This document shows, piece by piece, positions 1-64,000 of a DNA stretch of 64,000 bases. Location of the stretch: positions 1-64,000 of IMG/VR virus record IMGVR_UViG_3300008110_000048; one strand, 5' to 3'. Origin of the DNA: a virus. Made by a program: the position numbers and the translations under genes. Numbering within the stretch: position 1 is the first letter of the stretch; every line of letters begins with the position of its first letter. The notes below the pieces were generated by a model that made no database searches, was not told where the DNA came from, and saw only the letters and a program-made list of their open reading frames with translations.

Positions 1-111
1 CAACTGGGCTATTCGCATGGCGCCTCCCGGTGGTTCCACTCGCTCACATATCAGCGGGTGGACCACTGGCGCCAATGGTTTCACATTCTAAAAAATAGCT
101 GCGAGTCCTAA
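1..111 (+). CDS. possible 3' end of a gene cut by the window edge
   Basis: A frame open from the first base ends in TAA at 109-111 (36 codons, ending ILKNSCES). The other two forward frames are also open here for about 90 bases because the stretch is GC-rich, so the coding frame is undecided. The next gene has its own ribosome binding site, so something upstream probably ends in this region. No function can be given. Confidence 0.25.
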   Translation, partial: QLGYSHGASRWFHSLTYQRVDHWRQWFHILKNSCES

Positions 112-139
112 GACCTGCAGCACAAACAAAGGAGAAAGC

Positions 140-349
140 ATGCAAGCAAACATGACAATGCCACGGCCTCGCTGTGACTACAAAACAATGGAAATGTTGC
201 ATCAAGTCGAAGCTGCGATCAGGATCTATGAAGCAGAAGGCGACTTGAAGAGCATGATCCTCGCTATGGCTGAAAAGGAAGAGCTTCTCAAGCAAGCGAT
301 TCAAGAGTCAAGCGATTGGGCTCGACGTAACACCCGCAAAGAAGCCTGA
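140..349 (+). CDS. small helical hypothetical protein (69 aa)
   Basis: ATG follows a clear AAAGGAGAAAGC ribosome binding site. The 69-residue product is mostly helical and charged, with a central IRIYEAEGDLKSM segment and a C-terminal run rich in Lys, Glu and Arg. It has no signal peptide or metal motif. Its stop TGA shares a base with the ATG of the next tiny frame (TGATG), which suggests translational coupling. I do not recognise the family. It probably belongs to the set of small accessory genes common in large actinophages. Confidence 0.6.
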   Translation: MQANMTMPRPRCDYKTMEMLHQVEAAIRIYEAEGDLKSMILAMAEKEELLKQAIQESSDWARRNTRKEA

Positions 350-411
350 TGTTCGAACTATTGTTCGGATGGTTCTTTGATCTTATCGACTCCATCTTTG
401 GAGATAGTTAA
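349..411 (+). CDS. 20-residue hydrophobic micropeptide
   Basis: The frame begins at the ATG overlapping the upstream TGA and reads MFELLFGWFFDLIDSIFGDS before TAA. It is strongly hydrophobic and aromatic with acidic ends, so it could be membrane-associated. Support is the coupled start and the tight packing; no homologue is known to me. It may instead be a chance frame in a short gap. Confidence 0.35.
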   Translation: MFELLFGWFFDLIDSIFGDS

Positions 412-437
412 CCACAAAACAGAAAGAAGGTAACAGC

Positions 438-590
438 ATGAAGCTGAACATTATTCAAAAGACTGGCAAAGTGACCGGCAAGTTGGTGTCTGCTACCAAG
501 GCAGCTCCTACAAAGACCAAGAATGGTCTTTCTTCCGCAAAGAACCAGTTCAAGAATGGGTTCAACGCCGGCGTCTCGTCGGACAGCTGA
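438..590 (+). CDS. small basic protein (50 aa)
   Basis: ATG is preceded by an AGAAAGAAGG ribosome binding site about 7 bases away. The 50-residue product is Lys/Thr/Ser-rich (KTGKVTGKLVSATKAAPTK), likely disordered or nucleic-acid binding, and ends GVSSDS. Codon use resembles the highly G/C-ending gene that follows. A hairpin lies just after the stop, so this may be the last gene of a short transcript. Function unknown. Confidence 0.55.
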   Translation: MKLNIIQKTGKVTGKLVSATKAAPTKTKNGLSSAKNQFKNGFNAGVSSDS

Positions 591-598
591 ACATACAG

Positions 599-639
599 AA
601 ACCTGGAGTTGGGTCTATCACAGGCCCTTCTCCAGGTTT
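599..639 (+). terminator. hairpin, probable terminator
   Basis: AAACCTGGAG at 599-608 pairs perfectly with CTCCAGGTTT at 630-639, with an inner GGG/CCC pairing. No strong U tract follows (CAACAAATAAATAAAA), so it could be a weak terminator or a 5' structure for the next gene. Confidence 0.45.
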
Positions 640-715
640 CAACAAATAAATAAAATCAAATAGTCCCTTTAGAAAAACACTGTAAGTAAACTTAGCAAAA
701 GGAAACAAACACACT

Positions 716-1735
716 ATGAGTATCTTTACTGATTTCAATATTGATTTTGACTTGTTCTCTGCCGTGGCCGACACCCCGGAAATGTTCGAGTCAACTGGCA
801 AGACAAACACGCTTCGTGTTGGACGCGAGATTTCCTTCAAGGGCAGCATCAATGGCATTGAAGTGCCGGCTTCGGCTGTTCTTCACGATGCCAAGCTGAC
901 TCGCCTGACCCTTCTCAAGCAGATCAGCCCGAACACTGGCAAGGAATACTTCCTGGTTACCGGCATCATGCGTCCTGTGCGTATGGACTTGTTTGTGACG
1001 TTGGACGGTGAGAAGATGAATATCATCGATGTTCTCACTGCTGCAATCAACGAGAAGTCCATGAACAAGATCACTCGTGAGCAGTTCTTGGAAACCGCTC
1101 GCAAGATTGGTCTGAACCTCACGGATGGTATGCCGTACTTCTTCCAGCAGTTCGGTGCTAGCATCGACGGTTGGACGAAGGCTCGTGAGGCTTTCGTAGC
1201 TGCTGGCGCCAAGGATGTCATCGGTTCGATGAATAATCCTGGTCGCATCGAAGCTGCGTATCAGCACAACGATGGTGTTCCCGTCACTGCTTTCGAAGTT
1301 GGCACTGTGGATCGTGAGAAGTCACGTACCAAGCAGGGCTTCTTGAACCTCATTGACGCAACTGTCGCCAACTTTGAGCGTGTTGTTCAGCTTCGTAAGG
1401 AGAGCAAGCTTCTCCGCGTGAAGGTGGACACTGCTACTGGTTGGTCGCAGGAGAAGACTCAGAAGGCTCGTGAGCATGCTGATCTTCTTTCGGCAATGAG
1501 CCGTCAGTGGGTGTCGAACTGGTCTGGTGCGCAGCAGCGTATCGTTGTCCAGTCTAATGGCAAGCAGGAAACTCAGAATGTTTGGGATCCCGTAAACGCT
1601 CCGTGTGGGCGTTTTACTATGCTCGTCGACAACAATCCTGTTGAAGTCGACCTGTGGACGAACTCCGCTCGTGCCAATACGTCGAATACGACGGTTGGCT
1701 CTAGCGACAACGGTTCGGATCCCGACCCCTTCTGA
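716..1735 (+). CDS. hypothetical protein with SSB-like acidic tail (339 aa)
   Basis: A well-expressed-looking gene: codons are strongly biased to AAG, CTC, CGT and ATC, unlike most neighbours. The N-terminal half (residues about 30-110) looks beta-rich; residues 110-260 look mainly helical with many Lys and Arg. The last 25 residues are low-complexity Ser/Asn/Asp ending GSDPDPF. An acidic tail closing in Pro-Phe is the hallmark of bacterial SSB proteins, where it recruits partner enzymes. The protein may therefore be a phage DNA-binding or recombination factor, but no OB-fold signature is certain. A true SSB-like gene lies separately at 38237-38662. A capsid-scaffold or other abundant role cannot be excluded. 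Confidence 0.7.
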   Translation: MSIFTDFNIDFDLFSAVADTPEMFESTGKTNTLRVGREISFKGSINGIEVPASAVLHDAKLTRLTLLKQISPNTGKEYFLVTGIMRPVRMDLFVTLDGEKMNIIDVLTAAINEKSMNKITREQFLETARKIGLNLTDGMPYFFQQFGASIDGWTKAREAFVAAGAKDVIGSMNNPGRIEAAYQHNDGVPVTAFEVGTVDREKSRTKQGFLNLIDATVANFERVVQLRKESKLLRVKVDTATGWSQEKTQKAREHADLLSAMSRQWVSNWSGAQQRIVVQSNGKQETQNVWDPVNAPCGRFTMLVDNNPVEVDLWTNSARANTSNTTVGSSDNGSDPDPF

Positions 1736-1783
1736 CCCCCAGTTAGACGAGTTTGTCCGTTCTCGCCAAAAACGGACACCCCT

Positions 1784-1914
1784 TGGGGCTAATGGTTACA
1801 AGTATCTGGTTTAAAGCATAATGCAATGGTCTAATCTTTAGATTACATTGTATATTATGGACACCGTGTCTCCGTGCAAAACCATTTCAGAGAGGTTCGA
1901 TTCCTCTGGCTCCA
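1784..1914 (+). other. atypical tRNA-like element with inserted hairpin
   Basis: The 3' end looks like a tRNA: a T-arm AGAGG-TTCGATT-CCTCT followed directly by GGCTCCA. TGGGGCT at 1784-1790 can pair with that 3' strand (two G-U pairs) as an acceptor stem. Between them are about 100 bases, where a normal tRNA has about 50. The extra sequence includes a long imperfect hairpin (AATGCAATG..TAATC-TTTA-GATTACATTGTATT). I cannot place a normal anticodon arm. It could be a degenerate tRNA, a tRNA with an intron, or a tRNA mimic. Confidence 0.4.
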
Positions 1915-1964
1915 CTAAAAAAAATATTTCTTAATAGTTCATACAAAAGAGAAAAGGAATCATC

Positions 1965-2183
1965 ATGCCCGAATACAAGTATCTCTGCTACTTTGAGACG
2001 TGGTCCGGCTTCATGGACGGCGATCTCACTCATCCCGATGGAACCATCGAAATATACGATTTCGTTGACTCCGACAACAAAGATTCAGACAAAGACATTG
2101 TACTGAATCCCTTCACTGAAGACAGCGCCCGTCAGCACTTTGCTGATAAGGGCATCACCAACATCAAGTTTGTCTACGCATAG
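1965..2183 (+). CDS. small acidic hypothetical protein (72 aa)
   Basis: ATG follows GAGAAAAGGAATCATC, a good ribosome binding site, 18 bases after a TTCATACAAA motif seen before several genes in this genome. The product starts MPEYKYLCYFETWSGF, is Asp/Ser-rich in the middle and ends in a beta-like ITNIKFVYA. No known family. It begins a run of small genes that continues to 2574. Confidence 0.6.
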   Translation: MPEYKYLCYFETWSGFMDGDLTHPDGTIEIYDFVDSDNKDSDKDIVLNPFTEDSARQHFADKGITNIKFVYA

Positions 2184-2191
2184 GAGTAAAC

Positions 2192-2362
2192 ATGACATAC
2201 GAAATGCATCTCTGCGAAACAGAGCCCTGTCGGCACAAATGTGAACAAGAAGGCTGCGATAACATGATCCTGTATCATGACGAACCGTATTGCTTCACGC
2301 ACTCGCCAGATGAAGGCTCATCGTTCCGTAACTACGATTCCCGTACAGGAGGCTGGAAGTGA
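2192..2362 (+). CDS. Cys/His-rich miniprotein, probable zinc binder (56 aa)
   Basis: Starts 8 bases after the previous stop, with TAGGAGTAAAC as ribosome binding site. The 56 residues contain spaced cysteines and histidines (MTYEMHLCETEPCRHKCEQ, then CDN and YCFTHSP), a pattern compatible with one zinc site. It ends GGWK, and its stop overlaps the GTG start of the next gene. Small zinc-binding proteins of this kind are common but mostly uncharacterised in phages. Confidence 0.55.
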   Translation: MTYEMHLCETEPCRHKCEQEGCDNMILYHDEPYCFTHSPDEGSSFRNYDSRTGGWK

Positions 2363-2574
2363 CAACTAAGCTCAGCAAAATCCCCACACCCAGGTGTTTC
2401 CAGTGTGGCAAAGAAGGTGAACTGGAGATCCCCACAGAAATCTGGTTCGCCGGCATCAAAAAGAGTCAAGAAGGTGCCCTTATTCAAGACGCCTTCCCAA
2501 CTCTCAGCAGTGACCAACGCGAGCAACTTCTCACAGGCATTCATCCCGAATGCTGGAAGAAGATGTTCGCATGA
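2359..2574 (+). CDS. small CxxC zinc-binding protein (71 aa)
   Basis: GTG start overlaps the TGA of the upstream gene (GTGA). It has a zinc-knuckle-like CFQCGKEG at residues about 13-20 and a distal Cys near ECWKKMFA that could complete the site. The helical middle contains TLSSDQREQLL. It is probably co-translated with the preceding Cys-rich gene. Function not known. Confidence 0.55.
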   Translation: MTTKLSKIPTPRCFQCGKEGELEIPTEIWFAGIKKSQEGALIQDAFPTLSSDQREQLLTGIHPECWKKMFA

Positions 2575-2585
2575 CAAATATCTAT

Positions 2586-2629
2586 CAGAGGAGTATATGG
2601 GTACCTTATGGTATCTGTATACTCCTCTG
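2586..2629 (+). promoter_or_regulatory. perfect 12-bp stem-loop after the zinc-protein pair
   Basis: CAGAGGAGTATA (2586-2597) pairs perfectly with TATACTCCTCTG (2618-2629), and an inner GGTACC/GGTATC can extend it. No U tract follows; instead a TATAAT lies at 2636-2641. It may be a processing site or transcript-end structure placed just before a new promoter. Confidence 0.4.
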
Positions 2630-2664
2630 TATGTGTATAATAAAAAATATCTTAATAGACTTTT

Positions 2665-2695
2665 GGGGGGGACCCGGCGAAGCCGGGGGGGACCC
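2665..2695 (+). repeat. direct repeat GGGGGGGACCC flanking a GC hairpin
   Basis: Two identical 11-base copies of GGGGGGGACCC lie at 2665-2675 and 2685-2695. Between and across them CCCGGC-GAA-GCCGGG forms a tight hairpin (2673-2687). This is striking in an AT-rich setting. A related GGGGGAACCCATAT occurs near 3345. Confidence 0.45.
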
Positions 2696-2783
2696 ATATG
2701 ATAAGATATTATAAGCGCAGTAGCAATGGCTATTTGTGTAAAAAAAAATAACAAATAGACCTATAGCTGCAAGCGGGATTTTT

Positions 2784-2948
2784 ATGATTTGGGTAATCGT
2801 AGAAAAAGATAAGGAAAGTGTAGTCGTACATGGTCCATTCTACTCTCAGTATGGAGCATCTGTATATAAGACTAAACTTGAGTCTTTTTCGCCGGCGCCC
2901 AACTATAAAATCCAATACCTTATCCCAGAAAAAAACCTACGAAGATAG
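2784..2948 (+). CDS. small hypothetical protein (54 aa)
   Basis: The frame MIWVIVEKDKESVVVHGPFY ends LIPEKNLRR and has a natural protein composition: alternating beta-like MIWVIVEK and a basic C terminus. A longer overlapping frame in another phase (from 2830) looks less protein-like at its N terminus, so I prefer this one here. The ribosome binding site is weak (GCGGG). Function unknown. Confidence 0.45.
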   Translation: MIWVIVEKDKESVVVHGPFYSQYGASVYKTKLESFSPAPNYKIQYLIPEKNLRR

Positions 2949-3027
2949 GTTGCATTTCTATAGAGAGATGATATACTGGATGCCCGGAAGGAAAATCCAA
3001 TACACATCTCGAAGGAGTACAAACAAG

Positions 3028-3243
3028 ATGCCTAGACAGCATCAATCAAAAACAATGAAACAAGTCTTCAAAGAACTTGAAAGACTAGGATTCAATGTAA
3101 TACATAAGAAGTCCGGATCCTACAGTATCTACCCTCCCTCCACGATACAAGGACCTATGTACACAACTCATGGAACGGAATCCGCAATCCACCCCATGAG
3201 AAGAGACTTCAAGAGACTCTATAATGTCGAGTTGACCGTGTAG
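3028..3243 (+). CDS. HicA-like small RNA-binding/toxin-fold protein (71 aa)
   Basis: The start at ATG 3028 is chosen because GAAGGAGTAC lies 8 bases upstream; the in-frame extension back to 2830 lacks protein character. The sequence has the HicA/YcfA pattern: a helix (TMKQVFKELERLGF), a strand with GSYSIYPP, an invariant-type histidine in TTHGTES, and a C-terminal helix (MRRDFKRLY). HicA proteins are mRNA interferases paired with a HicB antitoxin. No HicB-like neighbour is seen, and many phage members of this fold are orphans of unknown role. Two terminator-like hairpins follow. Confidence 0.55.
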   Translation: MPRQHQSKTMKQVFKELERLGFNVIHKKSGSYSIYPPSTIQGPMYTTHGTESAIHPMRRDFKRLYNVELTV

Positions 3244-3266
3244 GATTCTCCTACCAACTGGAGAGT

Positions 3267-3298
3267 CACGGTAGGGTTCAGGTGGTGTCCCTACCGTG
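3267..3298 (+). terminator. hairpin terminator
   Basis: CACGGTAGGG (3267-3276) pairs perfectly with CCCTACCGTG (3289-3298); a short ATTTTTG tract lies ten bases downstream. It sits right after the HicA-like gene. Confidence 0.6.
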
Positions 3299-3358
3299 GC
3301 CTCTAGCATTTTTGTTTCACAACAGAAAAAAATCAGACCTCTCATGGGGGAACCCATA

Positions 3359-3385
3359 TATTATCTGTATTATCTGTATTATCTG
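3359..3385 (+). repeat. three tandem copies of TATTATCTG
   Basis: TATTATCTG is repeated exactly at 3359, 3368 and 3377, and a related TATTATCTC occurs near 3485. Nine-base spacing does not match a helical turn. This could be a small operator cluster or a replication slippage product. Confidence 0.45.
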
Positions 3386-3441
3386 TAAAATAATCATATT
3401 ATAATTATCGAAGTATTGTACATACAAAACAGTAGACTCAT

Positions 3442-3461
3442 CATCCCCCGTTAGGGGGATG
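3442..3461 (+). terminator. hairpin terminator
   Basis: CATCCCCC-GTTA-GGGGGATG forms a perfect 8-bp stem with a four-base loop, followed by TCTTGTTT. It is the strongest terminator-like structure in this gap. Confidence 0.65.
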
Positions 3462-3612
3462 TCTTGTTTATTCTGTCTATATATATTATCTCTATACAAT
3501 ATATATCATTTTGTTTTTGCCGGCGATTTAGCTGGCATACTCCCCCCTCTCTTACAACCCCTAACCCTACACCTATACACTATCTACCAACCCTAAACTA
3601 AAGGATAAAAAC

Positions 3613-3915
3613 ATGTCCCAAAACAACATGGTAAACTTCATCACCCTTACAGATCTTGACGCAGACAAGATCGAACTCAATCCCGCTTTCATCGCTTTCA
3701 TGAAGCGAGACACATACGAACCTGAAGAAGGCGTTGAAATGCCCTTCACTAAGGTTATCCTTAGCACCAATCATCACATCTTTGCTTTGGAAACTCCAGA
3801 GCAGATTGCCCAGCTTCAGATGGATGGTATCAAGAATCTCATGAAATCCCTCATGAATAACACTATCAACATGTTCGAAGAGCTTGAAAAGCTCGAAGAC
3901 GAAGAACAAGAATAA
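3613..3915 (+). CDS. hypothetical protein, faintly FlbD-like (100 aa)
   Basis: ATG follows AAAGGATAAAAAC. Residues 8-75 run strand-loop-strand (NFITLTDLDADKIELNPAFI, later VILSTNHHIFALETPEQI). This recalls the small FlbD fold, where a strand, an aliphatic strand and a 'threonine-glycine-hyperfamiliar' loop precede a helix, but the match is weak. A long C-terminal helix ends in an acidic EELEKLEDEEQE tail. It forms a tight run with the next gene (11-base gap). Function unknown. Confidence 0.6.
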   Translation: MSQNNMVNFITLTDLDADKIELNPAFIAFMKRDTYEPEEGVEMPFTKVILSTNHHIFALETPEQIAQLQMDGIKNLMKSLMNNTINMFEELEKLEDEEQE

Positions 3916-3926
3916 GGAGACATCCC

Positions 3927-4148
3927 TTGATTTCTAAGAAACAACTCACTTTGGCAGAACAAGAACATTGGGACCACACACGCAACACAGTTGACGAGTG
4001 GGCCAAAAACAATGTTCCTGACCAATACGCCTACAATAGTCGTGCAACTTATTGGGGATCAGCTCTCAGAGCTGGAATCATCGATAACGACATGTACGAC
4101 TATGCTCGTACCCGTTACGCTAATCTTTGGGATTACGTAGGGGACTGA
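3927..4148 (+). CDS. hypothetical protein, TTG start (73 aa)
   Basis: TTG is chosen because AAGGAGACATCCC gives a good ribosome binding site and the frame has no earlier start. The product is rich in Trp, Tyr and Asn (EHWDHTRNTVDEWAKNN, ATYWGSALRAGI, ANLWDYVGD) and probably all-helical and soluble. I do not recognise the family. Confidence 0.55.
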   Translation: MISKKQLTLAEQEHWDHTRNTVDEWAKNNVPDQYAYNSRATYWGSALRAGIIDNDMYDYARTRYANLWDYVGD

Positions 4149-4149
4149 C

Positions 4150-4224
4150 TTGCTAGAGTTATTCAATACCTTATCATTCATTCTGATGGTATATCTTATT
4201 CTCCGCATTTCATTCAAAGGTTAA
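4150..4224 (+). CDS. 24-residue membrane micropeptide
   Basis: TTG start directly after the previous stop. It reads MLELFNTLSFILMVYLILRI then SFKG and stop. Nearly the whole peptide is one hydrophobic helix with a basic end, and its stop is three bases before the next ATG. Position and composition suggest a genuine small membrane peptide, but a chance frame is possible. Confidence 0.35.
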   Translation: MLELFNTLSFILMVYLILRISFKG

Positions 4225-4227
4225 AAC

Positions 4228-4542
4228 ATGACTACTTTAATTTGCACTATGTGCGAAAACCCAGTTCATAACGAGTTTCAAGAACACAATGCAAATATTC
4301 AGCCTTCAGGCGGACTCCATTTAGCTATTCATACAGGCTATGGCATGATGACAGATCCAATGGACGAAGCTTCTTTTCAAGCTTTAACATCCATCTGTCT
4401 ATGTCATGATTGCTCTATTAAGGTTATCGATATGTTTCCGCAGGAATTCAAAGACAATTTCTTTGCCGGCGGACATCCAGTCGAAACCTGCAGAGCACAA
4501 TCTGACACCCATCCTGATGGCTGCCATTACTCCTGGTGCTAA
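4228..4542 (+). CDS. Cys/His-rich conserved-type phage protein (104 aa)
   Basis: The sequence has several metal-type motifs: LICTMCENP near the N terminus, ICLCHDCSIKV at about 58-68, and a C-terminal ETC..DGCHYSWC. Between them lies GGLHLAIHTGYGMM. This arrangement resembles conserved actinophage proteins of unknown function and suggests one or two zinc sites. It ends in TAA immediately before the next ATG (TAAATG). Confidence 0.6.
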   Translation: MTTLICTMCENPVHNEFQEHNANIQPSGGLHLAIHTGYGMMTDPMDEASFQALTSICLCHDCSIKVIDMFPQEFKDNFFAGGHPVETCRAQSDTHPDGCHYSWC

Positions 4543-4878
4543 ATGCCTAAATATTCAATGACACTCAATCAAAAAGTCCATCGTAACCACGCCATATTCC
4601 AAGACTATATTTCTGGGAGATCTATCATCAAGATTTCTCGGAAATATGGTCTGACATATGATCGTACACGCACCATCATTAAGGAGCATAGCATGCGACA
4701 ATACTTTGTCATTGATCACGCAGACGATTTTGTCCTTTACCGTGGCACTCTTGAGCAATGTGAAACAGTACTTCAAGAAAGCTACGCTGGACTAATGATC
4801 GTCGGATATCGGGATCTTACTCCCGGTATGATCAAAAGTTTAGACCTACTAAATCTTAAACAAAATCCCACATCATGA
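4543..4878 (+). CDS. small helix-turn-helix protein (111 aa)
   Basis: ATG abuts the upstream stop. Residues about 18-50 (DYISGRSIIKISRKYGLTYD, then RTRTIIKEH) have a sigma-region-4-like helix-turn-helix pattern: a helix, SIIKISRKYGL, turn and recognition helix TYDRTRTIIKE. The C-terminal half (FVIDHADDFVLYRGTLEQCE) looks like a small alpha/beta domain. It may be a local transcription regulator. Its stop overlaps the next ATG (ATGA). Confidence 0.55.
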   Translation: MPKYSMTLNQKVHRNHAIFQDYISGRSIIKISRKYGLTYDRTRTIIKEHSMRQYFVIDHADDFVLYRGTLEQCETVLQESYAGLMIVGYRDLTPGMIKSLDLLNLKQNPTS

Positions 4879-5042
4879 ACCCCAAACAAACATCACACAT
4901 TTGGGCTAACTTCGATGACAAACGTCGCTGCATAGCCTGCGATATTTCTTGGCATCCTGCCAGAGATAAATCCAAATGTTCTTCCACCAACACACTCCCC
5001 CCTACTTACCTAAAGGAATCCCACGATGAGCACCACAATTAA
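4875..5042 (+). CDS. small Cys-containing protein (55 aa)
   Basis: ATG overlaps the upstream TGA as ATGA. It contains RRCIACDISWHPARDKSKC, a plausible Cys/Cys/His/Cys zinc site. The end of the frame overlaps the start of the next gene by 17 bases, which has its own ribosome binding site (TAAAGGAATCCCACG) inside this frame. Function unknown. Confidence 0.5.
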   Translation: MNPKQTSHIWANFDDKRRCIACDISWHPARDKSKCSSTNTLPPTYLKESHDEHHN

Positions 5043-5289
5043 CGTACATCCCTCACATAACTCTTCCAACATTCGTTCATCATTCACCACCTATGATGAA
5101 CCCGTAAAGTTCTCTACAATTACCATCAATGTGTCAGATAGCAATACCACGTATTTCTTCACTGACACTGAGCAACTCGCAGAGTTCATTAATTCCCTTA
5201 TTCCCGTCATCAATCAGGCAACTTACCATATCGGTGATTGCCTGATAAACGGTGAATCTCTGCCGAAAATTGAAGAATCTCCCTTCTGA
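5026..5289 (+). CDS. hypothetical protein ending in EESPF (87 aa)
   Basis: Start supported by TAAAGGAATCCCACG. The body is beta-rich (FSTITINVSDSNTTYFFTD) with a helix EQLAEFINSLIPVI. The last five residues are EESPF, the same tail as the large E2-like protein at 26295-27683. It resembles the acidic Pro-Phe tail by which SSB proteins recruit partners. It is followed by a promoter and tRNA-Arg. Confidence 0.6.
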   Translation: MSTTINVHPSHNSSNIRSSFTTYDEPVKFSTITINVSDSNTTYFFTDTEQLAEFINSLIPVINQATYHIGDCLINGESLPKIEESPF

Positions 5290-5312
5290 AATTCTTCTAA
5301 ATCTGGTATAAT
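5284..5312 (+). promoter_or_regulatory. promoter for tRNA-Arg
   Basis: An extended -10, TGGTATAAT (TATAAT at 5307-5312), has a TTCTGA -35-like hexamer at 5284-5289 with 17-base spacing. The tRNA starts ten bases downstream. Confidence 0.6.
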
Positions 5313-5321
5313 ATACCGGAT

Positions 5322-5395
<74 letters not shown>

Positions 5396-5488
5396 CTATA
5401 CCACAATGTACAAATAAAAATAAGGTGTACTACACGCCAATTCATAATTCTATAACATTATATTAACTACTATAACCAGGAGATTTGC

Positions 5489-5578
5489 ATGTCAAAATTT
5501 CTAGCAACATTTAAGGTCAATGTCAACACTACGATCCGCTTGAATGCTCCCAGCATTCTAGCAGAGACTAGCTTCTGA
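5489..5578 (+). CDS. 29-residue hypothetical peptide
   Basis: ATG follows an excellent CCAGGAGATTTGC ribosome binding site. The product reads MSKFLATFKVNVNTTIRLNA then PSILAETSF: amphipathic and beta-like. It sits alone between tRNA-Arg and a structured RNA. No family recognised. Confidence 0.45.
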   Translation: MSKFLATFKVNVNTTIRLNAPSILAETSF

Positions 5579-5587
5579 CATAACAGA

Positions 5588-5732
5588 TGTCGGTTGGTCT
5601 CCGTGAGCGTTCTCCATTGCCCCCAGTGAGAATGATCATGGTCGGAGTTTAGCCTCCTTTTACGAAGACCATTTTGCTTTTAGCAAGCGGGGACTGACCG
5701 ACAGCCCTGGTTCATATAAACACATGAACCAG
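5588..5732 (+). ncRNA. structured non-coding region upstream of the 5743 gene
   Basis: TGTCGGT (5588-5594) pairs with ACCGACA (5697-5703) and encloses further helices: GGTCT (5596-5600) with AGACC (5666-5670), and a TTGC-TTTTA-GCAA hairpin. A separate perfect hairpin CTGGTTCAT/ATGAACCAG (5707-5732) ends just before the ribosome binding site. No frame is open through it. It could be a leader/regulatory RNA or a small RNA. Confidence 0.45.
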
Positions 5733-5742
5733 AAAGGCAACC

Positions 5743-5988
5743 ATGGTAAACGACACTACTTTAATGGAAGCAGAATCACTCTTCTATGAATCCCTAACCC
5801 AGATTTCATCTAAGGCTAATCTACTTCAAGAATACTCTCATCTTGTCAATTTCACCTCAACTGATCAATCAGCTGTAGATTTCAGAAAGACATTTTATGG
5901 TCTTATGAATCGTATCGGTGAAATTACTTACAAGACAACTGAGATGTTCGAACTCATTTGTCAGTCTCATTACAGTGAATACAAATGA
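5743..5988 (+). CDS. small helical hypothetical protein (81 aa)
   Basis: ATG after AGAAAGGCAACC, right behind the hairpin at 5707-5732. The product is all-helical with heptad-like runs (LMEAESLFYESLTQISSKAN, later YKTTEMFELICQSHY). It may dimerise. No recognised family. A large inverted-repeat element follows. Confidence 0.6.
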   Translation: MVNDTTLMEAESLFYESLTQISSKANLLQEYSHLVNFTSTDQSAVDFRKTFYGLMNRIGEITYKTTEMFELICQSHYSEYK

Positions 5989-5990
5989 CC

Positions 5991-6087
5991 AAATTTGTTG
6001 AGTGCTTAGATTTATATATGTTTAACGTCAATCATACATATAAATATATGATTTGTAATCGACATATATAGATAACGCAACAAATTT
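5991..6087. repeat. three-tier nested inverted repeat
   Basis: AAATTTGTTG (5991-6000) is the exact reverse complement of CAACAAATTT (6078-6087). Inside, ATTTATATATGT (6010-6021) matches ACATATATAGAT (6062-6073) with one difference. The centre, AATCATA..TATGATT (6030-6053), is near-palindromic. It can fold as one long hairpin or cruciform and has no coding frame. It lies 60 bases upstream of a winged-helix gene, so it may be that protein's operator. Confidence 0.6.
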
Positions 6088-6150
6088 CATAAACTTTATA
6101 ATTATACTTGCAATTTTATATAACCTTATACAGCTATTTAAGGAGTATTT

Positions 6151-6378
6151 ATGTCAAAGCAGCAAGTAATCGAAGATTACATCAACACAATTATTGGAGG
6201 AACTGTCAGTACAACTGCACTTGTGCAGGCTACCAACTGCAGTCTTCCAACTGTGTTGTCGTATATAAAGAATAACCCTTCTCGTTTCGAGAAGGTTAAG
6301 CGTGGTACATACCTCATCAAAGCCAGTACTGTGACATCTGTCTCCAATACTGACACAAATGACCCAATTGCTTGGTGA
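6151..6378 (+). CDS. small winged-helix DNA-binding protein (75 aa)
   Basis: ATG follows AAGGAGTATTT. Residues 1-55 form a compact winged helix: helix QVIEDYINTIIGG, helix-turn-helix TTALVQATNCSLPTVLSYIK, then the wing FEKVKRGTYLIK. This is like HARE-HTH or transcriptional-repressor domains. The 20-residue Ser/Thr tail is disordered. The nested palindrome at 5991-6087 directly upstream makes an autoregulator or DNA-structure binder plausible. Confidence 0.65.
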   Translation: MSKQQVIEDYINTIIGGTVSTTALVQATNCSLPTVLSYIKNNPSRFEKVKRGTYLIKASTVTSVSNTDTNDPIAW

Positions 6379-6427
6379 TAATTAAATTTGGTGAGTACTA
6401 TTATGCTACCTTAGAAATAAGGTTAGC

Positions 6428-6471
6428 AGGAGTGGCTGTGCATAAGCGGGCGGAACCCTTATGCCACTCCT
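6428..6471 (+). terminator. long bulged hairpin, probable terminator
   Basis: AGGAGTGGC (6428-6436) pairs with GCCACTCCT (6463-6471); CATAAG/CTTATG extends the helix. A short TTT follows. It lies between the winged-helix gene and the 6503 gene. Confidence 0.5.
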
Positions 6472-6502
6472 TTGGAACCGATCCACTCTTACGGAGGTTA
6501 AC

Positions 6503-6691
6503 ATGTCAGATTATTTCATGACAAATGGATTTACTCGGGATTTCAATAATCTCCTTAAATCTATTCTGTTAATCTCCAAGAGGCTCGAAGAGTTAACGGA
6601 CGAAGTTCGTGCTCTTCGGGAGCAACATGCAGTGGATCCTAACAAGGAGAATTCCACTGAAAACATTGTTGTTACACCACCAAATCCATGA
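6503..6691 (+). CDS. small coiled-coil protein (62 aa)
   Basis: ATG 6503 is preferred over the in-frame 6461 because ACGGAGGTTAAC lies just before it, whereas 6461 falls inside a hairpin. Residues 10-45 form a coiled coil (LLISKRLEELTDEVRALREQ). The tail is Asn/Thr/Pro-rich. It precedes a promoter that probably drives the lysis-like genes. Confidence 0.55.
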   Translation: MSDYFMTNGFTRDFNNLLKSILLISKRLEELTDEVRALREQHAVDPNKENSTENIVVTPPNP

Positions 6692-6697
6692 TATAAT
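6669..6697 (+). promoter_or_regulatory. promoter upstream of the lysozyme-like genes
   Basis: TTGTTA (6669-6674) and TATAAT (6692-6697) are separated by 17 bases; TGA precedes the -10 as an extended element. It overlaps the end of the 6503 gene and points into a 170-base leader. Confidence 0.65.
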
Positions 6698-6699
6698 AA

Positions 6700-6868
6700 G
6701 ACATGCCCTAACGGGCACGGGATACTAATTCCCACATGTAGCAAGAATACTTGTGAAATGAGGAAAAACTTACCGCTGCCAATTAGATAGGCATGTAGAC
6801 CTTGTTTCGCAACCTGCGATATACGTACACTGGAAATTCCAGAGTATGCTTACCGAAAGGAGCGAACC
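6700..6868 (+). promoter_or_regulatory. structured leader of the lysozyme-like genes
   Basis: There is no gene in 170 transcribed bases. Hairpins include TGCCC-TAAC-GGGCA (from 6703), GGGA..TTCCC, CAAG-AATA-CTTG and TGGAA/TTCCA. The leader ends in a strong GAAAGGAGCGAACC site before ATG 6869. A long structured leader suggests post-transcriptional timing control of the downstream enzymes. Confidence 0.4.
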
Positions 6869-7435
6869 ATGGATAATCGGTTCAAACATATATATCAACA
6901 TTTATCCAAGTATAAGCTAAGACTTGTCTATGCTATAGCTGGATTGTTGACTGTCGTTTCGTTAGCTTCTTGTCTTTCAGACAAAGACACTAGCAAAACT
7001 CTAACACCAGTCTCCACAATCCCCGCTGTAACAACGACAAATCCACCTATACAAACTACGACCATCCCTCCCCAAACAACAACTACACTTCCAGATTTAT
7101 CTGGCGTAGATTTTGTTGCTTTGGCCAGAGCAACCTATGGCAAATGTGGTGAATACCACGATCTTGCTATTCAAGTTGGATGGCCTGAAGAGGAATGGCC
7201 ACGTCTTCAGCAAGTAATGTGGCGCGAGTCACGTTGCACTACTGAAGCATGGAATGGAGCTGATGCGGGTCTTACCCAAATCAATCAAATCCATTCCCAG
7301 TGGCTTTCCGACATGGGATGGTCACACCCTGATGATATGTTTAATCCAGAATATAATCTAACATTTGCTTTACGCCTGTGGGAAACCTCAGGATGGAGAC
7401 CATGGAGATTTTCTGGTACAACATGGGGTGATTGA
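6869..7435 (+). CDS. lipoprotein with lysozyme-like (transglycosylase) domain (188 aa)
   Basis: Residues 1-36 carry a basic start, a hydrophobic segment (LRLVYAIAGLLTVVSLASC) and a lipobox ending in Cys, so it is probably lipid-anchored outside the membrane. A Thr/Pro-rich linker (about 45-75) precedes a domain resembling the soluble lytic transglycosylase/lysozyme fold: VMWRESRC with the catalytic-type Glu, then AGLTQINQ, and NLTFALRLW. These correspond to the E-S..G-L.Q-I...N..A signature. It would cleave peptidoglycan during release, or perhaps modify the host wall. The next gene encodes a paralogue. Confidence 0.75.
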   Translation: MDNRFKHIYQHLSKYKLRLVYAIAGLLTVVSLASCLSDKDTSKTLTPVSTIPAVTTTNPPIQTTTIPPQTTTTLPDLSGVDFVALARATYGKCGEYHDLAIQVGWPEEEWPRLQQVMWRESRCTTEAWNGADAGLTQINQIHSQWLSDMGWSHPDDMFNPEYNLTFALRLWETSGWRPWRFSGTTWGD

Positions 7436-7944
7436 TTATGACTAATAACAAGTTAGTTGTAATCATTTCCGCGTTGATTTTATCTACCGGAATTCTATTC
7501 ACATCAAACCAGCCTATATCGGCATACTCTCCTAAAAGTTCGGATACTCCAATTGACTTTTCTCAAGTAAATTGGACTGAACTAGGAAGACTTATCTATG
7601 GAAGATGTGGCGAGTATCATGATCTTGCTATTCAAGCAGGCTGGCCAGAATCACAATGGCCAACTCTTAGCAAGGTAATGTATCGTGAATCTCGCTGTAA
7701 TACATTTTCCTTCAACAAGTCTGATCCTAACGGAGGTAGCCGTGGTCTTATTCAGATTAATGGATATTGGTGCAGAAAAAATAAATACAACCCTAACGGT
7801 TGGCTGCAACAAAAATCCATCCTTAACACATGCGAAGATCTGTTTGATCCACTAACCAACCTGCGTGCAGGATGGGCAATGTGGCAATACAGTCAAGATC
7901 GCAATGGTTGTGGCTGGAGACCTTGGGCTACAAGATGTAAATAG
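7432..7944 (+). CDS. secreted lysozyme-like protein, paralogue of 6869 gene (170 aa)
   Basis: The start is either TTG 7432, overlapping the upstream stop, or ATG 7438. An N-terminal signal peptide (LVVIISALILSTGILFTSN) has no lipobox, so this copy is probably secreted rather than lipid-anchored. The domain repeats the upstream pattern: GRCGEYHDLAIQAGWPESQW, VMYRESRC with a catalytic-type Glu, RGLIQINGYW, LTNLRAGWAMW. It ends near GCGWRPWATRC with extra cysteines that may form disulphides. A strong terminator follows. Confidence 0.75.
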   Translation: MIMTNNKLVVIISALILSTGILFTSNQPISAYSPKSSDTPIDFSQVNWTELGRLIYGRCGEYHDLAIQAGWPESQWPTLSKVMYRESRCNTFSFNKSDPNGGSRGLIQINGYWCRKNKYNPNGWLQQKSILNTCEDLFDPLTNLRAGWAMWQYSQDRNGCGWRPWATRCK

Positions 7945-7975
7945 CATTTAATCACAACCTACAGTCCATACAAAG

Positions 7976-8017
7976 GACGAGGACACCTCTGCTAGCAGGG
8001 GCAAGTCCTCGTCTTTT
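7976..8017 (+). terminator. strong intrinsic terminator
   Basis: GACGAGGAC (7976-7984) pairs with GTCCTCGTC (8005-8013), with an inner CTGC-TA-GCAG hairpin, followed by TTTT. It closes the lysozyme transcript. A CATACAAA motif lies immediately upstream. Confidence 0.85.
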
Positions 8018-8055
8018 GCTATATCCAAAAAAACACCATCTATGATCGGAGATCA

Positions 8056-8517
8056 ATGTTCGCATTTATGATGATGCTCGCTATCGCTTCAGCGATTGTC
8101 GAGCTTACCTTTGCATCCAAGTTTCCAGCTTGGCGCCGTGCAGCAAAGAAGAATAAAGCAGTTAACCTTGCAATTTCTATTGCCTTATCATTTGTCTTGG
8201 GTATTATGTTTGGTGCAGCTGGCCTTATTGCCATGGCTGCAGCAATCATTTCTACTGTTATTGCTGTTCCTGGTTATGCCGTCTTGGAATGGGCTTATGA
8301 CTCTCCAGAAGCTCAAGCCAAAGGTGGCAACCTTATCAAGTATTATTCTGATAAAACCAAAACAGTTACCAAAGACACTCTTCATCTTATCTATAAGATT
8401 TTGAGAATCATTACCTTTCCAATTTGGGCTTCTCGTTCCATTCTTGAAAAGCTTCAACTTTACATGAATAAGTATCGTGCCTTCAAGGCACGTCATATAT
8501 CTCGTAATCAAGCTTAA
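8056..8517 (+). CDS. multi-pass membrane protein, holin candidate (153 aa)
   Basis: ATG after GATCGGAGATCA. The hydrophobic segments are about residues 1-20, a paired run about 38-80 (LAISIALSFVLGIMFGAAGL, then AAAIISTVIAV), and a basic amphipathic C terminus (KYRAFKARHISRNQA). The position just after two peptidoglycan-degrading enzymes makes a holin or membrane-modifying lysis protein possible. However, 153 residues with a long cytoplasmic tail is not a classical holin, and a terminator separates the units. Confidence 0.55.
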   Translation: MFAFMMMLAIASAIVELTFASKFPAWRRAAKKNKAVNLAISIALSFVLGIMFGAAGLIAMAAAIISTVIAVPGYAVLEWAYDSPEAQAKGGNLIKYYSDKTKTVTKDTLHLIYKILRIITFPIWASRSILEKLQLYMNKYRAFKARHISRNQA

Positions 8518-8566
8518 TAAATATTTGTTTATACAAAAGACAGGACACCTTACCTAAGGGGGTATT

Positions 8567-11134
8567 ATGGAAGAAATTTACACACCCAAGTTGCGTTTGC
8601 AGTCAGAATATCAAGGACCTCTCCGTGGTGGAGAACGCTATCGTTTCGGATTCTACGACGCTGGAGTTCTCCGCGAGATTCTAAACCACGTTGCAGCCGG
8701 CGAATACAAAGTCTTTACTCTTCCCATTCCTAAGAATGAGAAGCAGTTTAACTATGCTGTTTCGCTGGTCAATAACCCCAAGGTGCAGTACGCCCTTGTC
8801 GATAAGAACAAAGTTGTCTTTGTTGTTGTTGACGGGCGTCCCGGTTGGATGTCTGTCGTCAATGAACTTGGTTACAACGTTCATTCTGGCGACAAGACCA
8901 ATAAGCGTCTGAAGTCATTCCACCGACCCACTCTGCTCAACGCTCATTTCGACAATCTCAACATTCGTTATGTTGAGCCTACCGAATATTCCCGCTACAA
9001 TTTCCAAGACAGCAATGCCGAAAACGGTGTTGCCTCTTGGCTTTCTGCTCCAGAAACTGTAGCACGACTCCTTGATGGCGGTTTCGTCATCAGTCGTAGA
9101 ATCATCCAGGAATCGGTGAAGAACATTCCGTTCCACCTCTCCATGGATAAGATGGAGGATCATGATTATTATTATGATCCTCGTGTTTACCAGCAAATGG
9201 TAGACGATCTTCTGAATTCTACAGTCGTTAATGCGCGCCTCATTTTCGCTGACGGACTTCTGAAGGGCAATGCCTTTGTGGCAGATTTGCCCGAAGGAGT
9301 TGACGTCATCACCTCTCGTGAGAACATCAAGAAGGAAGTCACTTATGACAAGGGCTATCGGTTCCTCGCTGAACCTCAAGGCCCGAAGTCCCGAGTGATT
9401 ACCGATGACCAAACCGTCATCAACCTTCCCAAACTGTTCCGCAAGAGCGACATGGAAATGTGGCTTAGTGAAGATTACAAGAAGCTCTTTGAGCAAGCTA
9501 CTAGCGGTAATCTTCTTACTAACTGGAAGTACATTTATCAGCGCAAATGGCAAGACTCCAAGAAGAATGAATCTAACGTTGATCTAGCAGAAGAGCACGA
9601 AGCGCGAGCCCGCATGGCATATGTGGGTTATCGCTGGGCTGCTGCTGGTTTCAAGGTTACTCAGTCTCCTTGGTTGTTCGAAACCGTTGCTATCAGTCAC
9701 GCAAAGCCATTGCAAACTAAGATTGTTATCCCTTGTTCAGTCTACGAACAGATCATTCCGGAAAGCCTTGCTCGCATGGCAGGATATGATATGATCGTTG
9801 AAGAGGATACAATCGTACGTTGCAATGCTCTTGGTTGTCACGTTGTTAACGATTGCGATTGGCTCGAAATGTATGAGAGCCATGGTGGTATGGATGAAGA
9901 TGACTTCTTCAAGCTCTTCTACCGTACCATGCAAGGCGGAGATTATGACGGAGAGAAAGTCGTTGTAGCCACTCGTTCACCAAATGGCTACGGCGAATAC
10001 ACCATCTTCCGCTATGTGGAGGGCTCTTGGGCCCCCACGTGGCATAAAGCAGATGGTACTCCCGTCATGTTCCCCGAAGTTAACGGTCGCGGATGGCCTC
10101 CTCGCTTGTCTAGCTCAATCTTTGCGAATAAGATCCAGTATACTGGACTTCCTTCCGAAGCATTGCCTAAGGTAAAGCGAACTGGCCCTTACACTCAAGA
10201 TGATGTCATTCGTGACATCAAGATTGCTATGGCTGGTGGTAACGTCGGTGGATTCGTCAATGCCGCAATGGCCCATTCTATGGTCATTGCTAAGCATCGA
10301 CCTGTCCAATTGTGCACTTTGGAAACTGCTATCGATAAGTGCATTAATCCCGACAACGCCGCTGATGTCCTTGCTATTGATCGTGAAGCCGAACAGATGA
10401 TGCGTGAAGTCATCAAATCCGGCAAACCGATTGATGAGGACTTTTGGTACAAGCGTGGAATGAAGCGATTCCTTAAGCGAGGCGAAACCGTGGAACTTTA
10501 TCACGGTAAGCTCTCGCAGCTGAACGCACTATGTGACACTTATTTCAAGCGTTACGTAAACAGCGTTCGTGATTGGTCTCAGAAGAACGCCCGTCCTGAT
10601 GAGATCATTCACCAGCTTGGCAATCGTCTTCGCCATCATGCTTATCCAGTTCTTCGCCAATTCCGAATGAACCTGTACAATACTAATTCCACAGAAGTAA
10701 CGAAGAGCTCTGGAGCAATCCAGCGTTCTTCGTGGGAACATTTGTATTCAGATATTGTTGACAAGATCAATTCTTATGAGCGAATTCTCGATTCATATGA
10801 CTTTGTGATTGCACTCTATTCTGAATCAATCAAGAACCCTACTTCTACTGGTAAGGTCACTGACCAGGTTGTGATGAACAGATTCGTCTTTCCGTATCTT
10901 GAAGAAGCTCTTCAGTATTACGGAATTGCTCGTTCTGCCCATCGCGAACTTGTCAAAGATCGCATGAAGATTGTTACAGATATCAAGAAGAGTTGGCTCT
11001 GGAAGGATGCCCAAGGCATCGAAGTCGAATATACTGATCCGCTTGAGTTCCAGAGAGCTCACGCGGAGCAGTCTCCTATCGTCTTCGTCAGCCCTAAGCC
11101 TCCTGTCAGAAAGCTGGAGAAGTCGCTGTACTAA
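8567..11134 (+). CDS. large protein with DYDGE motif, candidate two-barrel RNA polymerase (855 aa)
   Basis: ATG after CTAAGGGGGTATT. It is strongly G/C-biased in codon use, suggesting high expression. Residues 455-467 read MQGGDYDGEKVVV. This resembles the metal-binding DxDGD loop of two-barrel polymerases (QDE-1-type RdRPs, YonO, crAss-like phage RNAPs), with Glu replacing the third Asp. Other matching points are DGLLKG with Lys at about 233, as in the first barrel, and a later GGNVGGFVNAAMAHS, like the conserved downstream NxG..N helix of RdRPs. The C-terminal 250 residues are helical. If correct, it is a phage-encoded transcriptase. The Glu substitution and the lack of a database comparison keep this tentative. 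A strong terminator follows. Confidence 0.5.
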   Translation: MEEIYTPKLRLQSEYQGPLRGGERYRFGFYDAGVLREILNHVAAGEYKVFTLPIPKNEKQFNYAVSLVNNPKVQYALVDKNKVVFVVVDGRPGWMSVVNELGYNVHSGDKTNKRLKSFHRPTLLNAHFDNLNIRYVEPTEYSRYNFQDSNAENGVASWLSAPETVARLLDGGFVISRRIIQESVKNIPFHLSMDKMEDHDYYYDPRVYQQMVDDLLNSTVVNARLIFADGLLKGNAFVADLPEGVDVITSRENIKKEVTYDKGYRFLAEPQGPKSRVITDDQTVINLPKLFRKSDMEMWLSEDYKKLFEQATSGNLLTNWKYIYQRKWQDSKKNESNVDLAEEHEARARMAYVGYRWAAAGFKVTQSPWLFETVAISHAKPLQTKIVIPCSVYEQIIPESLARMAGYDMIVEEDTIVRCNALGCHVVNDCDWLEMYESHGGMDEDDFFKLFYRTMQGGDYDGEKVVVATRSPNGYGEYTIFRYVEGSWAPTWHKADGTPVMFPEVNGRGWPPRLSSSIFANKIQYTGLPSEALPKVKRTGPYTQDDVIRDIKIAMAGGNVGGFVNAAMAHSMVIAKHRPVQLCTLETAIDKCINPDNAADVLAIDREAEQMMREVIKSGKPIDEDFWYKRGMKRFLKRGETVELYHGKLSQLNALCDTYFKRYVNSVRDWSQKNARPDEIIHQLGNRLRHHAYPVLRQFRMNLYNTNSTEVTKSSGAIQRSSWEHLYSDIVDKINSYERILDSYDFVIALYSESIKNPTSTGKVTDQVVMNRFVFPYLEEALQYYGIARSAHRELVKDRMKIVTDIKKSWLWKDAQGIEVEYTDPLEFQRAHAEQSPIVFVSPKPPVRKLEKSLY

Positions 11135-11152
11135 ACAGCATGTTCATACAAA

Positions 11153-11196
11153 GTTGTGGAGGGACCTGCCCTATCGGGTCCCTCCACAACTTTTTT
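11153..11196 (+). terminator. strong intrinsic terminator
   Basis: A perfect 14-bp stem, GTTGTGGAGGGACC (11153-11166) with GGTCCCTCCACAAC (11177-11190), is followed by TTTTTT. It separates the 855-residue gene from the Tas gene, so the TIGR locus has its own transcription. TTCATACAAA abuts it upstream. Confidence 0.92.
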
Positions 11197-11219
11197 CTAC
11201 ATACATAAAAGAATCGCTA

Positions 11220-11225
11220 TATAAT
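11220..11225 (+). promoter_or_regulatory. probable -10 element for tasA
   Basis: TATAAT at 11220-11225 lies between the terminator and the AAGGAGTATTT ribosome binding site of tasA. No clear -35 is visible. TTAATAGACTT, also present near 2652, lies between the -10 and the gene. Confidence 0.4.
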
Positions 11226-11258
11226 AAAAAAATTTGTTAATAGACTTAAGGAGTATTT

Positions 11259-12179
11259 ATGACTTCCGCAGAATTCCACATTAATGACAATGAAATCCAT
11301 GAAGATGATCATCTTCTTGATGATATTCTTGAAGATCAAACTCATCCTGACGACATTGTTCGTCAAGCGTTTGATTTCTTTCAGTTTAATCAGCGAGTCC
11401 TAAACAAAGACGTTCGCAACATGGAAGTCGATCTTGATCGACGCTCCGCACGCGAACTCGTCTCCCTATATTATGATTTGCAAAAAGCACGACTTGGTTA
11501 CAATAACCAGGTCCGTGACCTGACCAAAGCTGGCAGTCCTCACGAACTGCTTGGCTATTACGCAACTATTATTGAAATGCTAGAGAAGTCACTTGTTGCT
11601 CCTCTTGATCATTTCGGTAATCAGTTCGTAGTCGGTCAGTGGGCCAAGAGCCAGTATGGCATTGGACCAGTTATTACTGCCGGACTCGTTGCTCATATTG
11701 ACATCGAGAAGGCACCGACTGCTGGAGCAATCTGGCGTTACGCCGGTATTGATCCGACCATTAAGTGGGAAAAGGGCCAGAAGCGCCCGTTCAACGCACA
11801 GTTGAAGACTCTCACTTGGAAGATTGGTCAGAGCTTCATGAAGTTCTCCAATAAGGATCAGTGCTTCTACGGCCATCTCTACAAGCAAGACAAGGCACGC
11901 CGTCTTGCCAAGAACGAGGCTGGAGATTATGCAGAATTTGCTAAGCAGATTCTGACCTCCAAGAAGTGGGGCAATAACCCGACTCGTACTTGTCTCGAAT
12001 CAGGCAAGCTTCCGCCTGCCCAGATTGATGCACAAGCACGACGCTTTGCTGCCAAGATCTTCCTGAGCCACTATCACGCAGTGGCATATCAGGCTCATCA
12101 TGGCACACCGTTTGTTGCCGGGGTATATCCAGAAATCTGGGTGTACCTCGGTATACAAATTTTTTATAATAAAATTTAA
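11259..12179 (+). CDS. tasA: stand-alone Tas protein (Nop/IS110-like RNA-binding domain) of a TIGR-Tas system
   Basis: The N terminus (1-35) is acidic. Residues about 55-112 are long helices (RRSARELVSLYYDLQKARLG and on), as in the coiled-coil part of Nop domains. Residues 132-195 carry an IS110-transposase-like helix-hairpin-helix core: YGIGPVITAGLVAHID, WRYAGIDP, then a basic KWEKGQKRPF and TLTWKIGQSFMKF. The last 110 residues are helical and basic. No RuvC (DEDD) or HNH nuclease motif is present, so this is the nuclease-free TasA type rather than TasR or TasH. The stop lies 21 bases before a TIGR-type array, the defining partner. Tas proteins are known to bind about 36-nt tigRNAs and target DNA through two short spacers. 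Without a nuclease, the likely role is RNA-guided DNA binding such as blocking transcription or replication of a competitor or host. Codon use is G/C-ending, unlike the flanks, suggesting strong expression. Confidence 0.85.
   Translation: MTSAEFHINDNEIHEDDHLLDDILEDQTHPDDIVRQAFDFFQFNQRVLNKDVRNMEVDLDRRSARELVSLYYDLQKARLGYNNQVRDLTKAGSPHELLGYYATIIEMLEKSLVAPLDHFGNQFVVGQWAKSQYGIGPVITAGLVAHIDIEKAPTAGAIWRYAGIDPTIKWEKGQKRPFNAQLKTLTWKIGQSFMKFSNKDQCFYGHLYKQDKARRLAKNEAGDYAEFAKQILTSKKWGNNPTRTCLESGKLPPAQIDAQARRFAAKIFLSHYHAVAYQAHHGTPFVAGVYPEIWVYLGIQIFYNKI
12165..12170 (+). promoter_or_regulatory. possible -10 element for the TIGR array
   Basis: TATAAT at 12165-12170 lies inside the last codons of tasA, about 35 bases before the first array repeat, in very AT-rich DNA. 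No -35 hexamer is clear. The array might instead be co-transcribed with tasA. Confidence 0.3.
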
Positions 12180-12200
12180 ATATTTAAATTATCTCGCTCG

Positions 12201-12920
12201 ACTACTATCACCGATACCGAATGAATCACGAAGAGCGATTAGTAACAGTCATAAAGAATGAATCACAAAATTGGATTAGTAACAAAATGCCTGAATGAAT
12301 CAAATTGAGGAATTAGTATCGCAAGCAAATGAATGAATCACCAGTTCAGATTAGTAACATGGGTGCTAAATGAATCATCAAATATGATTAATAACAAATC
12401 GGACGAATGAATTATACTCAATGATTTGTATCACTCACAATAAATGAATCAAGGGTAGAGTATTAGTAACAAAATCAGAGAATGAATTATTTTCCAAGAT
12501 TAGTATCATTGTTGACGAATGAATCAATACCACTGATCACTATCACCGTCGCAGAATGAATCAAAATTTTTAATTAGTAACATCAACCGCGAATGAATCA
12601 AACCCAAAAATAAATATCACACTTCATGAATGAATCACCTTCCATGAACTGTATCAATTGTTCAGAATGAATCACTCTATCCGAATTGTATTATAGCTCT
12701 AGAATGAATCAGCAGTTTTGACTTGTATTAAAACAAGGGAATGAATCAAGTGGAAAAATTAGTAACAGCGTACCCGAATGAATCATCATGAATAATTAGT
12801 AACAAGCAGAAAGAATGAATCACGCAGTACGAATTGTAACATCCCAGTAGAATGAATCAAAAGTGAGTAATTGTAACACTACGAGGCGAATGAACCATAC
12901 AACACTATTGTGTAACATGA
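12201..12920 (+). repeat. TIGR array: 19 units of about 37 bp with dual spacers
   Basis: Unit starts are 12219, 12256, 12293, 12331, 12368, 12405, 12442, 12480, 12517, 12554, 12591, 12628, 12665, 12702, 12739, 12776, 12813, 12850 and 12888. Each unit is GAATGAATCA, a variable 9-mer, ATTAGTAACA (variants such as ATTAGTATCA, AATTGTAACA, ACTTGTATTA), then a variable 8-mer. Fifteen of the eighteen steps are exactly 37 bp; three are 38. A lone degenerate half repeat ACTACTATCA precedes the first unit, and the last repeat has decayed to GAATGAACCA. All 9-mers differ, so this is a stored set of short spacers, not a simple tandem repeat. This matches tandem interspaced guide RNA arrays, which yield about 36-nt RNAs with two spacers. 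The adjacent Tas gene supports it. There is no coding frame through the array. Confidence 0.9.
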
Positions 12921-12996
12921 AGACTAAGTGTTTTTAAAAAATAATAGTTCATACAAAAATCTGAACCTTTTATTTTATTTGGGAGAAATATATATT

Positions 12997-13605
12997 ATGG
13001 AAGAGTATATTAAAACAATTTCTGCGGATAATCAAAAATCTATTGTTGATTATCTTAACGAAACTATCCTACCTCACATGATCATTAATAGCCAAGGAGC
13101 TGCTAAGGGTCGTCGTCAGCTTTGGATCCAAACTGCACCACCCCTTACATCTTCTGCTACTTGGCACGTAGGATTTGAAGACGAAAGAATTATGAATTAT
13201 ATTCGTCTTATTTCTCCTCCAGGATTTACTCCTGAAGCAGTTCTTGTCACTAAGGGTGGCAATATTAAGCGTCATCGTGATGCGCGTTACGCTGATTACC
13301 GAGGTATGTCTATCAATCTTGGTAAAGTTACTTGGTATTATGAGCGTTCTAACGACCAATATTTTTGGCAACCCGGCCTTCATGAATCAGTGCCCGTAGG
13401 GCGTTATGATTTAACAGGCGGAGAGGTTTTTATGTTTAATACTAAAAATCCTCACTGGGTAGAGAATGCTCATCCAGATCGTTGGGGCATTAATGTTTGG
13501 CAGATCTCCAAAAATACTCGTGATGACTACGACAAATTTATGGAAAATCGTGCCAACGGAAATCTTACAGAAGAGCAACTCGATTATAAAGTCGCAGGAT
13601 ATTAA
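12997..13605 (+). CDS. cupin-type oxygenase, Asp/Asn-hydroxylase-like (202 aa)
   Basis: ATG 12997 is chosen because GGGAGAAATATATATT precedes it; the upstream in-frame extension overlaps the array end. Residues about 90-180 hold GGNIKRHRDARYADYRG with an H-x-D pair and a distal NPHWVENAHPDRWGINVW with a second His and an Arg. This is the facial-triad pattern of 2-oxoglutarate/Fe(II) oxygenases related to aspartyl/asparaginyl hydroxylases. A beta-rich core lies between. It follows the TIGR array but has its own TTCATACAAA motif and ribosome binding site, so a functional link is not implied. Substrate unknown. Confidence 0.65.
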   Translation: MEEYIKTISADNQKSIVDYLNETILPHMIINSQGAAKGRRQLWIQTAPPLTSSATWHVGFEDERIMNYIRLISPPGFTPEAVLVTKGGNIKRHRDARYADYRGMSINLGKVTWYYERSNDQYFWQPGLHESVPVGRYDLTGGEVFMFNTKNPHWVENAHPDRWGINVWQISKNTRDDYDKFMENRANGNLTEEQLDYKVAGY

Positions 13606-13606
13606 A

Positions 13607-14071
13607 ATGAATATTAATGATTACACTCCTGATAATTTTCATCCAGACAAATTTCATGCATTGAAGTGCCTGTGGCTTTTCCGTCGTAAACAGGATTTGT
13701 TCATCTATTATATGAATCAAATTACTGATAGTACTACTGAAGCTTTTCTTAAAGTAAGACCAGTTCATGCTGCTCATGAACATCTTCAAAGAGAAACTGG
13801 TTTGTCTGATGAAGATATTTATCATTATACTCTTATCGGAAATTATATTAATGAATATGCCGAAACTCTTCAAATGACTCCTGAACAACTTCAGGAGCAT
13901 ATTGACATCTATGAACAAGATCATGAAGTTCCTGAAGATCTTAAAGACGATCTTGAAGAGCTCGCTCAGCAGATCGTTGATGTCATTAAACAGAATCGCG
14001 AAAGAGATAAAACTTTTAGGAATATTATTAATGATAATTTTAACAATCAAGAAAAATCCACAGACAGCTAG
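13607..14071 (+). CDS. helical acidic hypothetical protein (154 aa)
   Basis: ATG lies one base after the previous stop, in the frame that continues an earlier open stretch. The product begins MNINDYTPDNFHPDKFHALK, then becomes a long helical, very acidic segment (EQLQEHIDIYEQDHEVPEDL). The C terminus is basic. No recognised family. Tight spacing to the oxygenase gene suggests one transcript. Confidence 0.6.
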   Translation: MNINDYTPDNFHPDKFHALKCLWLFRRKQDLFIYYMNQITDSTTEAFLKVRPVHAAHEHLQRETGLSDEDIYHYTLIGNYINEYAETLQMTPEQLQEHIDIYEQDHEVPEDLKDDLEELAQQIVDVIKQNRERDKTFRNIINDNFNNQEKSTDS

Positions 14072-14234
14072 TGGTCGTACACGAAACCGTATCAATGAAG
14101 CTGGTCCTGATTTTGAATTCATTGAGAATTCAAATCGGCAGGGATCTATTCTTCTAAAAAGTCTCAAGACAAACTGGTTTGGATGGCTTCCTCAAAATGA
14201 AATAATTATTCAAAAACGAAAGGAAGTTTTATGA
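14031..14234 (+). CDS. small hypothetical protein (67 aa)
   Basis: ATG at 14031 sits inside the end of the upstream gene, behind TTAGGAATATTATTA. The downstream part, after the upstream stop, is clearly protein-like: NRINEAGPDFEFIENSNRQG and WFGWLPQNEIIIQKRK. Its stop overlaps the next ATG (ATGA). Function unknown. Confidence 0.5.
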   Translation: MIILTIKKNPQTASGRTRNRINEAGPDFEFIENSNRQGSILLKSLKTNWFGWLPQNEIIIQKRKEVL

Positions 14235-14557
14235 ATACTATTAATGCTCTTGTTCAAATGCATAATCCAACTATTGCTACCGGAAACGCTTATACGTATA
14301 CCTATGCTTTAGCTGTCCCTGCTAAGAAAAATAAAAACATCTTTCATAAGCTTGGTAAAGCTCTTGGAAAGTCTGTTGCCTTTTTTCGTAAAGATGAAAC
14401 AAAAGCTGCTTCACTAATCAGCTATTGGGCTGTAGAAACAGTATTGTTCTCTATCATTATGTTGACAGCTTCCAGTTCTTTTGTTTTCTTCTCCGCTTTA
14501 TTCCTTTATCTTTATGGAACCTACGCACTTTTTAGTGCTATAATGGTTCTTTTATAG
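14231..14557 (+). CDS. small membrane protein (108 aa)
   Basis: The start overlaps the previous stop, with AACGAAAGGAAGTTTT before it. Residues about 62-105 form two hydrophobic helices (VETVLFSIIMLTASSSFVFF, then LYLYGTYALFSAIMVLL). The preceding 30 residues are basic (KKNKNIFHKLGKALGKS). It is likely an inner-membrane protein with a positively charged cytoplasmic face. No family recognised. Confidence 0.55.
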   Translation: MNTINALVQMHNPTIATGNAYTYTYALAVPAKKNKNIFHKLGKALGKSVAFFRKDETKAASLISYWAVETVLFSIIMLTASSSFVFFSALFLYLYGTYALFSAIMVLL

Positions 14558-14564
14558 GACAGAT

Positions 14565-15161
14565 ATGACATACGATCTAGAAAAAATTAAAGAAGAATGT
14601 GCAATTATTGATGAGGAAATTAATATTCTTCAAAATGTTTTGATGGATACAGCATCTCGTGATGCTAAGTATCATCCTATGATAACATTTTTTAAGAATG
14701 AAAGAACTCGTCAAGTAGTTGTCACTCCTGCTCCTCAGCAGTCTTTTTCCAATACTCTATCTAAGCTCGCTGAAGCACTTTATCTTTATCCTTGTTTAGA
14801 TTCTAGCTGTGCTTTAATTTCCTTGGATTCTATTATTAAAAATTCTGATAATCAAGAAATTGATTGTCTGCAACTTTTTCTTATTTCAGAATACCGAGGA
14901 TATATAATTCAGCTTCCATATACAAAAAATCAAGATAAAACTATCACTTGGCACTCTGATCAGTTTACTACTCAGAACCTTCTTGACACAAACTTTGAAG
15001 GTCCCACAAAAGATATGATTAATCTTTTTTTTATGTTCACTCACTTAGATTCCTCGCCCTATACTGTTCACGAATGTCTTTCGTATCTTAGTTATTCTGG
15101 AGCTTCGCTTCAGATATTTGATTCCCTTAAAATTGCATACTATAGTGCAATTCATCAGTAA
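14565..15161 (+). CDS. hypothetical protein (198 aa)
   Basis: ATG after TATAGGACAGAT. It starts with a helical acidic segment (LEKIKEECAIIDEEINILQN), followed by a mixed alpha/beta body with YRGYIIQLPYTKNQDK and a Ser/Tyr-rich end. There is no metal or nucleotide motif. It lies in the operon-like run 12997-15347. Unrecognised. Confidence 0.6.
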   Translation: MTYDLEKIKEECAIIDEEINILQNVLMDTASRDAKYHPMITFFKNERTRQVVVTPAPQQSFSNTLSKLAEALYLYPCLDSSCALISLDSIIKNSDNQEIDCLQLFLISEYRGYIIQLPYTKNQDKTITWHSDQFTTQNLLDTNFEGPTKDMINLFFMFTHLDSSPYTVHECLSYLSYSGASLQIFDSLKIAYYSAIHQ

Positions 15162-15179
15162 CATAGAAAATGAATAATA

Positions 15180-15347
15180 ATGCAAGACAAAGAAATTAAA
15201 TACATTGCTGTTACCAACTGTAGCGCAAACAAATATCAAACTCCCCATATGGTAAAATCATATGTTATGTCAGATGAGGAGTTTGAACAAAACATCAGAC
15301 GTCTTATGGACTCTGAATATTATTTAACAGAACTTGAATTCAACTAA
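15180..15347 (+). CDS. small hypothetical protein (55 aa)
   Basis: Frame MQDKEIKYIAVTNCSANKYQ ending YYLTELEFN. Beta-like first half, then an acidic helix MSDEEFEQNIRRLMDSE. It has a weak ribosome binding site. It fills the gap before the helicase gene. Confidence 0.5.
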   Translation: MQDKEIKYIAVTNCSANKYQTPHMVKSYVMSDEEFEQNIRRLMDSEYYLTELEFN

Positions 15348-15365
15348 ACCGTTAGGGGGGACATC

Positions 15366-17039
15366 ATGTTGCAACTCAGACCATACCAACAAGAAGCTTT
15401 AGATTCTGTTGTATCTTTTTCTGAAAAGGGTATAGTCCGTCAACTTGTTGTCCTCCCTACTGGTGCAGGGAAAACTGTTATCTTTTCCCACCTTCCACAG
15501 TTCAAACAAAAAAGCCTACCTATGCTTGTTCTAGCTCACAGAGAAGAACTTCTTCATCAGGCAAAACAAAAAATATCTTGGTCTAATCCTGATTTAACTG
15601 TAGAGATTGAACAAGGCGAAAACCATGCTGGACATGTAGATGTTGTTGTAGCTAGTGTTCCAACTCTTGGTAGAGCTCAATCAACTCGAATACAAAAGTA
15701 TCCACCTGACTACTTTAATAGCATAGTTATAGATGAGGCACATCATGCAGCGGCTCCTACGTATCGTCGTATCCTGGATTACTTCAATCCGTCGTTTCTA
15801 CTTGGAGTAACAGCTACTCCACAACGTAGTGACAGTGTTCGTCTTACTGATGTTTTTCAAGAAATAGTATATTATAAAACAATTCAAGATCTTATACAAG
15901 ACGGATATCTATCTCCTCTGGTAGGATATAGAATTAAAACAGACACAGATATTTCAGGAGTAGAAACAAATGATGGAGACTACAACCAGTCACAACTTGA
16001 AGATGTTATTGATAATCCTCAGCGCAATGCTACCATTGTTGCTGCTTATAATGATCTGGTCCCTAATGCGAAAGCCCTTGTTTTCGCTGCCGGAGTCAGA
16101 CATGCCCAAAACCTGGCCCTATCCTTTGGGCAAGCGCAAATAACAAATGAGGTAATATTAGGTGTTTCTAGTACAGATGATCGTAGAGATATTCTGGCGC
16201 GTTTTGCTAGCGGTGAAACGCGAGTCCTCATCAATGTTGGAGTTCTTACGGAAGGATTCGACGAACCATCCGTAGAAGCAATTTTACTTGCTAGACCTAC
16301 TAGATCTACTCTGTTATATACCCAAATTGTTGGTAGAGGCACAAGACTATATGAAGGAAAACCTCATTGCACCATTTTAGATTTTGCCGACACCACAAAG
16401 GGTCGCAAACCTATTGGCCTTCCATCTCTTCTCGGTCTACCCCCAGAATTCGATTTACAAGGCCAATCATTAACAGACGTAGCGAATAAATATAAAGAGC
16501 TCGAAGACTATTGTCCAGGTGAAGCCGTTAGGGTATTAGCACCCGATGATATAGAACTAGCTTATAAGCGTATTAATCTTTTTATGCCGCCCCCACCAAA
16601 CGAATTTGTTCAACAATATTCTCGTTTTGTTTGGGCTGAAGTAGCAGAAAATGATTATCATCTTGGTATAGATAATAATAATTCTCTTAGAATATATGTT
16701 GATACTTTAGGAAGATGGACCGTTGAACATAGGCATCGTACATCTGAAGGATTAAAAACTACATTCTTAGGTTATCCTGAAGATATGCGAGATGCTTTTG
16801 TTCGTAGCGACAAATGGATCATGAAAAGATTTGACACAAAGCTTATTGATTCTGATGCAGCTTGGCGATCTGATGGTCCAACTGACGCACAGAAAAAACT
16901 TCTTAAAAGAATTGGTGTTCCCGTTACTTCTGATATGACTAAAGGAACTGCCAGTCAAATTATTTCTAAATATTATGAAGCCAATCCAAGACCTGCTTGG
17001 TTGGATAACAAAATTAAATATTCACGATCTAAGTGGTAA
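15366..17039 (+). CDS. superfamily 2 DNA/RNA helicase (557 aa)
   Basis: ATG follows TTAGGGGGGACATC. Motifs in order: RPYQQEALD (Q-like), LPTGAGKT (Walker A, about 36-43), VLAHREE (Ia), IDEAHH (DEAH-type Walker B, about 122-127), GVTATPQRSD (III), ITNEVILGVSS region, EGFDEPSVEAILLARPT (V) and QIVGRGTRLYEGK (VI). This is the SSL2/RAD25-like SF2 helicase common in phages, probably unwinding DNA in replication, recombination or repair. The C-terminal 120 residues end with a TDAQKKLLKRIGVP-type segment (GPTDAQ...MTKGTASQIIS) found at the end of several phage helicases. ATPase core intact. Confidence 0.9.
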   Translation: MLQLRPYQQEALDSVVSFSEKGIVRQLVVLPTGAGKTVIFSHLPQFKQKSLPMLVLAHREELLHQAKQKISWSNPDLTVEIEQGENHAGHVDVVVASVPTLGRAQSTRIQKYPPDYFNSIVIDEAHHAAAPTYRRILDYFNPSFLLGVTATPQRSDSVRLTDVFQEIVYYKTIQDLIQDGYLSPLVGYRIKTDTDISGVETNDGDYNQSQLEDVIDNPQRNATIVAAYNDLVPNAKALVFAAGVRHAQNLALSFGQAQITNEVILGVSSTDDRRDILARFASGETRVLINVGVLTEGFDEPSVEAILLARPTRSTLLYTQIVGRGTRLYEGKPHCTILDFADTTKGRKPIGLPSLLGLPPEFDLQGQSLTDVANKYKELEDYCPGEAVRVLAPDDIELAYKRINLFMPPPPNEFVQQYSRFVWAEVAENDYHLGIDNNNSLRIYVDTLGRWTVEHRHRTSEGLKTTFLGYPEDMRDAFVRSDKWIMKRFDTKLIDSDAAWRSDGPTDAQKKLLKRIGVPVTSDMTKGTASQIISKYYEANPRPAWLDNKIKYSRSKW

Positions 17040-17041
17040 TC

Positions 17042-17050
17042 TGATATAAT
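17042..17050 (+). promoter_or_regulatory. extended -10 promoter of the deaminase gene
   Basis: TGATATAAT overlaps the end of the intergenic gap. A poor -35 (TTCACG) lies 18 bases upstream. The predicted transcript start falls on or next to ATG 17058, so the mRNA may be leaderless. Confidence 0.55.
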
Positions 17051-17057
17051 GGAACCC

Positions 17058-17528
17058 ATGTCAAGGTTTACTAATTACTATTCTCGTCAAGTCAATAATC
17101 CTTATACTGATTATATTTTTGTTCAAGATACTCTTAGCAATAATGATGTTTCTTTTTTATCAGCTACAGCTAAGATCGCTACCACTTCTCAATATCGTTT
17201 TCGTATTGCAGCAATGGTTGTCAAATCAGGTAGAGTTCTTGGCGCTGATGTAAACATGCCAAAAATATCTCCTAGTACACCTCCTAATAGAGTGAGCACA
17301 CATGCCGAAGTTCGCGTTCTTAAAAACACCCGTAACGTACGAGGAGCAACTCTCTATGTTGCTCGTCTACGTTCAAAAGATATTCCTGCTTTAGCTAGAC
17401 CATGTTCATGGTGTATGCAAGAGATTATCGATGCCGGAATATCAAGAGTTGTTTTTACTACAAACGATGAAATAGGCTCATCATTCTATACTGACATGAT
17501 TACATGGAAGGACACCAATAGTGACTAA
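17058..17528 (+). CDS. cytidine/dCMP deaminase-family protein (156 aa)
   Basis: ATG 17058 is preferred over 17049 because the latter overlaps the -10 box. The zinc-deaminase signature is present: STHAEVRVL (His ligand and catalytic Glu) and PCSWCMQEI (two Cys ligands), preceded by a beta strand with FRIAAMVVKSGRVLG. Size fits the single-domain CDA/dCMP deaminase family. Likely role: nucleotide metabolism, deaminating cytidine or dCMP for phage DNA synthesis; an RNA or base-modifying role is also possible. Transcription probably starts at the gene's first base (leaderless). Confidence 0.8.
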   Translation: MSRFTNYYSRQVNNPYTDYIFVQDTLSNNDVSFLSATAKIATTSQYRFRIAAMVVKSGRVLGADVNMPKISPSTPPNRVSTHAEVRVLKNTRNVRGATLYVARLRSKDIPALARPCSWCMQEIIDAGISRVVFTTNDEIGSSFYTDMITWKDTNSD

Positions 17529-17940
17529 CGAAGAATATTGGCAGTCTTATTTATCTAAAATTAACTCTACTACCTTGCGTCAACAAGTTCTTTTAAGCAC
17601 TCCTTCTATTCTTGATTTGCTATCAAGATTTAATCCCAACTTTCCTACACATTTAGATGTAGGTCCAGGTTGGATCCATCTTATTGCCCAGCTTAACACA
17701 GACATATCTTATATTGATCCTCATTATAAGATTGCTCAAGTCAAAGAAAAATTCGGTGGATTAAGATACTATGTAGACCTATCCATTCATCAAGGTCAAG
17801 ATACCGCACGTCATATTATTGAAGTGCTTATCAACCATGCCGAATCTCAGTCTTTTTCTATCTGTGAAAACTGTGGACAATTAGGGAAACTTACTAATTC
17901 TTCTTGGCGCAAAACTCTATGTGATTCTTGTGCTCTATAA
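17521..17940 (+). CDS. conserved-type phage protein with C-terminal zinc ribbon (139 aa)
   Basis: GTG start overlaps the upstream stop. The middle contains IAQVKEKFGGLRYYVDLS, a motif shared by a widespread phage family of unknown function. The end holds CENCGQLG...LCDSC, a four-cysteine zinc ribbon. It overlaps the next frame by 20 bases. No catalytic residues recognised. Confidence 0.65.
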   Translation: MTNEEYWQSYLSKINSTTLRQQVLLSTPSILDLLSRFNPNFPTHLDVGPGWIHLIAQLNTDISYIDPHYKIAQVKEKFGGLRYYVDLSIHQGQDTARHIIEVLINHAESQSFSICENCGQLGKLTNSSWRKTLCDSCAL

Positions 17941-18376
17941 TAATTATCATCCTATTATTTCTCCAGAGCTTTATGATAGTTCTGGAAAAATAAAATCATT
18001 ACATATATCTCCATCTATAAATCGCACTCCCACAGTCATACATGACACATACGAAAATGCTATATCATATGTATTTTCTACTAATGAGATCAAAATAATT
18101 CATCCACATCCAGATTTCTTAATCTGTTTTGATCCTCTTTTACAATATTCGATATTCTATGCTAATCATGTTGCAACACAGTTGTTAAGACATTCTTTCT
18201 CTACATACTTTGGTGCAACTGTTACCGATGCTGTTTATGGAGATGTTCTTATATTTGGTTCTTACAATTATAAAACAAGTATGCACGATGAACATTTTCA
18301 TTCTATTCCATATCACATAGTTGAACAGGTAACAAAAATATATGAAAACTCCTCAGAATACATCAAGGACATTTAA
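17921..18376 (+). CDS. hypothetical protein (151 aa)
   Basis: GTG at 17921 (or GTG 17930) starts inside the zinc-ribbon gene. The body is alpha/beta with many aromatics (YVFSTNEIKIIHPHPDFLIC). It has no known motif. The end overlaps the next small Cys-rich gene by 35 bases. Confidence 0.5.
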   Translation: MILVLYNNYHPIISPELYDSSGKIKSLHISPSINRTPTVIHDTYENAISYVFSTNEIKIIHPHPDFLICFDPLLQYSIFYANHVATQLLRHSFSTYFGATVTDAVYGDVLIFGSYNYKTSMHDEHFHSIPYHIVEQVTKIYENSSEYIKDI

Positions 18377-18515
18377 CAAATCTCTTAAATGTTCTGATTG
18401 TTCTTTGAAAAGTAAGGATGTTTATCATTCTAATAGATTTAAAAAAAATCTTTGTCTTGATTGTCTAACTGCCAATCTTCTTAGCCAAATTCGCCAAGAT
18501 AAAAATATCAATTAG
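18342..18515 (+). CDS. small double CxxC zinc protein (57 aa)
   Basis: Starts in the end of the upstream gene. It contains CSDCSLK and NLCLDCLTAN, a complete four-cysteine zinc knuckle, flanked by basic residues. The C-terminal helix is NLLSQIRQDK. Possibly nucleic-acid binding. Function unknown. Confidence 0.55.
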   Translation: MKTPQNTSRTFNKSLKCSDCSLKSKDVYHSNRFKKNLCLDCLTANLLSQIRQDKNIN

Positions 18516-18574
18516 TATATTCAAAGACAAGAGAGGGGGATATCAAAACAAAATAACAATAAGGAAAAAACATC

Positions 18575-18799
18575 ATGTCACTTTCAGTAATCATTGGTTC
18601 CGAAATTGAAGACATCAACAACATCAAAAACACCATAGAACTTCTAAAGTTCACTAAGAACATTGTTTCCGACAGTGTTCTCTCAATGCCAGATCATGAA
18701 AATATTGACTCTGAAAAGCTAGATAATATTATCACCTGGTATACTGGTATCCACAATATTCTTACTGATCCCGCTTCGTTTCCTTCTTACGAAGAATAA
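18575..18799 (+). CDS. small helical hypothetical protein (74 aa)
   Basis: ATG after AATAAGGAAAAAACATC. The product is helical with heptad character (IEDINNIKNTIELLKFTKNI) and an acidic end. It precedes the tRNA-Leu/tRNA-Lys pair. Unrecognised. Confidence 0.6.
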   Translation: MSLSVIIGSEIEDINNIKNTIELLKFTKNIVSDSVLSMPDHENIDSEKLDNIITWYTGIHNILTDPASFPSYEE

Positions 18800-18820
18800 T
18801 TTAATGGTTTCAAGGGCCTC

Positions 18821-18893
18821 GGGCCTGTAGCCCAACGGCAGAGGCAGAGGACTTAAAATCCTTCCAGTGTGGGTTCGAAACCCACCAGGCCCA
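18821..18893 (+). tRNA. tRNA with anticodon TAA (Leu) but short variable loop
   Basis: Acceptor GGGCCTG pairs with CAGGCCC, anticodon stem GAGGA/TCCTT has loop CTTAAAA (anticodon TAA, reads UUA), and the T-arm is GTGGG-TTCGAAA-CCCAC. The variable loop is only CCAGT. Bacterial tRNA-Leu normally has a long variable arm, so either the identity is unusual or this is a re-purposed class I tRNA. CCA is not encoded. Confidence 0.85.
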
Positions 18894-18938
18894 CAGGGCA
18901 GCGAAGTTCTACTCCTTTCTGGCTTCGCTGCCCGCCTT

Positions 18939-19011
18939 GCCCTTTTAGCTCAGTTGGTAGAGCAGTGGACTTTTAATCCATTGGTCGCAGGTTCGAGCCC
19001 TGCAGGGGGCA
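18939..19011 (+). tRNA. tRNA-Lys (anticodon TTT)
   Basis: Acceptor GCCCTTT pairs with AGGGGGC through two G-U pairs. Anticodon stem GTGGA/TCCAT has loop CTTTTAA; T-arm GCAGG-TTCGAGC-CCTGC. CCA is not encoded. A short GCAGCGAAG..CTTCGCTGC hairpin lies between this and the previous tRNA and may guide processing. Confidence 0.93.
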
Positions 19012-19013
19012 CT

Positions 19014-19196
19014 ATGTCTAATAAAGAATTTATTGATCTGCCACAAGATAAACAACTTGATCTTATTAAAGAAGCTTTCAATTATCTTTGTTCACAAGGA
19101 TTAGTTCCACATGGAATTCAATCCGGTGACGATGATACTTGGGACAACTATGCTCCAGCAATTGAACTTGCTTCTGAATGGTATCAAGAATCCTAA
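19014..19196 (+). CDS. small hypothetical protein starting right after tRNA-Lys (60 aa)
   Basis: ATG 19014 is two bases after the tRNA discriminator base, so no ribosome binding site can exist outside the tRNA. tRNA 3' processing would leave a virtually leaderless mRNA. The product (MSNKEFIDLPQDKQLDLIKE, ending ELASEWYQES) is a natural helical protein. Function unknown. Confidence 0.55.
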   Translation: MSNKEFIDLPQDKQLDLIKEAFNYLCSQGLVPHGIQSGDDDTWDNYAPAIELASEWYQES

Positions 19197-19217
19197 CTAA
19201 TTCTTCTAAGGAATTTT

Positions 19218-19613
19218 ATGAACACTCATAACGAAGACTCTAATAAACCTTCTCTTCAACTAATTATCAACGAAGAATATAATTCTGAATCTAATTCACA
19301 AGAATTAAATATTCAAGAATATCTTGAAAACAACGAAGAGCTTTTACAGTATACTCATGCTTTCGGTGATCTTATGATTAAGATACTTGCAAACATGTAT
19401 ACCATGAGAATGAGTAATCTTTCTTATTATGTTAAGCATTATATTAATTCTGACCACGTTGAAGATCCTTACTTAACTGATTGCATAGACGCTTTACGTT
19501 GGTTGTGTTCCACTATTAATGACAAGAAAGAAGAAGTCCTTCCTGAGGATCTTCTTTCTGAAGCTCTAAATTATAGAGCTCGTCTTGTTTCCAATATGTT
19601 TCCAAAACGTTAA
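19218..19613 (+). CDS. acidic helical hypothetical protein (131 aa)
   Basis: ATG after TCTAAGGAATTTT. N-terminal 40 residues are Asn/Glu/Ser-rich and disordered; the rest is helical (HAFGDLMIKILANMYTMRMS, then CIDALRWLCSTI). It opens a tight run of five small genes to 20412. No family recognised. Confidence 0.6.
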   Translation: MNTHNEDSNKPSLQLIINEEYNSESNSQELNIQEYLENNEELLQYTHAFGDLMIKILANMYTMRMSNLSYYVKHYINSDHVEDPYLTDCIDALRWLCSTINDKKEEVLPEDLLSEALNYRARLVSNMFPKR

Positions 19614-19628
19614 CTAAGGATTATCAAT

Positions 19629-19793
19629 ATGAAAACTGAAACCATTCAACAAATTACCAATTTAGTTGACAAAGCTATCAATGATATTTCTGGTAGAAAA
19701 CTTGTATCTACAGAAGAAATGACAGATCTATTATTAGATATTCGTTTACATATCATGATTGATCAAGAATCTTCAAAGGATTTAAACGTATGA
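19629..19793 (+). CDS. small helical protein (54 aa)
   Basis: ATG after CTAAGGATTATCAAT. Helical with MTDLLLDIRLHIMID. Its stop overlaps the next ATG (ATGA), indicating coupled translation with the following paralogue pair. Function unknown. Confidence 0.5.
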   Translation: MKTETIQQITNLVDKAINDISGRKLVSTEEMTDLLLDIRLHIMIDQESSKDLNV

Positions 19794-19999
19794 AAATTAA
19801 GCTAACATTGGACGTCTTTATGCATGTCCCCGATGAATTTTCTAGTGACAAAATTCCTGTTAAAGTAATTGATGCTCTTTTTCGTGAGCAGCTCGCTGTA
19901 GGCGTATTTGATCCTGAAGAACCATTTGATTTTTTCAACGTTGAAGAAATTACAATTGTATCTTCAAAACAAATGCCAATTGATTCTCCTAATATTTAA
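19790..19999 (+). CDS. small protein, paralogue of the 20015 gene (69 aa)
   Basis: Start coupled to the upstream stop. The sequence MKIKLTLDVFMHVPDEFSSD aligns along its length with the next gene (MKVKVNVELIMHIPGELQND): a beta strand, MHxPxE, a helix with VIDxALRxxL, then VGV and an acidic strand. The two are a tandem duplication. Function unknown; small alpha/beta fold likely. Confidence 0.6.
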   Translation: MKIKLTLDVFMHVPDEFSSDKIPVKVIDALFREQLAVGVFDPEEPFDFFNVEEITIVSSKQMPIDSPNI

Positions 20000-20014
20000 T
20001 TAAGGAATTAATCT

Positions 20015-20227
20015 ATGAAAGTTAAAGTAAATGTTGAGCTTATCATGCACATTCCTGGTGAGCTTCAAAATGATTTTCAAGCTGTTGACGTTATAGATCA
20101 AGCCTTACGAGATATGCTTTATGTCGGAGTTCACTCTGATGAACTTGAAGAAGGCTCTGAATATTTAATTATTGATGACTTAACTCTACGTACCTACAAA
20201 GTTTTAACCGGGAGAATTCCAACATGA
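20015..20227 (+). CDS. small protein, paralogue of the 19790 gene (70 aa)
   Basis: ATG after TTAAGGAATTAATCT. Shares MHIPGEL, VDVIDQALRDML and YVGV with its upstream neighbour at matching positions. It ends in a basic strand LRTYKVLTGRIPT that the other copy lacks. Its stop overlaps the next ATG. Function unknown. Confidence 0.6.
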   Translation: MKVKVNVELIMHIPGELQNDFQAVDVIDQALRDMLYVGVHSDELEEGSEYLIIDDLTLRTYKVLTGRIPT

Positions 20228-20412
20228 CTCATTCAATGTTATTTATTAGCGACCAAGAAAAAGAGCAACTTGTTCAGATTCGCATTATGGCTGATAACAT
20301 TTGTTCTGCTCTTGATAATCTTTCTTCTGAAATTAAAGAATTTATTAATTCTGAAATACAGGTTTTTAAAACTCAGACAGAGCATTTTGCAGACATGCTA
20401 CAAGGACTTTGA
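20224..20412 (+). CDS. small coiled-coil protein (62 aa)
   Basis: ATGA overlap with the upstream gene. Almost entirely one helix with a heptad pattern (QEKEQLVQIRIMADNICSAL, then LSSEIKEFINSEIQVFK). Likely oligomeric. Last gene before the tRNA-Met/structured RNA region. Confidence 0.55.
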   Translation: MTHSMLFISDQEKEQLVQIRIMADNICSALDNLSSEIKEFINSEIQVFKTQTEHFADMLQGL

Positions 20413-20553
20413 TTTATATAGATTAATCTCATGCAGAGACATGGAATCTATCTTGTATCTTGGGGAGAGGTTTCGGTTTGCGTGTCCTCCATGCAGTAGC
20501 TAAACGTCAAGCGAAGTGCCCCTATGAAGGCGTGACAGTCGGAGAGACGATAT

Positions 20554-20627
20554 GGGACGATAGCTCAGTTGGTTAGAGCATGGGACTCATAATCCCCGGG
20601 TCGCGGGTTCAATTCCTGCTCGTCCCA
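20554..20627 (+). tRNA. tRNA with anticodon CAT (Met, or Ile if modified)
   Basis: Acceptor GGGACGA/TCGTCCC, D-arm GCTC..GAGC, anticodon stem TGGGA/TCCCC (one mismatch at the top) with loop CTCATAA, T-arm GCGGG-TTCAATT-CCTGC. CCA is not encoded. A CAT anticodon can be Met or, if C34 becomes lysidine, Ile. The 140 bases between the previous gene and this tRNA hold no convincing gene. Confidence 0.9.
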
Positions 20628-20629
20628 CT

Positions 20630-20925
20630 GGATGCTGTTATAATACCAAAAAAATAAGAGCGCAAGTAAAAACAACTACTATTGTCTGTTGAGCCTACTA
20701 CGGGGCGCTCGCGTTATAACAGCATCCTTCATTTTGGAAATATTCAAAGTGCGAGTACGTCTGAGATTTTTCTTCTTTTTAAGAAGATTAATCAATAGTG
20801 TCCGAAAGACTTTAACAATATTTCCTAGCTATTACTTAATACGTAAAGTCTTTTATATATTACGGAAAAGCAGTGGCGAAGTACGTAGGATAGAATACCT
20901 GCAGTATTTTTGTAATAGCTAAACT
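20630..20925 (+). ncRNA. large ornate structured RNA directly after tRNA-Met
   Basis: Five long exact helices are visible. P1: GGATGCTGTTATAA (20630-20643) with TTATAACAGCATCC (20714-20727). P2 inside it: GAGCGC (20658-20663) with GCGCTC (20705-20710). P3: GGAAATATT (20736-20744) with AATATTTCC (20817-20825), holding a CTTCTT/AAGAAG hairpin. P4: AAAGACTTTA (20805-20814) with TAAAGTCTTT (20844-20853). P5: TAGCTATTAC (20826-20835) with GTAATAGCTA (20912-20921). P4 and P5 interleave, so a pseudoknot or alternative fold is implied. No gene is present. Large phage RNAs such as GOLLD and ROOL also lie beside tRNAs, but are longer. Confidence 0.65.
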
Positions 20926-20937
20926 TTAGGAGATTAT

Positions 20938-21048
20938 ATGTCACTTGCAAAATTTAGAAAAGTATTTAAAGGCCACAAGAAGCCATCTACCCCTTCACCG
21001 AAGGTTTCTCCCGACAATACTGACAATAAGCAACAAGATGATAAATAG
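20938..21048 (+). CDS. 36-residue charged peptide
   Basis: ATG after CTTTAGGAGATTAT, a strong ribosome binding site. The sequence begins MSLAKFRKVFKGHKKPSTPS and ends in an acidic NTDNKQQDDK: a basic head and acidic tail, probably disordered. It sits between the structured RNA and tRNA-Thr. Function unknown. Confidence 0.5.
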   Translation: MSLAKFRKVFKGHKKPSTPSPKVSPDNTDNKQQDDK

Positions 21049-21055
21049 GCTCCTA

Positions 21056-21127
21056 GCCGGATTAGCTCAGTGGTAGAGCAACCGCCTTGTAAGCGGTAGG
21101 TCCTCAGTTCAATCCTGAGATCCGGCT
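21056..21127 (+). tRNA. tRNA-Thr (anticodon TGT)
   Basis: Acceptor GCCGGAT/ATCCGGC, D-arm GCTC..GAGC, anticodon stem ACCGC/GCGGT with loop CTTGTAA, T-arm CTCAG-TTCAATC-CTGAG. It reads ACA. CCA is not encoded. It follows the 36-residue gene by seven bases. Confidence 0.93.
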
Positions 21128-21244
21128 CTAGTAGTAGCCAACATCCTCTACCCGTACGGGTGGGAACGACTAAATCGTGTATACTGTTGGTGGACACATA
21201 TTCTCCGCACGACTACTACTTTACCTTGAAAGGATAAAATAAAA

Positions 21245-21661
21245 ATGAAAAAGATTATTATTGGCGCATGTGCACTTATTGCATTAACAGCATGTGGTGG
21301 CACTAAGACTGTATACGTTACAGATACCGAAGTACCAAACAGTCCTGAAAAAACTGTTGTTAAGACTACAGATGCACCAGTTGCAACTCCCGCTCCTACC
21401 ACTCAAGCTCCGTGGACAGAAGAAGATGAGTTCATCTACGACATTGAAAGTAACTACCCCAGAACAATCTATGTTACTCGTTCTCAAATGATTGAGACTG
21501 GTAGAATTGTTTGCGATTATCTCCTTAATGGAATGTCTGGACAAGAAGTGGTATGGGCTATTGAAAACGCTGGTGGAGACCTTGAGTTTGTTCAGTTAGT
21601 AGCTTTGTCTGCAGTAGCAAACTTCTGTCCCAGTCAAGTTTATAAATTTGATGGACTCTGA
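21245..21661 (+). CDS. lipoprotein with DUF732-like domain, copy 1 (138 aa)
   Basis: The signal peptide MKKIIIGACALIALTAC ends in a lipobox Cys. A Thr/Pro/Ala linker (about 40-55) follows, then a C-terminal helical domain with two cysteines: GRIVCDYLLNGMSGQEVVW and LSAVANFCPSQVY. This paired-Cys layout resembles the DUF732 family of secreted actinobacterial proteins. It is the first of three related genes up to 22986. Located outside the membrane; possible roles are superinfection exclusion or envelope change, but nothing is shown. Stop TGA overlaps the next ATG. Confidence 0.65.
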   Translation: MKKIIIGACALIALTACGGTKTVYVTDTEVPNSPEKTVVKTTDAPVATPAPTTQAPWTEEDEFIYDIESNYPRTIYVTRSQMIETGRIVCDYLLNGMSGQEVVWAIENAGGDLEFVQLVALSAVANFCPSQVYKFDGL

Positions 21662-22077
21662 TGCGTTTAACTTTTTCTGTTATAGCTCTCTTCCTCGTTG
21701 GTTGCTCGTCGGGGGCAACCAGCGAGGAGGGAACCATTGTTCCCCAATCTTCAACATCATTCACACAGCAGACTCTCCCTGCTGAAGAAATCACTTATAC
21801 TCCTTTAGAGTATGCTTTCTTTGATGATGTTGAATATTATTATGGATTTGTTTCTGAAACATACAAGCAAACTGCATTAGAAACTGGATATCTTCTTTGT
21901 ACTTTAATGGACGAAGGAATGACAGATGTAGATATAGTTGAACGTATAAATGAATCTGGAACTAACGGACCTGATCGTCAACTTCAGTTTGCTATAGCTA
22001 TAGCTTCTACCACTGTTTTGTGTAGACAGCACATACAAAATGCGGAGTATATATCTCTTAATTATCCTGTTTCCTAA
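21661..22077 (+). CDS. lipoprotein with DUF732-like domain, copy 2 (138 aa)
   Basis: Signal peptide MRLTFSVIALFLVGC with lipobox, Ser/Thr linker, then the same domain: GYLLCTLMDEGMTDVDIVER followed by IASTTVLCRQH. It lacks the Pro of copies 1 and 3 after the second Cys. Translationally coupled to copy 1 (TGATG). Confidence 0.65.
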   Translation: MRLTFSVIALFLVGCSSGATSEEGTIVPQSSTSFTQQTLPAEEITYTPLEYAFFDDVEYYYGFVSETYKQTALETGYLLCTLMDEGMTDVDIVERINESGTNGPDRQLQFAIAIASTTVLCRQHIQNAEYISLNYPVS

Positions 22078-22097
22078 AATATTCTATTGGAGAATTT

Positions 22098-22526
22098 ATG
22101 TCCTATGAAGTTTTATTTAATAAATTCCAAAAAGACTATGAGACTACTAATGATTGGAATAGTTCTTCTAGTCTTTGGGTGTTAAATGGAAACAATTGGG
22201 AATCAATAGAAGAATCCGAAGATGCTTATGAGTTAATGATTTCGTTTGCTGCTTATGGATATTTAAAAAGAGCAATTCTTGTCACTCATGGTTGGGCTGC
22301 CCCAATAGATGATTCACATACTCCTTCAAAACATCCAGAAAAGAAGAGAGTAAGAGTTTGTATTCATCTTGAAGGTGAAAATTTTGTAACCTGTATGCAG
22401 GTAAAAGATGAGACAGAATTATTTATCCAAGATGATCCTTCTGGAAATCTTATAGATGCTGCATTAAAATATGTTAATCGCGCTAGAGATTTTGTCAATC
22501 AACAAAATACTAATAAAGCTCTTTAA
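22098..22526 (+). CDS. hypothetical cytoplasmic protein (142 aa)
   Basis: ATG after ATTGGAGAATTT. It is alpha/beta with RAILVTHGWAAPIDD, KRVRVCIHLEGENFVTCMQ and a C-terminal helix. It interrupts the three DUF732-like genes. Sequence hints at a small regulatory or binding fold, but no family is recognised. Confidence 0.6.
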   Translation: MSYEVLFNKFQKDYETTNDWNSSSSLWVLNGNNWESIEESEDAYELMISFAAYGYLKRAILVTHGWAAPIDDSHTPSKHPEKKRVRVCIHLEGENFVTCMQVKDETELFIQDDPSGNLIDAALKYVNRARDFVNQQNTNKAL

Positions 22527-22536
22527 GGATAAACTT

Positions 22537-22986
22537 TTGAAAAAATATATTACACCTATTTTACTGTCCAGTGCAGCTACATTAGTTTTAATAATTACTT
22601 TATTAATTTATACTTCTGTAGATGCAGTTGTAACTTCTTCTCCTTCAACTACTCAACTTTCACCTTTAAGTAGTTCAACTTCTAATTCAACTACCACTTC
22701 AATTCCATCTCTAGATGATTTACCAATAGGTATTTCTCAAAAAGATCTTCAAATTTATTTTCTCGCAAAAACTAAACAAATTTACGGCAGTGCCTTTATT
22801 CCATTATCTGATCAAGACATTGTCGGATACGGACTACTCTGGTGCGATGCAATTAATCTTGGAATGAAATCTTCCGATGTCGAAGAGCGCATTAACGAAG
22901 GCGCAATCGACAACGAAGACGCTGCACTTCAACGCGCAATTGTTGCATCAGCTGTTTTATATTTTTGCCCTAACCCTGATTTCTGA
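22537..22986 (+). CDS. secreted/membrane-anchored DUF732-like protein, copy 3 (149 aa)
   Basis: TTG 22537 is chosen because CTTTAAGGATAAACTT precedes it; the frame is open further back but overlaps the upstream gene. N-terminal hydrophobic segment YITPILLSSAATLVLIITLL acts as signal anchor, no lipobox. A Ser/Thr linker (about 35-60) leads to the domain GYGLLWCDAINLGMKSSDVE and VASAVLYFCPNP. Third member of the tandem family. Confidence 0.6.
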   Translation: MKKYITPILLSSAATLVLIITLLIYTSVDAVVTSSPSTTQLSPLSSSTSNSTTTSIPSLDDLPIGISQKDLQIYFLAKTKQIYGSAFIPLSDQDIVGYGLLWCDAINLGMKSSDVEERINEGAIDNEDAALQRAIVASAVLYFCPNPDF

Positions 22987-23198
22987 TGGAAAACCTTCTT
23001 CAATCTACACCATATAAATTAACTATTGAGTGGTTAACTCAGTATATTCAAAACAATCCTTCAGCCGATTTGCATTTCCGCAGTATTATGTCTATACTGA
23101 AGCAAGAGAAAAACTATTATGTTAAATGTGTTCTTCTTGACAATAGATATTTATACGGCTCATTCTTAGCTACAGCTAAAGAAAGTATTTCTTCATGA
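22986..23198 (+). CDS. small hypothetical protein (70 aa)
   Basis: ATG overlaps the upstream TGA. Helical start (YKLTIEWLTQYIQNNPSAD), then strands (NYYVKCVLLDNRYLYGSFL). Stop overlaps the next ATG. Function unknown. Confidence 0.5.
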   Translation: MENLLQSTPYKLTIEWLTQYIQNNPSADLHFRSIMSILKQEKNYYVKCVLLDNRYLYGSFLATAKESISS

Positions 23199-23452
23199 TT
23201 CTTATTACCGATAAACCAAATCATCCTTCTATTCTTTCCCACAAAAGCAAAGGCTATATGAAGTTTGCTAGTGGCGAAATTGTACCTTTTGATGAACTTC
23301 TTTATTTTGAAGAAAGTTTAGAATGGCCCGCTGAAGAAGCTCCATATTATTTTGTCTGGCGTAAAGCAGACAATTACAGATGCGGTTATCCTGTTAATGA
23401 TGTTACTGCAATCTATTTTACTGATGATCGAATATCCGAGGCTAGCATTTAA
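23195..23452 (+). CDS. small hypothetical protein (85 aa)
   Basis: ATGA overlap with the upstream gene. Beta-rich with GYMKFASGEIVPFDELLYFE and a final DRISEASI. It lies 12 bases before tRNA-Ile. No recognised family. Confidence 0.55.
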   Translation: MILITDKPNHPSILSHKSKGYMKFASGEIVPFDELLYFEESLEWPAEEAPYYFVWRKADNYRCGYPVNDVTAIYFTDDRISEASI

Positions 23453-23464
23453 TTTTATTTGCTA

Positions 23465-23539
23465 GCCCTCGTCGTCTACTGGTTAGGACAAGACTCTTAT
23501 AAAGTCTCAAAGGTGGTTCGATTCCACCCGGGGGTACCA
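23465..23539 (+). tRNA. tRNA-Ile (anticodon TAT), CCA end overlaps a start codon
   Basis: Acceptor GCCCTCG pairs with CGGGGGT (G-U allowed), anticodon stem AGACT/AGTCT has loop CTTATAA (reads AUA), T-arm GGTGG-TTCGATT-CCACC. After the discriminator A comes an encoded CCA (23537-23539), unlike the other tRNAs here. Its last A is the first base of the ATG of the next gene. Confidence 0.9.
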
Positions 23540-23820
23540 TGAATCCACTTCAATATTTTGATGAAGAATACTCTTCATTTGAAAAATCACTAAACTCTAT
23601 CCAATCTATCCTTCTTCAATCTCATGATATTTACTCTAAGATACAGAGCATACAAAAAAGAATGAGAACTGTAGATAAAAATAACAAGCTGTCTGTTGAA
23701 GAAGTTTCTCAGTTTTTAGATGATCTCTCTGTTCTTTCATCTCTATCTTCTGAAATTCTATCTTCTGTGCAAAAAATAAAATCTTCAATAGTTTTTAGAT
23801 CGGAACTTGATGGATTCTAA
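23539..23820 (+). CDS. coiled-coil hypothetical protein (93 aa)
   Basis: ATG shares its A with the CCA of tRNA-Ile, so there is no upstream ribosome binding site apart from GGGGG in the tRNA acceptor. The protein is one long helix with heptads (LNSIQSILLQSHDIYSKIQS, LDDLSVLSSLSSEILSSVQK). Processing of the tRNA would remove the mRNA 5' end, so tRNA maturation and translation may compete. Overlaps the WhiB gene start. Confidence 0.55.
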   Translation: MNPLQYFDEEYSSFEKSLNSIQSILLQSHDIYSKIQSIQKRMRTVDKNNKLSVEEVSQFLDDLSVLSSLSSEILSSVQKIKSSIVFRSELDGF

Positions 23821-24271
23821 TCCCACTTCTCCCATTACTTCTCGTAGAGGTTCTCCCAAAAACGTTGCTAATCTTTATGAGTGCTTTGACGATTTAGGTT
23901 CTCTATGGAGAGAAAAAGCTCTTTGTAGAAACGGATCTTTATCGACAGATCATTTCTTTTCTATTAACAGCGACAATAAATCTGCATCCTCTGCAGCCAA
24001 AGCTATAAGCATGTGTTCTGCTTGTCCTGTACAAGTAGAGTGTTTACATGAAGCTATTAAATATAATTATGATGGTGTTTGGGGCGGAACCATATATCGT
24101 CAACGCTTATATTTTATTAGGCAATATCTTAATAACGACCTTCTCAACTTAACCATTGAAAAAGCTAAACAGTTTGTTCAAATGGCCAAGATTGAAAATC
24201 TTAGAATTACCAGTCCTAAACGCAAATACCGCAGAAAGACTACCACCAAAAATGACCTACTCCCAGAATGA
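23810..24271 (+). CDS. WhiB-family iron-sulphur transcription factor (153 aa)
   Basis: Four cysteines sit in the WhiB order: KALCRN (about 37), then MCSACPVQVECL (C-x2-C-x5-C), with GVWGGTIYRQR following. This is the VWGG turn and basic DNA-contact segment. WhiB proteins carry a 4Fe-4S cluster and bind sigma factor; they are essentially restricted to actinobacteria and their phages, so this strongly indicates the host. The C-terminal extension is basic (PKRKYRRKTTT). Start ATG 23810, or TTG 23807. It may reset host transcription. Confidence 0.85.
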   Translation: MDSNPTSPITSRRGSPKNVANLYECFDDLGSLWREKALCRNGSLSTDHFFSINSDNKSASSAAKAISMCSACPVQVECLHEAIKYNYDGVWGGTIYRQRLYFIRQYLNNDLLNLTIEKAKQFVQMAKIENLRITSPKRKYRRKTTTKNDLLPE

Positions 24272-25022
24272 TGATGATCTCTTCGAATATGATCCAGAGG
24301 TAGATGCAGAAGATTCTTCTGCTGCTCTTCAATCTGAAGCTTATTCGCCATCTTCCTCCAATAAAAATAAAACTATAGAAGACTTCATTTCTTCTGCTAA
24401 GCAGCTTGTTGATGAAATTTCTTCTGATGAGAACTCTCCTATTGATGAAGAAAAAGTAAAGCTTGCCGCTAGTTTTCATGCAGCAACATCTGCTTATTAT
24501 CAAAAGGTACAAACTCCTTCCTATATCAAAGCTATTTCTATCACTCTTAATACTCTTACTAATGGTGATTTCGCTAAGATACAAATGTTTAATCATAAGG
24601 AAGCCTTAATTATTCAAAGACTTCGCTATCTTTCTATGATGAACAAAGTCTTTATTAATGCTGACGCAGATGAGAATGTCGTTAAAGAATTATTTGATCT
24701 TCTTAAGATAGAATATTCTTTAGAACATGTTCAAACTTTTTATTTGTCAAGTGCAAACATTTCTATGTTTTGCCTAAACCTTGATAGAGCTATCTACAAG
24801 CATTTAGGTAAGCAGCTTAATCTCCCCGTAAAGGAGTATTTGCTTGACGATAGCCATATTCAAGATGGCGATAAATACTTTGATCAGCTCAATGATCCGG
24901 TTGACAATGATTATGTTTCTGAAAGTTATGCTTTTCTATTTTCCGCTATGGCAAATGAAGGCTTACTCAAAGATCTTTCAGAAATTTATAATGTTCCATT
25001 TGATCTCGTGGTTAACACATGA
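24252..25022 (+). CDS. acidic hypothetical protein (256 aa)
   Basis: ATG 24252 (MTYSQNDDDLFEYDPEVDAE) is preferred to an earlier in-frame start because the upstream piece overlaps WhiB out of frame. The first 60 residues are very acidic and disordered. The remainder is helical (FNHKEALIIQRLRYLSMMNK, CLNLDRAIYKHLGKQL). It sits at the head of the genes leading into the ubiquitin-like cassette. Function unknown. Stop overlaps the protease start (ATGA). Confidence 0.6.
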   Translation: MTYSQNDDDLFEYDPEVDAEDSSAALQSEAYSPSSSNKNKTIEDFISSAKQLVDEISSDENSPIDEEKVKLAASFHAATSAYYQKVQTPSYIKAISITLNTLTNGDFAKIQMFNHKEALIIQRLRYLSMMNKVFINADADENVVKELFDLLKIEYSLEHVQTFYLSSANISMFCLNLDRAIYKHLGKQLNLPVKEYLLDDSHIQDGDKYFDQLNDPVDNDYVSESYAFLFSAMANEGLLKDLSEIYNVPFDLVVNT

Positions 25023-25480
25023 AAAAAATAAAAGCTTTCTTTTCCAAAATACCAAAGATAACTTGGACTATAGCTACAGCTTCTGCGGTAGCTGCAGTTA
25101 ATTATTCTATTATACATAGTCCATTTGTTTTCTTTGCTCTCCTAGTTCTTTTTGCTCATGAAATATCTCATTATTTTATGGCCAGAAAACTTGGTTCAAA
25201 AGCTTCATTGCCAATTTTTATTCCTCTTCCACTATTTGCTATAGCATTTATTCGTGCTCCAGGTTTATCCAATGAGTCAAAACTAAAAGTTGCTTTATCG
25301 GGTCCTATTGTAGGCTCACTTACTGCTTTTATATTATTCCTTTTAAATATTATTTTTAACTTCACAACATCACTCGGTCTCGGTGTTCTTGCCGTCAGTG
25401 AACTCTTATTGAATTTTGTAGGAACTGATGGCGCAAAATACCGCTCCGCAAAAAGGAATATTGCATTATGCACCTCTTAA
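25019..25480 (+). CDS. membrane zinc metalloprotease, M50/S2P-like (153 aa)
   Basis: Transmembrane segments lie at about 18-50, 55-85 and 90-135. The first core helix carries FAHEISHYFMARKLG, the HExxH zinc motif of site-2 proteases. The last segment ends NFVGTDGAKYR, where the Asp can be the third zinc ligand, as in the family's PLDGG-type motif. Members cut substrates inside the membrane, often releasing regulators such as anti-sigma factors. It is short for the family but both motifs are present. Just upstream of a ubiquitin-like module that also has a JAB peptidase. Overlaps neighbours on both sides. Confidence 0.75.
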   Translation: MKKIKAFFSKIPKITWTIATASAVAAVNYSIIHSPFVFFALLVLFAHEISHYFMARKLGSKASLPIFIPLPLFAIAFIRAPGLSNESKLKVALSGPIVGSLTAFILFLLNIIFNFTTSLGLGVLAVSELLLNFVGTDGAKYRSAKRNIALCTS

Positions 25481-25686
25481 TTCTTCCATTTGTCTTAGCA
25501 GGTTTATCTGCTAAAGTTTTTAATAATAGACTGAAGAATAAAACCCCCGAAAAACAGATTGACATTATACTAGCTAGTTTTTTCACGACAGTAACACCAC
25601 AACACTTTGGGGAATTTAATGAAGACATCAAAGATGAATTTACAACGTCAACAGAAGAAGGAACAATTACGTACCAAAATATCTGA
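25468..25686 (+). CDS. small hypothetical protein (72 aa)
   Basis: ATG lies within the end of the protease gene. The N terminus is hydrophobic (MHLLILPFVLAGLSAKVF), possibly a membrane anchor, then basic, then acidic (HFGEFNEDIKDEF). It may act with the membrane protease. No family recognised. Confidence 0.45.
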   Translation: MHLLILPFVLAGLSAKVFNNRLKNKTPEKQIDIILASFFTTVTPQHFGEFNEDIKDEFTTSTEEGTITYQNI

Positions 25687-25885
25687 TCTTTTAGAAGATT
25701 CTTATTTTGATGTTCAAGGACTTACGCCAGGTTCCGCTTCTTCTATGGATGAACAGTACTTGGCTAGAGTTCTTACAAAGCTAGCGATAGGTTCAGCTAC
25801 CGTATGGTGGTCGATACTTGAAGTTAAAGATTTTATTATCTTACGCAAGCTAAGCAAAGGAGTTAAGCGTGACGCACCCAGATAA
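25619..25885 (+). CDS. small hypothetical protein (88 aa)
   Basis: ATG 25619 has GGGG seven bases upstream and overlaps the preceding gene. Basic helical start (MNLQRQQKKEQLRTKISDLL), then SMDEQYLARVLTKLAIGSA and a hydrophobic WWSILEVKDF. Ends basic. Overlaps the next GTG start. Function unknown. Confidence 0.5.
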   Translation: MKTSKMNLQRQQKKEQLRTKISDLLEDSYFDVQGLTPGSASSMDEQYLARVLTKLAIGSATVWWSILEVKDFIILRKLSKGVKRDAPR

Positions 25886-26273
25886 TTTACCCCCCGCATC
25901 TAAAATCGCTATGGATAATTTCAACTTTTCTTTTTCTATGGCAAACAAGGTTAAAGCTGAAATACAAAACTCTTATGATACCTTGGACGAAAGAATAAAT
26001 GCCATAATTGAATCAGAAAAGTTTTACGTTTCTGGCATTCCAGTACTAAGAAATATTCTTATGCTAGGTGCAAATAAAAATGATCTTAAAAAACTTTCCA
26101 AAGCACTTTCTCGTTTGTCTGATCTAGTCGAAGCCCATGATCAACTCGAAACTAAATTGAATGTCGTTAAAATAATTAACGATGATCCCCACTGGTTTGC
26201 TTGGGCTTTTGGTGATTTTTCTAAAGACGTTGACGAAGGCATCGACAGCATCTTCAAAGAAATAGAAGAATAA
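25869..26273 (+). CDS. helical hypothetical protein (134 aa)
   Basis: GTG start within the previous gene. Helical throughout (MANKVKAEIQNSYDTLDERI, LKKLSKALSRLSDLVEAHDQ) with an acidic end. Last gene before the E2-like gene. No motif recognised. Confidence 0.55.
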   Translation: MTHPDNLPPASKIAMDNFNFSFSMANKVKAEIQNSYDTLDERINAIIESEKFYVSGIPVLRNILMLGANKNDLKKLSKALSRLSDLVEAHDQLETKLNVVKIINDDPHWFAWAFGDFSKDVDEGIDSIFKEIEE

Positions 26274-26294
26274 ACTATATTTAAGGATTTTATA

Positions 26295-27683
26295 ATGAGC
26301 AACGTTCAATATTCATTCGTTAACACCGAAGACGGAAATCTAACTTTTCGTTCTTCTGTTAACTCTTTTGGTTTAGATCATGTCACCGATAAAGACATGA
26401 CATCTTTTTATACTTCATTTTCTTCGTATTCTTATGTCGACACTGGCTTAATGCCTGTTGATGGTTCTGGTTTACTTGCCCTTCGTTCTGCTGGAAATCA
26501 TACTCAAGTTGTTTATCAGCATAAGCCTGGCATGTATTATATCAACTGGGGCCAATACGAAGGAGATCGTTCTGCTGTTAAGTATTACGTTGCTCAGCCC
26601 TACAGAATTGTTATTGCCGATCTTATGGACGGCAACATTTATGGAGCTAGAACATTTTATTCTCCTGTTCCCATAACTTATCCCGCTGCTCCGCTTTACC
26701 ACGTAAACCTTCCTAATATTAATTGTAAGGGTTACCGCGGAAATGGTGTTGGCTGGATCTGCTTGTATCACAACGAAGACATATCTTCTTATCCTTTCGG
26801 TGAAAAGCTCGCTAAAATTTTAGACCGATGCTCTGGAACCGAAGCTTACAACGATCAAAATATGTCAGAGACTGATGGTCCTCGTTTTTACTCTTCTCAT
26901 AAAAAGCCATCTTATCTTTACGATCCTTCCGAGTGGCAGTCATACTCTGCCGACAATGGATATGAGTGGACTCTTGATCCAGAGTTGTGGATACCTGTTT
27001 TAGTTAAGGATCGAGACAATCAGGATAAACACTATCCTAATGGTCAACCTTTGACTGTAGCAGACGCTATAACCGGTAATTATCAGGCATACTATACTGA
27101 TACAACTATTCCAAAACCTGTTAATCAAATACTTCGTTCTGATTACACTTTGCCCGACAAAAAAGTTTTTGATTGGTTCAAGCAGGCTTACAATGCCTCT
27201 ACTAATCAACCTCCTGTTATCAATGTTATCGCAAACTCTGAAGCTGTAAAAATTAATCAGAGTATAGCCGCTCCTGTCTTTTCTCAGGAAGAAGAAGAAG
27301 ATGACGATAGCTGGATGTGCGATGGTTGTGAAGAGTATTATTCCGATAACTCCTCTCCCAATACCACAAATAATTCAGCTTTCATATGCGACGGCTGCTT
27401 TGAAGAATATGTCTACTGTATAAATACAGAAAATTACCACCATCCTGACTATGGTGATATTCTGTATTTGAACAAGTCTGATTGTTGGATATCATTAACT
27501 GTTGCTACTTCTTTGCAATATAAGTATTGCGGTGAATGCGATAATGGCATTTGGCATACTCATCCTATGTTTGATTCATTTATTTTAAATGACGATGGCT
27601 ATTGTCTCAACTGCTCCACTCCTGAATTTCCAGTTGAACAATCGCCCGATTCTCCTCAATTTATTGAAGAATCACCTTTTTAA
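26295..27683 (+). CDS. E2-like (PRTRC-B type) protein with C-terminal zinc ribbons (462 aa)
   Basis: ATG after TTAAGGATTTTATA. Residues about 45-170 have the layout of PRTRC system protein B, a ubiquitin-conjugating (E2)-like fold: VDTGLMPVDG, YRIVIADLMDGN, then TYPAAPLYHVNLPNIN and GWICLYHNEDI with the active-site-type Cys. The C-terminal third holds CDGCEEYYSD, CDGCFEEY, CGECDNG and CLNCS, that is two or more zinc ribbons. The last residues are IEESPF, an SSB-like acidic Phe tail. Neighbours encode JAB, E1 and Ubl proteins, which strongly supports a conjugation role. It could transfer the Ubl to phage or host targets. Confidence 0.7.
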   Translation: MSNVQYSFVNTEDGNLTFRSSVNSFGLDHVTDKDMTSFYTSFSSYSYVDTGLMPVDGSGLLALRSAGNHTQVVYQHKPGMYYINWGQYEGDRSAVKYYVAQPYRIVIADLMDGNIYGARTFYSPVPITYPAAPLYHVNLPNINCKGYRGNGVGWICLYHNEDISSYPFGEKLAKILDRCSGTEAYNDQNMSETDGPRFYSSHKKPSYLYDPSEWQSYSADNGYEWTLDPELWIPVLVKDRDNQDKHYPNGQPLTVADAITGNYQAYYTDTTIPKPVNQILRSDYTLPDKKVFDWFKQAYNASTNQPPVINVIANSEAVKINQSIAAPVFSQEEEEDDDSWMCDGCEEYYSDNSSPNTTNNSAFICDGCFEEYVYCINTENYHHPDYGDILYLNKSDCWISLTVATSLQYKYCGECDNGIWHTHPMFDSFILNDDGYCLNCSTPEFPVEQSPDSPQFIEESPF

Positions 27684-27737
27684 TATATTTATTACACACA
27701 TACAAATAACTAGAAATATTAATATTAAGGAGAAATA

Positions 27738-29438
27738 ATGTCCGAACAGCAAACTCTTCCTTTTGATCAGGAAGAAGAAGACTATCTTACTCTAGAAGAT
27801 CTCAATCCTCTTTGGATCACTAACGATGGTCTTCCTACTTTTATCGCTGATAGAGATGATATTTGTGAGTGTGTTGAATCTTTTGGTTTCAATATTTATT
27901 ATTTGATTGCAAACCAAGAAACTGAAATTAAACCAACAAATACATCTGCCCCTAAGTCTGGTACTGTCACTTACAATAACACTAACAAAACTGCTGCTAT
28001 AGCGCCACCTCCTGTTATTGTAAAATCTTCTCAGATCTATAGAGTTGTTAACAACTTTGTTGGTCGTTCCGTATCGGCTGTTCGCCCAGAACTAAGCGCC
28101 GAATTCATCAGTCTTGAAGAAGAGGCTATTTATAATATGCCTCCCATTCCTCATTTGCTTATTGAAAAGCTTGATCAGTTCTTTAGATTGGTCGATGCTC
28201 AGCATGGCACTGAATCTATTGTCATGCTTACTTTTGACCAGGACAAAGAAGGTTCTGATGGTTGGGGAATCTTAGTTCCTGACCAAGTTAATACTTCTGT
28301 TCACTGTAATTATGATCCCGACAGCATTGCTCAGGTGAAGCCTGACAATGTTATTATCGTTGGCTCAGTTCACAGTCATCCAGGAATGAGCGCTTACGCT
28401 TCAGGCACTGATCATGCTGACCAAGCTGACTTCGATGGCATCCATATCACATTTGGTTGGCAGAAGTCTGTCAACAATGGAGCAACTCAGTATTATATCG
28501 AAATGCAGATGGCCGGTAAAGCTTACAAGCTTGATCCAGAAGATGTTTTTGAGGGCTATACCATAGAAAGAGCTCCAGATCCCGAAGTTGTAGGGTGGAC
28601 TGATAAAGTAAAAAAAGTCAGCCCCCCCAATATGGGGGGTACTCGCACGGCCAATCTTGGACAGCCTCATCCACAAACCCAAATTCCTACTCAGCCTACT
28701 ACGGCGGCTGGACCCAATAACACTCAGTTAACTAATTTTGTTAACTATTCACCCCATATTCTTGATATTATAGAGGAAGCAATAGGATATGAACAGCAAG
28801 CTATTCTTGTCTGCGAAGCAAGCTCCACTATTGAAAAAGGCAAATTCTCCTGCCCATCTTGCTTTTCGTATCTCCCTATTAATTCTATCTATGTTGACCA
28901 CTGCTGCGCTATTTGTGATATTCCCTTATGTGAGCCGGACACGCCAGTAGATCAAGTTGTTTACGATGTTGCCGAATATTGCCGTCAAAGAAACATCTCT
29001 CAAGATGTAGCTTTATACATGTTGGGTAAAGATGTTGAAAACAACTATTTGCTACTTAGACTGACTCCAGATCTCATAAGCACCTATCTTGATTCTCAGT
29101 GGAAATCATCTGACATATCTCTCTCAGATGAAAATCTTACACTTTGTTGTAATCAAAAAATCATCGACTGTTACTGTCAAGTGCAAGTAACTAGCTTGGA
29201 TGCTTTTGACTTTGATAATTTTATGGGCAAATTTGACGTTTATGCTTCGCAATCTGAATGCCATAAATGCGAACATTATTACACAACCATGTGCCCAAGA
29301 TATTCATCTACAATAATCAATTTTATATCTTCACCCAAAGACAAAGAGCCGGAAAACTATGCTGATACCATAACTTCCGATGGGTGTAATTTATATTCTG
29401 AATATTTTACAGAAAGAGATATATATGAATCCGAATGA
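27738..29438 (+). CDS. JAB/MPN-domain metallopeptidase with zinc fingers (566 aa)
   Basis: ATG after TTAAGGAGAAATA. Residues about 130-290 contain VGSVHSHPGMSAYASGTDHA, the JAMM zinc signature HxHPx6SxxD, in a beta-rich domain with an upstream Glu-bearing FDQDKEGSDGWGILVP. Such enzymes cut isopeptide or C-terminal extensions of ubiquitin-like proteins. The C-terminal half has cysteine clusters (CPSCFSYL, CCAICDIPLC, CHKCEHYYTTMC) likely binding zinc. It probably processes or removes the Ubl at 30212-30466. The last 14 bases overlap the E1 gene, indicating coupling. Confidence 0.85.
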   Translation: MSEQQTLPFDQEEEDYLTLEDLNPLWITNDGLPTFIADRDDICECVESFGFNIYYLIANQETEIKPTNTSAPKSGTVTYNNTNKTAAIAPPPVIVKSSQIYRVVNNFVGRSVSAVRPELSAEFISLEEEAIYNMPPIPHLLIEKLDQFFRLVDAQHGTESIVMLTFDQDKEGSDGWGILVPDQVNTSVHCNYDPDSIAQVKPDNVIIVGSVHSHPGMSAYASGTDHADQADFDGIHITFGWQKSVNNGATQYYIEMQMAGKAYKLDPEDVFEGYTIERAPDPEVVGWTDKVKKVSPPNMGGTRTANLGQPHPQTQIPTQPTTAAGPNNTQLTNFVNYSPHILDIIEEAIGYEQQAILVCEASSTIEKGKFSCPSCFSYLPINSIYVDHCCAICDIPLCEPDTPVDQVVYDVAEYCRQRNISQDVALYMLGKDVENNYLLLRLTPDLISTYLDSQWKSSDISLSDENLTLCCNQKIIDCYCQVQVTSLDAFDFDNFMGKFDVYASQSECHKCEHYYTTMCPRYSSTIINFISSPKDKEPENYADTITSDGCNLYSEYFTERDIYESE

Positions 29439-30189
29439 TTCTAAACGTTTTATTCTTGTTGGAGCCGGCGGCATTGGTACATGGCTTGCTGCTGGTCTCG
29501 TTCGTCTTCTTGAGTGGAAGTTCCCTGGATCTGCTCTTATTATTGTTGACGGCGATACCTATGAGGAAAAAAATAAAGAGCGTCAAGACTTCACTAAACT
29601 TGGTAACAAAGCTGTCGTTAAAGCTACTGAGCTAGTTCCTCAGTTTCCTAAGACCACTATAATTCCAGTGGCTAAGTGGGTTGTTGACGATAACTTTTCT
29701 GGCGTTACAGACGAAGAAAGTCCCAAGATCAAAGCAAGTGATCTTATTAGAGACAATGATGTTGTCTTTGCTGTTGTTGACAACTTTGCTGCAAGAAAAA
29801 TTATTTTCGACGCTGCTTCAAAGTTGAACAACGTTGACGTCTTCACTGGCGGTAATGACGATGCTCTTTTCGGTTCCATATATCATTATCAGAAACGCGA
29901 TGGCGTTGAGATAACAGCCCATCCAGCTGAGTTTCATCCAGAGTATCATAATCCTCCGGATAAGAATCCTGGTGAACTTAGCTGTCAAGAGCGTTCTGAG
30001 ATTGAAGGTGGAACCCAGCTTCTTGCCACTAACATGGCGGTTGCATCGTTTATTCTAGGTAGAGTTCAGAAAACAATAGTGTCCAATCAGAGTCCAGAAG
30101 AGACAGAGATCTTCTTCGATCTTGGTATTGGCAAGTCTGAACCATACGACAGAATGCACTCATCTTTAAATCAACCAGTTAACGCATAA
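29425..30189 (+). CDS. E1-like ThiF-family adenylyltransferase (254 aa)
   Basis: ATG 29425 lies in the tail of the JAB gene. RFILVGAGGIGTWLAAGLVR is the nucleotide-binding GxGGxG; IIVDGDTYEEKNKERQD follows with the Arg and Asp typical of E1 enzymes; VVFAVVDNFAARK holds the conserved Asp. A Cys in GELSCQERSE may be catalytic. This enzyme would adenylate the C terminus of the Ubl. It is a single Rossmann domain, like PRTRC ThiF proteins, rather than a dimeric eukaryotic E1. Next gene downstream is the Ubl. Confidence 0.85.
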   Translation: MNPNDSKRFILVGAGGIGTWLAAGLVRLLEWKFPGSALIIVDGDTYEEKNKERQDFTKLGNKAVVKATELVPQFPKTTIIPVAKWVVDDNFSGVTDEESPKIKASDLIRDNDVVFAVVDNFAARKIIFDAASKLNNVDVFTGGNDDALFGSIYHYQKRDGVEITAHPAEFHPEYHNPPDKNPGELSCQERSEIEGGTQLLATNMAVASFILGRVQKTIVSNQSPEETEIFFDLGIGKSEPYDRMHSSLNQPVNA

Positions 30190-30211
30190 TATAAATAGGA
30201 GATAATACACA

Positions 30212-30466
30212 ATGGAAACTTCCAACAATTCCGGCGCTCAGCCAAACCGTTCCACTGGAATGGCAAACATCCGTTATGGTGTTTACAACCAGCCTAGCAA
30301 CATTGCTGGCAAGAGCGTTAAAGAAGTCCGTGAGCAGTTCAGCAAGATCTGGGGCATCCCCACTGACGCTGTTGCCTACTGTGGCAAGGACAAGCTTGAT
30401 GAGAACGCGGTAATCCAGCCTGGCCAGAACGTCGAGTTCCATCGTCGTGCTGGCGAGAAGGGCTGA
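30212..30466 (+). CDS. ubiquitin-like beta-grasp protein (PRTRC-C type, 84 aa)
   Basis: ATG after ATAGGAGATAATACACA. After a 20-residue disordered start comes a beta-grasp pattern: RYGVYNQPSNIAGKSVKEVR (strand, turn, helix), WGIPTDAVAYCGKDKLDENA (the V-N-G-like turn), then VIQPGQNVEFHRRAGEKG. The C terminus ends in a single Gly, not GG. It is clearly G/C-biased compared with its AT-rich partners, suggesting more copies of the modifier than the enzymes. A strong terminator follows. Alternative: a sulphur carrier of the MoaD/ThiS type. Confidence 0.75.
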   Translation: METSNNSGAQPNRSTGMANIRYGVYNQPSNIAGKSVKEVREQFSKIWGIPTDAVAYCGKDKLDENAVIQPGQNVEFHRRAGEKG

Positions 30467-30477
30467 TTGCCCACTTA

Positions 30478-30503
30478 CGAACAGTTGTTTTTAACACTGT
30501 TCG
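30478..30503 (+). terminator. hairpin after the Ubl gene
   Basis: CGAACAGT (30478-30485) pairs with ACTGTTCG (30496-30503). It has no U tract directly, but is followed at once by a second, stronger hairpin. Confidence 0.4.
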
Positions 30504-30505
30504 GC

Positions 30506-30556
30506 GGGGGGAGGGTTACTCTTTATGAGTGCCCTCCCCCCACCCCCTATATTTTT
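30506..30556 (+). terminator. strong intrinsic terminator
   Basis: GGGGGGAGGG (30506-30515) pairs with CCCTCCCCCC (30532-30541), with ACTC/GAGT inside, and ATTTTTT lies ten bases on. It ends the E2-JAB-E1-Ubl transcript, so the AAA+ gene probably has its own promoter. Confidence 0.75.
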
Positions 30557-30592
30557 TGAAAAGCCTACAACTAGTATTACGGTGATACCACA

Positions 30593-32197
30593 ATGTTTGA
30601 TAAAATTAAACTCGGATATCCTAACCTTTGGGTTCAGTCATCTGATCCTTCTAGGGTTACCGATATCATTACTTCTACTATTTCTCGAAATTTTTATACT
30701 ATAGATTTTCTCAATGGCTTTTCTAAATTTGTTGATGGCAAATGGAAGCCTATTCTTGTTGAAAATCCTACTTATCCAGAGATGAGCTCAGAAAGTCATA
30801 TTGTAACTTTCGATCCTCAGATAGCTCTTCACTATCTTACTACTGAGAAATCTCTTACTCGTTCTACTTATATTGTAAATATTGCTTCTTCTCCGGCAGA
30901 TGCAATCTCTCCATACTCTTCTATTCTTTCTCACTTCAAGTCTGCTTACCGTTCAGCTTTTTGGTCTGATGATATTGCAGCTATGCCGCTTCAATTTATT
31001 TTCGTTTCTTCTCTTGAGTGCCCTGAGGATTTTCTCCATCTTTTCAATGTTTTAGAGGATTCTATTCCAACACCTCAAGAGCTAGCAACAATAGTCAATC
31101 ATATCAATACCGCTTCTCATGATCGACTTCTTAATAATGTTTCTGTAAAAGATGTTGTCAATGCTGGCATTGGTCTATGTGAGTCGCAGTTTATTGATCT
31201 CTGCTTGATGTCTGTTGTTAATAACTCTACAATTGATCCCAAGTATATTTATGACGTCAAGATGGCAAATATAAAGAAGAATGGTATTCTTGAAATAGTT
31301 AAGCCTGCAATATCTTTTTCTGATATTGGTGGTCTTGATAATATTAAAGATATCATTCGCCGTACTGCCATTCTTCGCAAAGACCAGCAGCGCACTGCTT
31401 CTTTCGGCGTCACTCCAATTAGAAGACTGTTGATGGTTGGCGTTCCTGGTACTGGCAAGTCTGCTATTTGTCAGGCAACCGCCAAAGAGCTTGATCTTGA
31501 TCTTGCTCGTACTGGTATCAGTCAGGTTATGAATTCTTTCATTGGCCAATCGGAGGCTAACATGCGTGCAGTCTTTAAGCAGATTCGCGCTATGTCTCCT
31601 TTGTGCGTTTGGATTGACGAGTTTGGTCGAGATCTTAGTGGTGGCTCCAGCTCTTCCCATGTTGATGGTGGCACCACTGATCGTGTGCATGGAGAGTTCC
31701 TAACTGGTCTTCAGGAATTGCCAGAGGATACTTTCCTTCTTTGTGCAGCTAACTCTCTTGATTCTTTGAGACCAGAGATGTTGCGTGCCGACCGCTTTGA
31801 TAAGATTATGTTTGTTGGTCTTCCTTCTTATGAGGAGCGCAAACACATCTTCCAGATACATCTTTCTAAGATTGATACCGATCACTCTTATGATTACGAC
31901 GCTCTTGCTCAATCCACTCAGTATATGACTGGTGCAGAGATAGTTTCTTTGATTAGAGAGACTAAGTTTTATGTTGTTTCCGATTCCCTTCGCCCAATTG
32001 AAACAAATGATATTCTTACTTATGCTCCAAAGATGAAGAATATTATTTGGATGAAGCACCATGAGACAGTTGTATCTATGTATAAATATGCTCTTGAGCA
32101 GTGGGATTGGGCATCCACAGAACAGATGGATGATGCTATACTAATGCTCTCTAAGACTTCAACGCAAAAGCAACCAGCATCAGTGACATGGAAATAA
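30593..32197 (+). CDS. AAA+ ATPase, unfoldase-like (534 aa)
   Basis: Residues about 240-440 are a classical AAA module: FSDIGGLDNIKDIIRR, MVGVPGTGKSAICQA (Walker A), SPLCVWIDEFGRDL (Walker B), and CAANSLDSLRPEMLRADRFD (sensor 1 and arginine fingers). It resembles Cdc48/FtsH/proteasomal ATPases. The N-terminal 230 residues are unrecognised and could bind substrates. AAA unfoldases work with ubiquitin systems in eukaryotes and archaea, so its place directly after a Ubl cassette is suggestive. A terminator lies between, so co-regulation is not assured. It may instead help replication or assembly. Confidence 0.8.
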   Translation: MFDKIKLGYPNLWVQSSDPSRVTDIITSTISRNFYTIDFLNGFSKFVDGKWKPILVENPTYPEMSSESHIVTFDPQIALHYLTTEKSLTRSTYIVNIASSPADAISPYSSILSHFKSAYRSAFWSDDIAAMPLQFIFVSSLECPEDFLHLFNVLEDSIPTPQELATIVNHINTASHDRLLNNVSVKDVVNAGIGLCESQFIDLCLMSVVNNSTIDPKYIYDVKMANIKKNGILEIVKPAISFSDIGGLDNIKDIIRRTAILRKDQQRTASFGVTPIRRLLMVGVPGTGKSAICQATAKELDLDLARTGISQVMNSFIGQSEANMRAVFKQIRAMSPLCVWIDEFGRDLSGGSSSSHVDGGTTDRVHGEFLTGLQELPEDTFLLCAANSLDSLRPEMLRADRFDKIMFVGLPSYEERKHIFQIHLSKIDTDHSYDYDALAQSTQYMTGAEIVSLIRETKFYVVSDSLRPIETNDILTYAPKMKNIIWMKHHETVVSMYKYALEQWDWASTEQMDDAILMLSKTSTQKQPASVTWK

Positions 32198-32209
32198 AAA
32201 GGAGAAACA

Positions 32210-32851
32210 ATGACTGATAATGTTTACAGCAATGTTGAGGATTTTTTATCCTCTCTTGATGACGATGGTTCACCATCTGATACCATTAAGAACTCTGATA
32301 ATAAAGAGTTTAATCAAGAGCTATACAAAAAGTGGTTTAGATCTAAAACTCAGTCTGGTTTTCTAGCTATTCGTCCATGGCATCAAGCTCTTAAAATGAA
32401 ACTTGATATTGGCAAAACTTCTCCTGAAGGTAAGCTTATTAGCAGCACCGCTGTTTTCGTAGATGCTATAGACTTCGCTGCTTACCTTAAGTCTATTACT
32501 ACCGGAAATGCTGTAACCAATTATCCTCAAAACGAAAAGATGGGCGTTCCTACTAACGAAGGCTTTGTTTCTTATGGTGGCGCCGTTATCGATGGCAAGC
32601 CCATATCTAGAATATTTAAAGCACATTACTGGCAGTCCAGCGAATCTTATGATTCCACTTCATTTGTTTGGAAGTGTGGGCACTTTGCTGCCCGCAAGAG
32701 TGACAGCGGTGCTTTTATTCCTGATATGAAATCTCCTTTATCTGTAGATCAAATCAAGGTAACTCGTCAAGATATTTGTTCTATCTCATATCTTATGGAT
32801 TTATCCTTGACTTCTTATGTCACTAATAATCAAGATTGGTATGAAATATGA
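32210..32851 (+). CDS. hypothetical protein (213 aa)
   Basis: ATG after AAAAGGAGAAACA. Acidic start (VEDFLSSLDDDG), then a beta-rich body (AVFVDAIDFAAYLKSI, GFVSYGGAVIDGKPISRIFK) and FVWKCGHFAARKS. No known motif. Its stop overlaps the next ATG (ATGA). Tight linkage to the AAA+ gene suggests a partner or substrate adaptor, but this is inference. Confidence 0.6.
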   Translation: MTDNVYSNVEDFLSSLDDDGSPSDTIKNSDNKEFNQELYKKWFRSKTQSGFLAIRPWHQALKMKLDIGKTSPEGKLISSTAVFVDAIDFAAYLKSITTGNAVTNYPQNEKMGVPTNEGFVSYGGAVIDGKPISRIFKAHYWQSSESYDSTSFVWKCGHFAARKSDSGAFIPDMKSPLSVDQIKVTRQDICSISYLMDLSLTSYVTNNQDWYEI

Positions 32852-33234
32852 CAGACAACAACGAATACCTTGATAAAACAACAGCTGAGTTTCTTACAAA
32901 ATTCTTTCAAGATATTATTAATGGTCTAGCAGCTCAGGTTGAAGACCGTCTCAAAACTCTTGAAACATCTGTCGAATCCATTGAAAAGCAAGTGGCTACA
33001 CTTGTTATTAGCTATGGTGAGCAGGCAGTTTTTACTGAAGCTTTAGTTGGGCAACTTGCTTTTGCTACTGACGAAGCTCGTAAAGCTTTTCATGAAACTT
33101 TGCAGCAATCGCGCAAACAAATGCTAGAGGTAATGCAAAATGCATCAAAAGGAATCTTGGCTGACGAAAATCCTAGAGTTGCCTCAGCCGTTAACAACTT
33201 GGCTGAAGAAAAGCTATCTAATTCAGACGCCTGA
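32848..33234 (+). CDS. coiled-coil protein (128 aa)
   Basis: ATGA overlap with the previous gene. A continuous helix with heptads: AQVEDRLKTLETSVESIEKQ, then ARKAFHETLQQSRKQMLEVM. Likely forms oligomers. The end overlaps another frame. Function unknown. Confidence 0.6.
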   Translation: MTDNNEYLDKTTAEFLTKFFQDIINGLAAQVEDRLKTLETSVESIEKQVATLVISYGEQAVFTEALVGQLAFATDEARKAFHETLQQSRKQMLEVMQNASKGILADENPRVASAVNNLAEEKLSNSDA

Positions 33235-33427
33235 TTCTTCTTGCGTATTGTTTGTAGATAGTTATTCCAAACTTCTCTTACAAAACATAACTTATCTTAG
33301 TCAAATATATCCTTTAGCTAAGTCTATTTATCCAACAATAACGTCTTTGCACGTAGCTTCAACTACTCTTCAAGAGTTCATAAAAACTGGCAAAGTTGAA
33401 CTATACTCCATAGAGGTAATCTCATGA
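33140..33427 (+). CDS. hypothetical protein, start uncertain (up to 95 aa)
   Basis: The part after 33234 reads like a protein: SSCVLFVDSYSKLLLQNITY, TITSLHVASTTLQEFIK. The only ATG (33140) lies deep in the coiled-coil gene, so the true start may be a TTG nearer 33177-33248. The stop overlaps the next ATG (ATGA), supporting a coupled gene. Function unknown. Confidence 0.45.
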   Translation: MHQKESWLTKILELPQPLTTWLKKSYLIQTPDSSCVLFVDSYSKLLLQNITYLSQIYPLAKSIYPTITSLHVASTTLQEFIKTGKVELYSIEVIS

Positions 33428-33966
33428 CCGTAATACATCGTTTTAATGATTTGACTCATTTATCTAATTACTTTGAATCATCTATTTTTTCAAGTAATCC
33501 AATAAAACTTACATCAGATAATGTTCAACTCTATGCTGAGACTTATTCTCTTCATTCATCTATTATTAATGAAGTATCTCAGTCTTCTTATTCTTTTTAT
33601 CTTTATACTTGTTCTAAAACATCTTATCGCAAAACAGTTCATCCCTTTTTGCCCAATGTTCTTTACAAAAGATTTTATAACAACTTAAAAATATTTAATG
33701 TTATTCGTGAAGCTTCTGGCTCAATAGTTCTTATACATCATATACCATTTACTGAAGAACTATTTAATTCCATCGACAATGCTTCTAATTTAGATAATAT
33801 TAAAATACTTAATCAAGTTATAGATAACTTCTCTAATGCTTCTGCTGATAATCAGTATTATATTGATTACATTAAATCCTTAGAGCTTAAATGCTCCGAG
33901 CTTCAGCAGCAGAATGAAGATTTACTTATGCAGATTCAAAACTCCAAACTTATTACTTGGTACTGA
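33424..33966 (+). CDS. hypothetical protein (180 aa)
   Basis: ATGA overlap with the previous frame. Mixed sequence with many Ser and Tyr (SYSFYLYTCSKTSYRKTVHP, later VLIHHIPFTEELFN) and a C-terminal coiled coil (LKCSELQQQNEDLLMQIQ). No recognised family. Confidence 0.55.
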   Translation: MTVIHRFNDLTHLSNYFESSIFSSNPIKLTSDNVQLYAETYSLHSSIINEVSQSSYSFYLYTCSKTSYRKTVHPFLPNVLYKRFYNNLKIFNVIREASGSIVLIHHIPFTEELFNSIDNASNLDNIKILNQVIDNFSNASADNQYYIDYIKSLELKCSELQQQNEDLLMQIQNSKLITWY

Positions 33967-33971
33967 TATTT

Positions 33972-35063
33972 ATGTCTGATGAATTTATTTCTTTTTCTGA
34001 TAAATTTTCTGCTATTAAATCAGAATCTACAGCTTTAGAAAATCTCATTTCTGCTATTCTTAATCCTTCAAATGTTGATATAGATGATTCAGCTTTTAAA
34101 AAAGCTTTTAAAACTATTACTAATTCACCACTAAAGGCGAGCTTACCAATGTCTAATTATCCCGTTACTCACCATTCTAACAATGTATACAAAGCTGTTA
34201 TACAGCCTTACATTTCTCCAGAAAATACTCCTTTAGATCTTAATCTTTTTATTAATCATGACTCATCTATACCTGGTGGAACTTTTGTTATAGATTATTT
34301 TAATTCCGGAGAATTATACTGCAACCTTTCTCTTGTTAATTTGATTGAAGCTACAAATAGCCTAAACAAACTTTATGCTCGCCATTTAGGCAAAGGTGAT
34401 TTTGCCAATACCGAACTTCCCATTGGCTATTCACACTCCACTTTATCTTTTGCTACTGTATGTAAATCTCCGACTAATCCAAATTCTATAGCTTGGTCAT
34501 TTCCTACAATTACATTTTTTAACTACACTACTATTGCTCAAGATGTTCCACTTTGTGAATATTATTCACATAGATCTTCAGATAATTCAGTTCCTGTAGT
34601 TATATCTTCTCACTATAAATATGCTAATACTATTAGCGATTTTCATTCTTGCTCCCATCCAAAACTTGCTACTCAATCTTTTACTTCTTGTGGCAGTTTT
34701 AGTTCCTTTTCTTCTTGCCCACTTTATTCTCCTATCAAGACTGAGATACTTTCAAATACTATAGCTTCTTCTCACTCTTCCTCTTCTATTAACTTTTCCT
34801 TAACTCATTCATTAACAGCTGCAGGTAATCATGTATTTATTATTAATAATGATACACTTAATCAGTCTATTAATACTTTAAATTATCCATCAACTCTTTC
34901 TTATGATGAGTGTCTACAAGAAGCTACTTCAATATACACCCAATATATTGATCCTTATCTATCTACTTCTCATTCTATTTCTGAAAATGAAAAAAGTGAA
35001 ATTTCTGATTCAAACAAAGATGTAGAAAAAGAAAGTTATATTACTTCACTATTGGCAGGTTAA
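33972..35063 (+). CDS. Ser/Thr-rich hypothetical protein (363 aa)
   Basis: ATG 33972 (MSDEFISFSDKFSAIKSE) is preferred to a TTG 15 bases earlier. It contains YKAVIQPYISPEN, IPGGTFVIDYFNSGE and a region of aromatic strands, and ends in a charged segment (ENEKSEISDSNKDVEKES). It sits before two E2-like paralogues and may belong with them, although only a faint resemblance is visible. AT-rich, weakly expressed by codon use. Confidence 0.5.
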   Translation: MSDEFISFSDKFSAIKSESTALENLISAILNPSNVDIDDSAFKKAFKTITNSPLKASLPMSNYPVTHHSNNVYKAVIQPYISPENTPLDLNLFINHDSSIPGGTFVIDYFNSGELYCNLSLVNLIEATNSLNKLYARHLGKGDFANTELPIGYSHSTLSFATVCKSPTNPNSIAWSFPTITFFNYTTIAQDVPLCEYYSHRSSDNSVPVVISSHYKYANTISDFHSCSHPKLATQSFTSCGSFSSFSSCPLYSPIKTEILSNTIASSHSSSSINFSLTHSLTAAGNHVFIINNDTLNQSINTLNYPSTLSYDECLQEATSIYTQYIDPYLSTSHSISENEKSEISDSNKDVEKESYITSLLAG

Positions 35064-35064
35064 A

Positions 35065-36523
35065 ATGTCTTACTGTAGAATCTTTTAAGTTACAGTACAT
35101 AACTCAGTCTCATCTGCTTGAAGAAGTAGATAACATATTCTCTCCTGCTTATCCTTTAGATAAAGTTAAATTTAATAAACTAAAAAAGGATAATAATTCA
35201 ACACCTCTTTCTCCTCCTTCTTTAGTACAAGCTCAGATTTCTCGGTTGTGTTCAATTCCAACCGAAGATTTAACTAAATATTATAACGAGTCTTTTCAAT
35301 CTTTTATTCCTAAATCTGCTTATCCAATAGCAACAAGATACATTTCTTCTGACGGCACTATATTTGTTGAGCGTCCTCCTTTTCAAGCCATAGTAGATTA
35401 TAAGCCCGGTGGTGCTTCTGCGTATAAAAAAAAGCTTCCACCAAAAACTGTTTGGATACCTTGGACAATCTATGTCTTTAATCCAAATTATCCTGGTGGA
35501 TCTCAGTACATGTATTTTTCTCATAAGTCTTTGACTTCAATGTCCGATAACTACTATCCGACATATCTTCCAAATACTTATCCTGATTCAAGAATATGCT
35601 ATTCCGGCAGTCTCTCTGACCTTCCATTGGAAAACGCCAATACAACTCCTGCTTCATTGTATGCCTATATGATCAACGAGTTTTTTGCTGGTTCTTGGAA
35701 CGCAGATCTTACTAATGCTTGGCTATATCTTTATACTTCTAAATTTTATCATCAACTTAACGCTAAAAATCCTAATCCTAAATTTCTTTCTTCTATTCCT
35801 AATCTAATTAAACTTTTTTCTCCAGATGAAGAAACTATGGAAAAAGCAGGGTTAAATAAAATCTCTAAGATATATTCCGTATATAAATCTGCTCCTTCTA
35901 AGTTTTTTGCTAATCTGCCTCATGATTATTCTCATTATGCAATATTGTCTATAATTTCTACTTTTACACTTTCTGAGGTTTTAGCTCTTCTTGAAGAAAT
36001 AGATTTTATGTATCAAGATATAGATAAGAATAAAGACAATTCTATATTTGCATCAAATCATCACAATTCTTCTGCTTTTAAGCCTATTTCTTTTGAGTCT
36101 ATTACGTCTCAACATAGAAATTATCGTACCCTAGATAGTTCTTACATTCGTAATTTAATCAGTTCTATTTCCGCTAAAAACATGTCTTATGCGGAATATG
36201 ACTCCAGTACTACTAATATTATTTTAGTCAATTCTCCAGTTGCTTACAGTCCTATGAACTATCTTAACAACCACTTAAGTAATGGAGATATTCCTATTAA
36301 TATTAATAAGTCTGTTTTAGATTCTCTTCAAAATTCTTCTATTCCTATTTATAATTTTGAAGATTCTAAAATCTATTTTATTAATCCTTCTTCTTCCGAT
36401 ATGACTCTTCATGATCTTTATTTGGAGATGTTAAAAGTTTATATTGAAAACGATTTTTATTTCCCTTGTCAATCAACCGCATTGTATGATGTAGTTTCTA
36501 AGGATGAATATGTCAAACTTTAA
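35065..36523 (+). CDS. E2-like (PRTRC-B type) paralogue, start or frameshift unclear (about 486 aa)
   Basis: The main frame is open from before 35063 to the TAA at 36521-36523, but the first reasonable start inside it (TTG 35246) has no ribosome binding site. An ATG at 35065, 7 bases after GGCAGG, begins a 7-codon frame ending ATC TTT TAA. A +1 slip on TTTT there enters the main frame exactly (about 486 residues). The main product has FVERPPFQAI, TVWIPWTIYVF, YMYFSHKSL and TYLPNTYPDSRICYSGSLSD. It matches the upstream E2-like gene and the next gene at the same motifs. Either a programmed shift, a rare start codon or a sequence error explains the beginning. Confidence 0.5.
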
Positions 36524-37643
36524 TTACATTTCTTCTTCTTATAGAAGCTTTTCTTTTAATCACCCCAACTATGAAGATACTATAGGCTACGATTGTTATC
36601 GCAATAGTTTGTCTGTTAATTCTCTTTTTGTAGATATTTCCCCCGAATTAATATCTCCTGTTATCAACTATCTAAACAAATCAAATGATAACTCTTTACT
36701 TCATTTTGATACCGGAATACTTCCTCCGGGATTAATTCATATTGATAACAAAGTTGTTATCTTTGAACGTCCTCCTACGTATAATAACATACAAGTAATT
36801 CCTGCTGTTATTGACAATATTGATTATGATAATTCTAAAAATTATATATACAGACTTCCAATTCCTTGGACTGTTTATTTTGTTTCATATTCCGTTTTTA
36901 ATGGAGTACATTATCCCAATCAAATAGCTATGTACTTCATGTCTCATTCTTTACAGGGTGCTGACTTTTCTTCTTCAAGACTTTATTTGCCACCACTTCT
37001 TAATTTTTATAATAATGCCACTTTGTGCAATCCTATGTTTGATAGCATGGAAGAAATAAATCGCTATGATAATAGCGTTTCTGGCGTTGTTAACGCAGCA
37101 TATAATTGGATATGGAACTCTGGATCAAATCTTGATCTTACAATGAACATTGCTGAATGCATTTTTCAAATTAACCGTCGCTCTGAATTTTCGGCTAACC
37201 CATTTTATCCTCTCGCTTCACCGATTAGTCCTTTTACTTTTTATATAGATTATTCTTTTATATCTCATGTCTTTTCTGCTTGGGAAAAAATATCTCTTAA
37301 TGATATATCTTCCATTCCTTGGCCGAATCCTTGTACCTCTGAAAGAGTTCATTCAACTATTCAAGAAATTGGCACATCAAGAATTCTTGATTATTTTGAC
37401 CATTACGGAATTGATCCTGATGATGTTCGCCTTTCCCATGAAGAGTCCGAAGATTCTGGAAATCTATATGACTATAATGAGAATAGATACTACAAGTATC
37501 TTCGTTCTCTTCAGTCTCCACCTTTGTATTTTGATGAAGCCGTTAAGAACTTTATTAATAACTCTGAAACAACTTTTCAGAATCATTCTTCAATAGATAA
37601 AGTTATTTCTGACGTTTTTGTTTCTCTTTCTTCTCTCATTTGA
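36504..37643 (+). CDS. E2-like (PRTRC-B type) paralogue (379 aa)
   Basis: The start ATG 36504 (or 36510) lies in the end of the previous paralogue. Motifs in order: FDTGILPPGLIHIDNK, VVIFERPPTYN, LPIPWTVYFVSY, IAMYFMSHSLQGAD, LYLPPLLNFYNNATLC. They match both the 26295 gene (DTGLMPVDG, APLYHVNLPNIN..C) and the 35065 gene. Together they indicate three copies of an E2-like fold. The Cys of NATLC is at the active-site-type position. The C terminus is acidic and helical. Its role may be another conjugating enzyme or a structural derivative. Confidence 0.5.
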   Translation: MNMSNFNYISSSYRSFSFNHPNYEDTIGYDCYRNSLSVNSLFVDISPELISPVINYLNKSNDNSLLHFDTGILPPGLIHIDNKVVIFERPPTYNNIQVIPAVIDNIDYDNSKNYIYRLPIPWTVYFVSYSVFNGVHYPNQIAMYFMSHSLQGADFSSSRLYLPPLLNFYNNATLCNPMFDSMEEINRYDNSVSGVVNAAYNWIWNSGSNLDLTMNIAECIFQINRRSEFSANPFYPLASPISPFTFYIDYSFISHVFSAWEKISLNDISSIPWPNPCTSERVHSTIQEIGTSRILDYFDHYGIDPDDVRLSHEESEDSGNLYDYNENRYYKYLRSLQSPPLYFDEAVKNFINNSETTFQNHSSIDKVISDVFVSLSSLI

Positions 37644-37707
37644 CTTGAATTATCTCTTATTTTTTGCTACTATATATTTATATAAACATAAATAAAGGTA
37701 GAAAAAT

Positions 37708-38004
37708 TTGACTAAAACATACACTTCAGAACCAATCTTTACAAGATCTGAGGTTGCTCAAATTCTCAATGTTACTACGCTCACCGTATCAAACAGAGAA
37801 AAAAACCAAAAGTATCCTGCTCCTCGTAGAGATTTAAACAATTATAGAATTTATACTCTCAACGATGTTTTTAATCTTCAATTAATTACATACAATCATA
37901 TTGACCCTAAACCTATCATTTCCATATTATACGATAAAGGTTATAATGATATTAAAGCTTTAGGTCAGATGATTGACACCGCACTATCAAAGAGAGTTAA
38001 ATAA
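37708..38004 (+). CDS. MerR-like winged-helix regulator (98 aa)
   Basis: TTG start behind AAAGGTAGAAAAATT. Residues 8-60 read FTRSEVAQILNVTTLTVSNR, then KYPAPRRDLNNYRIYTLNDV: a MerR/excisionase winged helix with the R.Y...DV wing. The remainder is helical. It begins the SSB/UDG operon and may regulate it. Next gene starts at its last base (TAATG). Confidence 0.65.
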   Translation: MTKTYTSEPIFTRSEVAQILNVTTLTVSNREKNQKYPAPRRDLNNYRIYTLNDVFNLQLITYNHIDPKPIISILYDKGYNDIKALGQMIDTALSKRVK

Positions 38005-38240
38005 TGCAAAATAATGAAGATGAGAAATATTCTCTCATAGATGAACAACCAGACTATATTCCTACTGATATAATTATGGATCTTAAATCTGGTATCTACA
38101 ATTTATTTGTTTCCATGATCAACCATAATATTATGGAACATGGTCCAGAAAAAGCTGTAGTAATATCAGTTAATTATCTCAAAGAGATTGTAGATCATTT
38201 TGAGAAAGCAATAGAAACCAATGAACAGGAGAAACCATGA
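38004..38240 (+). CDS. small acidic helical protein (78 aa)
   Basis: TAATG overlap with the regulator gene. Mostly helical (IIMDLKSGIYNLFVSMINHN, VISVNYLKEIVDHFEKAIET) with acidic start. Stop overlaps the SSB start (ATGA). No family recognised. Confidence 0.55.
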   Translation: MQNNEDEKYSLIDEQPDYIPTDIIMDLKSGIYNLFVSMINHNIMEHGPEKAVVISVNYLKEIVDHFEKAIETNEQEKP

Positions 38241-38662
38241 TAGACCCTAATAACCTAATTAATATTACAGGAGGACTGGTTGCAGATCCAGAACTCGTTA
38301 ACGGAAAGATACTGAAGCTCAGAATAGGGGTTGATTATTCTGGTTCCGATAAGGATACTGACAATAACTCTGGCTATTTCGATGTAGTTTACTACCTCAA
38401 GGACAGCTCTGGATTTGTCAGCAAGAACGCCACTTTTGTTGGCACTCAGATTGACCAGTCGAAGCTCAAGAAGGGCTCTACAATTTCTATTGTAGGACGC
38501 CTTGTTCAGGAGCGCTGGAAGCAGGACGATCAGGCCCGTTCCAGAATCGTCATTGTTGCTGAGCACCTTACCTATTCTGGTAGAGCCGCAAAGCCAGCTG
38601 CCGATGGCGCTACAAAGGCTTCAGCTCCTCAGTCTAGCGCTTCTATTCCTTCGAGCTTCTGA
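38237..38662 (+). CDS. ssb: single-stranded DNA-binding protein (141 aa)
   Basis: An OB-fold pattern: NLINITGGLVADPEL, LKLRIGVDYSG, GYFDVVYYLKD, STISIVGRLVQERWKQDD, RIVIVAEHLTYSG. A 30-residue Ala/Ser linker ends SIPSSF, a shortened version of the acidic Phe tail. Length fits phage SSBs. G/C-biased codons suggest abundant expression, as expected for replication. It is coupled to its neighbours (ATGA upstream, TGATG downstream), forming an SSB-UDG pair. Confidence 0.85.
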   Translation: MIDPNNLINITGGLVADPELVNGKILKLRIGVDYSGSDKDTDNNSGYFDVVYYLKDSSGFVSKNATFVGTQIDQSKLKKGSTISIVGRLVQERWKQDDQARSRIVIVAEHLTYSGRAAKPAADGATKASAPQSSASIPSSF

Positions 38663-39396
38663 TGGAAGATTTCGATGAGCTAGATCTTCAAAAGCTTATC
38701 GAAAATGCCCTATCCCAAAAAGAAGATCATCATCCATTTGGTAGCTCAGAAGCATATTTAGGTTTTGCTGAAACAGATATTTTATCTCTTATCTATTCTA
38801 GGCTAGAAAATAGAATGGCAATATCTGAAATTACTCAACTTTTTCATGATATTCGTGTTGATATTTTATCTAGAAAAATTTCTACAAATATTAAAGATTT
38901 ACATACCGTAACTAAAAATTGTAGAAAATGCAAGATTGATAGTGTTCCTGAGCTACCAAAATGGAATGTGGAAAATCCAGATGTAGTTATAGTTGTTGAT
39001 TCTCCTTCTATATCCCCTGAAGCAATAACCTTAATGGTTAATGCTTTTAAGGAAGCTGGATTTTCTTCAGATCAACTTTGCTTAACTTATGTCAATAGAT
39101 GTCCAGTAAGAAGAAAGTATGAAGAACAGGAAGTTATTAATTGTTCTCCATACCTTCATCTTGAACTGCAATTGTTAAATCCAAAGTTGATTCTTTGCCT
39201 TGGCGCCACTCCGGCATCTGTTCTTTTTGGTTCCCAAATAAAAATTAAAGAGACTCGCGGAAATATAATGTGGCTTGGCTATTGGCCAATACTTGTTACA
39301 TATTCCCCAATGTATATACTAAAGTCTGGTGGTAATACACCAGAGCATTTTTCTATTGACATAAAACAAGCTTATGATTTTATTCATAAGCGGTAA
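38662..39396 (+). CDS. uracil-DNA glycosylase-superfamily (family 4-like) protein (244 aa)
   Basis: An N-terminal helical extension of about 80 residues precedes CRKCKIDSVPELP, then PDVVIVVDSPSIS, CLTYVNRCPVRRKYEEQEV, CSPYLHLELQLLNPKLILCL and ETRGNIMW...LVTYSPMYILK. These match family-4 UDG segments (cysteine pair, GxAPG-like strand, N-x-C-P, C.P.L..Q..L..P..I..LG, and the H.xY-like end with Ser for His). The usual catalytic GEAPG is changed to VDSPS, so activity may be lost or altered. Coupled to SSB. Confidence 0.7.
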   Translation: MEDFDELDLQKLIENALSQKEDHHPFGSSEAYLGFAETDILSLIYSRLENRMAISEITQLFHDIRVDILSRKISTNIKDLHTVTKNCRKCKIDSVPELPKWNVENPDVVIVVDSPSISPEAITLMVNAFKEAGFSSDQLCLTYVNRCPVRRKYEEQEVINCSPYLHLELQLLNPKLILCLGATPASVLFGSQIKIKETRGNIMWLGYWPILVTYSPMYILKSGGNTPEHFSIDIKQAYDFIHKR

Positions 39397-39404
39397 GGTA
39401 AAAA

Positions 39405-39776
39405 ATGACTGATATATGGAGCACTTCTCACATATCTGAATTAACCGATAGTGATCTTAAATCTTTTCAAGATATAGTTTTGCGTGACGTAAAAAATAAG
39501 CCTTGCACTTCTGAAGAAAAAACTATACTTTTTAATAATCTTGATCTTTGGCTTTTTTGTCTTCGCAATCTTCGCAAGGAACTAGAGCTTCAGCTTACTC
39601 AATTCAAAGCAAACACTAAAGCTGAAATCAAAAATATGCGTGATAACTATGCTTCCCAAGATCAAATCGAAGAATATATTATTGAAGAAAATCAATGGCG
39701 CAACAATGCTATAAAATTTCTTACTGCTATTGAACGTAAAACTTTATATGTAAAACTCATTATTTCATCTGAGTGA
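39405..39776 (+). CDS. coiled-coil hypothetical protein (123 aa)
   Basis: ATG after GGTAAGGTAAAAA. Helical with KELELQLTQFKANTKAEIKN; no other motif. Eight bases after the UDG-like gene. Function unknown. Confidence 0.55.
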   Translation: MTDIWSTSHISELTDSDLKSFQDIVLRDVKNKPCTSEEKTILFNNLDLWLFCLRNLRKELELQLTQFKANTKAEIKNMRDNYASQDQIEEYIIEENQWRNNAIKFLTAIERKTLYVKLIISSE

Positions 39777-39780
39777 TATT

Positions 39781-40248
39781 ATGATAGATCCTCTTATAAA
39801 AACATTGCATACCGTGCATCTTGTTGAGTCTGATATAGACGAAGAGGAATCATACCTATATCTTCAGCACAACTATCTTAATAACTATTTACACTACAGA
39901 TATAGTGCTCCAGATATATATACCTTTGATGAGATTGATAAAATGTCGTCTGAATTTTGTCTCTTTTTTGGCAAAGTTCAAGACAAAACTGGTCAATATC
40001 TATTTTCTCCAATACCTCTTTTTACTTTCCGCTATTTAATGTTGGAAGATGGTTCTCCATCACCATATTATGCGGTGAGAAGAAAGCAAGGGTATGTTGT
40101 TGAAGGTTTTTCTTGGTCTAATGGTTTGACATATCAAGTTCGTCAAGATGTAAAAGTTATTAATGGTGAGTATATTTCTCCATTTGAGATATATCAAAGA
40201 GTAATCTACGTTGATCATACTACCAAAACTGTGCACAACTACCCATAG
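39781..40248 (+). CDS. hypothetical protein (155 aa)
   Basis: Starts four bases after the previous stop. An acidic start is followed by a beta-rich body with aromatic residues (YLFSPIPLFTFRYLMLEDGS, SWSNGLTYQVRQDVKVING). No known motif; precedes the KTSC gene. Confidence 0.55.
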   Translation: MIDPLIKTLHTVHLVESDIDEEESYLYLQHNYLNNYLHYRYSAPDIYTFDEIDKMSSEFCLFFGKVQDKTGQYLFSPIPLFTFRYLMLEDGSPSPYYAVRRKQGYVVEGFSWSNGLTYQVRQDVKVINGEYISPFEIYQRVIYVDHTTKTVHNYP

Positions 40249-40256
40249 GATTCTTA

Positions 40257-40547
40257 ATGTCAATTTATATAAATGAACCTAAAGATAGTTCTTTTATAAA
40301 GTCTATTGGATGGAGCTCGCTTGCTATGACATTAGTCATAGAATTTAAGAGTGGCTCCATTTGGGCTTATCATAGAGTTCCTAAAAAAGTTTATGAATCT
40401 CTTATATCAGCCCCTTCTGTGGGTAATTATTTTAATCTCACAATAAGAGACACTTATTCTTCTGAAAGAATATCTTTTGCATCCGAACAGTCTGGACCGG
40501 TGAACATTGAGCAAGAGACGAAAAAGCAAGAACAAAGCCAGACATAA
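40257..40547 (+). CDS. KTSC-domain protein (96 aa)
   Basis: ATG after TAGGATTCTTA. The sequence SSFIKSIGWSSLAMTLVIEF, GSIWAYHRVPKKVYESL, SVGNYFNLTIRDTY follows the KTSC domain, a small fold in phage and bacterial proteins often linked to nucleic-acid enzymes. The usual Tyr of IGYD is Trp here. The Gln/Glu-rich tail overlaps the next small gene. Confidence 0.75.
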   Translation: MSIYINEPKDSSFIKSIGWSSLAMTLVIEFKSGSIWAYHRVPKKVYESLISAPSVGNYFNLTIRDTYSSERISFASEQSGPVNIEQETKKQEQSQT

Positions 40548-40671
40548 AAACACTTTATTTTTAACTCCCAGTGATTATTGCAGCAACTCTGATGAAATCC
40601 ATAATATAGCCAAAATTGTCTTTGGTACAACTTATTATGTAAATTATGATTCTTTGACCAAAACTAATTAG
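40507..40671 (+). CDS. small basic protein (54 aa)
   Basis: TTG start within the KTSC gene. The N terminus is strongly basic (MSKRRKSKNKARHKN), then LFLTPSDYCSNSDEIHNIAK, clearly protein-like beyond the upstream stop. Its stop lies inside a palindrome that may end this transcript. Possibly nucleic-acid binding. Confidence 0.5.
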   Translation: MSKRRKSKNKARHKNTLFLTPSDYCSNSDEIHNIAKIVFGTTYYVNYDSLTKTN

Positions 40672-40685
40672 TTTTTTGGTATAAT
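40658..40685 (+). promoter_or_regulatory. palindrome overlapping an extended -10 promoter
   Basis: CCAAAACTAATTAGTTTTTTGG (40658-40679) is nearly self-complementary and could be an operator or a terminator in both directions. TGGTATAAT (TATAAT 40680-40685) follows at once, pointing at the 40721 gene. The overlap suggests a repressor site. Confidence 0.5.
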
Positions 40686-40720
40686 ATACATTAATAGCTA
40701 TATTATCCTAGGAGACTAAT

Positions 40721-41086
40721 ATGTCAAAGAGAATTGAAGAGCCTCAGCAATCCGCAGAAAATATATTACCTATCGAGCAAGTTAGTGAAAAAAAAGTAAA
40801 ATCTTTTATTAAAAAAGATAAAATTAAATCACTAACAAAAGATGCCCCTGTTTACCATATTATTTGGAGAGATGCTTTTTCCGAGACTGATGAGTGGCAT
40901 GATTGTTCTTCCATAGAAAGAGAAGACTACATTTGTCATACTGTAGGCTATCTTATTTCTGACAATGGAAAATCAAATTATTACACTATAGCTTCTACTG
41001 TTACTATAGATAATTACTTTTGTATGGTCATAAATATACCTAAAGCTATGGTAATATCAAAGGAAAAAATAAACTTTTCTCGTTAA
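40721..41086 (+). CDS. hypothetical protein (121 aa)
   Basis: ATG after CTAGGAGACTAAT. Acidic/basic linker (VSEKKVKSFIKKDKIKSLTK) then a compact alpha/beta part: VYHIIWRDAFSETDEWHDCS, ICHTVGYLISDNGKSNYYTI. The latter half resembles small phage proteins of unknown role. Followed by a zinc-ribbon gene. Confidence 0.6.
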   Translation: MSKRIEEPQQSAENILPIEQVSEKKVKSFIKKDKIKSLTKDAPVYHIIWRDAFSETDEWHDCSSIEREDYICHTVGYLISDNGKSNYYTIASTVTIDNYFCMVINIPKAMVISKEKINFSR

Positions 41087-41099
41087 TTAAAGGATTCTT

Positions 41100-41492
41100 A
41101 TGGAGGAAGAACTCACTTGCACTTCTTGCTCTTCCACTTGGAAAAGAACTAGACTCCGTGGAAGAAAACCGCTACTTTGCCCTGCCTGTACTTCTTTGGA
41201 AAGCACAGTCATAAAGCTTGCTTCGCCAGAAGTAAAAATATCTGAACCACAAGTTGCACCCAAAAATAACTCTTCTGAACTTTCTGATCTTTCAGTTTCT
41301 AAAGTTCATAGCATGCTGCACCCTAAACCAGTCAACTATCAAGATATGTTAGAATCTACCAAAAAAGGTTCTAAATGGAAATGTCCAGGATGCGGATCTA
41401 TTCTCACTATGCTTGTTGGAATTAGTGATGTTCCAACCCATAGATGCACTCCAAATATGGTTACTCTTAAACTTATGGAAAGAATTGAATAG
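41100..41492 (+). CDS. double zinc-ribbon protein (130 aa)
   Basis: ATG after AAAGGATTCTT. N-terminal ribbon CTSCSSTWKRTRLRGRKPLL then CPAC; C-terminal ribbon KCPGCGSILTMLVG and a final Cys. A 50-residue linker separates them. Nucleic-acid or protein binding is likely; no precise family. Confidence 0.6.
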   Translation: MEEELTCTSCSSTWKRTRLRGRKPLLCPACTSLESTVIKLASPEVKISEPQVAPKNNSSELSDLSVSKVHSMLHPKPVNYQDMLESTKKGSKWKCPGCGSILTMLVGISDVPTHRCTPNMVTLKLMERIE

Positions 41493-41516
41493 ACACAACC
41501 TCACAAAGGAAAAAAG

Positions 41517-41672
41517 ATGCTCAAAGACTTTTCGTCAAAGCTTAAATTATTTTTGATTAAATTGATGAAAAGTATTAAAGAGTTTCAGTCTATACTTAAA
41601 CTTATGGAGACTCTTATCTCCATAATAATGTTTTATATTACTCGTAAGAAAATTTCTTTTTCATACAGCTGA
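41517..41672 (+). CDS. small basic amphipathic/membrane protein (51 aa)
   Basis: ATG after CACAAAGGAAAAAAG. Lys-rich with hydrophobic spacing (LKLFLIKLMKSIKEFQSILK) and a hydrophobic segment LMETLISIIMFYITR. Likely membrane-associated. It lies just before tRNA-Asn. Function unknown. Confidence 0.5.
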   Translation: MLKDFSSKLKLFLIKLMKSIKEFQSILKLMETLISIIMFYITRKKISFSYS

Positions 41673-41690
41673 ACTTGATTATAAACCCTA

Positions 41691-41763
41691 TCCGAGATAG
41701 CTCAGTTGGCAGAGCAGCTGACTGTTAATCAGCGGGTCGCAGGTTCGAGCCCTGCTCTCGGAG
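41691..41763 (+). tRNA. tRNA-Asn (anticodon GTT)
   Basis: Acceptor TCCGAGA/TCTCGGA, D-arm GCTC..GAGC, anticodon stem GCTGA/TCAGC with loop CTGTTAA, T-arm GCAGG-TTCGAGC-CCTGC. CCA is not encoded. It stands alone about 18 kb from the other tRNAs. Confidence 0.93.
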
Positions 41764-41782
41764 CAAAACACTGGAGGTAACC

Positions 41783-42277
41783 ATGGGAATGGATGTTTTC
41801 GGAAAGAATCCAAAAACAGAAAAAGGATCCTATTTTCGTAACAATGTTTGGTATTGGCACCCTTTGTGGGATTACTGTATTCATGTTCTTCCTGATATAG
41901 CCAATAAAGTTAAGTACGCTCACAGTAATGATGGTGATGGTCTTAATTCTGTTAATTCTCGCAAGCTTGGTTTTGCTTTGCGCAAATCAATAGAGTCTGG
42001 TGAAGCTCAAGAATACATAGATAAACGTCAGGATTATTTGGATAATCTTTCCAATCAGCCGTGTCATTGTACTGGCGTTTCTCTTTTAGAGTCTTTTGTT
42101 CACGATGGAGAAATACCATTTCCCAAAACTCAACCTAAAGATCCTAATCCGGAATGCCATTCATGCAAAGGTACTGGTAATATTCCTAACTTTCAAACAT
42201 CATATCATCTTACTTTAGATAATATATCAAACTTTTCAGAGTTTTTACTTGATTGTGGCGGTTTTCAAATATGTTAG
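41783..42277 (+). CDS. conserved-type hypothetical protein with zinc-binding cysteines (164 aa)
   Basis: ATG 41783 after CACTGGAGGTAACC. The start MGMDVFGKNPKTEKGSYFRN, then VWYWHPLWDYC, is typical of a family seen in phages and bacteria with unknown function. The second half has PCHCTGVSL and CHSCKGTGNIPN, a DnaJ-type CxxCxGxG pair, likely one zinc site. It overlaps the next gene by seven bases. Confidence 0.7.
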   Translation: MGMDVFGKNPKTEKGSYFRNNVWYWHPLWDYCIHVLPDIANKVKYAHSNDGDGLNSVNSRKLGFALRKSIESGEAQEYIDKRQDYLDNLSNQPCHCTGVSLLESFVHDGEIPFPKTQPKDPNPECHSCKGTGNIPNFQTSYHLTLDNISNFSEFLLDCGGFQIC

Positions 42278-42528
42278 ATAAACCAGTTTGTCCTCGTTGT
42301 TTAGGATTTATACCCAGCAATGCTTTTGCCGGAGAGTATCCAGGAGCAATTTCTCGTATAGATAATAAAACAGAAATATGTTCTGATTGCGGTACAGAGG
42401 AAGCTATAGTAGCTCTTATTAATTTGGATCAATGGCCAATTGTAATCTATGATCATCCTGCTGTCCGCAACGCATATGATCGTTGGCAAACTCGTATCAA
42501 AATGAATGAGCTTTATGAGCATCAATAA
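42271..42528 (+). CDS. zinc-ribbon protein of a phage-conserved type (85 aa)
   Basis: ATG 42271 lies in the end of the upstream gene. KPVCPRCLGFIPSN, YPGAISRIDNKTEICSDCGT is a motif set common in actinophage small proteins and supplies four zinc-binding cysteines. The C-terminal half is helical. Function unknown. Overlaps the next tiny gene. Confidence 0.65.
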   Translation: MLDKPVCPRCLGFIPSNAFAGEYPGAISRIDNKTEICSDCGTEEAIVALINLDQWPIVIYDHPAVRNAYDRWQTRIKMNELYEHQ

Positions 42529-42625
42529 AAAATCAAACTTTTATATTACTTCTCTTTTAGCAGTTTTTTGTTTAATGACAATAACTGTTGTTGCTCGCAT
42601 CATTGCTACCGTTAAGGACTACTAG
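42515..42625 (+). CDS. 36-residue membrane peptide
   Basis: ATG in the end of the previous gene. One transmembrane helix (FYITSLLAVFCLMTITVVAR) between a basic N terminus (MSINKKSN) and a short charged end. Its TAG shares G with the GTG start of the next gene. Confidence 0.45.
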   Translation: MSINKKSNFYITSLLAVFCLMTITVVARIIATVKDY

Positions 42626-42936
42626 TGGACCATATTGCCATGAAACAAGCTATGATTAATGCTCTTACCCATAAGGTTTCTATTTTGGAAGAAAACAACA
42701 AAAACTATTTTATACAAATAGAAGATTCTAACATCATCATGAATGCACTCGCTGATGCGTTGCAAATATGGTTAACTTCTTTTGATGCCAATACTACGCC
42801 AACTCTTGGAGATATAGCTTATTGTCGTCAGGTTTTAGACATTTACATTAGATATGCTAATGATTTATCTACTGTAGAAAAAGTCGCTGATCTTCATAAT
42901 CAGATTATTAAATTAGTTAGCGAATATAATGACTGA
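42625..42936 (+). CDS. helical hypothetical protein (103 aa)
   Basis: GTG start overlaps the upstream TAG. Helical with LTHKVSILEENNKNYFIQIE and ADLHNQIIKLVSEYND. No known motif. It precedes a GC-richer island. Confidence 0.55.
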   Translation: MDHIAMKQAMINALTHKVSILEENNKNYFIQIEDSNIIMNALADALQIWLTSFDANTTPTLGDIAYCRQVLDIYIRYANDLSTVEKVADLHNQIIKLVSEYND

Positions 42937-42941
42937 TAATT

Positions 42942-43085
42942 ATGAATCATTATAAAGGAGATTCTGCACAGAAGTTAAACGAATGTCGTAGGCATGCCCC
43001 AATTATTGTCGTAGGCCTAGGTACAAAGTGGCCACATGTTGAAAGTAACGAGTGGTGTGGAGACTGGGAGCTCTGCAATGACTGA
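42942..43085 (+). CDS. small Cys/Trp-containing protein (47 aa)
   Basis: ATG five bases after the previous stop. Contains NECRRHAPIIVVGLGTKWPH and EWCGDWELCND, compatible with a small metal or disulphide site. GC content rises here. Its end overlaps the next ATG. Confidence 0.45.
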   Translation: MNHYKGDSAQKLNECRRHAPIIVVGLGTKWPHVESNEWCGDWELCND

Positions 43086-43311
43086 CGATCAAGATGACAT
43101 TGTAGATATGTTGCGTTCAGCCGCTGAATCTACGTGGCCAAACCATTTACTTACAGCATCTGCTAAAGAGATTGAACGACTGCGGGAAGCAGTCGCAAAA
43201 TGGCGCATAATTGCCGACGACTTCGCAACGACACACCGCCATCGGCTTGGGTTGGACGGCGCATGGGACAAATGCAACCTTGCCTACGAAAAGGCGGTGC
43301 GTGGTGAGTGA
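43078..43311 (+). CDS. small helical protein, GC-rich island copy 1 (77 aa)
   Basis: ATG 43078 is chosen over an earlier in-frame ATG because it couples to the upstream stop. MTDDQDDIVDMLRSAAESTW, then AKEIERLREAVAKWR, is a pattern common in phages and shared with the next gene (AADEIERLRKAGDALA). Codons are distinctly G/C-rich. Likely an imported pair. Function unknown. Confidence 0.55.
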   Translation: MTDDQDDIVDMLRSAAESTWPNHLLTASAKEIERLREAVAKWRIIADDFATTHRHRLGLDGAWDKCNLAYEKAVRGE

Positions 43312-43486
43312 CGACCTAGATGTGCTTGGTCTACTCCGTAAGTATGAGCATATGGACAAGTTGAAGAAGCAAGCCGCCGACGAGATTGAACGGTTACGGA
43401 AAGCAGGCGATGCCCTCGCTCATGGCATTCGTACAGGCAAATGGGATGATGCGCTAGACGCATGGACGGAGTTGCGCGATGAGTGA
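43304..43486 (+). CDS. small helical protein, GC-rich island copy 2 (60 aa)
   Basis: GTG 43304 overlaps the end of copy 1. DDLDVLGLLRKYEHMDKLKK, AADEIERLRKAGDAL, then WDDALDAWTELRDE. Related to copy 1 in its start and IERLR helix. Stop overlaps the next ATG. Confidence 0.5.
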   Translation: MSDDLDVLGLLRKYEHMDKLKKQAADEIERLRKAGDALAHGIRTGKWDDALDAWTELRDE

Positions 43487-43808
43487 TCATATTATAAAAC
43501 GGCTAGAAGACATTGCTTCTTTACGTGGACCAATGGCTGGAAATATTATCCCTACTGCATGTATTGACGCCATTGCGGAAATTCAGCAGCTTAAACAACA
43601 ATTAGCTGCAGAAAACCTTGAACTTCAGCGCATTCGCAAGGTAATAAGTGATTATTGTGAAATAGAAAACCATTATTCTCAAGCTTGGGATAATGACCCT
43701 AATAATGCTATTCTTTTAAGGCAAGATTGGCAAAACGCTTGGCAAGCTTTAGAAGATGAAGCTTTGCGTGTTATAATAGATAGTATAGATCACATTAACT
43801 TTGGTTAG
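43479..43808 (+). CDS. helical hypothetical protein (109 aa)
   Basis: ATG overlaps the GC-rich gene. Composition returns to AT-rich after the first 150 bases. Coiled-coil-like QQLKQQLAAENLELQRIRKV and a Trp/Asn-rich end (QAWDNDPNN, WQNAWQALEDE). Similar IExLxxL arrangement to the preceding pair. Function unknown. Confidence 0.55.
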   Translation: MSDHIIKRLEDIASLRGPMAGNIIPTACIDAIAEIQQLKQQLAAENLELQRIRKVISDYCEIENHYSQAWDNDPNNAILLRQDWQNAWQALEDEALRVIIDSIDHINFG

Positions 43809-43816
43809 GAGTTAAC

Positions 43817-43906
43817 ATGAATTTTTTTACCGGATTCTTTTTTGCAACAACTCTTATTTTAGGTAATATATTTGTTATCAAAAACTTTCTTGATAAGAGC
43901 AAGTAA
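43817..43906 (+). CDS. 29-residue membrane peptide
   Basis: ATG after TTAGGAGTTAAC, a strong site. A single hydrophobic helix (NFFTGFFFATTLILGNIFVI) with a basic end. Its TAA overlaps the next ATG (TAATG). Good start signal and coupling make it likely real. Confidence 0.55.
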   Translation: MNFFTGFFFATTLILGNIFVIKNFLDKSK

Positions 43907-44124
43907 TGGATGAGTCTCACGCAATAATTCAAGATCTTCAAGTTTCAGTTTCTCGTGCTCAAGAAGATGTAAAATATTGGGAAAGAGAAGCTAATCGTTG
44001 GAGATTTGTTGCTGAAGAATATTTTAAACTTTGGTATATTGATGCTCGTGACATGCAAGTTACCAGAAAGCAGATCGACCATGAAATGGCTCTTTTTTAC
44101 AAAGAAAATTTTGAAGATAACTGA
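43906..44124 (+). CDS. coiled-coil hypothetical protein (72 aa)
   Basis: TAATG overlap with the membrane peptide. Helical (QDLQVSVSRAQEDVKYWERE, ANRWRFVAEEYFKLWY). Stop overlaps the next ATG. No family recognised. Confidence 0.5.
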   Translation: MDESHAIIQDLQVSVSRAQEDVKYWEREANRWRFVAEEYFKLWYIDARDMQVTRKQIDHEMALFYKENFEDN

Positions 44125-44321
44125 TGGCCTACAGTAGATATCCTTCAAAATATGAAAAGCCAAAACCAATACCTCCTGATTTTTTAGTCAAAAAATGGCA
44201 AAGGATTGGTGTTCTTGGATCCCAACTAGCTATGGCTGTTGCTTCTAATGCTCCGCAAGAAGAAATAATCAAGCTAGCTAATCAGTATAATGTATTATAC
44301 GCAGAGGCTATTAATTCCTAA
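44124..44321 (+). CDS. small hypothetical protein (65 aa)
   Basis: TGATG overlap. Pro/Lys-rich basic start (YPSKYEKPKPIPPDFLVKKW), then a helix LGSQLAMAVASNAPQEEIIK. Function unknown. Confidence 0.5.
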   Translation: MAYSRYPSKYEKPKPIPPDFLVKKWQRIGVLGSQLAMAVASNAPQEEIIKLANQYNVLYAEAINS

Positions 44322-44322
44322 T

Positions 44323-44793
44323 ATGACTGAAACATATCTTACTTGTGTTTACTGTGGTAAACCCAATATTCACCCAGAGCGTCTTTATCGCTATTGCACA
44401 AATGATTCTTGTGTAAAAGATGCCCAAGCAATGGTTTTTCCAAAATATCCAACTACAGCTATCTCAGACAACACCGCTGAAATTATAGAACGAAATACTT
44501 TTTTATCTGAAGCTTTGGATTCTACAAATGATCAAATAAAAAATCAAGAGCAGCAAATACAAAAATTAAAAAATGCTGTTATCGATTTAGTTGTAAGGGA
44601 ACGACGAAATATTGAGTCAGAATGCAGAGTCGCTCGTTGGGATGTTATTCGTTTTATCATTAAGCAGCATCAGAATTTAGAGATGGGCTTGGAGATAATC
44701 AAAGACAACCCCGGCAAAGGTGATCTCTTTGAAGATATCTATCGTGAGCACATTACTTTTTATGATCATGGTTTACAAACCACTTGTAATTAG
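44323..44793 (+). CDS. zinc-knuckle plus coiled-coil protein (156 aa)
   Basis: ATG 44323 right after the previous stop. CVYCGKPNIHPERLYRYCTN then CVKDA gives a four-Cys zinc site at the N terminus. Residues 55-90 are coiled coil (STNDQIKNQEQQIQKLKNAV). The end is helical. May bind nucleic acid and dimerise; not identified. Confidence 0.6.
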   Translation: MTETYLTCVYCGKPNIHPERLYRYCTNDSCVKDAQAMVFPKYPTTAISDNTAEIIERNTFLSEALDSTNDQIKNQEQQIQKLKNAVIDLVVRERRNIESECRVARWDVIRFIIKQHQNLEMGLEIIKDNPGKGDLFEDIYREHITFYDHGLQTTCN

Positions 44794-44841
44794 TCTTGAA
44801 GAATGGGAAAGAAGAAACATTTAATATGGAAAGTATTTATT

Positions 44842-45327
44842 ATGAATATTCTTAACGAAATTTGGAAAGATGATATAAAACCATTTGTTCAAAAACCTTT
44901 AGGAAAAATATCTTTATTTTTTCTTTATTATCTATACTTTATTCATGTACCTGTTGCGTTTTTGTATAACACTAAATCTAATTTTATGCTTACCTCTCAA
45001 GTATCCTGCATTCCAAGTCAAGATCTTTGGCAGGAAATAAATTTAAAAGAAGCTAACCTTTTTCAAGATTGTAGTTCTTTTGAAACCTATTTAAAGTCAG
45101 GATTTTATCTTAGTATTATTCTTCCAATTCTTTTATCTATTCCCTTTTTTATGGCTTTTATGTGTATCTGTATTTTGCCTCCACAACTTTTTGTTTGGCT
45201 ACCAGTGTTTTTTATTGGAGATAGTCTTGGCCACAACCTTGACGCAGCTCCTTATCCTTTTATTGCTATTTTCTCATTAATATTATGGAATTTATTCTTG
45301 ATAATACGATGGATTAAGAATAAATAA
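44842..45327 (+). CDS. multi-pass membrane protein (161 aa)
   Basis: ATG 44842 behind GGAAAGTATTTATT; an earlier in-frame ATG (44803) is possible. Hydrophobic segments: ISLFFLYYLYFIHVPVAFLY, GFYLSIILPILLSIPFFMAF with continuing ICILPPQLFVWLPVFF, and FIAIFSLILWNLFLIIR. Two cysteines in the first external loop. No known family. Stop shares bases with the next ATG (TAATGA). Confidence 0.55.
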   Translation: MNILNEIWKDDIKPFVQKPLGKISLFFLYYLYFIHVPVAFLYNTKSNFMLTSQVSCIPSQDLWQEINLKEANLFQDCSSFETYLKSGFYLSIILPILLSIPFFMAFMCICILPPQLFVWLPVFFIGDSLGHNLDAAPYPFIAIFSLILWNLFLIIRWIKNK

Positions 45328-45986
45328 TGACACCTCGCACACTGCTTCCTTGGCTGGATGACCGAGTAAATAACACTACTCCAATCACACCTCGCACACT
45401 ACCGCCATGGGCTGATGAAATCATAAATAGCACTACTCCTCCAAAGCCAGTTGTACCCGTATCTACAACCTCGCCACCTATTCCATCAACAACTACACCT
45501 TCAGTGATTATAGAAAGAATTCCCGTGAATAACAATAACGATAATGATACCTTAATACTTATATGGTCAGTTTCCTTATTGGTCCTAACTCTTGTAACAT
45601 TATTTGTCTATATAAGACATACTTCATACAATCGTAAATTAAAAAATCTTGAACTTCAACATAAGATTGAAACTGAAAAATATAAACTAGAAGTTTTAGA
45701 AAAATCTAAAATTGACAATGTTCATGTTGAAGAAATGGAAAAAATTAATTTTTCTCTACTTAAGGAAACTCGCGACTATGAATATACTCAACTCCAAGAT
45801 GAACGTGGATTTATTTTAGCTCAACAAAAAATAGATGCTCAAAACGGCAAAAACATACTTGACGCTGTCATGCCATTGATTGCACAACAGAATAATCATC
45901 AAATTAATTTAGCTAAAGTTAAAGGTTCTTTAGATCAAATTTTTGAAGACGATAACATTGCTAATTTAAACATTAAAAAAAAATGA
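45327..45986 (+). CDS. membrane-anchored coiled-coil protein (219 aa)
   Basis: The N terminus holds a short duplicated motif (MTPRTLLPWLDDRVNN and ITPRTLPPWADEIINS) and a Thr/Pro stretch (TTSPPIPSTTTPS). One transmembrane helix (LILIWSVSLLVLTLVTLFVY) follows at about 75-95, then 110 residues of charged coiled coil. Topology probably places the Pro/Thr part outside. Overlaps the next gene. Confidence 0.6.
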   Translation: MTPRTLLPWLDDRVNNTTPITPRTLPPWADEIINSTTPPKPVVPVSTTSPPIPSTTTPSVIIERIPVNNNNDNDTLILIWSVSLLVLTLVTLFVYIRHTSYNRKLKNLELQHKIETEKYKLEVLEKSKIDNVHVEEMEKINFSLLKETRDYEYTQLQDERGFILAQQKIDAQNGKNILDAVMPLIAQQNNHQINLAKVKGSLDQIFEDDNIANLNIKKK

Positions 45987-46450
45987 TACTTATTATGAAC
46001 TTAATTATCAAACCTATTAAAAAATTTAAAATATTAATTATATTGTTTTTTTCTTTATTTCTTTTTTCCTGCACAGAAAAACCAGATTCATATAATTATT
46101 GCGAAGAACGAAACGTTGGCTATGAAAATGAACACACATTTTGCGTAGTCAGTCAATCTTTTCAGCCTAATACAATTGACATTCTTGTTTCTTGGGACTA
46201 TAAAAATAAAACTGAGTTTCTTGGCCAAGGACTTACTGCCATATCTGCTTTTTGGTCTCTGCCAATAAACTGCTCAAGTACTGAATTGCAATCTGTAACT
46301 TGGTATGTTGATGTTAGTGGAGAAATAACTTATTATGTTCCAAAGCGTTTTGCGGAATTTAATAATCCAAATCCCACTCCACAAATGTTAAGTGTTGTCA
46401 ATGGAATCGATGCCGAAGTGACACCTTATATTAAAAAATGGTTTTGTTAA
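45983..46450 (+). CDS. lipoprotein, unknown function (155 aa)
   Basis: Basic start then LIILFFSLFLFSC with a lipobox Cys. The exported part has paired cysteines (YNYCEERNVG, TFCVVS, INCSST, KKWFC) suggesting disulphides, and a beta-rich body. Start ATG 45983 (overlap) or 45995. Phage lipoproteins often block superinfection, but nothing specific is visible. Confidence 0.6.
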   Translation: MILIMNLIIKPIKKFKILIILFFSLFLFSCTEKPDSYNYCEERNVGYENEHTFCVVSQSFQPNTIDILVSWDYKNKTEFLGQGLTAISAFWSLPINCSSTELQSVTWYVDVSGEITYYVPKRFAEFNNPNPTPQMLSVVNGIDAEVTPYIKKWFC

Positions 46451-46478
46451 AAATAAACATTCAACATAAGGAGACTTC

Positions 46479-46658
46479 ATGAGAACATGGAGAGACATTG
46501 GCACAGAAAATGCCAAAGCTGCAAATGAAGAGTTGCGTCATCGCTCTCAGGCAATAGCTTCCCAAAACCAGTCTGACTTACTTTCAGATGTAGTTGAGGA
46601 GCTTAAAGAAATTAAAGGGCTTTTAAAGCAGTTGATTACCCAAATCAATAAGTCCTAA
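46479..46658 (+). CDS. small helical protein (59 aa)
   Basis: ATG after CATAAGGAGACTTC, a strong site. Helical with a C-terminal coiled coil (DVVEELKEIKGLLKQLITQI). No family recognised. Confidence 0.55.
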   Translation: MRTWRDIGTENAKAANEELRHRSQAIASQNQSDLLSDVVEELKEIKGLLKQLITQINKS

Positions 46659-46717
46659 TTAACAACCTATTGTCCAATAAAAGATACAGGAAAAAACCTT
46701 AACAAGGAGAAATCACC

Positions 46718-47008
46718 ATGGCCATTCAGCCTAGCGTTGAGACTCAGATAGAGTCAAACCCCCGTAAGTTTGGAATCTCAGAGCCTACAAAGCTTCTCAC
46801 CAGGATTAAAGGTGAGCCCCCCATGAATAGCGGTAAGGGTCGTCGTCGCAATCCTGTAATCAGCACCATCTATAATGAACTGATCACTAATCGTAACGAA
46901 TGGTTCCATGTGAACATTCCGATTACCTCAAAGCAGCAGCTTGCTTCGCTTCGTGTATCTTTGTATACGCGCGCCAAAAAAGACAACTTGACCATTTCAT
47001 CAGTTTGA
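46718..47008 (+). CDS. small basic hypothetical protein (96 aa)
   Basis: ATG after CAAGGAGAAATCACC. Contains KFGISEPTKLLTRIKGEPP and a basic GKGRRRNPVISTIYNEL, then NEWFHVNIPITSKQQLASLR. The second half looks like a small alpha/beta DNA- or RNA-binding module. Codons partly G/C-biased. Function unknown. Confidence 0.6.
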   Translation: MAIQPSVETQIESNPRKFGISEPTKLLTRIKGEPPMNSGKGRRRNPVISTIYNELITNRNEWFHVNIPITSKQQLASLRVSLYTRAKKDNLTISSV

Positions 47009-47084
47009 TCTTTGGGTCATGCTTGGCTGATTATGTATTTGCCGTTACTATCTTTCTTGAATCTCTAATTTAGGGAAGATATTT

Positions 47085-47291
47085 ATGGCTAAATATATTG
47101 TTCGTATTACAAGGACACTCGTTGTAGAAGCGGACTCCGAGGGGGAGGCTACAACGATGTCCTTGTATGCGACAGCTTATCCAGACCACATTACCGGTAT
47201 AGAATATATTAACCATGATGCGAAAGCTATTTCCAAAGAAAATGAAGCGTTCAAAGAATTACAAGATTGGCCAGAGAATTCGGGCAATTAA
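47085..47291 (+). CDS. small hypothetical protein (68 aa)
   Basis: ATG after AGGGAAGATATTT. Beta-alpha-beta pattern: KYIVRITRTLVVEADSEGEA, then a strand ending. Resembles the short DpnD/PcfM-like phage proteins that begin with a strand containing IxxxVEAxSxxEA. Overlaps the next gene. Low certainty. Confidence 0.5.
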   Translation: MAKYIVRITRTLVVEADSEGEATTMSLYATAYPDHITGIEYINHDAKAISKENEAFKELQDWPENSGN

Positions 47292-47481
47292 AATTGAGGA
47301 TCTTTACACCGATATACAATCAGGTGCCACTGGGACCATAGCGTTTATAGACGATTTTGACACACTTCATGTTGACTGGGATGACGGTCATCGTTTGGGA
47401 ATTATACCCGGTATTGACAAATTTGAGATGATTGATGACGAAGAAACAATAGCTCATCAAACTCATACTTTGTATTTATGA
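47242..47481 (+). CDS. DUF4314-like SH3/KOW-fold protein (79 aa)
   Basis: ATG 47242 (or 47215) in the end of the upstream gene. YKIGQRIRAIKIEDLYTDIQ, GATGTIAFIDDFDTLHVDWD, DGHRLGIIPGIDKFEMI follows the DUF4314 pattern: G..V.L..M.D.Y......G..GTV..ID....H V.WD.G...G.IPG.D. Probably an SH3-like barrel with a binding role. A promoter begins at its stop. Confidence 0.7.
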   Translation: MKRSKNYKIGQRIRAIKIEDLYTDIQSGATGTIAFIDDFDTLHVDWDDGHRLGIIPGIDKFEMIDDEETIAHQTHTLYL

Positions 47482-47487
47482 TATAAT
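47479..47487 (+). promoter_or_regulatory. extended -10 promoter for two small membrane genes
   Basis: TGATATAAT overlaps the stop of the DUF4314-like gene; no -35 is clear. The next gene starts 30 bases on, with AAAGGATGG as ribosome binding site. Confidence 0.5.
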
Positions 47488-47516
47488 ATTACTATCTTTA
47501 TATAAAGGATGGTATT

Positions 47517-47663
47517 ATGATAGCTCAACAAGCCCCCAATATATTTAGCATGACTTTAACTTTCTTAGCTATTCTTTTTTCCTCAACTATACTTATAAAA
47601 ACTTTAGCTTCTGTGTTCAGAAAAGAAATTGAAAATCAACAGAAAATAGACAAAAATGATTGA
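47517..47663 (+). CDS. small membrane protein (48 aa)
   Basis: ATG after TATAAAGGATGGTATT. One transmembrane segment (MTLTFLAILFSSTILIKTLA) followed by a charged tail (FRKEIENQQKIDKND). Overlaps the next gene (ATGATTGA). Its own promoter and ribosome binding site make it likely real. Confidence 0.55.
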   Translation: MIAQQAPNIFSMTLTFLAILFSSTILIKTLASVFRKEIENQQKIDKND

Positions 47664-47733
47664 CCTTATTACTGGCCTATTACTAGCTACAAGTCTTATT
47701 TTTATTTCTTCCTTTTTCTTTGGAAAAAATTAA
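47656..47733 (+). CDS. 25-residue membrane peptide
   Basis: ATG inside the end of the previous gene. Single helix MIDLITGLLLATSLIFISSF then FFGKN. Resembles the coupled membrane micropeptide pairs elsewhere in this genome. Confidence 0.4.
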   Translation: MIDLITGLLLATSLIFISSFFFGKN

Positions 47734-47813
47734 TTTCTTTATTATACATACAAAAAAGATAAGTCTAATTATTAATTATTAAAAAAAGAATAGACCTAAG
47801 ATCGGGGCCCCAA

Positions 47814-48158
47814 ATGGGAATGTTTGATTCAATATATGTACAATATGATCTTCCTAAAATCATTGTAAATGACCAGGAATTGTCATTTTCGCCCGGGCAC
47901 GAATTCCAGAGCAAAGATCTCCATTGTATGATGGACAGTTACTTAATATCTACTTCAGGAAGACTTTTATACAGAGAACTTAGCTGGTCAGATAAGCGCA
48001 GCATGGAGTTGTCTCCATATAAAGATGTGGATTTTCACGGATTTCTCAATTTCTATACAACATATAAAAATGACGATACTATTCATATTATAGACTTTAT
48101 AGCAAAGTTTACTGACGGAAATATCGTTACTATAGATTATGTTATAAATAAGTATTAG
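47814..48158 (+). CDS. conserved-type small phage protein (114 aa)
   Basis: The start MGMFDSIYVQYDLPK, with EFQSKDLHCMMDSYLIS and IDFIAKFTDGNIVTI, matches a family common in phages and prophages of unknown function (MGMFDxV...FQTKDL). ATG 47814, or 47820, behind GATCGGGGCCCC. Soluble, beta-rich. Confidence 0.65.
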   Translation: MGMFDSIYVQYDLPKIIVNDQELSFSPGHEFQSKDLHCMMDSYLISTSGRLLYRELSWSDKRSMELSPYKDVDFHGFLNFYTTYKNDDTIHIIDFIAKFTDGNIVTIDYVINKY

Positions 48159-48174
48159 TCAAGGAGAACAAGAA

Positions 48175-48501
48175 ATGCCTGGTTTTGGAAACAGTAGATT
48201 ATCAAGAGCTGGAATGAGAATGATGGGAGCATTTCAAGACGTTATGTCGCCTGGTGGTGGCGGAGGAAGGGCTATTAACGATTTCATGGGTCAAACCGCT
48301 GGTCAGGCCAGGAGAATGCCAAGAGCCCCAATGAGCCCAAGCACAATGGTTACTAGAAGTCCACGTGGTCGTGGCGGAATGTTTGGTTCTACTACAACTT
48401 ATGATAATCCAAACTTCCTTAAAACAGACACAAGAAAAGGTCTTTTTGGGCTAGGTGGTCGTAGTAGCTCTTTGCAAATACGCAGACCACCCATGGACTG
48501 A
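48175..48501 (+). CDS. Gly/Arg/Met-rich protein (108 aa)
   Basis: ATG after TCAAGGAGAACAAGAA. Low-complexity, basic: SRLSRAGMRMMGAFQDVMSP, GGGGGRAI, RRMPRAPMSPSTMV, PRGRGGMF. Could be a virion or nucleic-acid-associated protein. Last plus-strand gene before the strand switch; the next gene converges on it. No family recognised. Confidence 0.6.
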   Translation: MPGFGNSRLSRAGMRMMGAFQDVMSPGGGGGRAINDFMGQTAGQARRMPRAPMSPSTMVTRSPRGRGGMFGSTTTYDNPNFLKTDTRKGLFGLGGRSSSLQIRRPPMD

Positions 48502-48564
48502 AGTCCTATATAGGGTAAAATCAGAAAAAAATTTTGAAGCCCTTTTTCCTTTTTAAAAAAACTT

Positions 48565-49338
48565 TTAAATCTGGAAAACCTTATCTATATCATCAGAGTA
48601 CCTAGCTGAAATGTCAGCTACATATTTTTGAATCAAATCATTCTTTTGTCTTTGCGCAGTAGCGGGGCTGATGTACTGTTTATACAGTAGTTTTTTAATA
48701 TGATAAAACTTAGTTGCTAAAAACGTTCTAACAATTAATTCATAGTCATCGGCAACTTCGTAGTCTGGATTATGGCCACCCAGCTGGTGGTACAGGCTTG
48801 ATCTCCAGGCTCTAACATGGTTGGGCGCAGAAACAATATGCTTCATGGTAGTTGGATTTATTTCCGGGGAAGACATAACCCAAACGCCATGCTCCTCAGA
48901 CCAGTACTCTGAGCCATATCCAAAAGCCCAACCTTTAGGATAAACTCCAGATTGTCCATCAGGCAAAATCTCGCACCAATCAGAATAGACAAAGCCTACC
49001 TCAGGATTGGCCTGGAATGCCTCGTAAATCTCCTGTAGAGCGTCTGCAGTAAGCACATCGTCATGATCTAGCTCAACAAGTATTTGCCCCTCTGCAAGCA
49101 TAAATCCACGTCTTTTATTCAGGCCTATGTTTCCAGAGTGGACATGACTCTTGTGCATTTGAATTTTATATCTTTCGTCGGAAGCAAAGCCATATACCTG
49201 ATGCCAGACATTTTCATTAGTAGAGTCGTCTATAATGACCCATTCCCAATCCGTATATGTTTGAGCTTTTAAAGACGCCCAGGTTCGAGCAAGAACACTT
49301 TTATCTGTGTTATATGTAGGTGTTATAATTGAGATCAT
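48565..49338 (-). CDS. family 2 glycosyltransferase (257 aa)
   Basis: A GT-A fold signature: MISIITPTYNTDKSVLARTW, WEWVIIDDSTNE, GFMLAEGQILVELDHDDVLT with the DxD-type metal motif DHDD, and GFVYSDWCEI. Later residues (EVADDYELIVR) supply the acceptor-side acidic residues. Such enzymes transfer a sugar from an NDP donor. It is the last gene of the modification operon whose neighbours include oxygenases and a halogenase. Possible acceptors are Thr or hydroxylated side chains of the collagen-like fibre, or host glycans. Confidence 0.8.
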   Translation of the reverse strand: MISIITPTYNTDKSVLARTWASLKAQTYTDWEWVIIDDSTNENVWHQVYGFASDERYKIQMHKSHVHSGNIGLNKRRGFMLAEGQILVELDHDDVLTADALQEIYEAFQANPEVGFVYSDWCEILPDGQSGVYPKGWAFGYGSEYWSEEHGVWVMSSPEINPTTMKHIVSAPNHVRAWRSSLYHQLGGHNPDYEVADDYELIVRTFLATKFYHIKKLLYKQYISPATAQRQKNDLIQKYVADISARYSDDIDKVFQI

Positions 49339-49622
49339 ACGAAGTGCCTAACAATCGCCGTTGTTGCCAAAATAACCCACAACACATTGAACAAAATAAT
49401 AGTTGGCAGAGTCTTTTCTGTTGATGTCCAGATTAAAGATAGGCTTGATGCAATTGCGAAAATATACAGCCACCACCATTGATAGCCAAATAAAAGTCCT
49501 GGGAAAATAATAGCGATCTTAGTCGCAAACCCCCACGCTTCTACAGTATTAACCTTGTTCCAGTAAGATCTGCTACTAGCAGTTTTTAATGCTGCAAGGA
49601 TCTTATTAAATAGAATTTTCAT
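49335..49622 (-). CDS. small membrane protein (95 aa)
   Basis: Two or three hydrophobic helices: GFATKIAIIFPGLLFGYQWW, WLYIFAIASSLSLIWT, TIILFNVLWVILATTAIVRH. Basic N terminus. Its ends overlap both neighbours by four bases, so it is co-translated with the glycosyltransferase and may anchor the modification complex. No family recognised. Confidence 0.6.
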   Translation of the reverse strand: MKILFNKILAALKTASSRSYWNKVNTVEAWGFATKIAIIFPGLLFGYQWWWLYIFAIASSLSLIWTSTEKTLPTIILFNVLWVILATTAIVRHFV

Positions 49623-50242
49623 TTTATTTTTCCAATCTTATTCTCGTGCTCAATTCTTAATCTTACAATTTCTTCTTTATGATTTGGACCAATCGTAAAA
49701 TACCAATGTTCTGGTTCTGCAAAGTGGAAAAAAATCATTTCAACCTCATTATTTGATGGATCAGTAAATTCATTTCTCCAATGATATTGATCCTCACCAT
49801 AATAGCATACAGCCTCATTTTCTTGTGGATCAAATTCTTGGCCTTCTACAAAAATGGGCCAGCGAGTTTTATAAGACACACATAGATCAATCGTATAAGT
49901 GCAACCATTATCATCTACGTGTTTGGGTAGATTAGCTCTAAATCCTTTATACAAGCCATATGCGCAGTAAGTTGGTAGAAGGTCTTTAGAAAATATCCCC
50001 CTTGCCTTTTCCAAAAGAATATTATGTTCATCTTGAAGAAAATTTTCTTTGATAATAGAAAATCTTCCCAAGAACTTTGCGTATTGTAGAATGCTGTTAT
50101 CTTTTTCAAACTGAATTTTATTTTTAATATTTAAAAAATCTTCATCAGAAAAAACATTTTTCAACAAAAAAGGTTTTGGCCTAACAAATAACGTCCTATT
50201 AGTTAATGGATCGTAATAGGTATCAAGATTTTTTGTTGTCAT
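49619..50242 (-). CDS. 2OG-Fe(II) oxygenase-like protein (207 aa)
   Basis: Contains NLPKHVDDNGCTYTIDLC with an H-x-D pair and ENEAVCYYGEDQYHWRNEF with a distal His, followed by MIFFHFAEPEHWYF: the double-stranded beta-helix pattern of 2-oxoglutarate/Fe(II) oxygenases. It is more divergent than its neighbours, so activity is uncertain. It overlaps the next upstream oxygenase gene by 20 bases. Probable protein or small-molecule hydroxylase in the modification operon. Confidence 0.6.
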   Translation of the reverse strand: MTTKNLDTYYDPLTNRTLFVRPKPFLLKNVFSDEDFLNIKNKIQFEKDNSILQYAKFLGRFSIIKENFLQDEHNILLEKARGIFSKDLLPTYCAYGLYKGFRANLPKHVDDNGCTYTIDLCVSYKTRWPIFVEGQEFDPQENEAVCYYGEDQYHWRNEFTDPSNNEVEMIFFHFAEPEHWYFTIGPNHKEEIVRLRIEHENKIGKIK

Positions 50243-50915
50243 TTGGCATTGGTGTAGAGCTAAGTATAATTTCCTTAGAATCGACTGACACTGGAGTGGG
50301 CACTATAAACGTACTAATAATCCACTTATCATCAGATATTGGAACACAACCTTGATGCGGATGAGTCCAGTTTGTTGGGAACAGGCAAATAGATCCTGCT
50401 CTTGCCGGAACCATTAAATCATGTTCTCTAAAAAAGGTTCCCCCACCAACTTCAACTGTATTTAAATATATAATTGCAGCCAAAATTCTATTGCTAGCCT
50501 CTTGAGGGCCTATTCCGCCATCGATATGCTCCCTATAGAACCCTATGCCTTTTCTGTATTCCTGAACTCTAAATCCAGTATCAGATATGTTAGTCCAGGT
50601 CCAAAGCCACCTAAAGGCTTCTCTGTAAATTTCTATAGTTTGAAAAAGTTTTTGAGTTATTATATTTTCATATGTAGTCAATGGTTCTGTGGGCACTTCG
50701 GCGTCAAGCAAAGCCTGATAGGACCAACTCATATCCATGCTATTTTTTACAGATGAATCTATTCCACCAAGGGTTGGGCCAGGAGAAAAAAATGTTTGAT
50801 AATACTTTTTGCATTCCGTAAGTACATTTGAACATGTATTTTCATCTATTATATTTTCAGCCAAAAATATTGCAGAACTTTTTCCAGCTGGCCAAGAAAA
50901 TTTAATTTCACTCAT
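50223..50915 (-). CDS. prolyl-4-hydroxylase-like 2OG-Fe(II) oxygenase (230 aa)
   Basis: The signature is clear: GIGFYREHIDGGIG (H-x-D), ILAAIIYLNTVEVGGGTFF, LFPTNWTHPHQGCVPISDDK with distal His and the 2OG-binding Lys, then WIISTFIV. This is the P4H-type catalytic domain. It could hydroxylate Pro or other residues of phage fibre proteins, whose collagen-like repeats (GPQ, GAT) lie upstream in the same strand. Pro is in the X rather than Y position of those triplets, so classical Y-position hydroxylation is not expected. Confidence 0.8.
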   Translation of the reverse strand: MSEIKFSWPAGKSSAIFLAENIIDENTCSNVLTECKKYYQTFFSPGPTLGGIDSSVKNSMDMSWSYQALLDAEVPTEPLTTYENIITQKLFQTIEIYREAFRWLWTWTNISDTGFRVQEYRKGIGFYREHIDGGIGPQEASNRILAAIIYLNTVEVGGGTFFREHDLMVPARAGSICLFPTNWTHPHQGCVPISDDKWIISTFIVPTPVSVDSKEIILSSTPMPNDNKKS

Positions 50916-50930
50916 TTAAAATATCCAGTG

Positions 50931-51167
50931 TTAGTGCGCCAAAAAGTTTTCATATACGTCTAATACTTGACGCAGGTGTTTTTCAGCTTGAGAAATCCAA
51001 GAATCATCAGTAGTTGATGGTGTCCATGTAAAAATACCATTTGATAATTCCAATGATTCAGGATCTATACCGGCTACAATAGCCGCAGAGTAAATCTCTA
51101 ACTCTAGCTTCTTTTTAGCAGAGTCTTTAATTAATTTTTTTTGATTTTCTGATATTACAAAATCCAT
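50931..51167 (-). CDS. small hypothetical protein (78 aa)
   Basis: Helical start with SAKKKLELEIYSAAIVAGID, then PESLELSNGIFTWTPSTTDD. A related layout (AGIDPESL vs AGLIPEELDM) appears in the 82-residue protein at 54898-55146. Both may be small virion-linked chaperones or adaptors. Shares a base with the next upstream gene. Confidence 0.55.
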   Translation of the reverse strand: MDFVISENQKKLIKDSAKKKLELEIYSAAIVAGIDPESLELSNGIFTWTPSTTDDSWISQAEKHLRQVLDVYENFLAH

Positions 51168-51988
51168 TATGACCCCTTGTTTGATTTGAATAGTTTACTA
51201 AAAAATGACTTCTTTTCCACAGAAAGATTTTCATCTGTTTCTCGTTCCATTTTCTTATATTTACTTTTTTGTTTTTTAGGCATGAATGGACCACCGAAAC
51301 CACGCCAACGCAATAATGAATATGCGTTCTCGTCTCCCCATATTATATCTTTAGATTTTGTTCTAGGGAACGGTATGACGTGCCACATAGGTCTCCCTGC
51401 CTCTAGCTCAAATGGTTGATCTGTTAAAACATTAATAACCATATGCGCATTGTGATAGTAATCCGTATTCACTACAGCTGGTAGCATAGTGTAATTTGGA
51501 TTTGGATCCCATAATGGGGGCAAAAATAGACTAGACCATCCAGGTGGAGTTTTTATTAACCATGGATTAATAACTTTAACATAATTAGCGTTTTGTATTT
51601 TTCTAGCTTTCGTTACTGGACATTCGCCAGTTTGCGCAAAAGAAAAGCCCTCTATGCCAAAATCACCAATCTCATTAGTTAGATCGAACTTAACATCCCA
51701 TGAACGATGATCCATAGATGGGCGAAACATTAGCTTTGTCCACAAAGGAATTGTAAAGCCTGTTGATATATAGTCTGATGTTCCCGAACATCTTTTTATG
51801 CTGCCCTCTTCACCAGTAAGATTTCTCCACCAATCTGGCCAATTGCCTAAATTAAGAAAAGGTCTACACAAATCATCCATCAAAAATAATGATTGTGGAG
51901 CTAAAAAAATCTGACCTTCTTTAAGCTTAGGGATATCATTGAAAATTTTTGGACTAACTATTTGCAGTTGCTGCGAGTGCTTGCGCAT
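51167..51988 (-). CDS. conserved-type phage protein next to halogenase (273 aa)
   Basis: Contains GFTIPLWTKLMFRPSMDH, FSFAQTGECPVTKARKIQ, NPWLIKTPPGWSSLFLPPLW and AGRPMWHVIPFPRTKSK. This looks like a cupin-type beta-sandwich seen near hydroxylase genes in marine and freshwater phages; function unknown. The C-terminal 40 residues are basic and disordered. It overlaps the halogenase gene by 35 bases. A metal triad is not obvious. Confidence 0.6.
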   Translation of the reverse strand: MRKHSQQLQIVSPKIFNDIPKLKEGQIFLAPQSLFLMDDLCRPFLNLGNWPDWWRNLTGEEGSIKRCSGTSDYISTGFTIPLWTKLMFRPSMDHRSWDVKFDLTNEIGDFGIEGFSFAQTGECPVTKARKIQNANYVKVINPWLIKTPPGWSSLFLPPLWDPNPNYTMLPAVVNTDYYHNAHMVINVLTDQPFELEAGRPMWHVIPFPRTKSKDIIWGDENAYSLLRWRGFGGPFMPKKQKSKYKKMERETDENLSVEKKSFFSKLFKSNKGS

Positions 51989-53207
51989 GATCTACCAATC
52001 TTTGAGTAACTAATTGCTTAGAAAAATTTGCAATGAATTCTATCACATTTTTTCGAGAACCATAAGCGTCTAGTATCATGCACAGAATATTATTCATCAT
52101 GGAATCCATAATACGGTGATACTCTTTGATCCCATAATTTCTATTTTTATCGAAAGTAGGAAGATAGGAACAGATTAATTTTGCCTGTTGAATTGAAGTA
52201 GATATGGACGTAGCTTCTAATGGCTCAACAAAAGAAGCCGCTAACCCCACTGCAATGCAATTATTTTTCCATGTTTCTTTAAAATATCCTGCCTTAAAAT
52301 TAATCACTTTTGCTGGCACAACTTCAAAGCCATGCACTTCAGAAGCTTCAGCTATAGCTTGGTCTACGGTACAGAAATCAGACGAAAATACATATCCGTT
52401 TCCACGTCTTTTTTGAGTGGGTATTTCCCACATCCAACCATTCTTAAGAGCTCTAGCCCTTGTGTATGGTCTTATTTGACCAGAAGGGTCCGATTCAGTT
52501 GGAAACGCAATTGCCGTATTACACGGTAAATACTTTCTATAATCTATGAATGTTTGATCGCCTATCTTGCTTAAGAGCTGCCTATGGAATCCTGTTGCAT
52601 CAATAAAAAAATCAGCTGCAATATCTTTTTTTAATTCAGAAAGAAAAACCGATTCTATAAATCCGTCTTCATCTACTTGAACGTTTGTCACTTCATCATC
52701 TATAAACAAAATACCTTTATTTTTTGATACTTCTACCAAATATTTATTTAACTTAAAAGTATCAAAATGGTACTGGTTTGTTCCATAATGTGTTTTGTCA
52801 CCCTGATCAATTATTTTATTTTCTATTAATCCGCGCCAAGAATATGTGTTTGTTAACAAACGATTATTCTCTAGGGCTGTAGCATACCCTGCCCAAAAGC
52901 CACCAATGGTTAACCCAATTTCTCCTACACTATGGAAATAATCTGGAGTATGATTGGTCCAGTTTTCATAACGTATCCCATATTTATGAGTGATGTCTGC
53001 GTTCTTGATCATATCATGGACGTCTATGCCGACCATCTCCTGAAACAAGCGCCAATGTTCCGTAGAACCTTCGCCAACACCAACTATCCCCATCTTGCTG
53101 GATGATATTATTGTTACATCATAATTTTTAAAATAACTTTTAATTGTTAATCCAGTAACAAGTCCCGCTGTTCCAGATCCAACAATAACTATTTTTTTTT
53201 GATTCAT
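51954..53207 (-). CDS. flavin-dependent tryptophan halogenase (417 aa)
   Basis: An FAD-binding IVIVGSGTAGLVTGLTIK start, GIVGVGEGSTEHW, and ADITHKYGIRYENW with the active-site-type Lys. GWMWEIPTQKRRG is the halogenase motif WxWxIP. GLAASFVEPLEATSI is the family's C-terminal flavin motif. Length is somewhat short of the usual 500 residues. These enzymes use FADH2, chloride or bromide and O2 to halogenate indole rings. In phages their substrate is unknown; a protein or peptide tryptophan is possible. It sits inside a run of oxygenases, a methyltransferase-like and a glycosyltransferase gene. Confidence 0.85.
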   Translation of the reverse strand: MNQKKIVIVGSGTAGLVTGLTIKSYFKNYDVTIISSSKMGIVGVGEGSTEHWRLFQEMVGIDVHDMIKNADITHKYGIRYENWTNHTPDYFHSVGEIGLTIGGFWAGYATALENNRLLTNTYSWRGLIENKIIDQGDKTHYGTNQYHFDTFKLNKYLVEVSKNKGILFIDDEVTNVQVDEDGFIESVFLSELKKDIAADFFIDATGFHRQLLSKIGDQTFIDYRKYLPCNTAIAFPTESDPSGQIRPYTRARALKNGWMWEIPTQKRRGNGYVFSSDFCTVDQAIAEASEVHGFEVVPAKVINFKAGYFKETWKNNCIAVGLAASFVEPLEATSISTSIQQAKLICSYLPTFDKNRNYGIKEYHRIMDSMMNNILCMILDAYGSRKNVIEFIANFSKQLVTQRLVDHAQALAATANS

Positions 53208-53899
53208 TTTTTAACCACTAAGGTAAAACCGGTTGCTACTGGAATATGAAACACATGTTTATCTTCGTCTTGCGTTAAACGTGACAAGTATTCGAAGTAA
53301 GGATGCTGATTTTTGGATGAATAAAGAAATCCAAAATCATTTACTGTATTTAAAATTAAAAGTGCACCGCTAGATAGTTTTTCCCAAATATTATCTACGA
53401 TATTAAAATCATGACTAACTAATTCTGTATCTAAAAATACAGTATCGTAATCTAGATCTATGTTACCCTGTTCTATGTCTTGCATAGATATGACATTAGA
53501 TTCATCAATAGGTTCATTAATATAGTCTTCCATATATTTTAAGTTCATTATATTCGCATAGTCGACATTATCTACAATAGATTTAAGTGTAGAACCTAAA
53601 ATATAATTCATGCCTAAAAATAATAGTTTTGAAGAATTTTTTATTCTAATAATAATTTCTATCATCGACCGAGATAATATCTCTATATCCATAGCGGAAC
53701 TTGATGGATCACTTATTTGATCTAACCAATTTAACTGAACAGAATATCCAATAGCATTTCTACTTCTATCTACTCCAGTATTAATTTCATCTTGGATAAT
53801 AATAGAATTATTGTTGGCAATATCAATGGGATTAATATCTGATGACGTGGTGTGAGAAAGAATATTTGTCAATTTAAACAAATCATAATTATTAAGCAT
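53204..53899 (-). CDS. methyltransferase-like protein (231 aa)
   Basis: Residues about 90-220 resemble a class I SAM methyltransferase: SKLLFLGMNYILGSTLKSIV (motif I position, G-poor), YDTVFLDTELVSHDFNIVDN (motif IV-like Asp) and LSSGALLILNTVNDFGFL (motif V/VI). The canonical GxGxG is not intact, so the assignment is tentative. It overlaps the halogenase gene (ATGA). Possibly an O- or N-methyl transfer step in the same modification. Confidence 0.5.
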   Translation of the reverse strand: MLNNYDLFKLTNILSHTTSSDINPIDIANNNSIIIQDEINTGVDRSRNAIGYSVQLNWLDQISDPSSSAMDIEILSRSMIEIIIRIKNSSKLLFLGMNYILGSTLKSIVDNVDYANIMNLKYMEDYINEPIDESNVISMQDIEQGNIDLDYDTVFLDTELVSHDFNIVDNIWEKLSSGALLILNTVNDFGFLYSSKNQHPYFEYLSRLTQDEDKHVFHIPVATGFTLVVKK

Positions 53900-54161
53900 T
53901 ATTTATTCTCCAATTTAAAACACTATACATATACCAAAATCTTTTAAAGGAGGCCTGATATCTTCTTAATTCTGCATACTGAGCCGATGCAATTGGGGAA
54001 TCTTGATTATGTTCTGCGCTACCAAATGTATTAGCACATGCCTCCATTAAATCATTGAGAGTAACATCGGAAAGATTATTAATGTCAACCCCAACAACGG
54101 ATGCCATTGTTAGCAATGTGTTGCTAACGTAATCAAAATCATTTTGTAAATTATATCCCAT
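53892..54161 (-). CDS. helical hypothetical protein (89 aa)
   Basis: The internal ATG at 54161 (MGYNLQNDFDYVSNTLLTMA) is chosen because GGAG stands nine bases before it. Helical, with LNDLMEACANTFGS. It overlaps both neighbours. Function unknown. Confidence 0.5.
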   Translation of the reverse strand: MGYNLQNDFDYVSNTLLTMASVVGVDINNLSDVTLNDLMEACANTFGSAEHNQDSPIASAQYAELRRYQASFKRFWYMYSVLNWRINNA

Positions 54162-54309
54162 CTTCTTCATTCTCCAGGTTAAATATAAAAGAAGCATCTA
54201 ACATAGTGCAGTTAATAATTTCATTATCAGTTATGTATCTACCAGATGTATGATCAAAGTTGGTTTCTGGAAAAGATTCAATATTTGGATATTCGTCTTC
54301 TGGATTCAT
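54151..54309 (-). CDS. small acidic protein (52 aa)
   Basis: ATG overlaps the stop of the upstream oxygenase (ATGA), and the stop overlaps the next start. The protein reads MNPEDEYPNIESFPETNFDH and ends FIFNLENEEDGI: very acidic. A good fit between two coupled genes. Function unknown. Confidence 0.5.
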   Translation of the reverse strand: MNPEDEYPNIESFPETNFDHTSGRYITDNEIINCTMLDASFIFNLENEEDGI

Positions 54310-54896
54310 CTAAACCACGTCACTAAAGAGTATTTAATTGAATTGTCGCTTTTACCAACAGGTTCAGCTATATGGGTATACGGAAAGTTGGAAGGAAATA
54401 GTATTACACTTCCGGCTTTTGGTTTTATTGATACGTTAAATTTTGGAAAGACTAAATTACCACCCGTATAATTATCATTAAGAAATGCAACTAGGCTTAA
54501 ACTTCTTTCGTTTGTCCTAAAATGATCATGGTGAGCTTTATATTCTGCGCCACCATTGTATTTGAGCACTCTATAGCCCTCATCAGCTTCTAGGTCTAAT
54601 TCAAAATTATTTCTATAATCCCAAACAATTGGGTCTATTTTGGACCACAAATTTCTCCACTCTTCAACAAGAGGCTTGACTCTATCAACTTCAATGTTAT
54701 CTACACTTAGAGGAGAAAGTTCGCAGCCAAAAGATGTACGCATATCTGAGACTTCACCAGTGCCGACAGTTGAACGTTGCCAGCTTAGATAGCCCCATGA
54801 TTCATTGCACTCAGATTCTAATAATTCTAAAAACTTTTCTGCTTTAAAAATATTATCATACTGAACAATGCACGGAGCGTGCTCAACAAATTTCAT
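54306..54896 (-). CDS. 2OG-Fe(II) oxygenase, P4H/PiuC-like (196 aa)
   Basis: Contains EYKAHHDHFRTNERSLSLVA (H-x-D), NDNYTGGNLVFPKFN, and AGSVILFPSNFPYTHIAEPV with distal His, followed by the Lys-bearing IKYSLVTWF: a full facial triad and 2OG site. Strongly similar in layout to prolyl-4-hydroxylases and PiuC-type hydroxylases. It is near the start of the modification operon. Target unknown; fibre proteins encoded upstream are candidates. Confidence 0.8.
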   Translation of the reverse strand: MKFVEHAPCIVQYDNIFKAEKFLELLESECNESWGYLSWQRSTVGTGEVSDMRTSFGCELSPLSVDNIEVDRVKPLVEEWRNLWSKIDPIVWDYRNNFELDLEADEGYRVLKYNGGAEYKAHHDHFRTNERSLSLVAFLNDNYTGGNLVFPKFNVSIKPKAGSVILFPSNFPYTHIAEPVGKSDNSIKYSLVTWFR

Positions 54897-54897
54897 A

Positions 54898-55146
54898 TCA
54901 AACCGTAATTCCAGACTTAATTAATTCAGTTTTATTAATTAGATCTAATGTTTGAGATACTTGTATTCTATAATGTGCATTTTCCTCTGAAATATCTGTT
55001 TCAGGATCAAATGCAGCCATATCTAATTCTTCTGGAATTAAACCAGCGTCTATTAGAATCATCCATAGTTGCTCTTTAAGAGAGGATATTCTTAAAGTAA
55101 GAATTTGGATTTTGCGTTCATTTGTAATTGAATTAAAAAATGTCAT
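54898..55146 (-). CDS. small hypothetical protein (82 aa)
   Basis: ATG behind AAGGAGTAAAA on the minus strand, 20 bases after an extended -10 promoter. Helical with QILTLRISSLKEQLWMILID and AGLIPEELDMAAFDPETDIS. Shares the AG(I/L).PE.L element with the gene at 50931. First gene of the modification operon. Function unknown. Confidence 0.6.
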   Translation of the reverse strand: MTFFNSITNERKIQILTLRISSLKEQLWMILIDAGLIPEELDMAAFDPETDISEENAHYRIQVSQTLDLINKTELIKSGITV

Positions 55147-55168
55147 TTTTACTCCTTGTTTTCCTTAT

Positions 55169-55177
55169 ATTATACCA
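55169..55177 (-). promoter_or_regulatory. extended -10 promoter of the modification operon
   Basis: On the minus strand the sequence reads TGGTATAAT (TATAAT complementary to 55169-55174). It lies between the His-rich protein gene and the operon 55146 to 48565, so the modification genes can be expressed apart from the fibre genes. Confidence 0.6.
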
Positions 55178-55185
55178 TATTTGTG

Positions 55186-56994
55186 TTAAATATCTATTAT
55201 TTTTGAATAATTTGAATGGCCTATTTGTGGTGAAACATTTCCAGGATTTCTTGTAACCACAATTATTCCACCTGTACTACCTTGATTTCCTGGATTTCCT
55301 GCATTGGCAGCACCTGCTGCTCCAGCTGCTCCACCAGTACCACCACTAAAGTTAACATTTGTAGCGTTATGACTTGGGGCACTAGTTCTATTACTGGTTA
55401 CAGCTCCTGTTATTACATTAACGGTAGCAGCACTGTGGGGATGACTACCAGCGTTGTGGCCAGAAGGATGAGGTGTGCCACTATGGGGAGATGGCCCTGT
55501 ACTACCAGCAGGGTGCGGATGTGATCCAGCAGGGTGTGGATGATGCCCTGCGTGGTGGTGCTGGACGCCATTGTGGCCAGAGTTTAATCCAACGCTAGGA
55601 ATGTTAGTATGCGGAGCATTTGTAGCGGGGTGCGATGCAGCAGCGACATGGTGGTGACCATGTCCTGCATTCGTGTAAACGTGTCCATTGTGGTGAGAAG
55701 CTGGGTTATTAGGAAATGATCCTGATGGATGAGAATATGGATGATTGCCAGCGTTATGATTGCCAGCGTGATGGCCATGACCAGAATTAATTGTTGAGTT
55801 TTTGTTTACCGTTCCATTATGGTTGCTGAAGCCAATTGAGTTAACACTAATTCCTGATGCATGGGAGCCATGAGATGCATTTGAGTTTCCATTATGACCA
55901 GAAACTCTATGTCCATTAACACCATGGGGATGACTGCCGTGACCAGAGTTATGAGCGGAACCACCATTATGACCTAAAACATATGTTACATATGGGGCAG
56001 ATCGATGTGTTACGGCATTGTGCCCATGGGGCGCGTGGATATGTGTGTTCGATGCATTATGGTGCCCGGTTGCGGTATGAAGAACCGCATTATGAGGGTT
56101 AGCATGAGGGCCGCCATCTGGATGCGGATGCGCTCCAGATGGATGGGGGTGTGATCCAGCATTATGCCCAGAAGGGTGTGGAGTACCAGAAGTTGGATTA
56201 ACAATAGTACCACCAGCATTATGTGGAAAGTTACCAGAATTATGATATCCAGTTATATTTGGTGCGGGGTTTCCAGCTGAACCGGGATTACCTTGGGTTG
56301 CTGGATTGCCTGCGCCGCCTGCATAACCATAACTAACTATTGTTCCAGATCCAGCTATAGTTTTTGCAATAATTATTACCAGCCCTCCACCAGGCCCGCC
56401 AACTCCGCCCGTTCCAGCAGTAGCAGCATTTCCCGCAGTGCCAGCATTTCCGGCACCACCAGCTTGACCAACAGTTGCTCCGATAAAGTTACCAGCGTTC
56501 CCAGCAAATGGTCCTGTTGCTGCTGTAACGTTTCCCGATGTACCGGAAGTGCCAAGAGAACCGCCACCAATTTTTGTTATTGTTCCAGCGCTTGTTATAA
56601 GCCAGCCAGAAATTGAATCGTCTAAATCATGCAGGACTGTGGGATCAATTGTTGTATTACTTGTGCCCCAGGCGCTTGCTGGGTTTAATGCGTTCTGTCT
56701 ACCAGATACTGTGCCTGATCCATCGGAAATATTTGACAAAGTTGCCGCGGGCATACCTAAGGTGCCATTATTTGTAAGTGTTCCGTTAACAAATATACGA
56801 AATCCATTCGTAAATAATGTTGCTCCAGAATCAACTGTTAAATTAGTGTAATACATATCTTTAGTTAAATATGTAGTTCCACTAGTTATGGTTACATCAC
56901 CGTCTGTTCCTTCGCCAAAAATAGAATCATCACGTTGAGTTTTAGTTTGATTAAGTCTACGAATACGGTTACTCATAATTAAGCTACCTGACAA
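55186..56994 (-). CDS. His/Gly/Asn-rich appendage protein (602 aa)
   Basis: Residues about 20-90 (IFGEGTDGDVTITSGTTYLT, YTNLTVDSGATLFTNGFRIF) match the start of the next upstream gene: a beta-helix-like structural module. Residues 90-240 are Gly/Ala-rich. From about 240 to 560 the chain is a degenerate repeat of HNAG, HPSG and SHPHP units, with around a quarter His. It ends with a Gly-rich strand TGGIIVVTRNPG. The His content could bind metals such as Zn, Cu or Ni, or make a pH-sensitive fibre. It belongs to the tail/appendage block. No close known family. Confidence 0.65.
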   Translation of the reverse strand: MSGSLIMSNRIRRLNQTKTQRDDSIFGEGTDGDVTITSGTTYLTKDMYYTNLTVDSGATLFTNGFRIFVNGTLTNNGTLGMPAATLSNISDGSGTVSGRQNALNPASAWGTSNTTIDPTVLHDLDDSISGWLITSAGTITKIGGGSLGTSGTSGNVTAATGPFAGNAGNFIGATVGQAGGAGNAGTAGNAATAGTGGVGGPGGGLVIIIAKTIAGSGTIVSYGYAGGAGNPATQGNPGSAGNPAPNITGYHNSGNFPHNAGGTIVNPTSGTPHPSGHNAGSHPHPSGAHPHPDGGPHANPHNAVLHTATGHHNASNTHIHAPHGHNAVTHRSAPYVTYVLGHNGGSAHNSGHGSHPHGVNGHRVSGHNGNSNASHGSHASGISVNSIGFSNHNGTVNKNSTINSGHGHHAGNHNAGNHPYSHPSGSFPNNPASHHNGHVYTNAGHGHHHVAAASHPATNAPHTNIPSVGLNSGHNGVQHHHAGHHPHPAGSHPHPAGSTGPSPHSGTPHPSGHNAGSHPHSAATVNVITGAVTSNRTSAPSHNATNVNFSGGTGGAAGAAGAANAGNPGNQGSTGGIIVVTRNPGNVSPQIGHSNYSKIIDI

Positions 56995-57755
56995 TAAATA
57001 ACATTTCCGGCAGCGCAGCTGGTTCCACCAGTAACGTCAGTTGTTATTCCACTATTTAAAGCTGCGGATGAAGATATGACAATAATTGCTCCGCCACCAC
57101 CGCCACCAGAACCGCTTGTACCTGGTGCCTTAATATAACCAGTGCCACTTGAAACAGTGATAAATCTTGCTGCGAGTATTACAACGCCACCACCAGCTCC
57201 AGAAACGCCACCAGCTCCACCACGCAAAAAGGTTGGAGTAGTTGAGGACCCTGTTATGGAGTAGCCTCGGACAGCTTGGAACGACTGCTTATAATAATCA
57301 GTGCCACCAGTTGCAGCTGTCGGTGCAGTTGCAGTTTGAGTAGCGCTAGAACCACCAAGACTATGGGTGACAGCAGTATTGTTTGCGCCCCCTTGCTGAA
57401 TTGATCCGGCAGTAGAAAAGCCTGTTGTGAAACCTATAGTAGAACCACTACCAAAAGTTAAACTATTTTGTACAAATATTCTATATCCAGCTGGATTTAA
57501 ACGAACGTTTGCTGACAAAGTTAAATTATAGCAATATATATCCCTTGTCATAGTGTATACTGAAGTTGATGGGGCCATTGATAAGACGGTACTTGAACCA
57601 TCAAAGGTAACAGAACCATCGGCTCCTGATCCGTATATTTGATCAGCAACGTCAACTAGGTTACCCAATGTTAGTAAATCAGAGTATGTAGACGAAGTGC
57701 CACCAACAAAACTCACACCAGTTGTAGTATTGTTAACTCTAATAAACTTTCCCAT
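56979..57755 (-). CDS. Gly-rich minor tail/appendage protein (258 aa)
   Basis: Shares with the His-rich gene IYGSGADGSVTFDGSSTVLS, TMTRDIYCYNLTLSANVRLN, GYRIFVQNSLTFGSGSTI and the closing Gly stretch GGGGGGAIIVISSSA. It is the shorter copy, without the His repeat. Such beta-rich glycine modules occur in phage tail fibres and receptor-binding tips. The 16-base overlap with the His-rich gene suggests coupling. Confidence 0.65.
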   Translation of the reverse strand: MGKFIRVNNTTTGVSFVGGTSSTYSDLLTLGNLVDVADQIYGSGADGSVTFDGSSTVLSMAPSTSVYTMTRDIYCYNLTLSANVRLNPAGYRIFVQNSLTFGSGSTIGFTTGFSTAGSIQQGGANNTAVTHSLGGSSATQTATAPTAATGGTDYYKQSFQAVRGYSITGSSTTPTFLRGGAGGVSGAGGGVVILAARFITVSSGTGYIKAPGTSGSGGGGGGAIIVISSSAALNSGITTDVTGGTSCAAGNVIYCQVA

Positions 57756-57760
57756 AATTA

Positions 57761-58135
57761 TCAGTATTCTTCATATCCATTGATCATATAATTAACCGTA
57801 GTAGTGCTAGCTTTACCTCTTATTTTATCAGAATAAGTATCACCAGCTGTATTATCAGAATTAGTTAAAACTAAGGATGTTGACAGTGTAACAGTTTCGT
57901 TTGCAGCAAGTGTTAATGAATTGATAAAAATATGATCGGTGCCTACCGTAACATTCTTAGGCTTTAACCAAAGCGTCACTGTTGCACTAGATGCTGCGGT
58001 ATTACATAATATAATCTCTTTAATAACAGCAGTTGTAGTATAACCAGTATTTCTTGGAACTGTATATAAATCTTCTGCGGTGTCTGCTACAGCAAAATTT
58101 TCTGGACCAGATAGCCTTTTCATTTGCAACGCCAT
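57761..58135 (-). CDS. small virion-type beta protein (124 aa)
   Basis: Beta-rich: AEDLYTVPRNTGYTTTAVIK, EIILCNTAASSATVTLWLKP, HIFINSLTLAANETVTLSTS, MINGYEEY. This pattern is common in small phage head or tail decoration proteins found beside fibre genes. The start overlaps the next upstream stop. Exact role unknown. Confidence 0.6.
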   Translation of the reverse strand: MALQMKRLSGPENFAVADTAEDLYTVPRNTGYTTTAVIKEIILCNTAASSATVTLWLKPKNVTVGTDHIFINSLTLAANETVTLSTSLVLTNSDNTAGDTYSDKIRGKASTTTVNYMINGYEEY

Positions 58136-58320
58136 TAGATGACCTCCATTATAAACCGACGATTATCGGCTATATCTCTACTAACTTGTTTAGAGTTTGT
58201 ATTGTAATCAGACTGATTCGATGCATCCAGTGCATCCTGAGCGGTTTCTTCTGCTCCAGAAAAGTTTGCTGTCGTTTCCGTTTCAGTTGAACCATCATAT
58301 GTGTATTTCACACGTGGCAT
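58135..58320 (-). CDS. small acidic virion-region protein (61 aa)
   Basis: MPRVKYTYDGSTETETTANF, then AQDALDASNQSDYNTNSKQV and a basic DIADNRRFIMEVI. Thr/Glu/Asp/Asn-rich. Starts 12 bases after the fibre gene with an AGGAG site. Unknown. Confidence 0.55.
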   Translation of the reverse strand: MPRVKYTYDGSTETETTANFSGAEETAQDALDASNQSDYNTNSKQVSRDIADNRRFIMEVI

Positions 58321-58332
58321 TTTAATCTCCTA

Positions 58333-61300
58333 TTAGTTTGTATATCCATAAAGTTTCCATGTTCCAGAAAGATTGACAGTGCTTGCTCCTAATCTGAAAT
58401 TGTTAAGCTGTATTCCATCATAAGACGATGCCGTTGTATGTTGAACAGTGGATGTATAGTTACCCCATGCCGACGCACAGTGCGCTGAAATAATTGTTCT
58501 ATCTGCAACAAATGGGCGAGATATATCCATAACAATATGAATATCCGAGTTAGATATTCCACCACATACTCCTATGCTTGAATTTTGCCCAGTATAATTG
58601 TCTGCGACTCCGCCAAATGTAAGTCCCTGCATAGCGTAGTAGTAAGCTGTTGCTGCTGCTGTGCCACCAGAAAGCATATTGATATAGAAGAGATAAAAGT
58701 CTCCGCTTGCTGCTTGCAAGTTTGTTAATACAAGACGATAATTATCATAAGTAGACGAAAATATTGACTGCAAGTTGACTACTGTTGCGCCAGAGAATGT
58801 GCCACTTGACAAGTAAACAAGACCAATATCAGCTGTTGTAGCAACAGTTCCAGATTTATTTGGTAAAGTTAATGTTCTGTTTGCGGTCAACGTAGTTGGT
58901 ATAAATTTTGTAGACAATGATCCAGTTCCGCCAGCACGACCGGCCAACTGAATACCATCTTGCGTGGATGCCACACGAATAACTTGAGTTCCAAGAACAT
59001 CGAGCTCAACAGATGGTGAAGAAGTGCCAACACCAACACGATTATTAGTTGCATCAACATAAAGAGTATTTGTATCAACCGTTAAGGCTGCTGCTGTTAG
59101 GCGTGTTCCGTCAAAGGTAAGGTTTGCGCTGCCAGCAGCTGCATTAGAACCATCTTTATAGACAACTTGATTAGCAGAACCAGCTACTGGACCAGTAGCA
59201 CCTTGTGCTCCAGTTGCACCTTGGGGCCCTTGTGGACCTGTTGATCCTTGCGGTCCCATGTCTCCCTGGGGACCTGTAGCACCTTGAGGACCGGTAGCTC
59301 CTTGAGCGCCTGTAGCTCCTTGAGGGCCTGTGGCTCCTTGGGCACCCTGAGGACCGATATCACCTTGTGGGCCAGTGGCGCCTTGAGGGCCAGTGGCGCC
59401 TTGAGGGCCAGTAGCACCTTGAGCACCGGTAGCTCCTTGGGGGCCAGTAGCACCAGTTGAACCTTGAGGACCTGTGTCACCCTGTGGTCCCTGTGGTCCA
59501 GTTGAACCTTGGGGACCAGTATCGCCTTGGGCTCCTGTAGCACCTTGGGCACCAGTAGCACCTTGTGGACCAGTTGCACCCTGTGACCCCGTTTCACCTT
59601 GAGGTCCAATAGAACCTTGTGGTCCCTGTGGACCCACGGAACCCTGTGGACCAACATCTCCTTGAGCGCCAGTAGCACCTTGGGCGCCTGTTGCGCCCTG
59701 AGGACCTGTGGCTCCCTGTGCCCCCTGTGGTCCGGTTGCACCCTGGGCACCTGTAGCACCTTGGGGCCCGACATCTCCTTGTGGGCCAGTTGCACCTTGG
59801 GGACCTGTGGCTCCTTGAGGACCAGTGGCTCCTTGAGGGCCAACAGATCCCTGAGGGCCCTGAGGTCCAGTGTCACCCTGAGGTCCTATTGGACCTTGAG
59901 CGCCTGTTGAACCTTGCGGTCCTGTATCTCCTTGGGCACCTGTGGCTCCCTGAGCTCCAGTAGCACCTTGTGACCCTTGCGCTCCAGTAGCACCTTGAGC
60001 GCCTGTAGCGCCCTGGGGTCCAGTTGCCCCCTGAGAACCCGTTGCACCTTGGGGCCCTTGAGGTCCAACTTGTGTATAGGTAACCTGAACAGCGGTAAAT
60101 ATAATAGAAGGAATTGCTGGTGCTGGAGAAACTGCTGGAAAATAATCAAGTGATATACCAGTATTTGTTGTTTGCCAAAACAACTCAATATAGTCATTAG
60201 CATTGAGGCTTAAGACCAGGTTAACTGTACCTATGGCTCTACCATCTGTTCCGCCATGGCTTTCAACAACGCTCCATCGGCTATCTGAGTCAGGAATATT
60301 AGAACCATTCTTCTTAAACCAGATATTTGCATCATGAATCTGACTATCACTGTTTGCCCATTGGACTGAGAAAGTCAAAGAATATACGCCAGCATAACCG
60401 AAATTAATTCTTGAATTATTAGAAAGTGTTACTCCAAAATTATTAGAATCATAATTATCATAAGTTATTGCATAAGCTGTATTTGCAGCTACTGCGGTTT
60501 GATCTTGATTTGACCAAAATGAACCCCAGTATGCAATTGTTCCACCAGCACCTTGCGGTCCTTGAGCGCCTTGTGGACCAGCACCACCAACATTAACCCA
60601 GTTCATTCCGTCTGTTCCGATAATTATTGAATTGTCTGGATTCGTACCGATTGAGTTCATCATCCAAGATGTACCCGTATTTGCTGTTCCTAGTGAAACA
60701 AAAACATAGTCACCGTTTTGAACTTCTGTACCATCGGTATTGTCAAAGTCGGAGGTACGAGTTAGTCGCCAATATGTAGAGCCGTCGCCAACTGTTGTTA
60801 CAACATAGATACCGTTATGGATTTGGTTAATTTGGTTTTTAACGAGAACTCTGTCGTTGGCAACAACAGTACGTGAGTCAACAACAAGAGCACCAAATGT
60901 TGATGCTTGAAGATACGCGCCATCGCCAGTTCCGTTATTGTCATCAGCAGTACCAGCAGTATATGTAGGAGAGTTGGGAAGGGCTGCATTTGTAGCGGTT
61001 CTTACTGATTCGTGTGAGTTAAGGTTTCCGACTGGGCCTTGTGGCCCTTGTGAACCCTGGACTCCTTGTGCGCCTTGAGAACCAGTAGCTCCTTGCGGTC
61101 CTTGGGCGCCTGTGGCACCCTGTGCACCTGTTGCACCTTGCGGGCCAGTATCTCCTTGTGGGCCCTGTGGCCCCTGAGGACCAGTAGAACCTTGGGGGCC
61201 AGTAGCACCTTGGGGGCCCGTTGCACCTTGAGCTCCCTGTGAGCCAACTGCACCTTGAGGACCCACATCTCCTTGTGGTCCAGTCGAACCCTGTGGTCCA

Positions 61301-62589
61301 GTGTCACCTTGTGCCCCCGTGGCTCCTTGGGCACCAGTAGCTCCCTGGGCACCAGTAGCTCCCTGAGGACCTATATCTCCTTGAGGACCTTGCGGTCCTT
61401 GGGCGCCTGTAGCTCCTTGGGCTCCCGTTGAGCCTTGTGCTCCGGTAGCCCCCTGTGGACCCTGAGCCCCTGTTGCTCCCTGAGGGCCAGTAGCGCCTTG
61501 AGGGCCAACGTCACCCTGTGGACCATCTCCACCAACTGGACCCTGAGCGCCTTGTGCTCCAGTTGAACCCTGAGGTCCAGTGGCACCTTGGGGGCCAGTA
61601 GCGCCTTGTGGGCCTTGCGCGCCTGTGGCACCTTGAGCACCTTGGGGGCCAGTAGCCCCTTGTGAACCAACATCTCCCTGTGCACCTTGTGGTCCAGTTG
61701 CCCCCTGTGGACCAATATCACCCTGTGGTCCTTGTGCTCCAGTTGCCCCTTGTGCTCCCGTAGAACCTTGGGGGCCAGTTGCGCCTTGGGGTCCAGCGTC
61801 TCCTTGTGGACCCGTAGCGCCTTGTGCTCCAGTTGAACCTTGGGGCCCAGTAGCTCCCTGTGCTCCTACTGCCCCTTGCGGGCCTTGAGATCCTGTTGCT
61901 CCTTGTGCACCCTGTGGACCCACATCTCCCTGGGGACCGGTAGAACCTTGTGGCCCAGTAGAACCTTGGGGACCTGTGGCACCTTGGGGGCCAATGTCCC
62001 CCTGTGGCCCTTGTGAACCCTGGGAACCCGTAGCACCTTGGGGGCCTTGTGTACCCTGAGGGCCGGTAGCGCCTTGTGATCCAGTTGCACCTTGGGGGCC
62101 TTGGGCACCTTGGGGGCCCTGTACGCCAGCAAGAATGTCCGTACTGGCACCATTGCCTCCAGTACTTATGTCAATATAAAAACCCCTGGCTGTCCCCCCC
62201 TGCTCAAAAAAACGAAGCCTGTTTTGATAGACATCAATGGTAACACCACCAGTCAGAGTGGTATTTGTAACAGCTTTCTTTAGGAATATTTCACCACCCT
62301 CATCACCAGATGAGTTGTTAGAAATAAGATAGCCTCCAGCAGTTACATTATTGGTAACTGATATAGAGGATGGTAAGCTAATTGCAAAAGAACCAGATGT
62401 TTCAGTTACATTTATTTGATCTGTTGTTCCAGTAATTGCAGTAATTAATTTAGAAGCAACGATAGTATTAGATGCGTTTTTATAAAATATTTTACCGTCT
62501 GCATAATTGATTGCTACTTCACCATGAGTCAGAGCAGAGGGTACGGACGTAGAAGTACCTGAATTTTTTATAACAAGGGTATTGGCCAT
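58333..62589 (-). CDS. collagen-like tail fibre protein (1418 aa)
   Basis: The N terminus ([20 protein letters not shown], then [11 protein letters not shown]) is typical of phage tail fibres. Two long Gly-X-Y blocks follow, mainly GPQ and GAT/GAQ triplets (about residues 154-520 and 840-1135). They are separated by a domain with [20 protein letters not shown] and then a beta-sandwich like C1q/TNF ([20 protein letters not shown]). The C terminus ([38 protein letters not shown]) is again fibre-like and likely receptor-binding. Trimeric collagen-like shafts are expected. Thr at the Y position could carry sugars, given the glycosyltransferase nearby. Confidence 0.9.
59185..60065 (-). repeat. collagen-like repeat block 2 of the fibre gene
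   Basis: DNA repeats with a 9-base-multiple period encoding Gly-X-Y triplets ([15 protein letters not shown]). Such DNA is prone to slippage and can also create long false frames on the other strand. Confidence 0.85.
61025..62130 (-). repeat. collagen-like repeat block 1 of the fibre gene
   Basis: Long uninterrupted Gly-X-Y coding repeat with the same triplets as block 2, plus rare GGD and GVQ variants. The two blocks are similar enough for internal recombination. Confidence 0.85.
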
Positions 62590-62725
62590 TAAAAACCTCT
62601 ATAAAAATAGATAAAGTAAGCGCTTTATAGAACAATAGTAACATATTTTTCAGCTTTGCGCTAGTTAAAGTCAATTTGATTCAAGGAGTTTAGTCTTACT
62701 ATTGCACAAGAGGATGGGAGTCTTT

Positions 62726-64000
62726 ATGCGGAATTTTATAAGTAATTTATTTAGATTATCAACGGTAAGTATAGCTGTTGTAGGATTTTTTGCACCACTA
62801 TCCAGTGCGCAAGCAAGTAACACTTTTGTCAATGGAGACTTTAATGGATCCTCCGGATGGACTGTCTCCCAGAACGGAGGCTCTGGAGTTTTATTCAATG
62901 GCTCTTTGCAATTTTCTTATGAAACGGGCGAAGTTTTTCAATCTATTCCTGTCACACCAGGAGAGATTATAAATTTTTCATTTGTGGTTAATAATAGTAC
63001 GACGAATAGCATAGGCCAAGGTGCTGTGTCAGACACCTGGACAGCAACTCTATCCTCAGACTCCCCCTCTCCCGCTTCAGCTACGGTCACTAGATCTATT
63101 TCCCATAACCTGGAAAACTTCAGTTTGTCCATTACCATTCCTGAGGGAGCAACAACCGCTACAATAACCTTTAGTGGTATAGACAATGGATACTGGGCTG
63201 GGCACTACGGTCCGAGCATTGATAATGTAAATTTATCTATCACTCCAGCACCACTGCCTTTTACTCCTGGAAATAATGGCTGCGGTCCATATCAAGCCTT
63301 TACTGTCACTGGAACTTCTGGTGGCGCAATCTGGGGTTCCAATCCCTACACAGATGACTCAACGTTTTCTTCAGCTGCTGTTCACGCTGGTTTAATTGAC
63401 GTTGGCGAAACCGCGATCATTGAACCATATCTGGTAGACAACTACCCATCCTATGTAGGTAGTACTGCAAATGGCGTCTCAACCTATGACTGGGGAAGTA
63501 ACTGGTGCGGGTATTACATTCGTATTCTTGGTACTTCCGGCGAAACACCTACAACTACAACAACTATACCCAACTTTCTTGGAGTTCCCCAGAGCGTTAC
63601 TGTCACAGACACCGGTGAGGGTGTACTTGTTGACTGGGAAGTGGCAAACGACGATACTGGAGTTTCTCCAGAGCGGTATGCAATCTCATGGAGCACTGGC
63701 TCTGCTGGATGGGGCGTTGCAACCGGAAATGTTGGCGATGCAAGCGCATTAAATACCGAGATATTTCTTGGCTATTCACTATTTGAGGGAACTGGTGGTC
63801 TTGGCACTGAGTATACCTTCACGGTTCGCGCAGATAACGACACAACCGGTGTGTACTCACAACCGTCCTCTGGTATTCAATTTGTAGTTAGCGCACCACC
63901 GCCGCCTACGACCACTACTACTACCACAACTACAGAACCTCCAACAACAACTACAGAACCAGAGACAACTACTACTGAAGCTCCAGTTGTAACAGAACCA
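62726..64000 (+). CDS. secreted multidomain surface protein with LCCL-like and fibronectin-like domains (incomplete)
   Basis: ATG 62726 (or 62714) after GGATGGGAGTCTTT. A signal peptide (STVSIAVVGFFAPLSSAQA) is followed by FVNGDFNGSSGWTV, a carbohydrate-binding-type beta domain. Next comes CGPYQAFTVTGTSGGAIWGS with AAVHAGLIDVGE, ANGVSTYDWGSNWCG: an LCCL-like domain. Then a fibronectin-III-like domain (PQSVTVTDTGEGVLVDWEVA) and a Thr/Pro/Glu linker (TTTTTEPPTTTTEPE) that runs off the window. The linker style is typical of actinobacterial exported proteins. Possibly a host-derived adhesin or an export that alters the host surface. Confidence 0.7.
   Translation, partial: MRNFISNLFRLSTVSIAVVGFFAPLSSAQASNTFVNGDFNGSSGWTVSQNGGSGVLFNGSLQFSYETGEVFQSIPVTPGEIINFSFVVNNSTTNSIGQGAVSDTWTATLSSDSPSPASATVTRSISHNLENFSLSITIPEGATTATITFSGIDNGYWAGHYGPSIDNVNLSITPAPLPFTPGNNGCGPYQAFTVTGTSGGAIWGSNPYTDDSTFSSAAVHAGLIDVGETAIIEPYLVDNYPSYVGSTANGVSTYDWGSNWCGYYIRILGTSGETPTTTTTIPNFLGVPQSVTVTDTGEGVLVDWEVANDDTGVSPERYAISWSTGSAGWGVATGNVGDASALNTEIFLGYSLFEGTGGLGTEYTFTVRADNDTTGVYSQPSSGIQFVVSAPPPPTTTTTTTTTEPPTTTTEPETTTTEAPVVTEP

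What the first reader, a model, noticed from the sequence alone, without database searches (positions are those of the whole stretch)
11259..12920. TIGR-Tas locus: nuclease-free Tas protein with a dual-spacer guide array in a phage
Seen: a 306-residue protein with a Nop/IS110-like RNA-binding core and no RuvC or HNH motif, followed 21 bases later by 19 units of 37 bp. Each unit alternates two conserved 10-mers (GAATGAATCA, ATTAGTAACA) with distinct 9-base and 8-base spacers. Known: TIGR arrays are processed to about 36-nt tigRNAs that guide Tas proteins to DNA through two short spacers; phages and parasitic bacteria carry them, and TasA forms lack a nuclease. Inferred: this phage uses guide RNAs to bind DNA without cutting, perhaps to silence host, plasmid or rival-phage genes. 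The locus is set off by a strong terminator upstream.
Basis: partly seen in the sequence, partly recalled or inferred. Interest (0 to 1): 0.97.

Follow-up and report, generated by a model that had tools for sequence, protein, structure and literature searches.

The report
Phage RNA-guided DNA-binding system (TIGR-TasA)
A virus, probably of actinobacteria, carries a recently described RNA-guided DNA-binding system (TIGR-Tas) without a DNA-cutting part; its protein has lost a conserved tail, and comparison with relatives shows how such guide arrays change over time, which had been unknown.

Summary
The protein passes NCBI's curated TIGR-Tas model (173 bits, cut-off 100), and its predicted fold matches the solved TasH and TasR complexes best of all PDB entries. 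The array has 20 units of about 37 bp, not 19. The spacers are 8+8 nt, not 9+8: base 9 of 'spacer A' is a purine in 57 of 60 units, so it belongs to an 11-nt loop repeat. Three things are new. (1) An 81-bp deletion removed the C-terminal tail that 90 of 91 complete relatives keep; the reading frame now runs through the gene's own terminator hairpin, so this allele may be impaired. (2) The gene and array form one cassette; a related 194-kb phage has the empty site. (3) Phages 99% identical around the locus differ in array content. Over ten array comparisons, guides are gained and lost as whole edge-to-edge units: spacer partners are kept across the loop 86% of the time, across the edge 41%. No natural target was found: 67 guides against five phage genomes gave only chance matches. 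A new member of a known kind.

The parts
11150..11195 (+). intrinsic terminator of the upstream 855-aa gene; left border of the cassette
   Evidence: hairpin, -34.9 kcal/mol and z -7.0 for 11128-11196, followed by T-run; retained at the empty site of the tas-less relative
11196..11225 (+). promoter-like sequence for tas (TCTACA-18-TATAAT)
   Evidence: 10/12 consensus match (promoter-like matches in the region are no more numerous than in shuffles); identical in L001; inference only
11248..11253 (+). ribosome-binding site AAGGAG
   Evidence: sequence
11259..12179 (+). tasA gene, 306 aa, solo Nop-type Tas protein; conserved core residues 65-276
   Evidence: NCBIfam NF052498 173.4 bits, cut-off 100; PDB TasH E=1.5e-12 and TasR E=3.5e-8 by sequence; Foldseek top matches all TasH/TasR
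12111..12179 (+). 3' end of the ORF created by an 81-bp deletion: 22 non-native residues replace the conserved tail (APRPYIIEHGGHVHEIAIPNNPFA in L001)
   Evidence: alignments A3 and A5; predicted disordered here (pLDDT 29-35) but its end ordered in L001 (pLDDT 90)
12111..12165 (+). native intrinsic terminator of tas: about 21-bp stem plus T6, now inside the ORF; in relatives it is the tas-array intergenic leader
   Evidence: -31.6 kcal/mol, z -7.9; conserved in L001 and L002 with a compensated pair
12165..12170 (+). -10-like TATAAT just before the array, probable array promoter
   Evidence: conserved in L001 and L002 immediately upstream of the truncated first edge; inference
12182..12925 (+). 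TIGR array, 20 units of about 37 bp: 10-nt edge RAATGAATYA, 8-nt spacer A, 11-nt loop RATTAGTAACA, 8-nt spacer B
12926..12985 (+). array end (AAGTG, perhaps a truncated edge) and AT-rich 3' flank, right border of the cassette
   Evidence: sequence; no significant terminator fold (z -1.0)

Best explanation
This is a dual-repeat TIGR-TasA locus carried as a cassette by a large, probably actinobacterial, myovirus. The array is transcribed from its own promoter, cut within the edge repeats to about 37-nt tigRNAs with two 8-nt spacers, and loaded on a TasA dimer. By analogy with TasR and TasH, the dimer binds double-stranded DNA with spacer A paired to one strand and spacer B to the other. Lacking a nuclease, it would bend or block the site rather than cut it. 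Guides are gained and lost as whole edge-to-edge units, which fits selection on spacer pairs against changing, non-self targets. In this phage an 81-bp deletion removed the Tas C-terminal tail and put the stop codon behind the gene's terminator, so this allele is possibly impaired. Shown here: identity, predicted fold, array anatomy, cassette and empty site, unit-wise turnover, tail loss, absence of self-targets. Inferred: transcription, processing, DNA binding, effect on targets, impairment.
For: NCBIfam TIGR-Tas equivalog 173.4 bits against cut-off 100. Profile of 8 relatives hits TasR (8e-23), TasH (4e-13) and IS621 (2e-5) in the PDB. Foldseek of two models: all top matches TasH/TasR, then bridge-RNA recombinases. 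84 of 93 tas-bearing loci have an adjacent array with a 33-42-bp period. tas is under purifying selection: 54 synonymous against 13 non-synonymous differences from L001. Empty site in a 194-kb relative. Array far more divergent than its flanks: about 99% nt identity around it, tas 92%, array 70%. Spacer partner kept across the loop 40/43 (window/L001) and 400/467 pooled over ten array comparisons, against 160/394 across the edge. WhiB in all relatives tested points to actinobacterial hosts.
Against: No RNA data. No target found. The tail conserved in 90 of 91 relatives is missing here, so the window copy itself may not work. The deletion lies in a metagenome assembly and cannot be checked on reads. 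Pair counts behind the turnover result are not independent.
Confidence: 0.85

Rival explanations
1. A decaying TIGR-Tas locus: the deletion has inactivated Tas, by loss of the tail or by non-stop mRNA when transcription ends at the hairpin, and the array is a relic with no function in this phage.
For: Window is the only one of 91 complete relatives without the tail motif. The tail end is predicted ordered in L001 and disordered here. The stop codon (12177-12179) lies after the terminator T-run (12160-12165).
Against: The core is intact and conserved. Leader-proximal guides 2-5 have near-perfect repeats, so the array was probably active until recently. The replaced tail has about the same length.
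Confidence: 0.35
2. The array guides Tas to RNA or single-stranded DNA (both spacers pairing one strand in line) rather than to double-stranded DNA, for example to regulate phage genes.
For: One L001 guide matches 17/17 in line with a 1-nt gap in the ATPase gene of two relatives (G002, G006) and 16/17 in the window (site at 30719); in-line matches exceeded permuted pairs at p=0.02, one of four modes tested.
Against: The excess vanishes with the corrected 8+8 spacers (p=0.14-0.19). TasR does not act on RNA (PMC12045711).
Confidence: 0.07
3. An ordinary IS110-family transposase next to an unrelated tandem repeat.
For: PHROG 4285 names the family 'transposase'; sub-threshold Pfam IS110 match.
Against: The curated IS110 model scores 15.9 bits against a cut-off of 140, while the TIGR-Tas model passes. 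No N-terminal nuclease domain. The array is tied to tas in 84 of 93 loci.
Confidence: 0.02

Closest known systems
TIGR-TasA, dual-repeat type (Faure et al. 2025, PMC12045711), e.g. Flavonifractor plautii TasA
   Same: Solo Nop-type protein without nuclease; adjacent array of alternating edge and loop repeats with two short spacers; truncated first edge; many are phage-borne
   Different: Unit 37 not 36 nt (11-nt loop); spacers 8+8 (9+9 in FpTIGR); AT-rich repeats; conserved C-terminal tail deleted in this copy; probably an actinobacterial phage
TIGR-TasH of Salicola phage CGphi29 (PDB 9vzx, 9w02-9w04, 21kl)
   Same: Closest solved structure by fold; 16 spacer nt in all; phage
   Different: Has an HNH nuclease; about 30% identity over half the protein
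TIGR-TasR of a Thermoproteota archaeon (PDB 9mty)
   Same: Nop core; C-terminal tail KPWILEHGGHVDYIKPPHWN aligns with the tail kept in relatives
   Different: RuvC nuclease; 9+9 spacers
IS110 bridge-RNA recombinases (IS621, ISCro4)
   Same: Related RNA-binding core
   Different: Transposase with a DEDD domain and a single bridge RNA; no array

Membership tests
TIGR-Tas (TasA, dual-repeat) | Nop-type Tas core by sequence | tested here: met
   NF052498 173.4 bits, cut-off 100; PDB TasH/TasR hits
TIGR-Tas (TasA, dual-repeat) | Nop/Tas fold | tested here: met
   Foldseek on AF2 models, best E 5e-7 and 1.7e-6, to TasH/TasR
TIGR-Tas (TasA, dual-repeat) | adjacent array of two alternating 8-12-nt repeats with distinct short spacers | tested here: met
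   20 units, 10-nt edge, 11-nt loop, 8+8 spacers
TIGR-Tas (TasA, dual-repeat) | no nuclease domain (TasA subtype) | tested here: met
   no RuvC/HNH match; N-terminal 29 residues predicted disordered
TIGR-Tas (TasA, dual-repeat) | array starts with a 5' truncated edge and ends with a 3' truncated edge plus terminator | tested here: inconclusive
   truncated or degenerate first edge seen; no significant terminator found after the array
TIGR-Tas (TasA, dual-repeat) | array processed to about 36-nt tigRNAs bound by Tas | not testable with these tools
   needs RNA sequencing
TIGR-Tas (TasA, dual-repeat) | DNA targeting by tandem spacers on opposite strands | not testable with these tools
   no natural target found in related phage genomes; binding not testable
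TIGR-Tas (TasA, dual-repeat) | conserved C-terminal tail P.PY...H.H.I..PN (noticed here, not a published criterion) | tested here: not met
   present in 90 of 91 complete relatives, deleted in the window
IS110 transposase | curated IS110 model | tested here: not met
   15.9 bits, cut-off 140

The most novel reading that the evidence does not exclude
Phage TIGR arrays renew their guides by inserting whole [spacer A-loop-spacer B] units, with both spacers taken from one new target, through an undescribed acquisition or recombination process acting at edge repeats. This would make TIGR-TasA an adaptive, non-cutting weapon between phages. The evidence shows whole-unit turnover but not where new units come from.
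Probability: 0.25. Interest if true: 0.88.

Novelty: new member of a known kind. Interest (0 to 1): 0.55.

Why it matters
[quoted passage not shown] The phage groups found here (window/L001 and others) give a data set for that question: guides change as intact edge-to-edge units while, for window/L001, the flanking genome stays about 99% identical. The tail-less natural allele next to an intact 92%-identical allele is a ready-made test of what the Tas tail does. The tas-less sister phage is a natural control.

Tried and rejected
Self-targeting: no guide matches the phage's own 193 kb beyond chance. Targets in relatives with and without the array: chance level, permutation-tested. About 990 guides of the wider family against 1.5 Mb of related sequence: only scattered matches beyond the contigs fetched by the pattern itself. 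Two guides scanned through all viral contigs: 5 and 2 contigs with exact matches, in unrelated genes except for two copies of one sequence. In-line targeting: marginal at first (p=0.02), lost after correcting spacer length. CRISPR-like leader polarity: repeats decay away from the leader in L001 (rho 0.63, p=0.0035) and G005 (0.58, p=0.002), weakly in the window (0.37, p=0.06), not significantly in L002. But other groups gain and lose units throughout the array, or keep the tas-proximal end, so strict polarity is rejected as a general rule. Rfam: nothing above gathering score. PADLOC: no hit. ParB partner (reported for some TasA loci): the flanking genes tested gave no Pfam match.

Full report
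WHAT IS THERE. An ORF of 306 codons (11259-12179, +) is followed by 20 units of about 37 bp (12182-12925). A chain of 19 regular units is found only here; shuffles and the rest of the 193-kb record give chains of 1. The units were first read as 10+9+10+8. But base 9 of 'spacer A' is a purine in 57 of 60 distinct units from four related arrays (p=2e-15), while bases 1-8 show no such bias. The anatomy is therefore edge RAATGAATYA (10), spacer A (8), loop RATTAGTAACA (11), spacer B (8). Edge and loop then both begin with RA and end mostly with CA, in line with the paired box D and box C motifs described for TIGR repeats (PMC12045711).

THE PROTEIN. It passes NCBI's curated TIGR-Tas model at 173.4 bits (cut-off 100), residues 65-276; the IS110 model is far below its cut-off. 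By sequence it hits the solved TasH (1.5e-12) and TasR (3.5e-8). A profile of eight relatives gives TasR 8e-23, TasH 4e-13, IS621 2e-5. AlphaFold models of the window protein (pLDDT 74.5) and of the L001 homolog (78.2) match TasH and TasR chains first in the PDB, then IS621 and ISCro4 bridge-RNA recombinases. No RuvC or HNH is present, so it is a TasA.

A LOST TAIL. In L001 (93% aa identity), L002 (77%), L063-L065 (45-47%), L004 and even the 32%-identical L066, the protein ends in P.PY...H.H.I..PN.P or a remnant of it; TasR ends in KPWILEHGGHVDYIKPPHWN. Of 94 ORFs examined, 78 carry the motif by pattern, 12 more by eye, 3 are cut by the contig end, and only the window lacks it (redundant copies included). 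The cause is an 81-bp deletion (relative to L001) from codon 285 to just past the native stop. The frame now runs through the intergenic hairpin for 22 residues. The tail end is predicted ordered in L001 (pLDDT 90) and the replacement is predicted disordered here (29-35). The hairpin (stem 12111-12159, then T6; -31.6 kcal/mol, z -7.9) looks like the intrinsic terminator of tas. The new stop at 12177-12179 lies beyond it. If termination is efficient the mRNA has no stop codon; if translation melts the hairpin, transcription may read into the array. Both are inference.

SETTING. The record is a virus contig with tail sheath, portal and terminase genes and no close relative among sequenced phages. 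A WhiB gene at 23906-24106, and in every relative tested, indicates actinobacterial hosts. A related 193,906-bp phage (L076, 86% identical in the flanking 225-aa gene) has the upstream terminator followed directly by the downstream gene, and no tas was found in its record. tas plus array is thus an accessory cassette. In another relative (G005) an array with the same repeats lies beside a whiB gene, while a 251-aa Tas lies about 52 kb away if the genome is circular, with no array found near it, so the array may be served in trans.

HOW THE ARRAY CHANGES. Window and L001 phages are about 99% identical over most of 45 kb, but tas is 92% and the array about 70%. The tas differences lie between CDS bases 110 and 761 (one more at 851), with 54 synonymous and 13 non-synonymous changes: purifying selection, and probably a recombination tract. 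The first five window units and first six L001 units differ completely; many middle and distal units are shared, with whole units inserted or missing. Spacer partners are kept across the loop in 40 of 43 comparisons but across the edge in 20 of 41. Pooled over this and nine further array comparisons the figures are 400/467 and 160/394. One group (L121-L124), left out of the pool, shows the reverse (60/143 against 90/137), which fits swapped repeat roles there: its GATCGAGACA is then the edge. These counts are directional and pairwise, so not independent; no p-value is claimed. Units are gained and lost anywhere, not only at the leader, although repeat decay away from the leader is seen in L001 and G005. 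The inherited unit is thus the edge-to-edge unit that the source paper found as the processed tigRNA, as expected if the two spacers must act together.

TARGETS. The expected target is A followed by the reverse complement of B on one strand, gap 0-2 (derived from the TasR cleavage rules in PMC12045711 and from bridge-RNA geometry as I know it). With permuted spacer pairs as control, 67 guides against five phage genomes give no excess in any orientation (earlier 9+8 version). The window's guides do not target its own phage. Two guides scanned over all viral contigs hit unrelated genes. Targets remain unknown; untested hosts and plasmids are the obvious gap.

FAMILY. One scan found 287 relatives in viral contigs (80 kept) and another 12 in bacterial and archaeal genomes; 84 of 93 loci examined carry an adjacent array. 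The window is one member of a large phage family.

VERDICT. A genuine TIGR-TasA system, so a new member of a known kind. What is new is the natural tail-less allele, the clean empty site, and the evidence that TIGR guides are inherited and replaced as whole units.

Noticed in passing
L035:144-990 and L057:9553-10308 (record G005): Array with the same repeats beside a whiB gene; the phage's only detected Tas gene lies about 52 kb away (if circular) with no array found near it: possible action in trans.
   Followed up: partly
L121-L124 (upstream of tas): Arrays in which the repeat roles appear swapped: [B-GAGTGAACCA-A] modules are kept and GATCGAGACA is the exchange boundary; L123 has about 41 units.
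   Followed up: partly
L001:7108 and L001:7478: Two units share spacer A (AATGGAAA) with different spacer B, suggesting duplication with half replaced or two related targets.
   Followed up: no
window 30719-30736: A guide of L001 matches the ATPase gene in line (16/17 here, 17/17 in two relatives); chance level after correction.
   Followed up: yes
window 23906-24106: WhiB-like regulator, present in all relatives tested; marks an actinobacterial host.
   Followed up: partly
window 51954-53207 (-): Tryptophan halogenase gene like those of cyanophages.
   Followed up: partly
window 58333-62589 (-): 1418-aa protein with long 18-bp-period tandem repeats, collagen-like.
   Followed up: no
window 6869-7944: Two adjacent lysozyme-like (SLT) genes.
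   Followed up: no

What the first reader, a model, noticed from the sequence alone, without database searches (positions are those of the whole stretch)
12201..12920. All array spacers differ and the unit length drifts between 37 and 38
The 9-mers are all different, so the array holds information rather than being a slipped repeat. Three steps are 38 bp: a 10-base first spacer in the unit at 12442, and 9-base second spacers in the units at 12293 and 12850. The second repeat is looser (ATTAGTAACA, ATTAGTATCA, AATTGTAACA, ACTTGTATTA, ATAAATATCA) than the first. The first half repeat (12201-12210) and the last unit have decayed. This suggests decay at both ends and tolerance of spacer length, and raises the question of which spacer pairs are still active.
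Basis: seen in the sequence. Interest (0 to 1): 0.7.

Follow-up and report, generated by a model that had tools for sequence, protein, structure and literature searches.

The report
Phage TIGR array with TasA protein
The repeat array is a library of 20 two-part guide RNAs beside the gene for the phage protein (TasA) that should use them to find DNA. It belongs to the recently described TIGR-Tas systems, and comparison with a near-identical phage shows the guides are swapped in whole units far faster than the rest of the genome changes.

Summary
The array is real (20 spacer pairs, 12183-12925, + strand). The unit is edge GAATGAATCA (10), spacer A (8), loop RATTAGTAACA (11), spacer B (8), 37 in all. 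The gene just upstream (11259-12179) is a nuclease-free Nop-domain protein whose best sequence and structure matches in the PDB are TasH and TasR. This is a TIGR-TasA system (Faure et al. 2025), a known kind, in a 193-kb phage. The 'decayed' start is largely the truncated first edge repeat typical of TIGR arrays. A relative with 98-100% identical flanks shares 9 ordered units (6 substitutions in 333 bases), while all leader-proximal and several interior units differ: the array turns over by whole units, not by drift. Across eight relative groups, A and B travel together across the loop (177/193) but break at edges (88/194). In the experimentally established target geometry I found no self-targets and no excess of targets in 30 Tas-phage records (2.1 Mb); natural targets remain unknown. 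The window's TasA lost a conserved C-terminal tail to an 81-bp deletion, so this copy may be impaired.

The parts
11259..12179 (+). tas gene, 306 aa, TasA type (Nop domain, no nuclease domain found)
   Evidence: PDB sequence match TasH E=1.5e-12 and TasR E=3.5e-8; AlphaFold model pLDDT 82.8, Foldseek top 11 all TasH/TasR, then IS621; no Pfam domain
12109..12110 (+). junction of an 81-bp deletion relative to G001: tas C-terminal tail (consensus ...GHxHxIxxPN) and stop lost; the frame now runs into the leader
   Evidence: DNA alignment with G001 and G002, 81 bp measured, tail conserved in the 64-sequence alignment
12110..12182 (+). leader between tas and array, closely conserved in G001 and G002, holding TATAAT at 12165-12170 (promoter role inferred)
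   Evidence: alignment; leader pattern found only in G001-G003
12183..12218 (+). first unit u0: 5'-truncated edge TTTAAATTA (12183-12191), A TCTCGCTC, loop GACTACTATCA, B CCGATACC
   Evidence: sequence; same place in G001 and G002 reads TTTAAATCA
12219..12925 (+). 19 units u1-u19: edge GAATGAATCA, 8-nt A, 11-nt loop RATTAGTAACA, 8-nt B; 37 bp, four of 38 bp counting the last
12219..12367 (+). leader-proximal units u1-u4 (with u0), absent from the relative G001, which has six different ones here
12368..12849 (+). core: u5, u6, u8, u11-13, u15-17 shared in order with G001; u7, u9, u10 and u14 not shared
12888..12945 (+). last unit u19 (edge GAATGAACCA, 12-nt loop) and following TTTTTAAAAAA; no GC-rich terminator found
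   Evidence: same last unit in G001

Best explanation
This is a phage-borne TIGR-TasA system. The array is read from the leader just after tas and cut in the edge repeats into 20 guide RNAs of about 37 nt (tigRNAs), each with two 8-nt spacers. A TasA dimer holds one tigRNA and binds DNA where one strand reads spacer A, a gap of 0-2 bases, then the reverse complement of spacer B. With no nuclease domain, it most likely interferes with a competing mobile element by binding (blocking transcription or replication) rather than cutting. The array is renewed by gain, loss and exchange of whole edge-A-loop-B units, and the tas gene is exchanged between phages. Shown here: the anatomy, the Tas identity, unit-wise turnover, absence of self-targets. 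Inferred from Faure et al. 2025: transcription, processing, DNA binding, geometry. Guess: interference by blocking. The confidence given is for the identity and guide-RNA mode of action; for the interference role alone it is about 0.45.
For: Tas identity by sequence, by fold and by 64 aligned relatives. Dual alternating repeats with 8-nt spacers beside tas in about 60 related loci, mostly of period 36. 5'-truncated first edge shared by relatives. A and B co-inherited across the loop 177/193 versus across the edge 88/194, so the tigRNA unit is the heritable unit. Ordered shared core with replaced leader-end and interior units between phages with 98-100% identical flanks. tas under purifying selection (dN 0.019, dS 0.40). 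Geometry, processing and lack of a target motif from PMC12045711.
Against: No natural target found: known geometry 3 exact and 116 one-mismatch hits against 3/121, 6/113 and 4/96 in control geometries. The window's TasA lacks the conserved C-terminal tail. No clear terminator. No expression data.
Confidence: 0.9

Rival explanations
1. A TIGR array that no longer works in this phage: the 81-bp deletion removed the conserved TasA tail and the array is an ageing remnant.
For: Deletion and read-through into the leader; tail conserved in the alignment; 8-bp leader duplication and weak first loop.
Against: The rest of tas is under purifying selection against G001; most boxes are intact; retained spacers nearly unchanged. 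The deletion could be recent or an assembly error.
Confidence: 0.3
2. The leader-end difference from G001 is one recombination event: a diverged tas plus 5' array half swapped in, rather than stepwise addition of units.
For: tas 91.8% identical inside flanks of 98-100%; divergence runs from tas into the 5' half of the array and fades in the 3' half.
Against: Does not explain the interior and 3' units gained or lost (u7, u9, u10, u14, u18) or array-only divergence in other pairs, where tas is as conserved as the flanks.
Confidence: 0.5
3. TasA uses the array to regulate the phage's own genes.
For: TasA lacks a nuclease, so self-binding would be safe.
Against: No self-site with 0-1 mismatch in the whole 193-kb genome; across all records tested only one one-mismatch self-site in the known geometry, no more than in controls.
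Confidence: 0.05
4. IS110-type transposon with a bridge RNA.
For: PHROG 4285 'transposase' match E=1.6e-38; IS621 among distant fold matches.
Against: No N-terminal DEDD domain matched in Pfam; Tas structures match far better; multi-unit guide array.
Confidence: 0.02

Closest known systems
TIGR-Tas systems, TasA class (Faure et al. 2025, PMC12045711)
   Same: Nop-domain protein next to alternating edge and loop repeats, paired short spacers, truncated first edge, phage genome
   Different: 11-nt loop gives a 37-bp unit instead of 36; window protein lacks the conserved C-terminal tail; no terminator seen
Salicola phage CGphi29 TIGR-TasH
   Same: 8+8-nt spacers (16 nt in all per the paper); the only phage-collection match (30% identity); the TasH chains are the best PDB match
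   Different: TasH carries an HNH nuclease; none found here
IS110 / IS621 bridge-RNA recombinases
   Same: Related Nop-type RNA-binding fold
   Different: Recombinase domain and single bridge RNA; here a solo Nop protein and a guide array
CRISPR-Cas arrays
   Same: Repeats with distinct spacers; related strains share an ordered core and differ at the leader end
   Different: Two alternating 10-11-nt repeats, split 8-nt spacers, no Cas match among the neighbours tested, no known spacer-capture proteins

Membership tests
TIGR-Tas | Two alternating 8-12-nt repeats with short (about 9 nt) spacers | tested here: met
   10- and 11-nt repeats, 8+8 spacers
TIGR-Tas | Adjacent Nop-domain Tas protein | tested here: met
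TIGR-Tas | 5'-truncated first edge; 3'-truncated last edge followed by a rho-independent terminator | tested here: inconclusive
   5' truncated edge met; 3' end degenerate, no terminator found
TIGR-Tas | Processing into ~36-nt tigRNAs bound by Tas | not testable with these tools
   needs RNA data; A+B co-inheritance is consistent
TIGR-Tas | Tandem-spacer targeting of opposite DNA strands | tested here: inconclusive
   no excess of sites in 2.1 Mb of Tas-phage DNA; the true target pool was not available
TasA subclass | No HNH or RuvC nuclease domain | tested here: met
   no Pfam family; model has only the helical Nop-type fold plus a low-confidence N-terminus
IS110 transposase | N-terminal DEDD recombinase domain | tested here: not met
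   no Pfam match
CRISPR-Cas | Cas genes beside a single-repeat array | tested here: not met
   no PADLOC match for the three proteins tested around the array; two alternating repeats

The most novel reading that the evidence does not exclude
TIGR arrays gain new spacer pairs one whole unit at a time, often at the leader end, by a process not involving Cas1/Cas2. Their spacers are not samples of the phage's own DNA: spacer G+C stays near 47% whether the phage genome is 34% or 68% G+C (slope 0.32).
Probability: 0.25. Interest if true: 0.85.

Novelty: new member of a known kind. Interest (0 to 1): 0.55.

Why it matters
Faure et al. left open how TIGR arrays arise, change and what they target. This window and its sister phages give natural allele series in which whole units are gained, lost and exchanged against nearly fixed flanks. 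They make those questions testable: more sister arrays would show whether addition is polar, and the newest units are the best candidates for a target search in the same habitat.

Tried and rejected
Self-targets in the whole 193-kb genome: none at 0-1 mismatch. Cross-targets among Tas phages: control-level. IMG/VR scans in the known geometry: u17 gave 15 hits; u4 gave 107 hits in 38 independent sites against 44 in 28 for the control orientation. 46 of the u4 hits are one conserved site in a gene that reads like a major capsid protein of one phage group; other guides do not match that group at 0-1 mismatch in this geometry, so I treat it as a chance match to an abundant gene. A perfect A-2nt-B match of a G001 unit in sister genomes is in a geometry not known to be used. 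No Rfam family, no PADLOC or Pfam match. Relatives cannot be drawn for virus records. Host not determined.

Full report
What is there. The window is the first 64 kb of a 193,454-base virus record. Downstream of an ORF at 11259-12179 lies an array with edge repeats at 37-38-bp steps from 12219 to 12897. In about 60 arrays of relatives, repeats are mostly 10 nt and spacers 8 nt, giving 36; the extra loop base explains the 37. The 38-bp units carry one extra base beside a repeat; relatives have loops of 10-12 nt too, as expected if only the ends of the loop touch the protein (established for TasR).

The protein. P0001 matches TasH (E=1.5e-12) and TasR (E=3.5e-8) in the PDB by sequence. An AlphaFold model built on 64 relatives has TasH and TasR chains as its eleven best Foldseek matches, followed by IS621. 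Pfam finds no nuclease or DEDD domain, so it is the TasA class. PHROGs labels this family 'transposase', which is best read as an annotation inherited from IS110.

A damaged copy? G001 and G002 tas end in ...APRPYII(E/Q)HGGHVHEIAIPNNPFA, and the motif GHxHxIxxPN is conserved through the family. In the window 81 bp are missing at this point and the frame runs into the leader. Whether this is a natural deletion or an assembly error cannot be told here.

Which units look intact. Departures from the box positions are: edge ending TTA at 12405 and 12480, loop ending TTA at 12665 and 12702, loop ending TCG at 12293, and the last unit at 12888. Several of these (12405, 12480, 12665) are retained with the same departure in G001, so a changed box does not by itself show that a unit is dead.

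Array evolution. G001 (IMGVR_UViG_3300018050_001813) is 98-100% identical on both sides in most 250-bp steps, but tas is only 91.8% identical (dN 0.019, dS 0.40) and the array is far more different: a sharp island from 11.25 to 12.92 kb. Nine units are shared in order with 6 substitutions in 333 bases (3 in 144 spacer bases, 3 in 189 repeat bases). All leader-proximal units differ, and some interior and 3' units are present in only one phage. The high dS of tas points to exchange of the tas allele by recombination, which may have carried the 5' half of the array along. In other close pairs the array alone is hypervariable while tas and flanks agree. Over eight groups, finding A of a unit in a relative predicts its B in 177 of 193 cases, while B predicts the next A in 88 of 194 (pairs are counted in both directions and groups are not independent, so the p-value is only indicative). 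The edge-A-loop-B unit is thus what evolution moves, matching the tigRNA unit found experimentally.

Targets. Faure et al. [quoted passage not shown] from their cut positions one strand reads A then revcomp(B) (my derivation). In this geometry the window array has no self-site with 0-1 mismatch. 615 guides from 30 records against 2.1 Mb gave 3 exact and 116 one-mismatch sites, versus 3/121, 6/113 and 4/96 in the three control geometries. These phages do not target themselves or, detectably, each other. Spacer composition is nearly flat and only weakly tied to genome G+C, so spacers are not random pieces of the phage genome.

Verdict. A TIGR-TasA system, a known kind, new as a member; its value is the natural allele series. 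Shown: anatomy, identity, unit-wise turnover, absence of self-targets. Inferred: transcription, processing, DNA binding. Speculative: interference by blocking.

Noticed in passing
L014 / G006 (IMGVR_UViG_3300042868_009074, 267.8 kb), array at about bases 144-1000: A TIGR array with the same edge and loop motif lies at the record's start, about 215 kb from its only detected Tas gene (215547, 32% identical); may be the two ends of a circular genome or a separated array.
   Followed up: partly
window 12331-12367 (unit u4): A, 1 nt, revcomp B of u4 is exactly conserved in 46 IMG/VR contigs of one phage group, inside a gene reading like a major capsid protein (L182:3340-4509). Not above chance by independent sites, but the best single lead for a target.
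   Followed up: partly
window 30719-30736: G001 unit 8 matches perfectly as A-2nt-B (same strand) at the syntenic site in G000, G001 and G002; geometry not known to be used, probably chance.
   Followed up: partly
30 Tas-phage records: Spacer G+C stays near 47% across phage genomes of 34-68% G+C; G034 spacers are 35% in a 63% genome. Position 1 of spacers is poor in G.
   Followed up: partly
L115:2330-3120 and G010 array: Some relative arrays hold duplicated units or reused half-spacers (same A with different B), suggesting internal duplication and half-unit shuffling.
   Followed up: no
window 58333-62589 (-): 1418-aa ORF with long 18-bp-period repeats (collagen-like), probably a fibre protein.
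   Followed up: no
window 15366-17039 and 27738-29438: ResIII/DEAD-type helicase, and an ORF with a weak JAB-domain match just below the Pfam cut-off.
   Followed up: no
PHROG 4285: This family, labelled 'transposase', appears to be a Tas family.
   Followed up: partly
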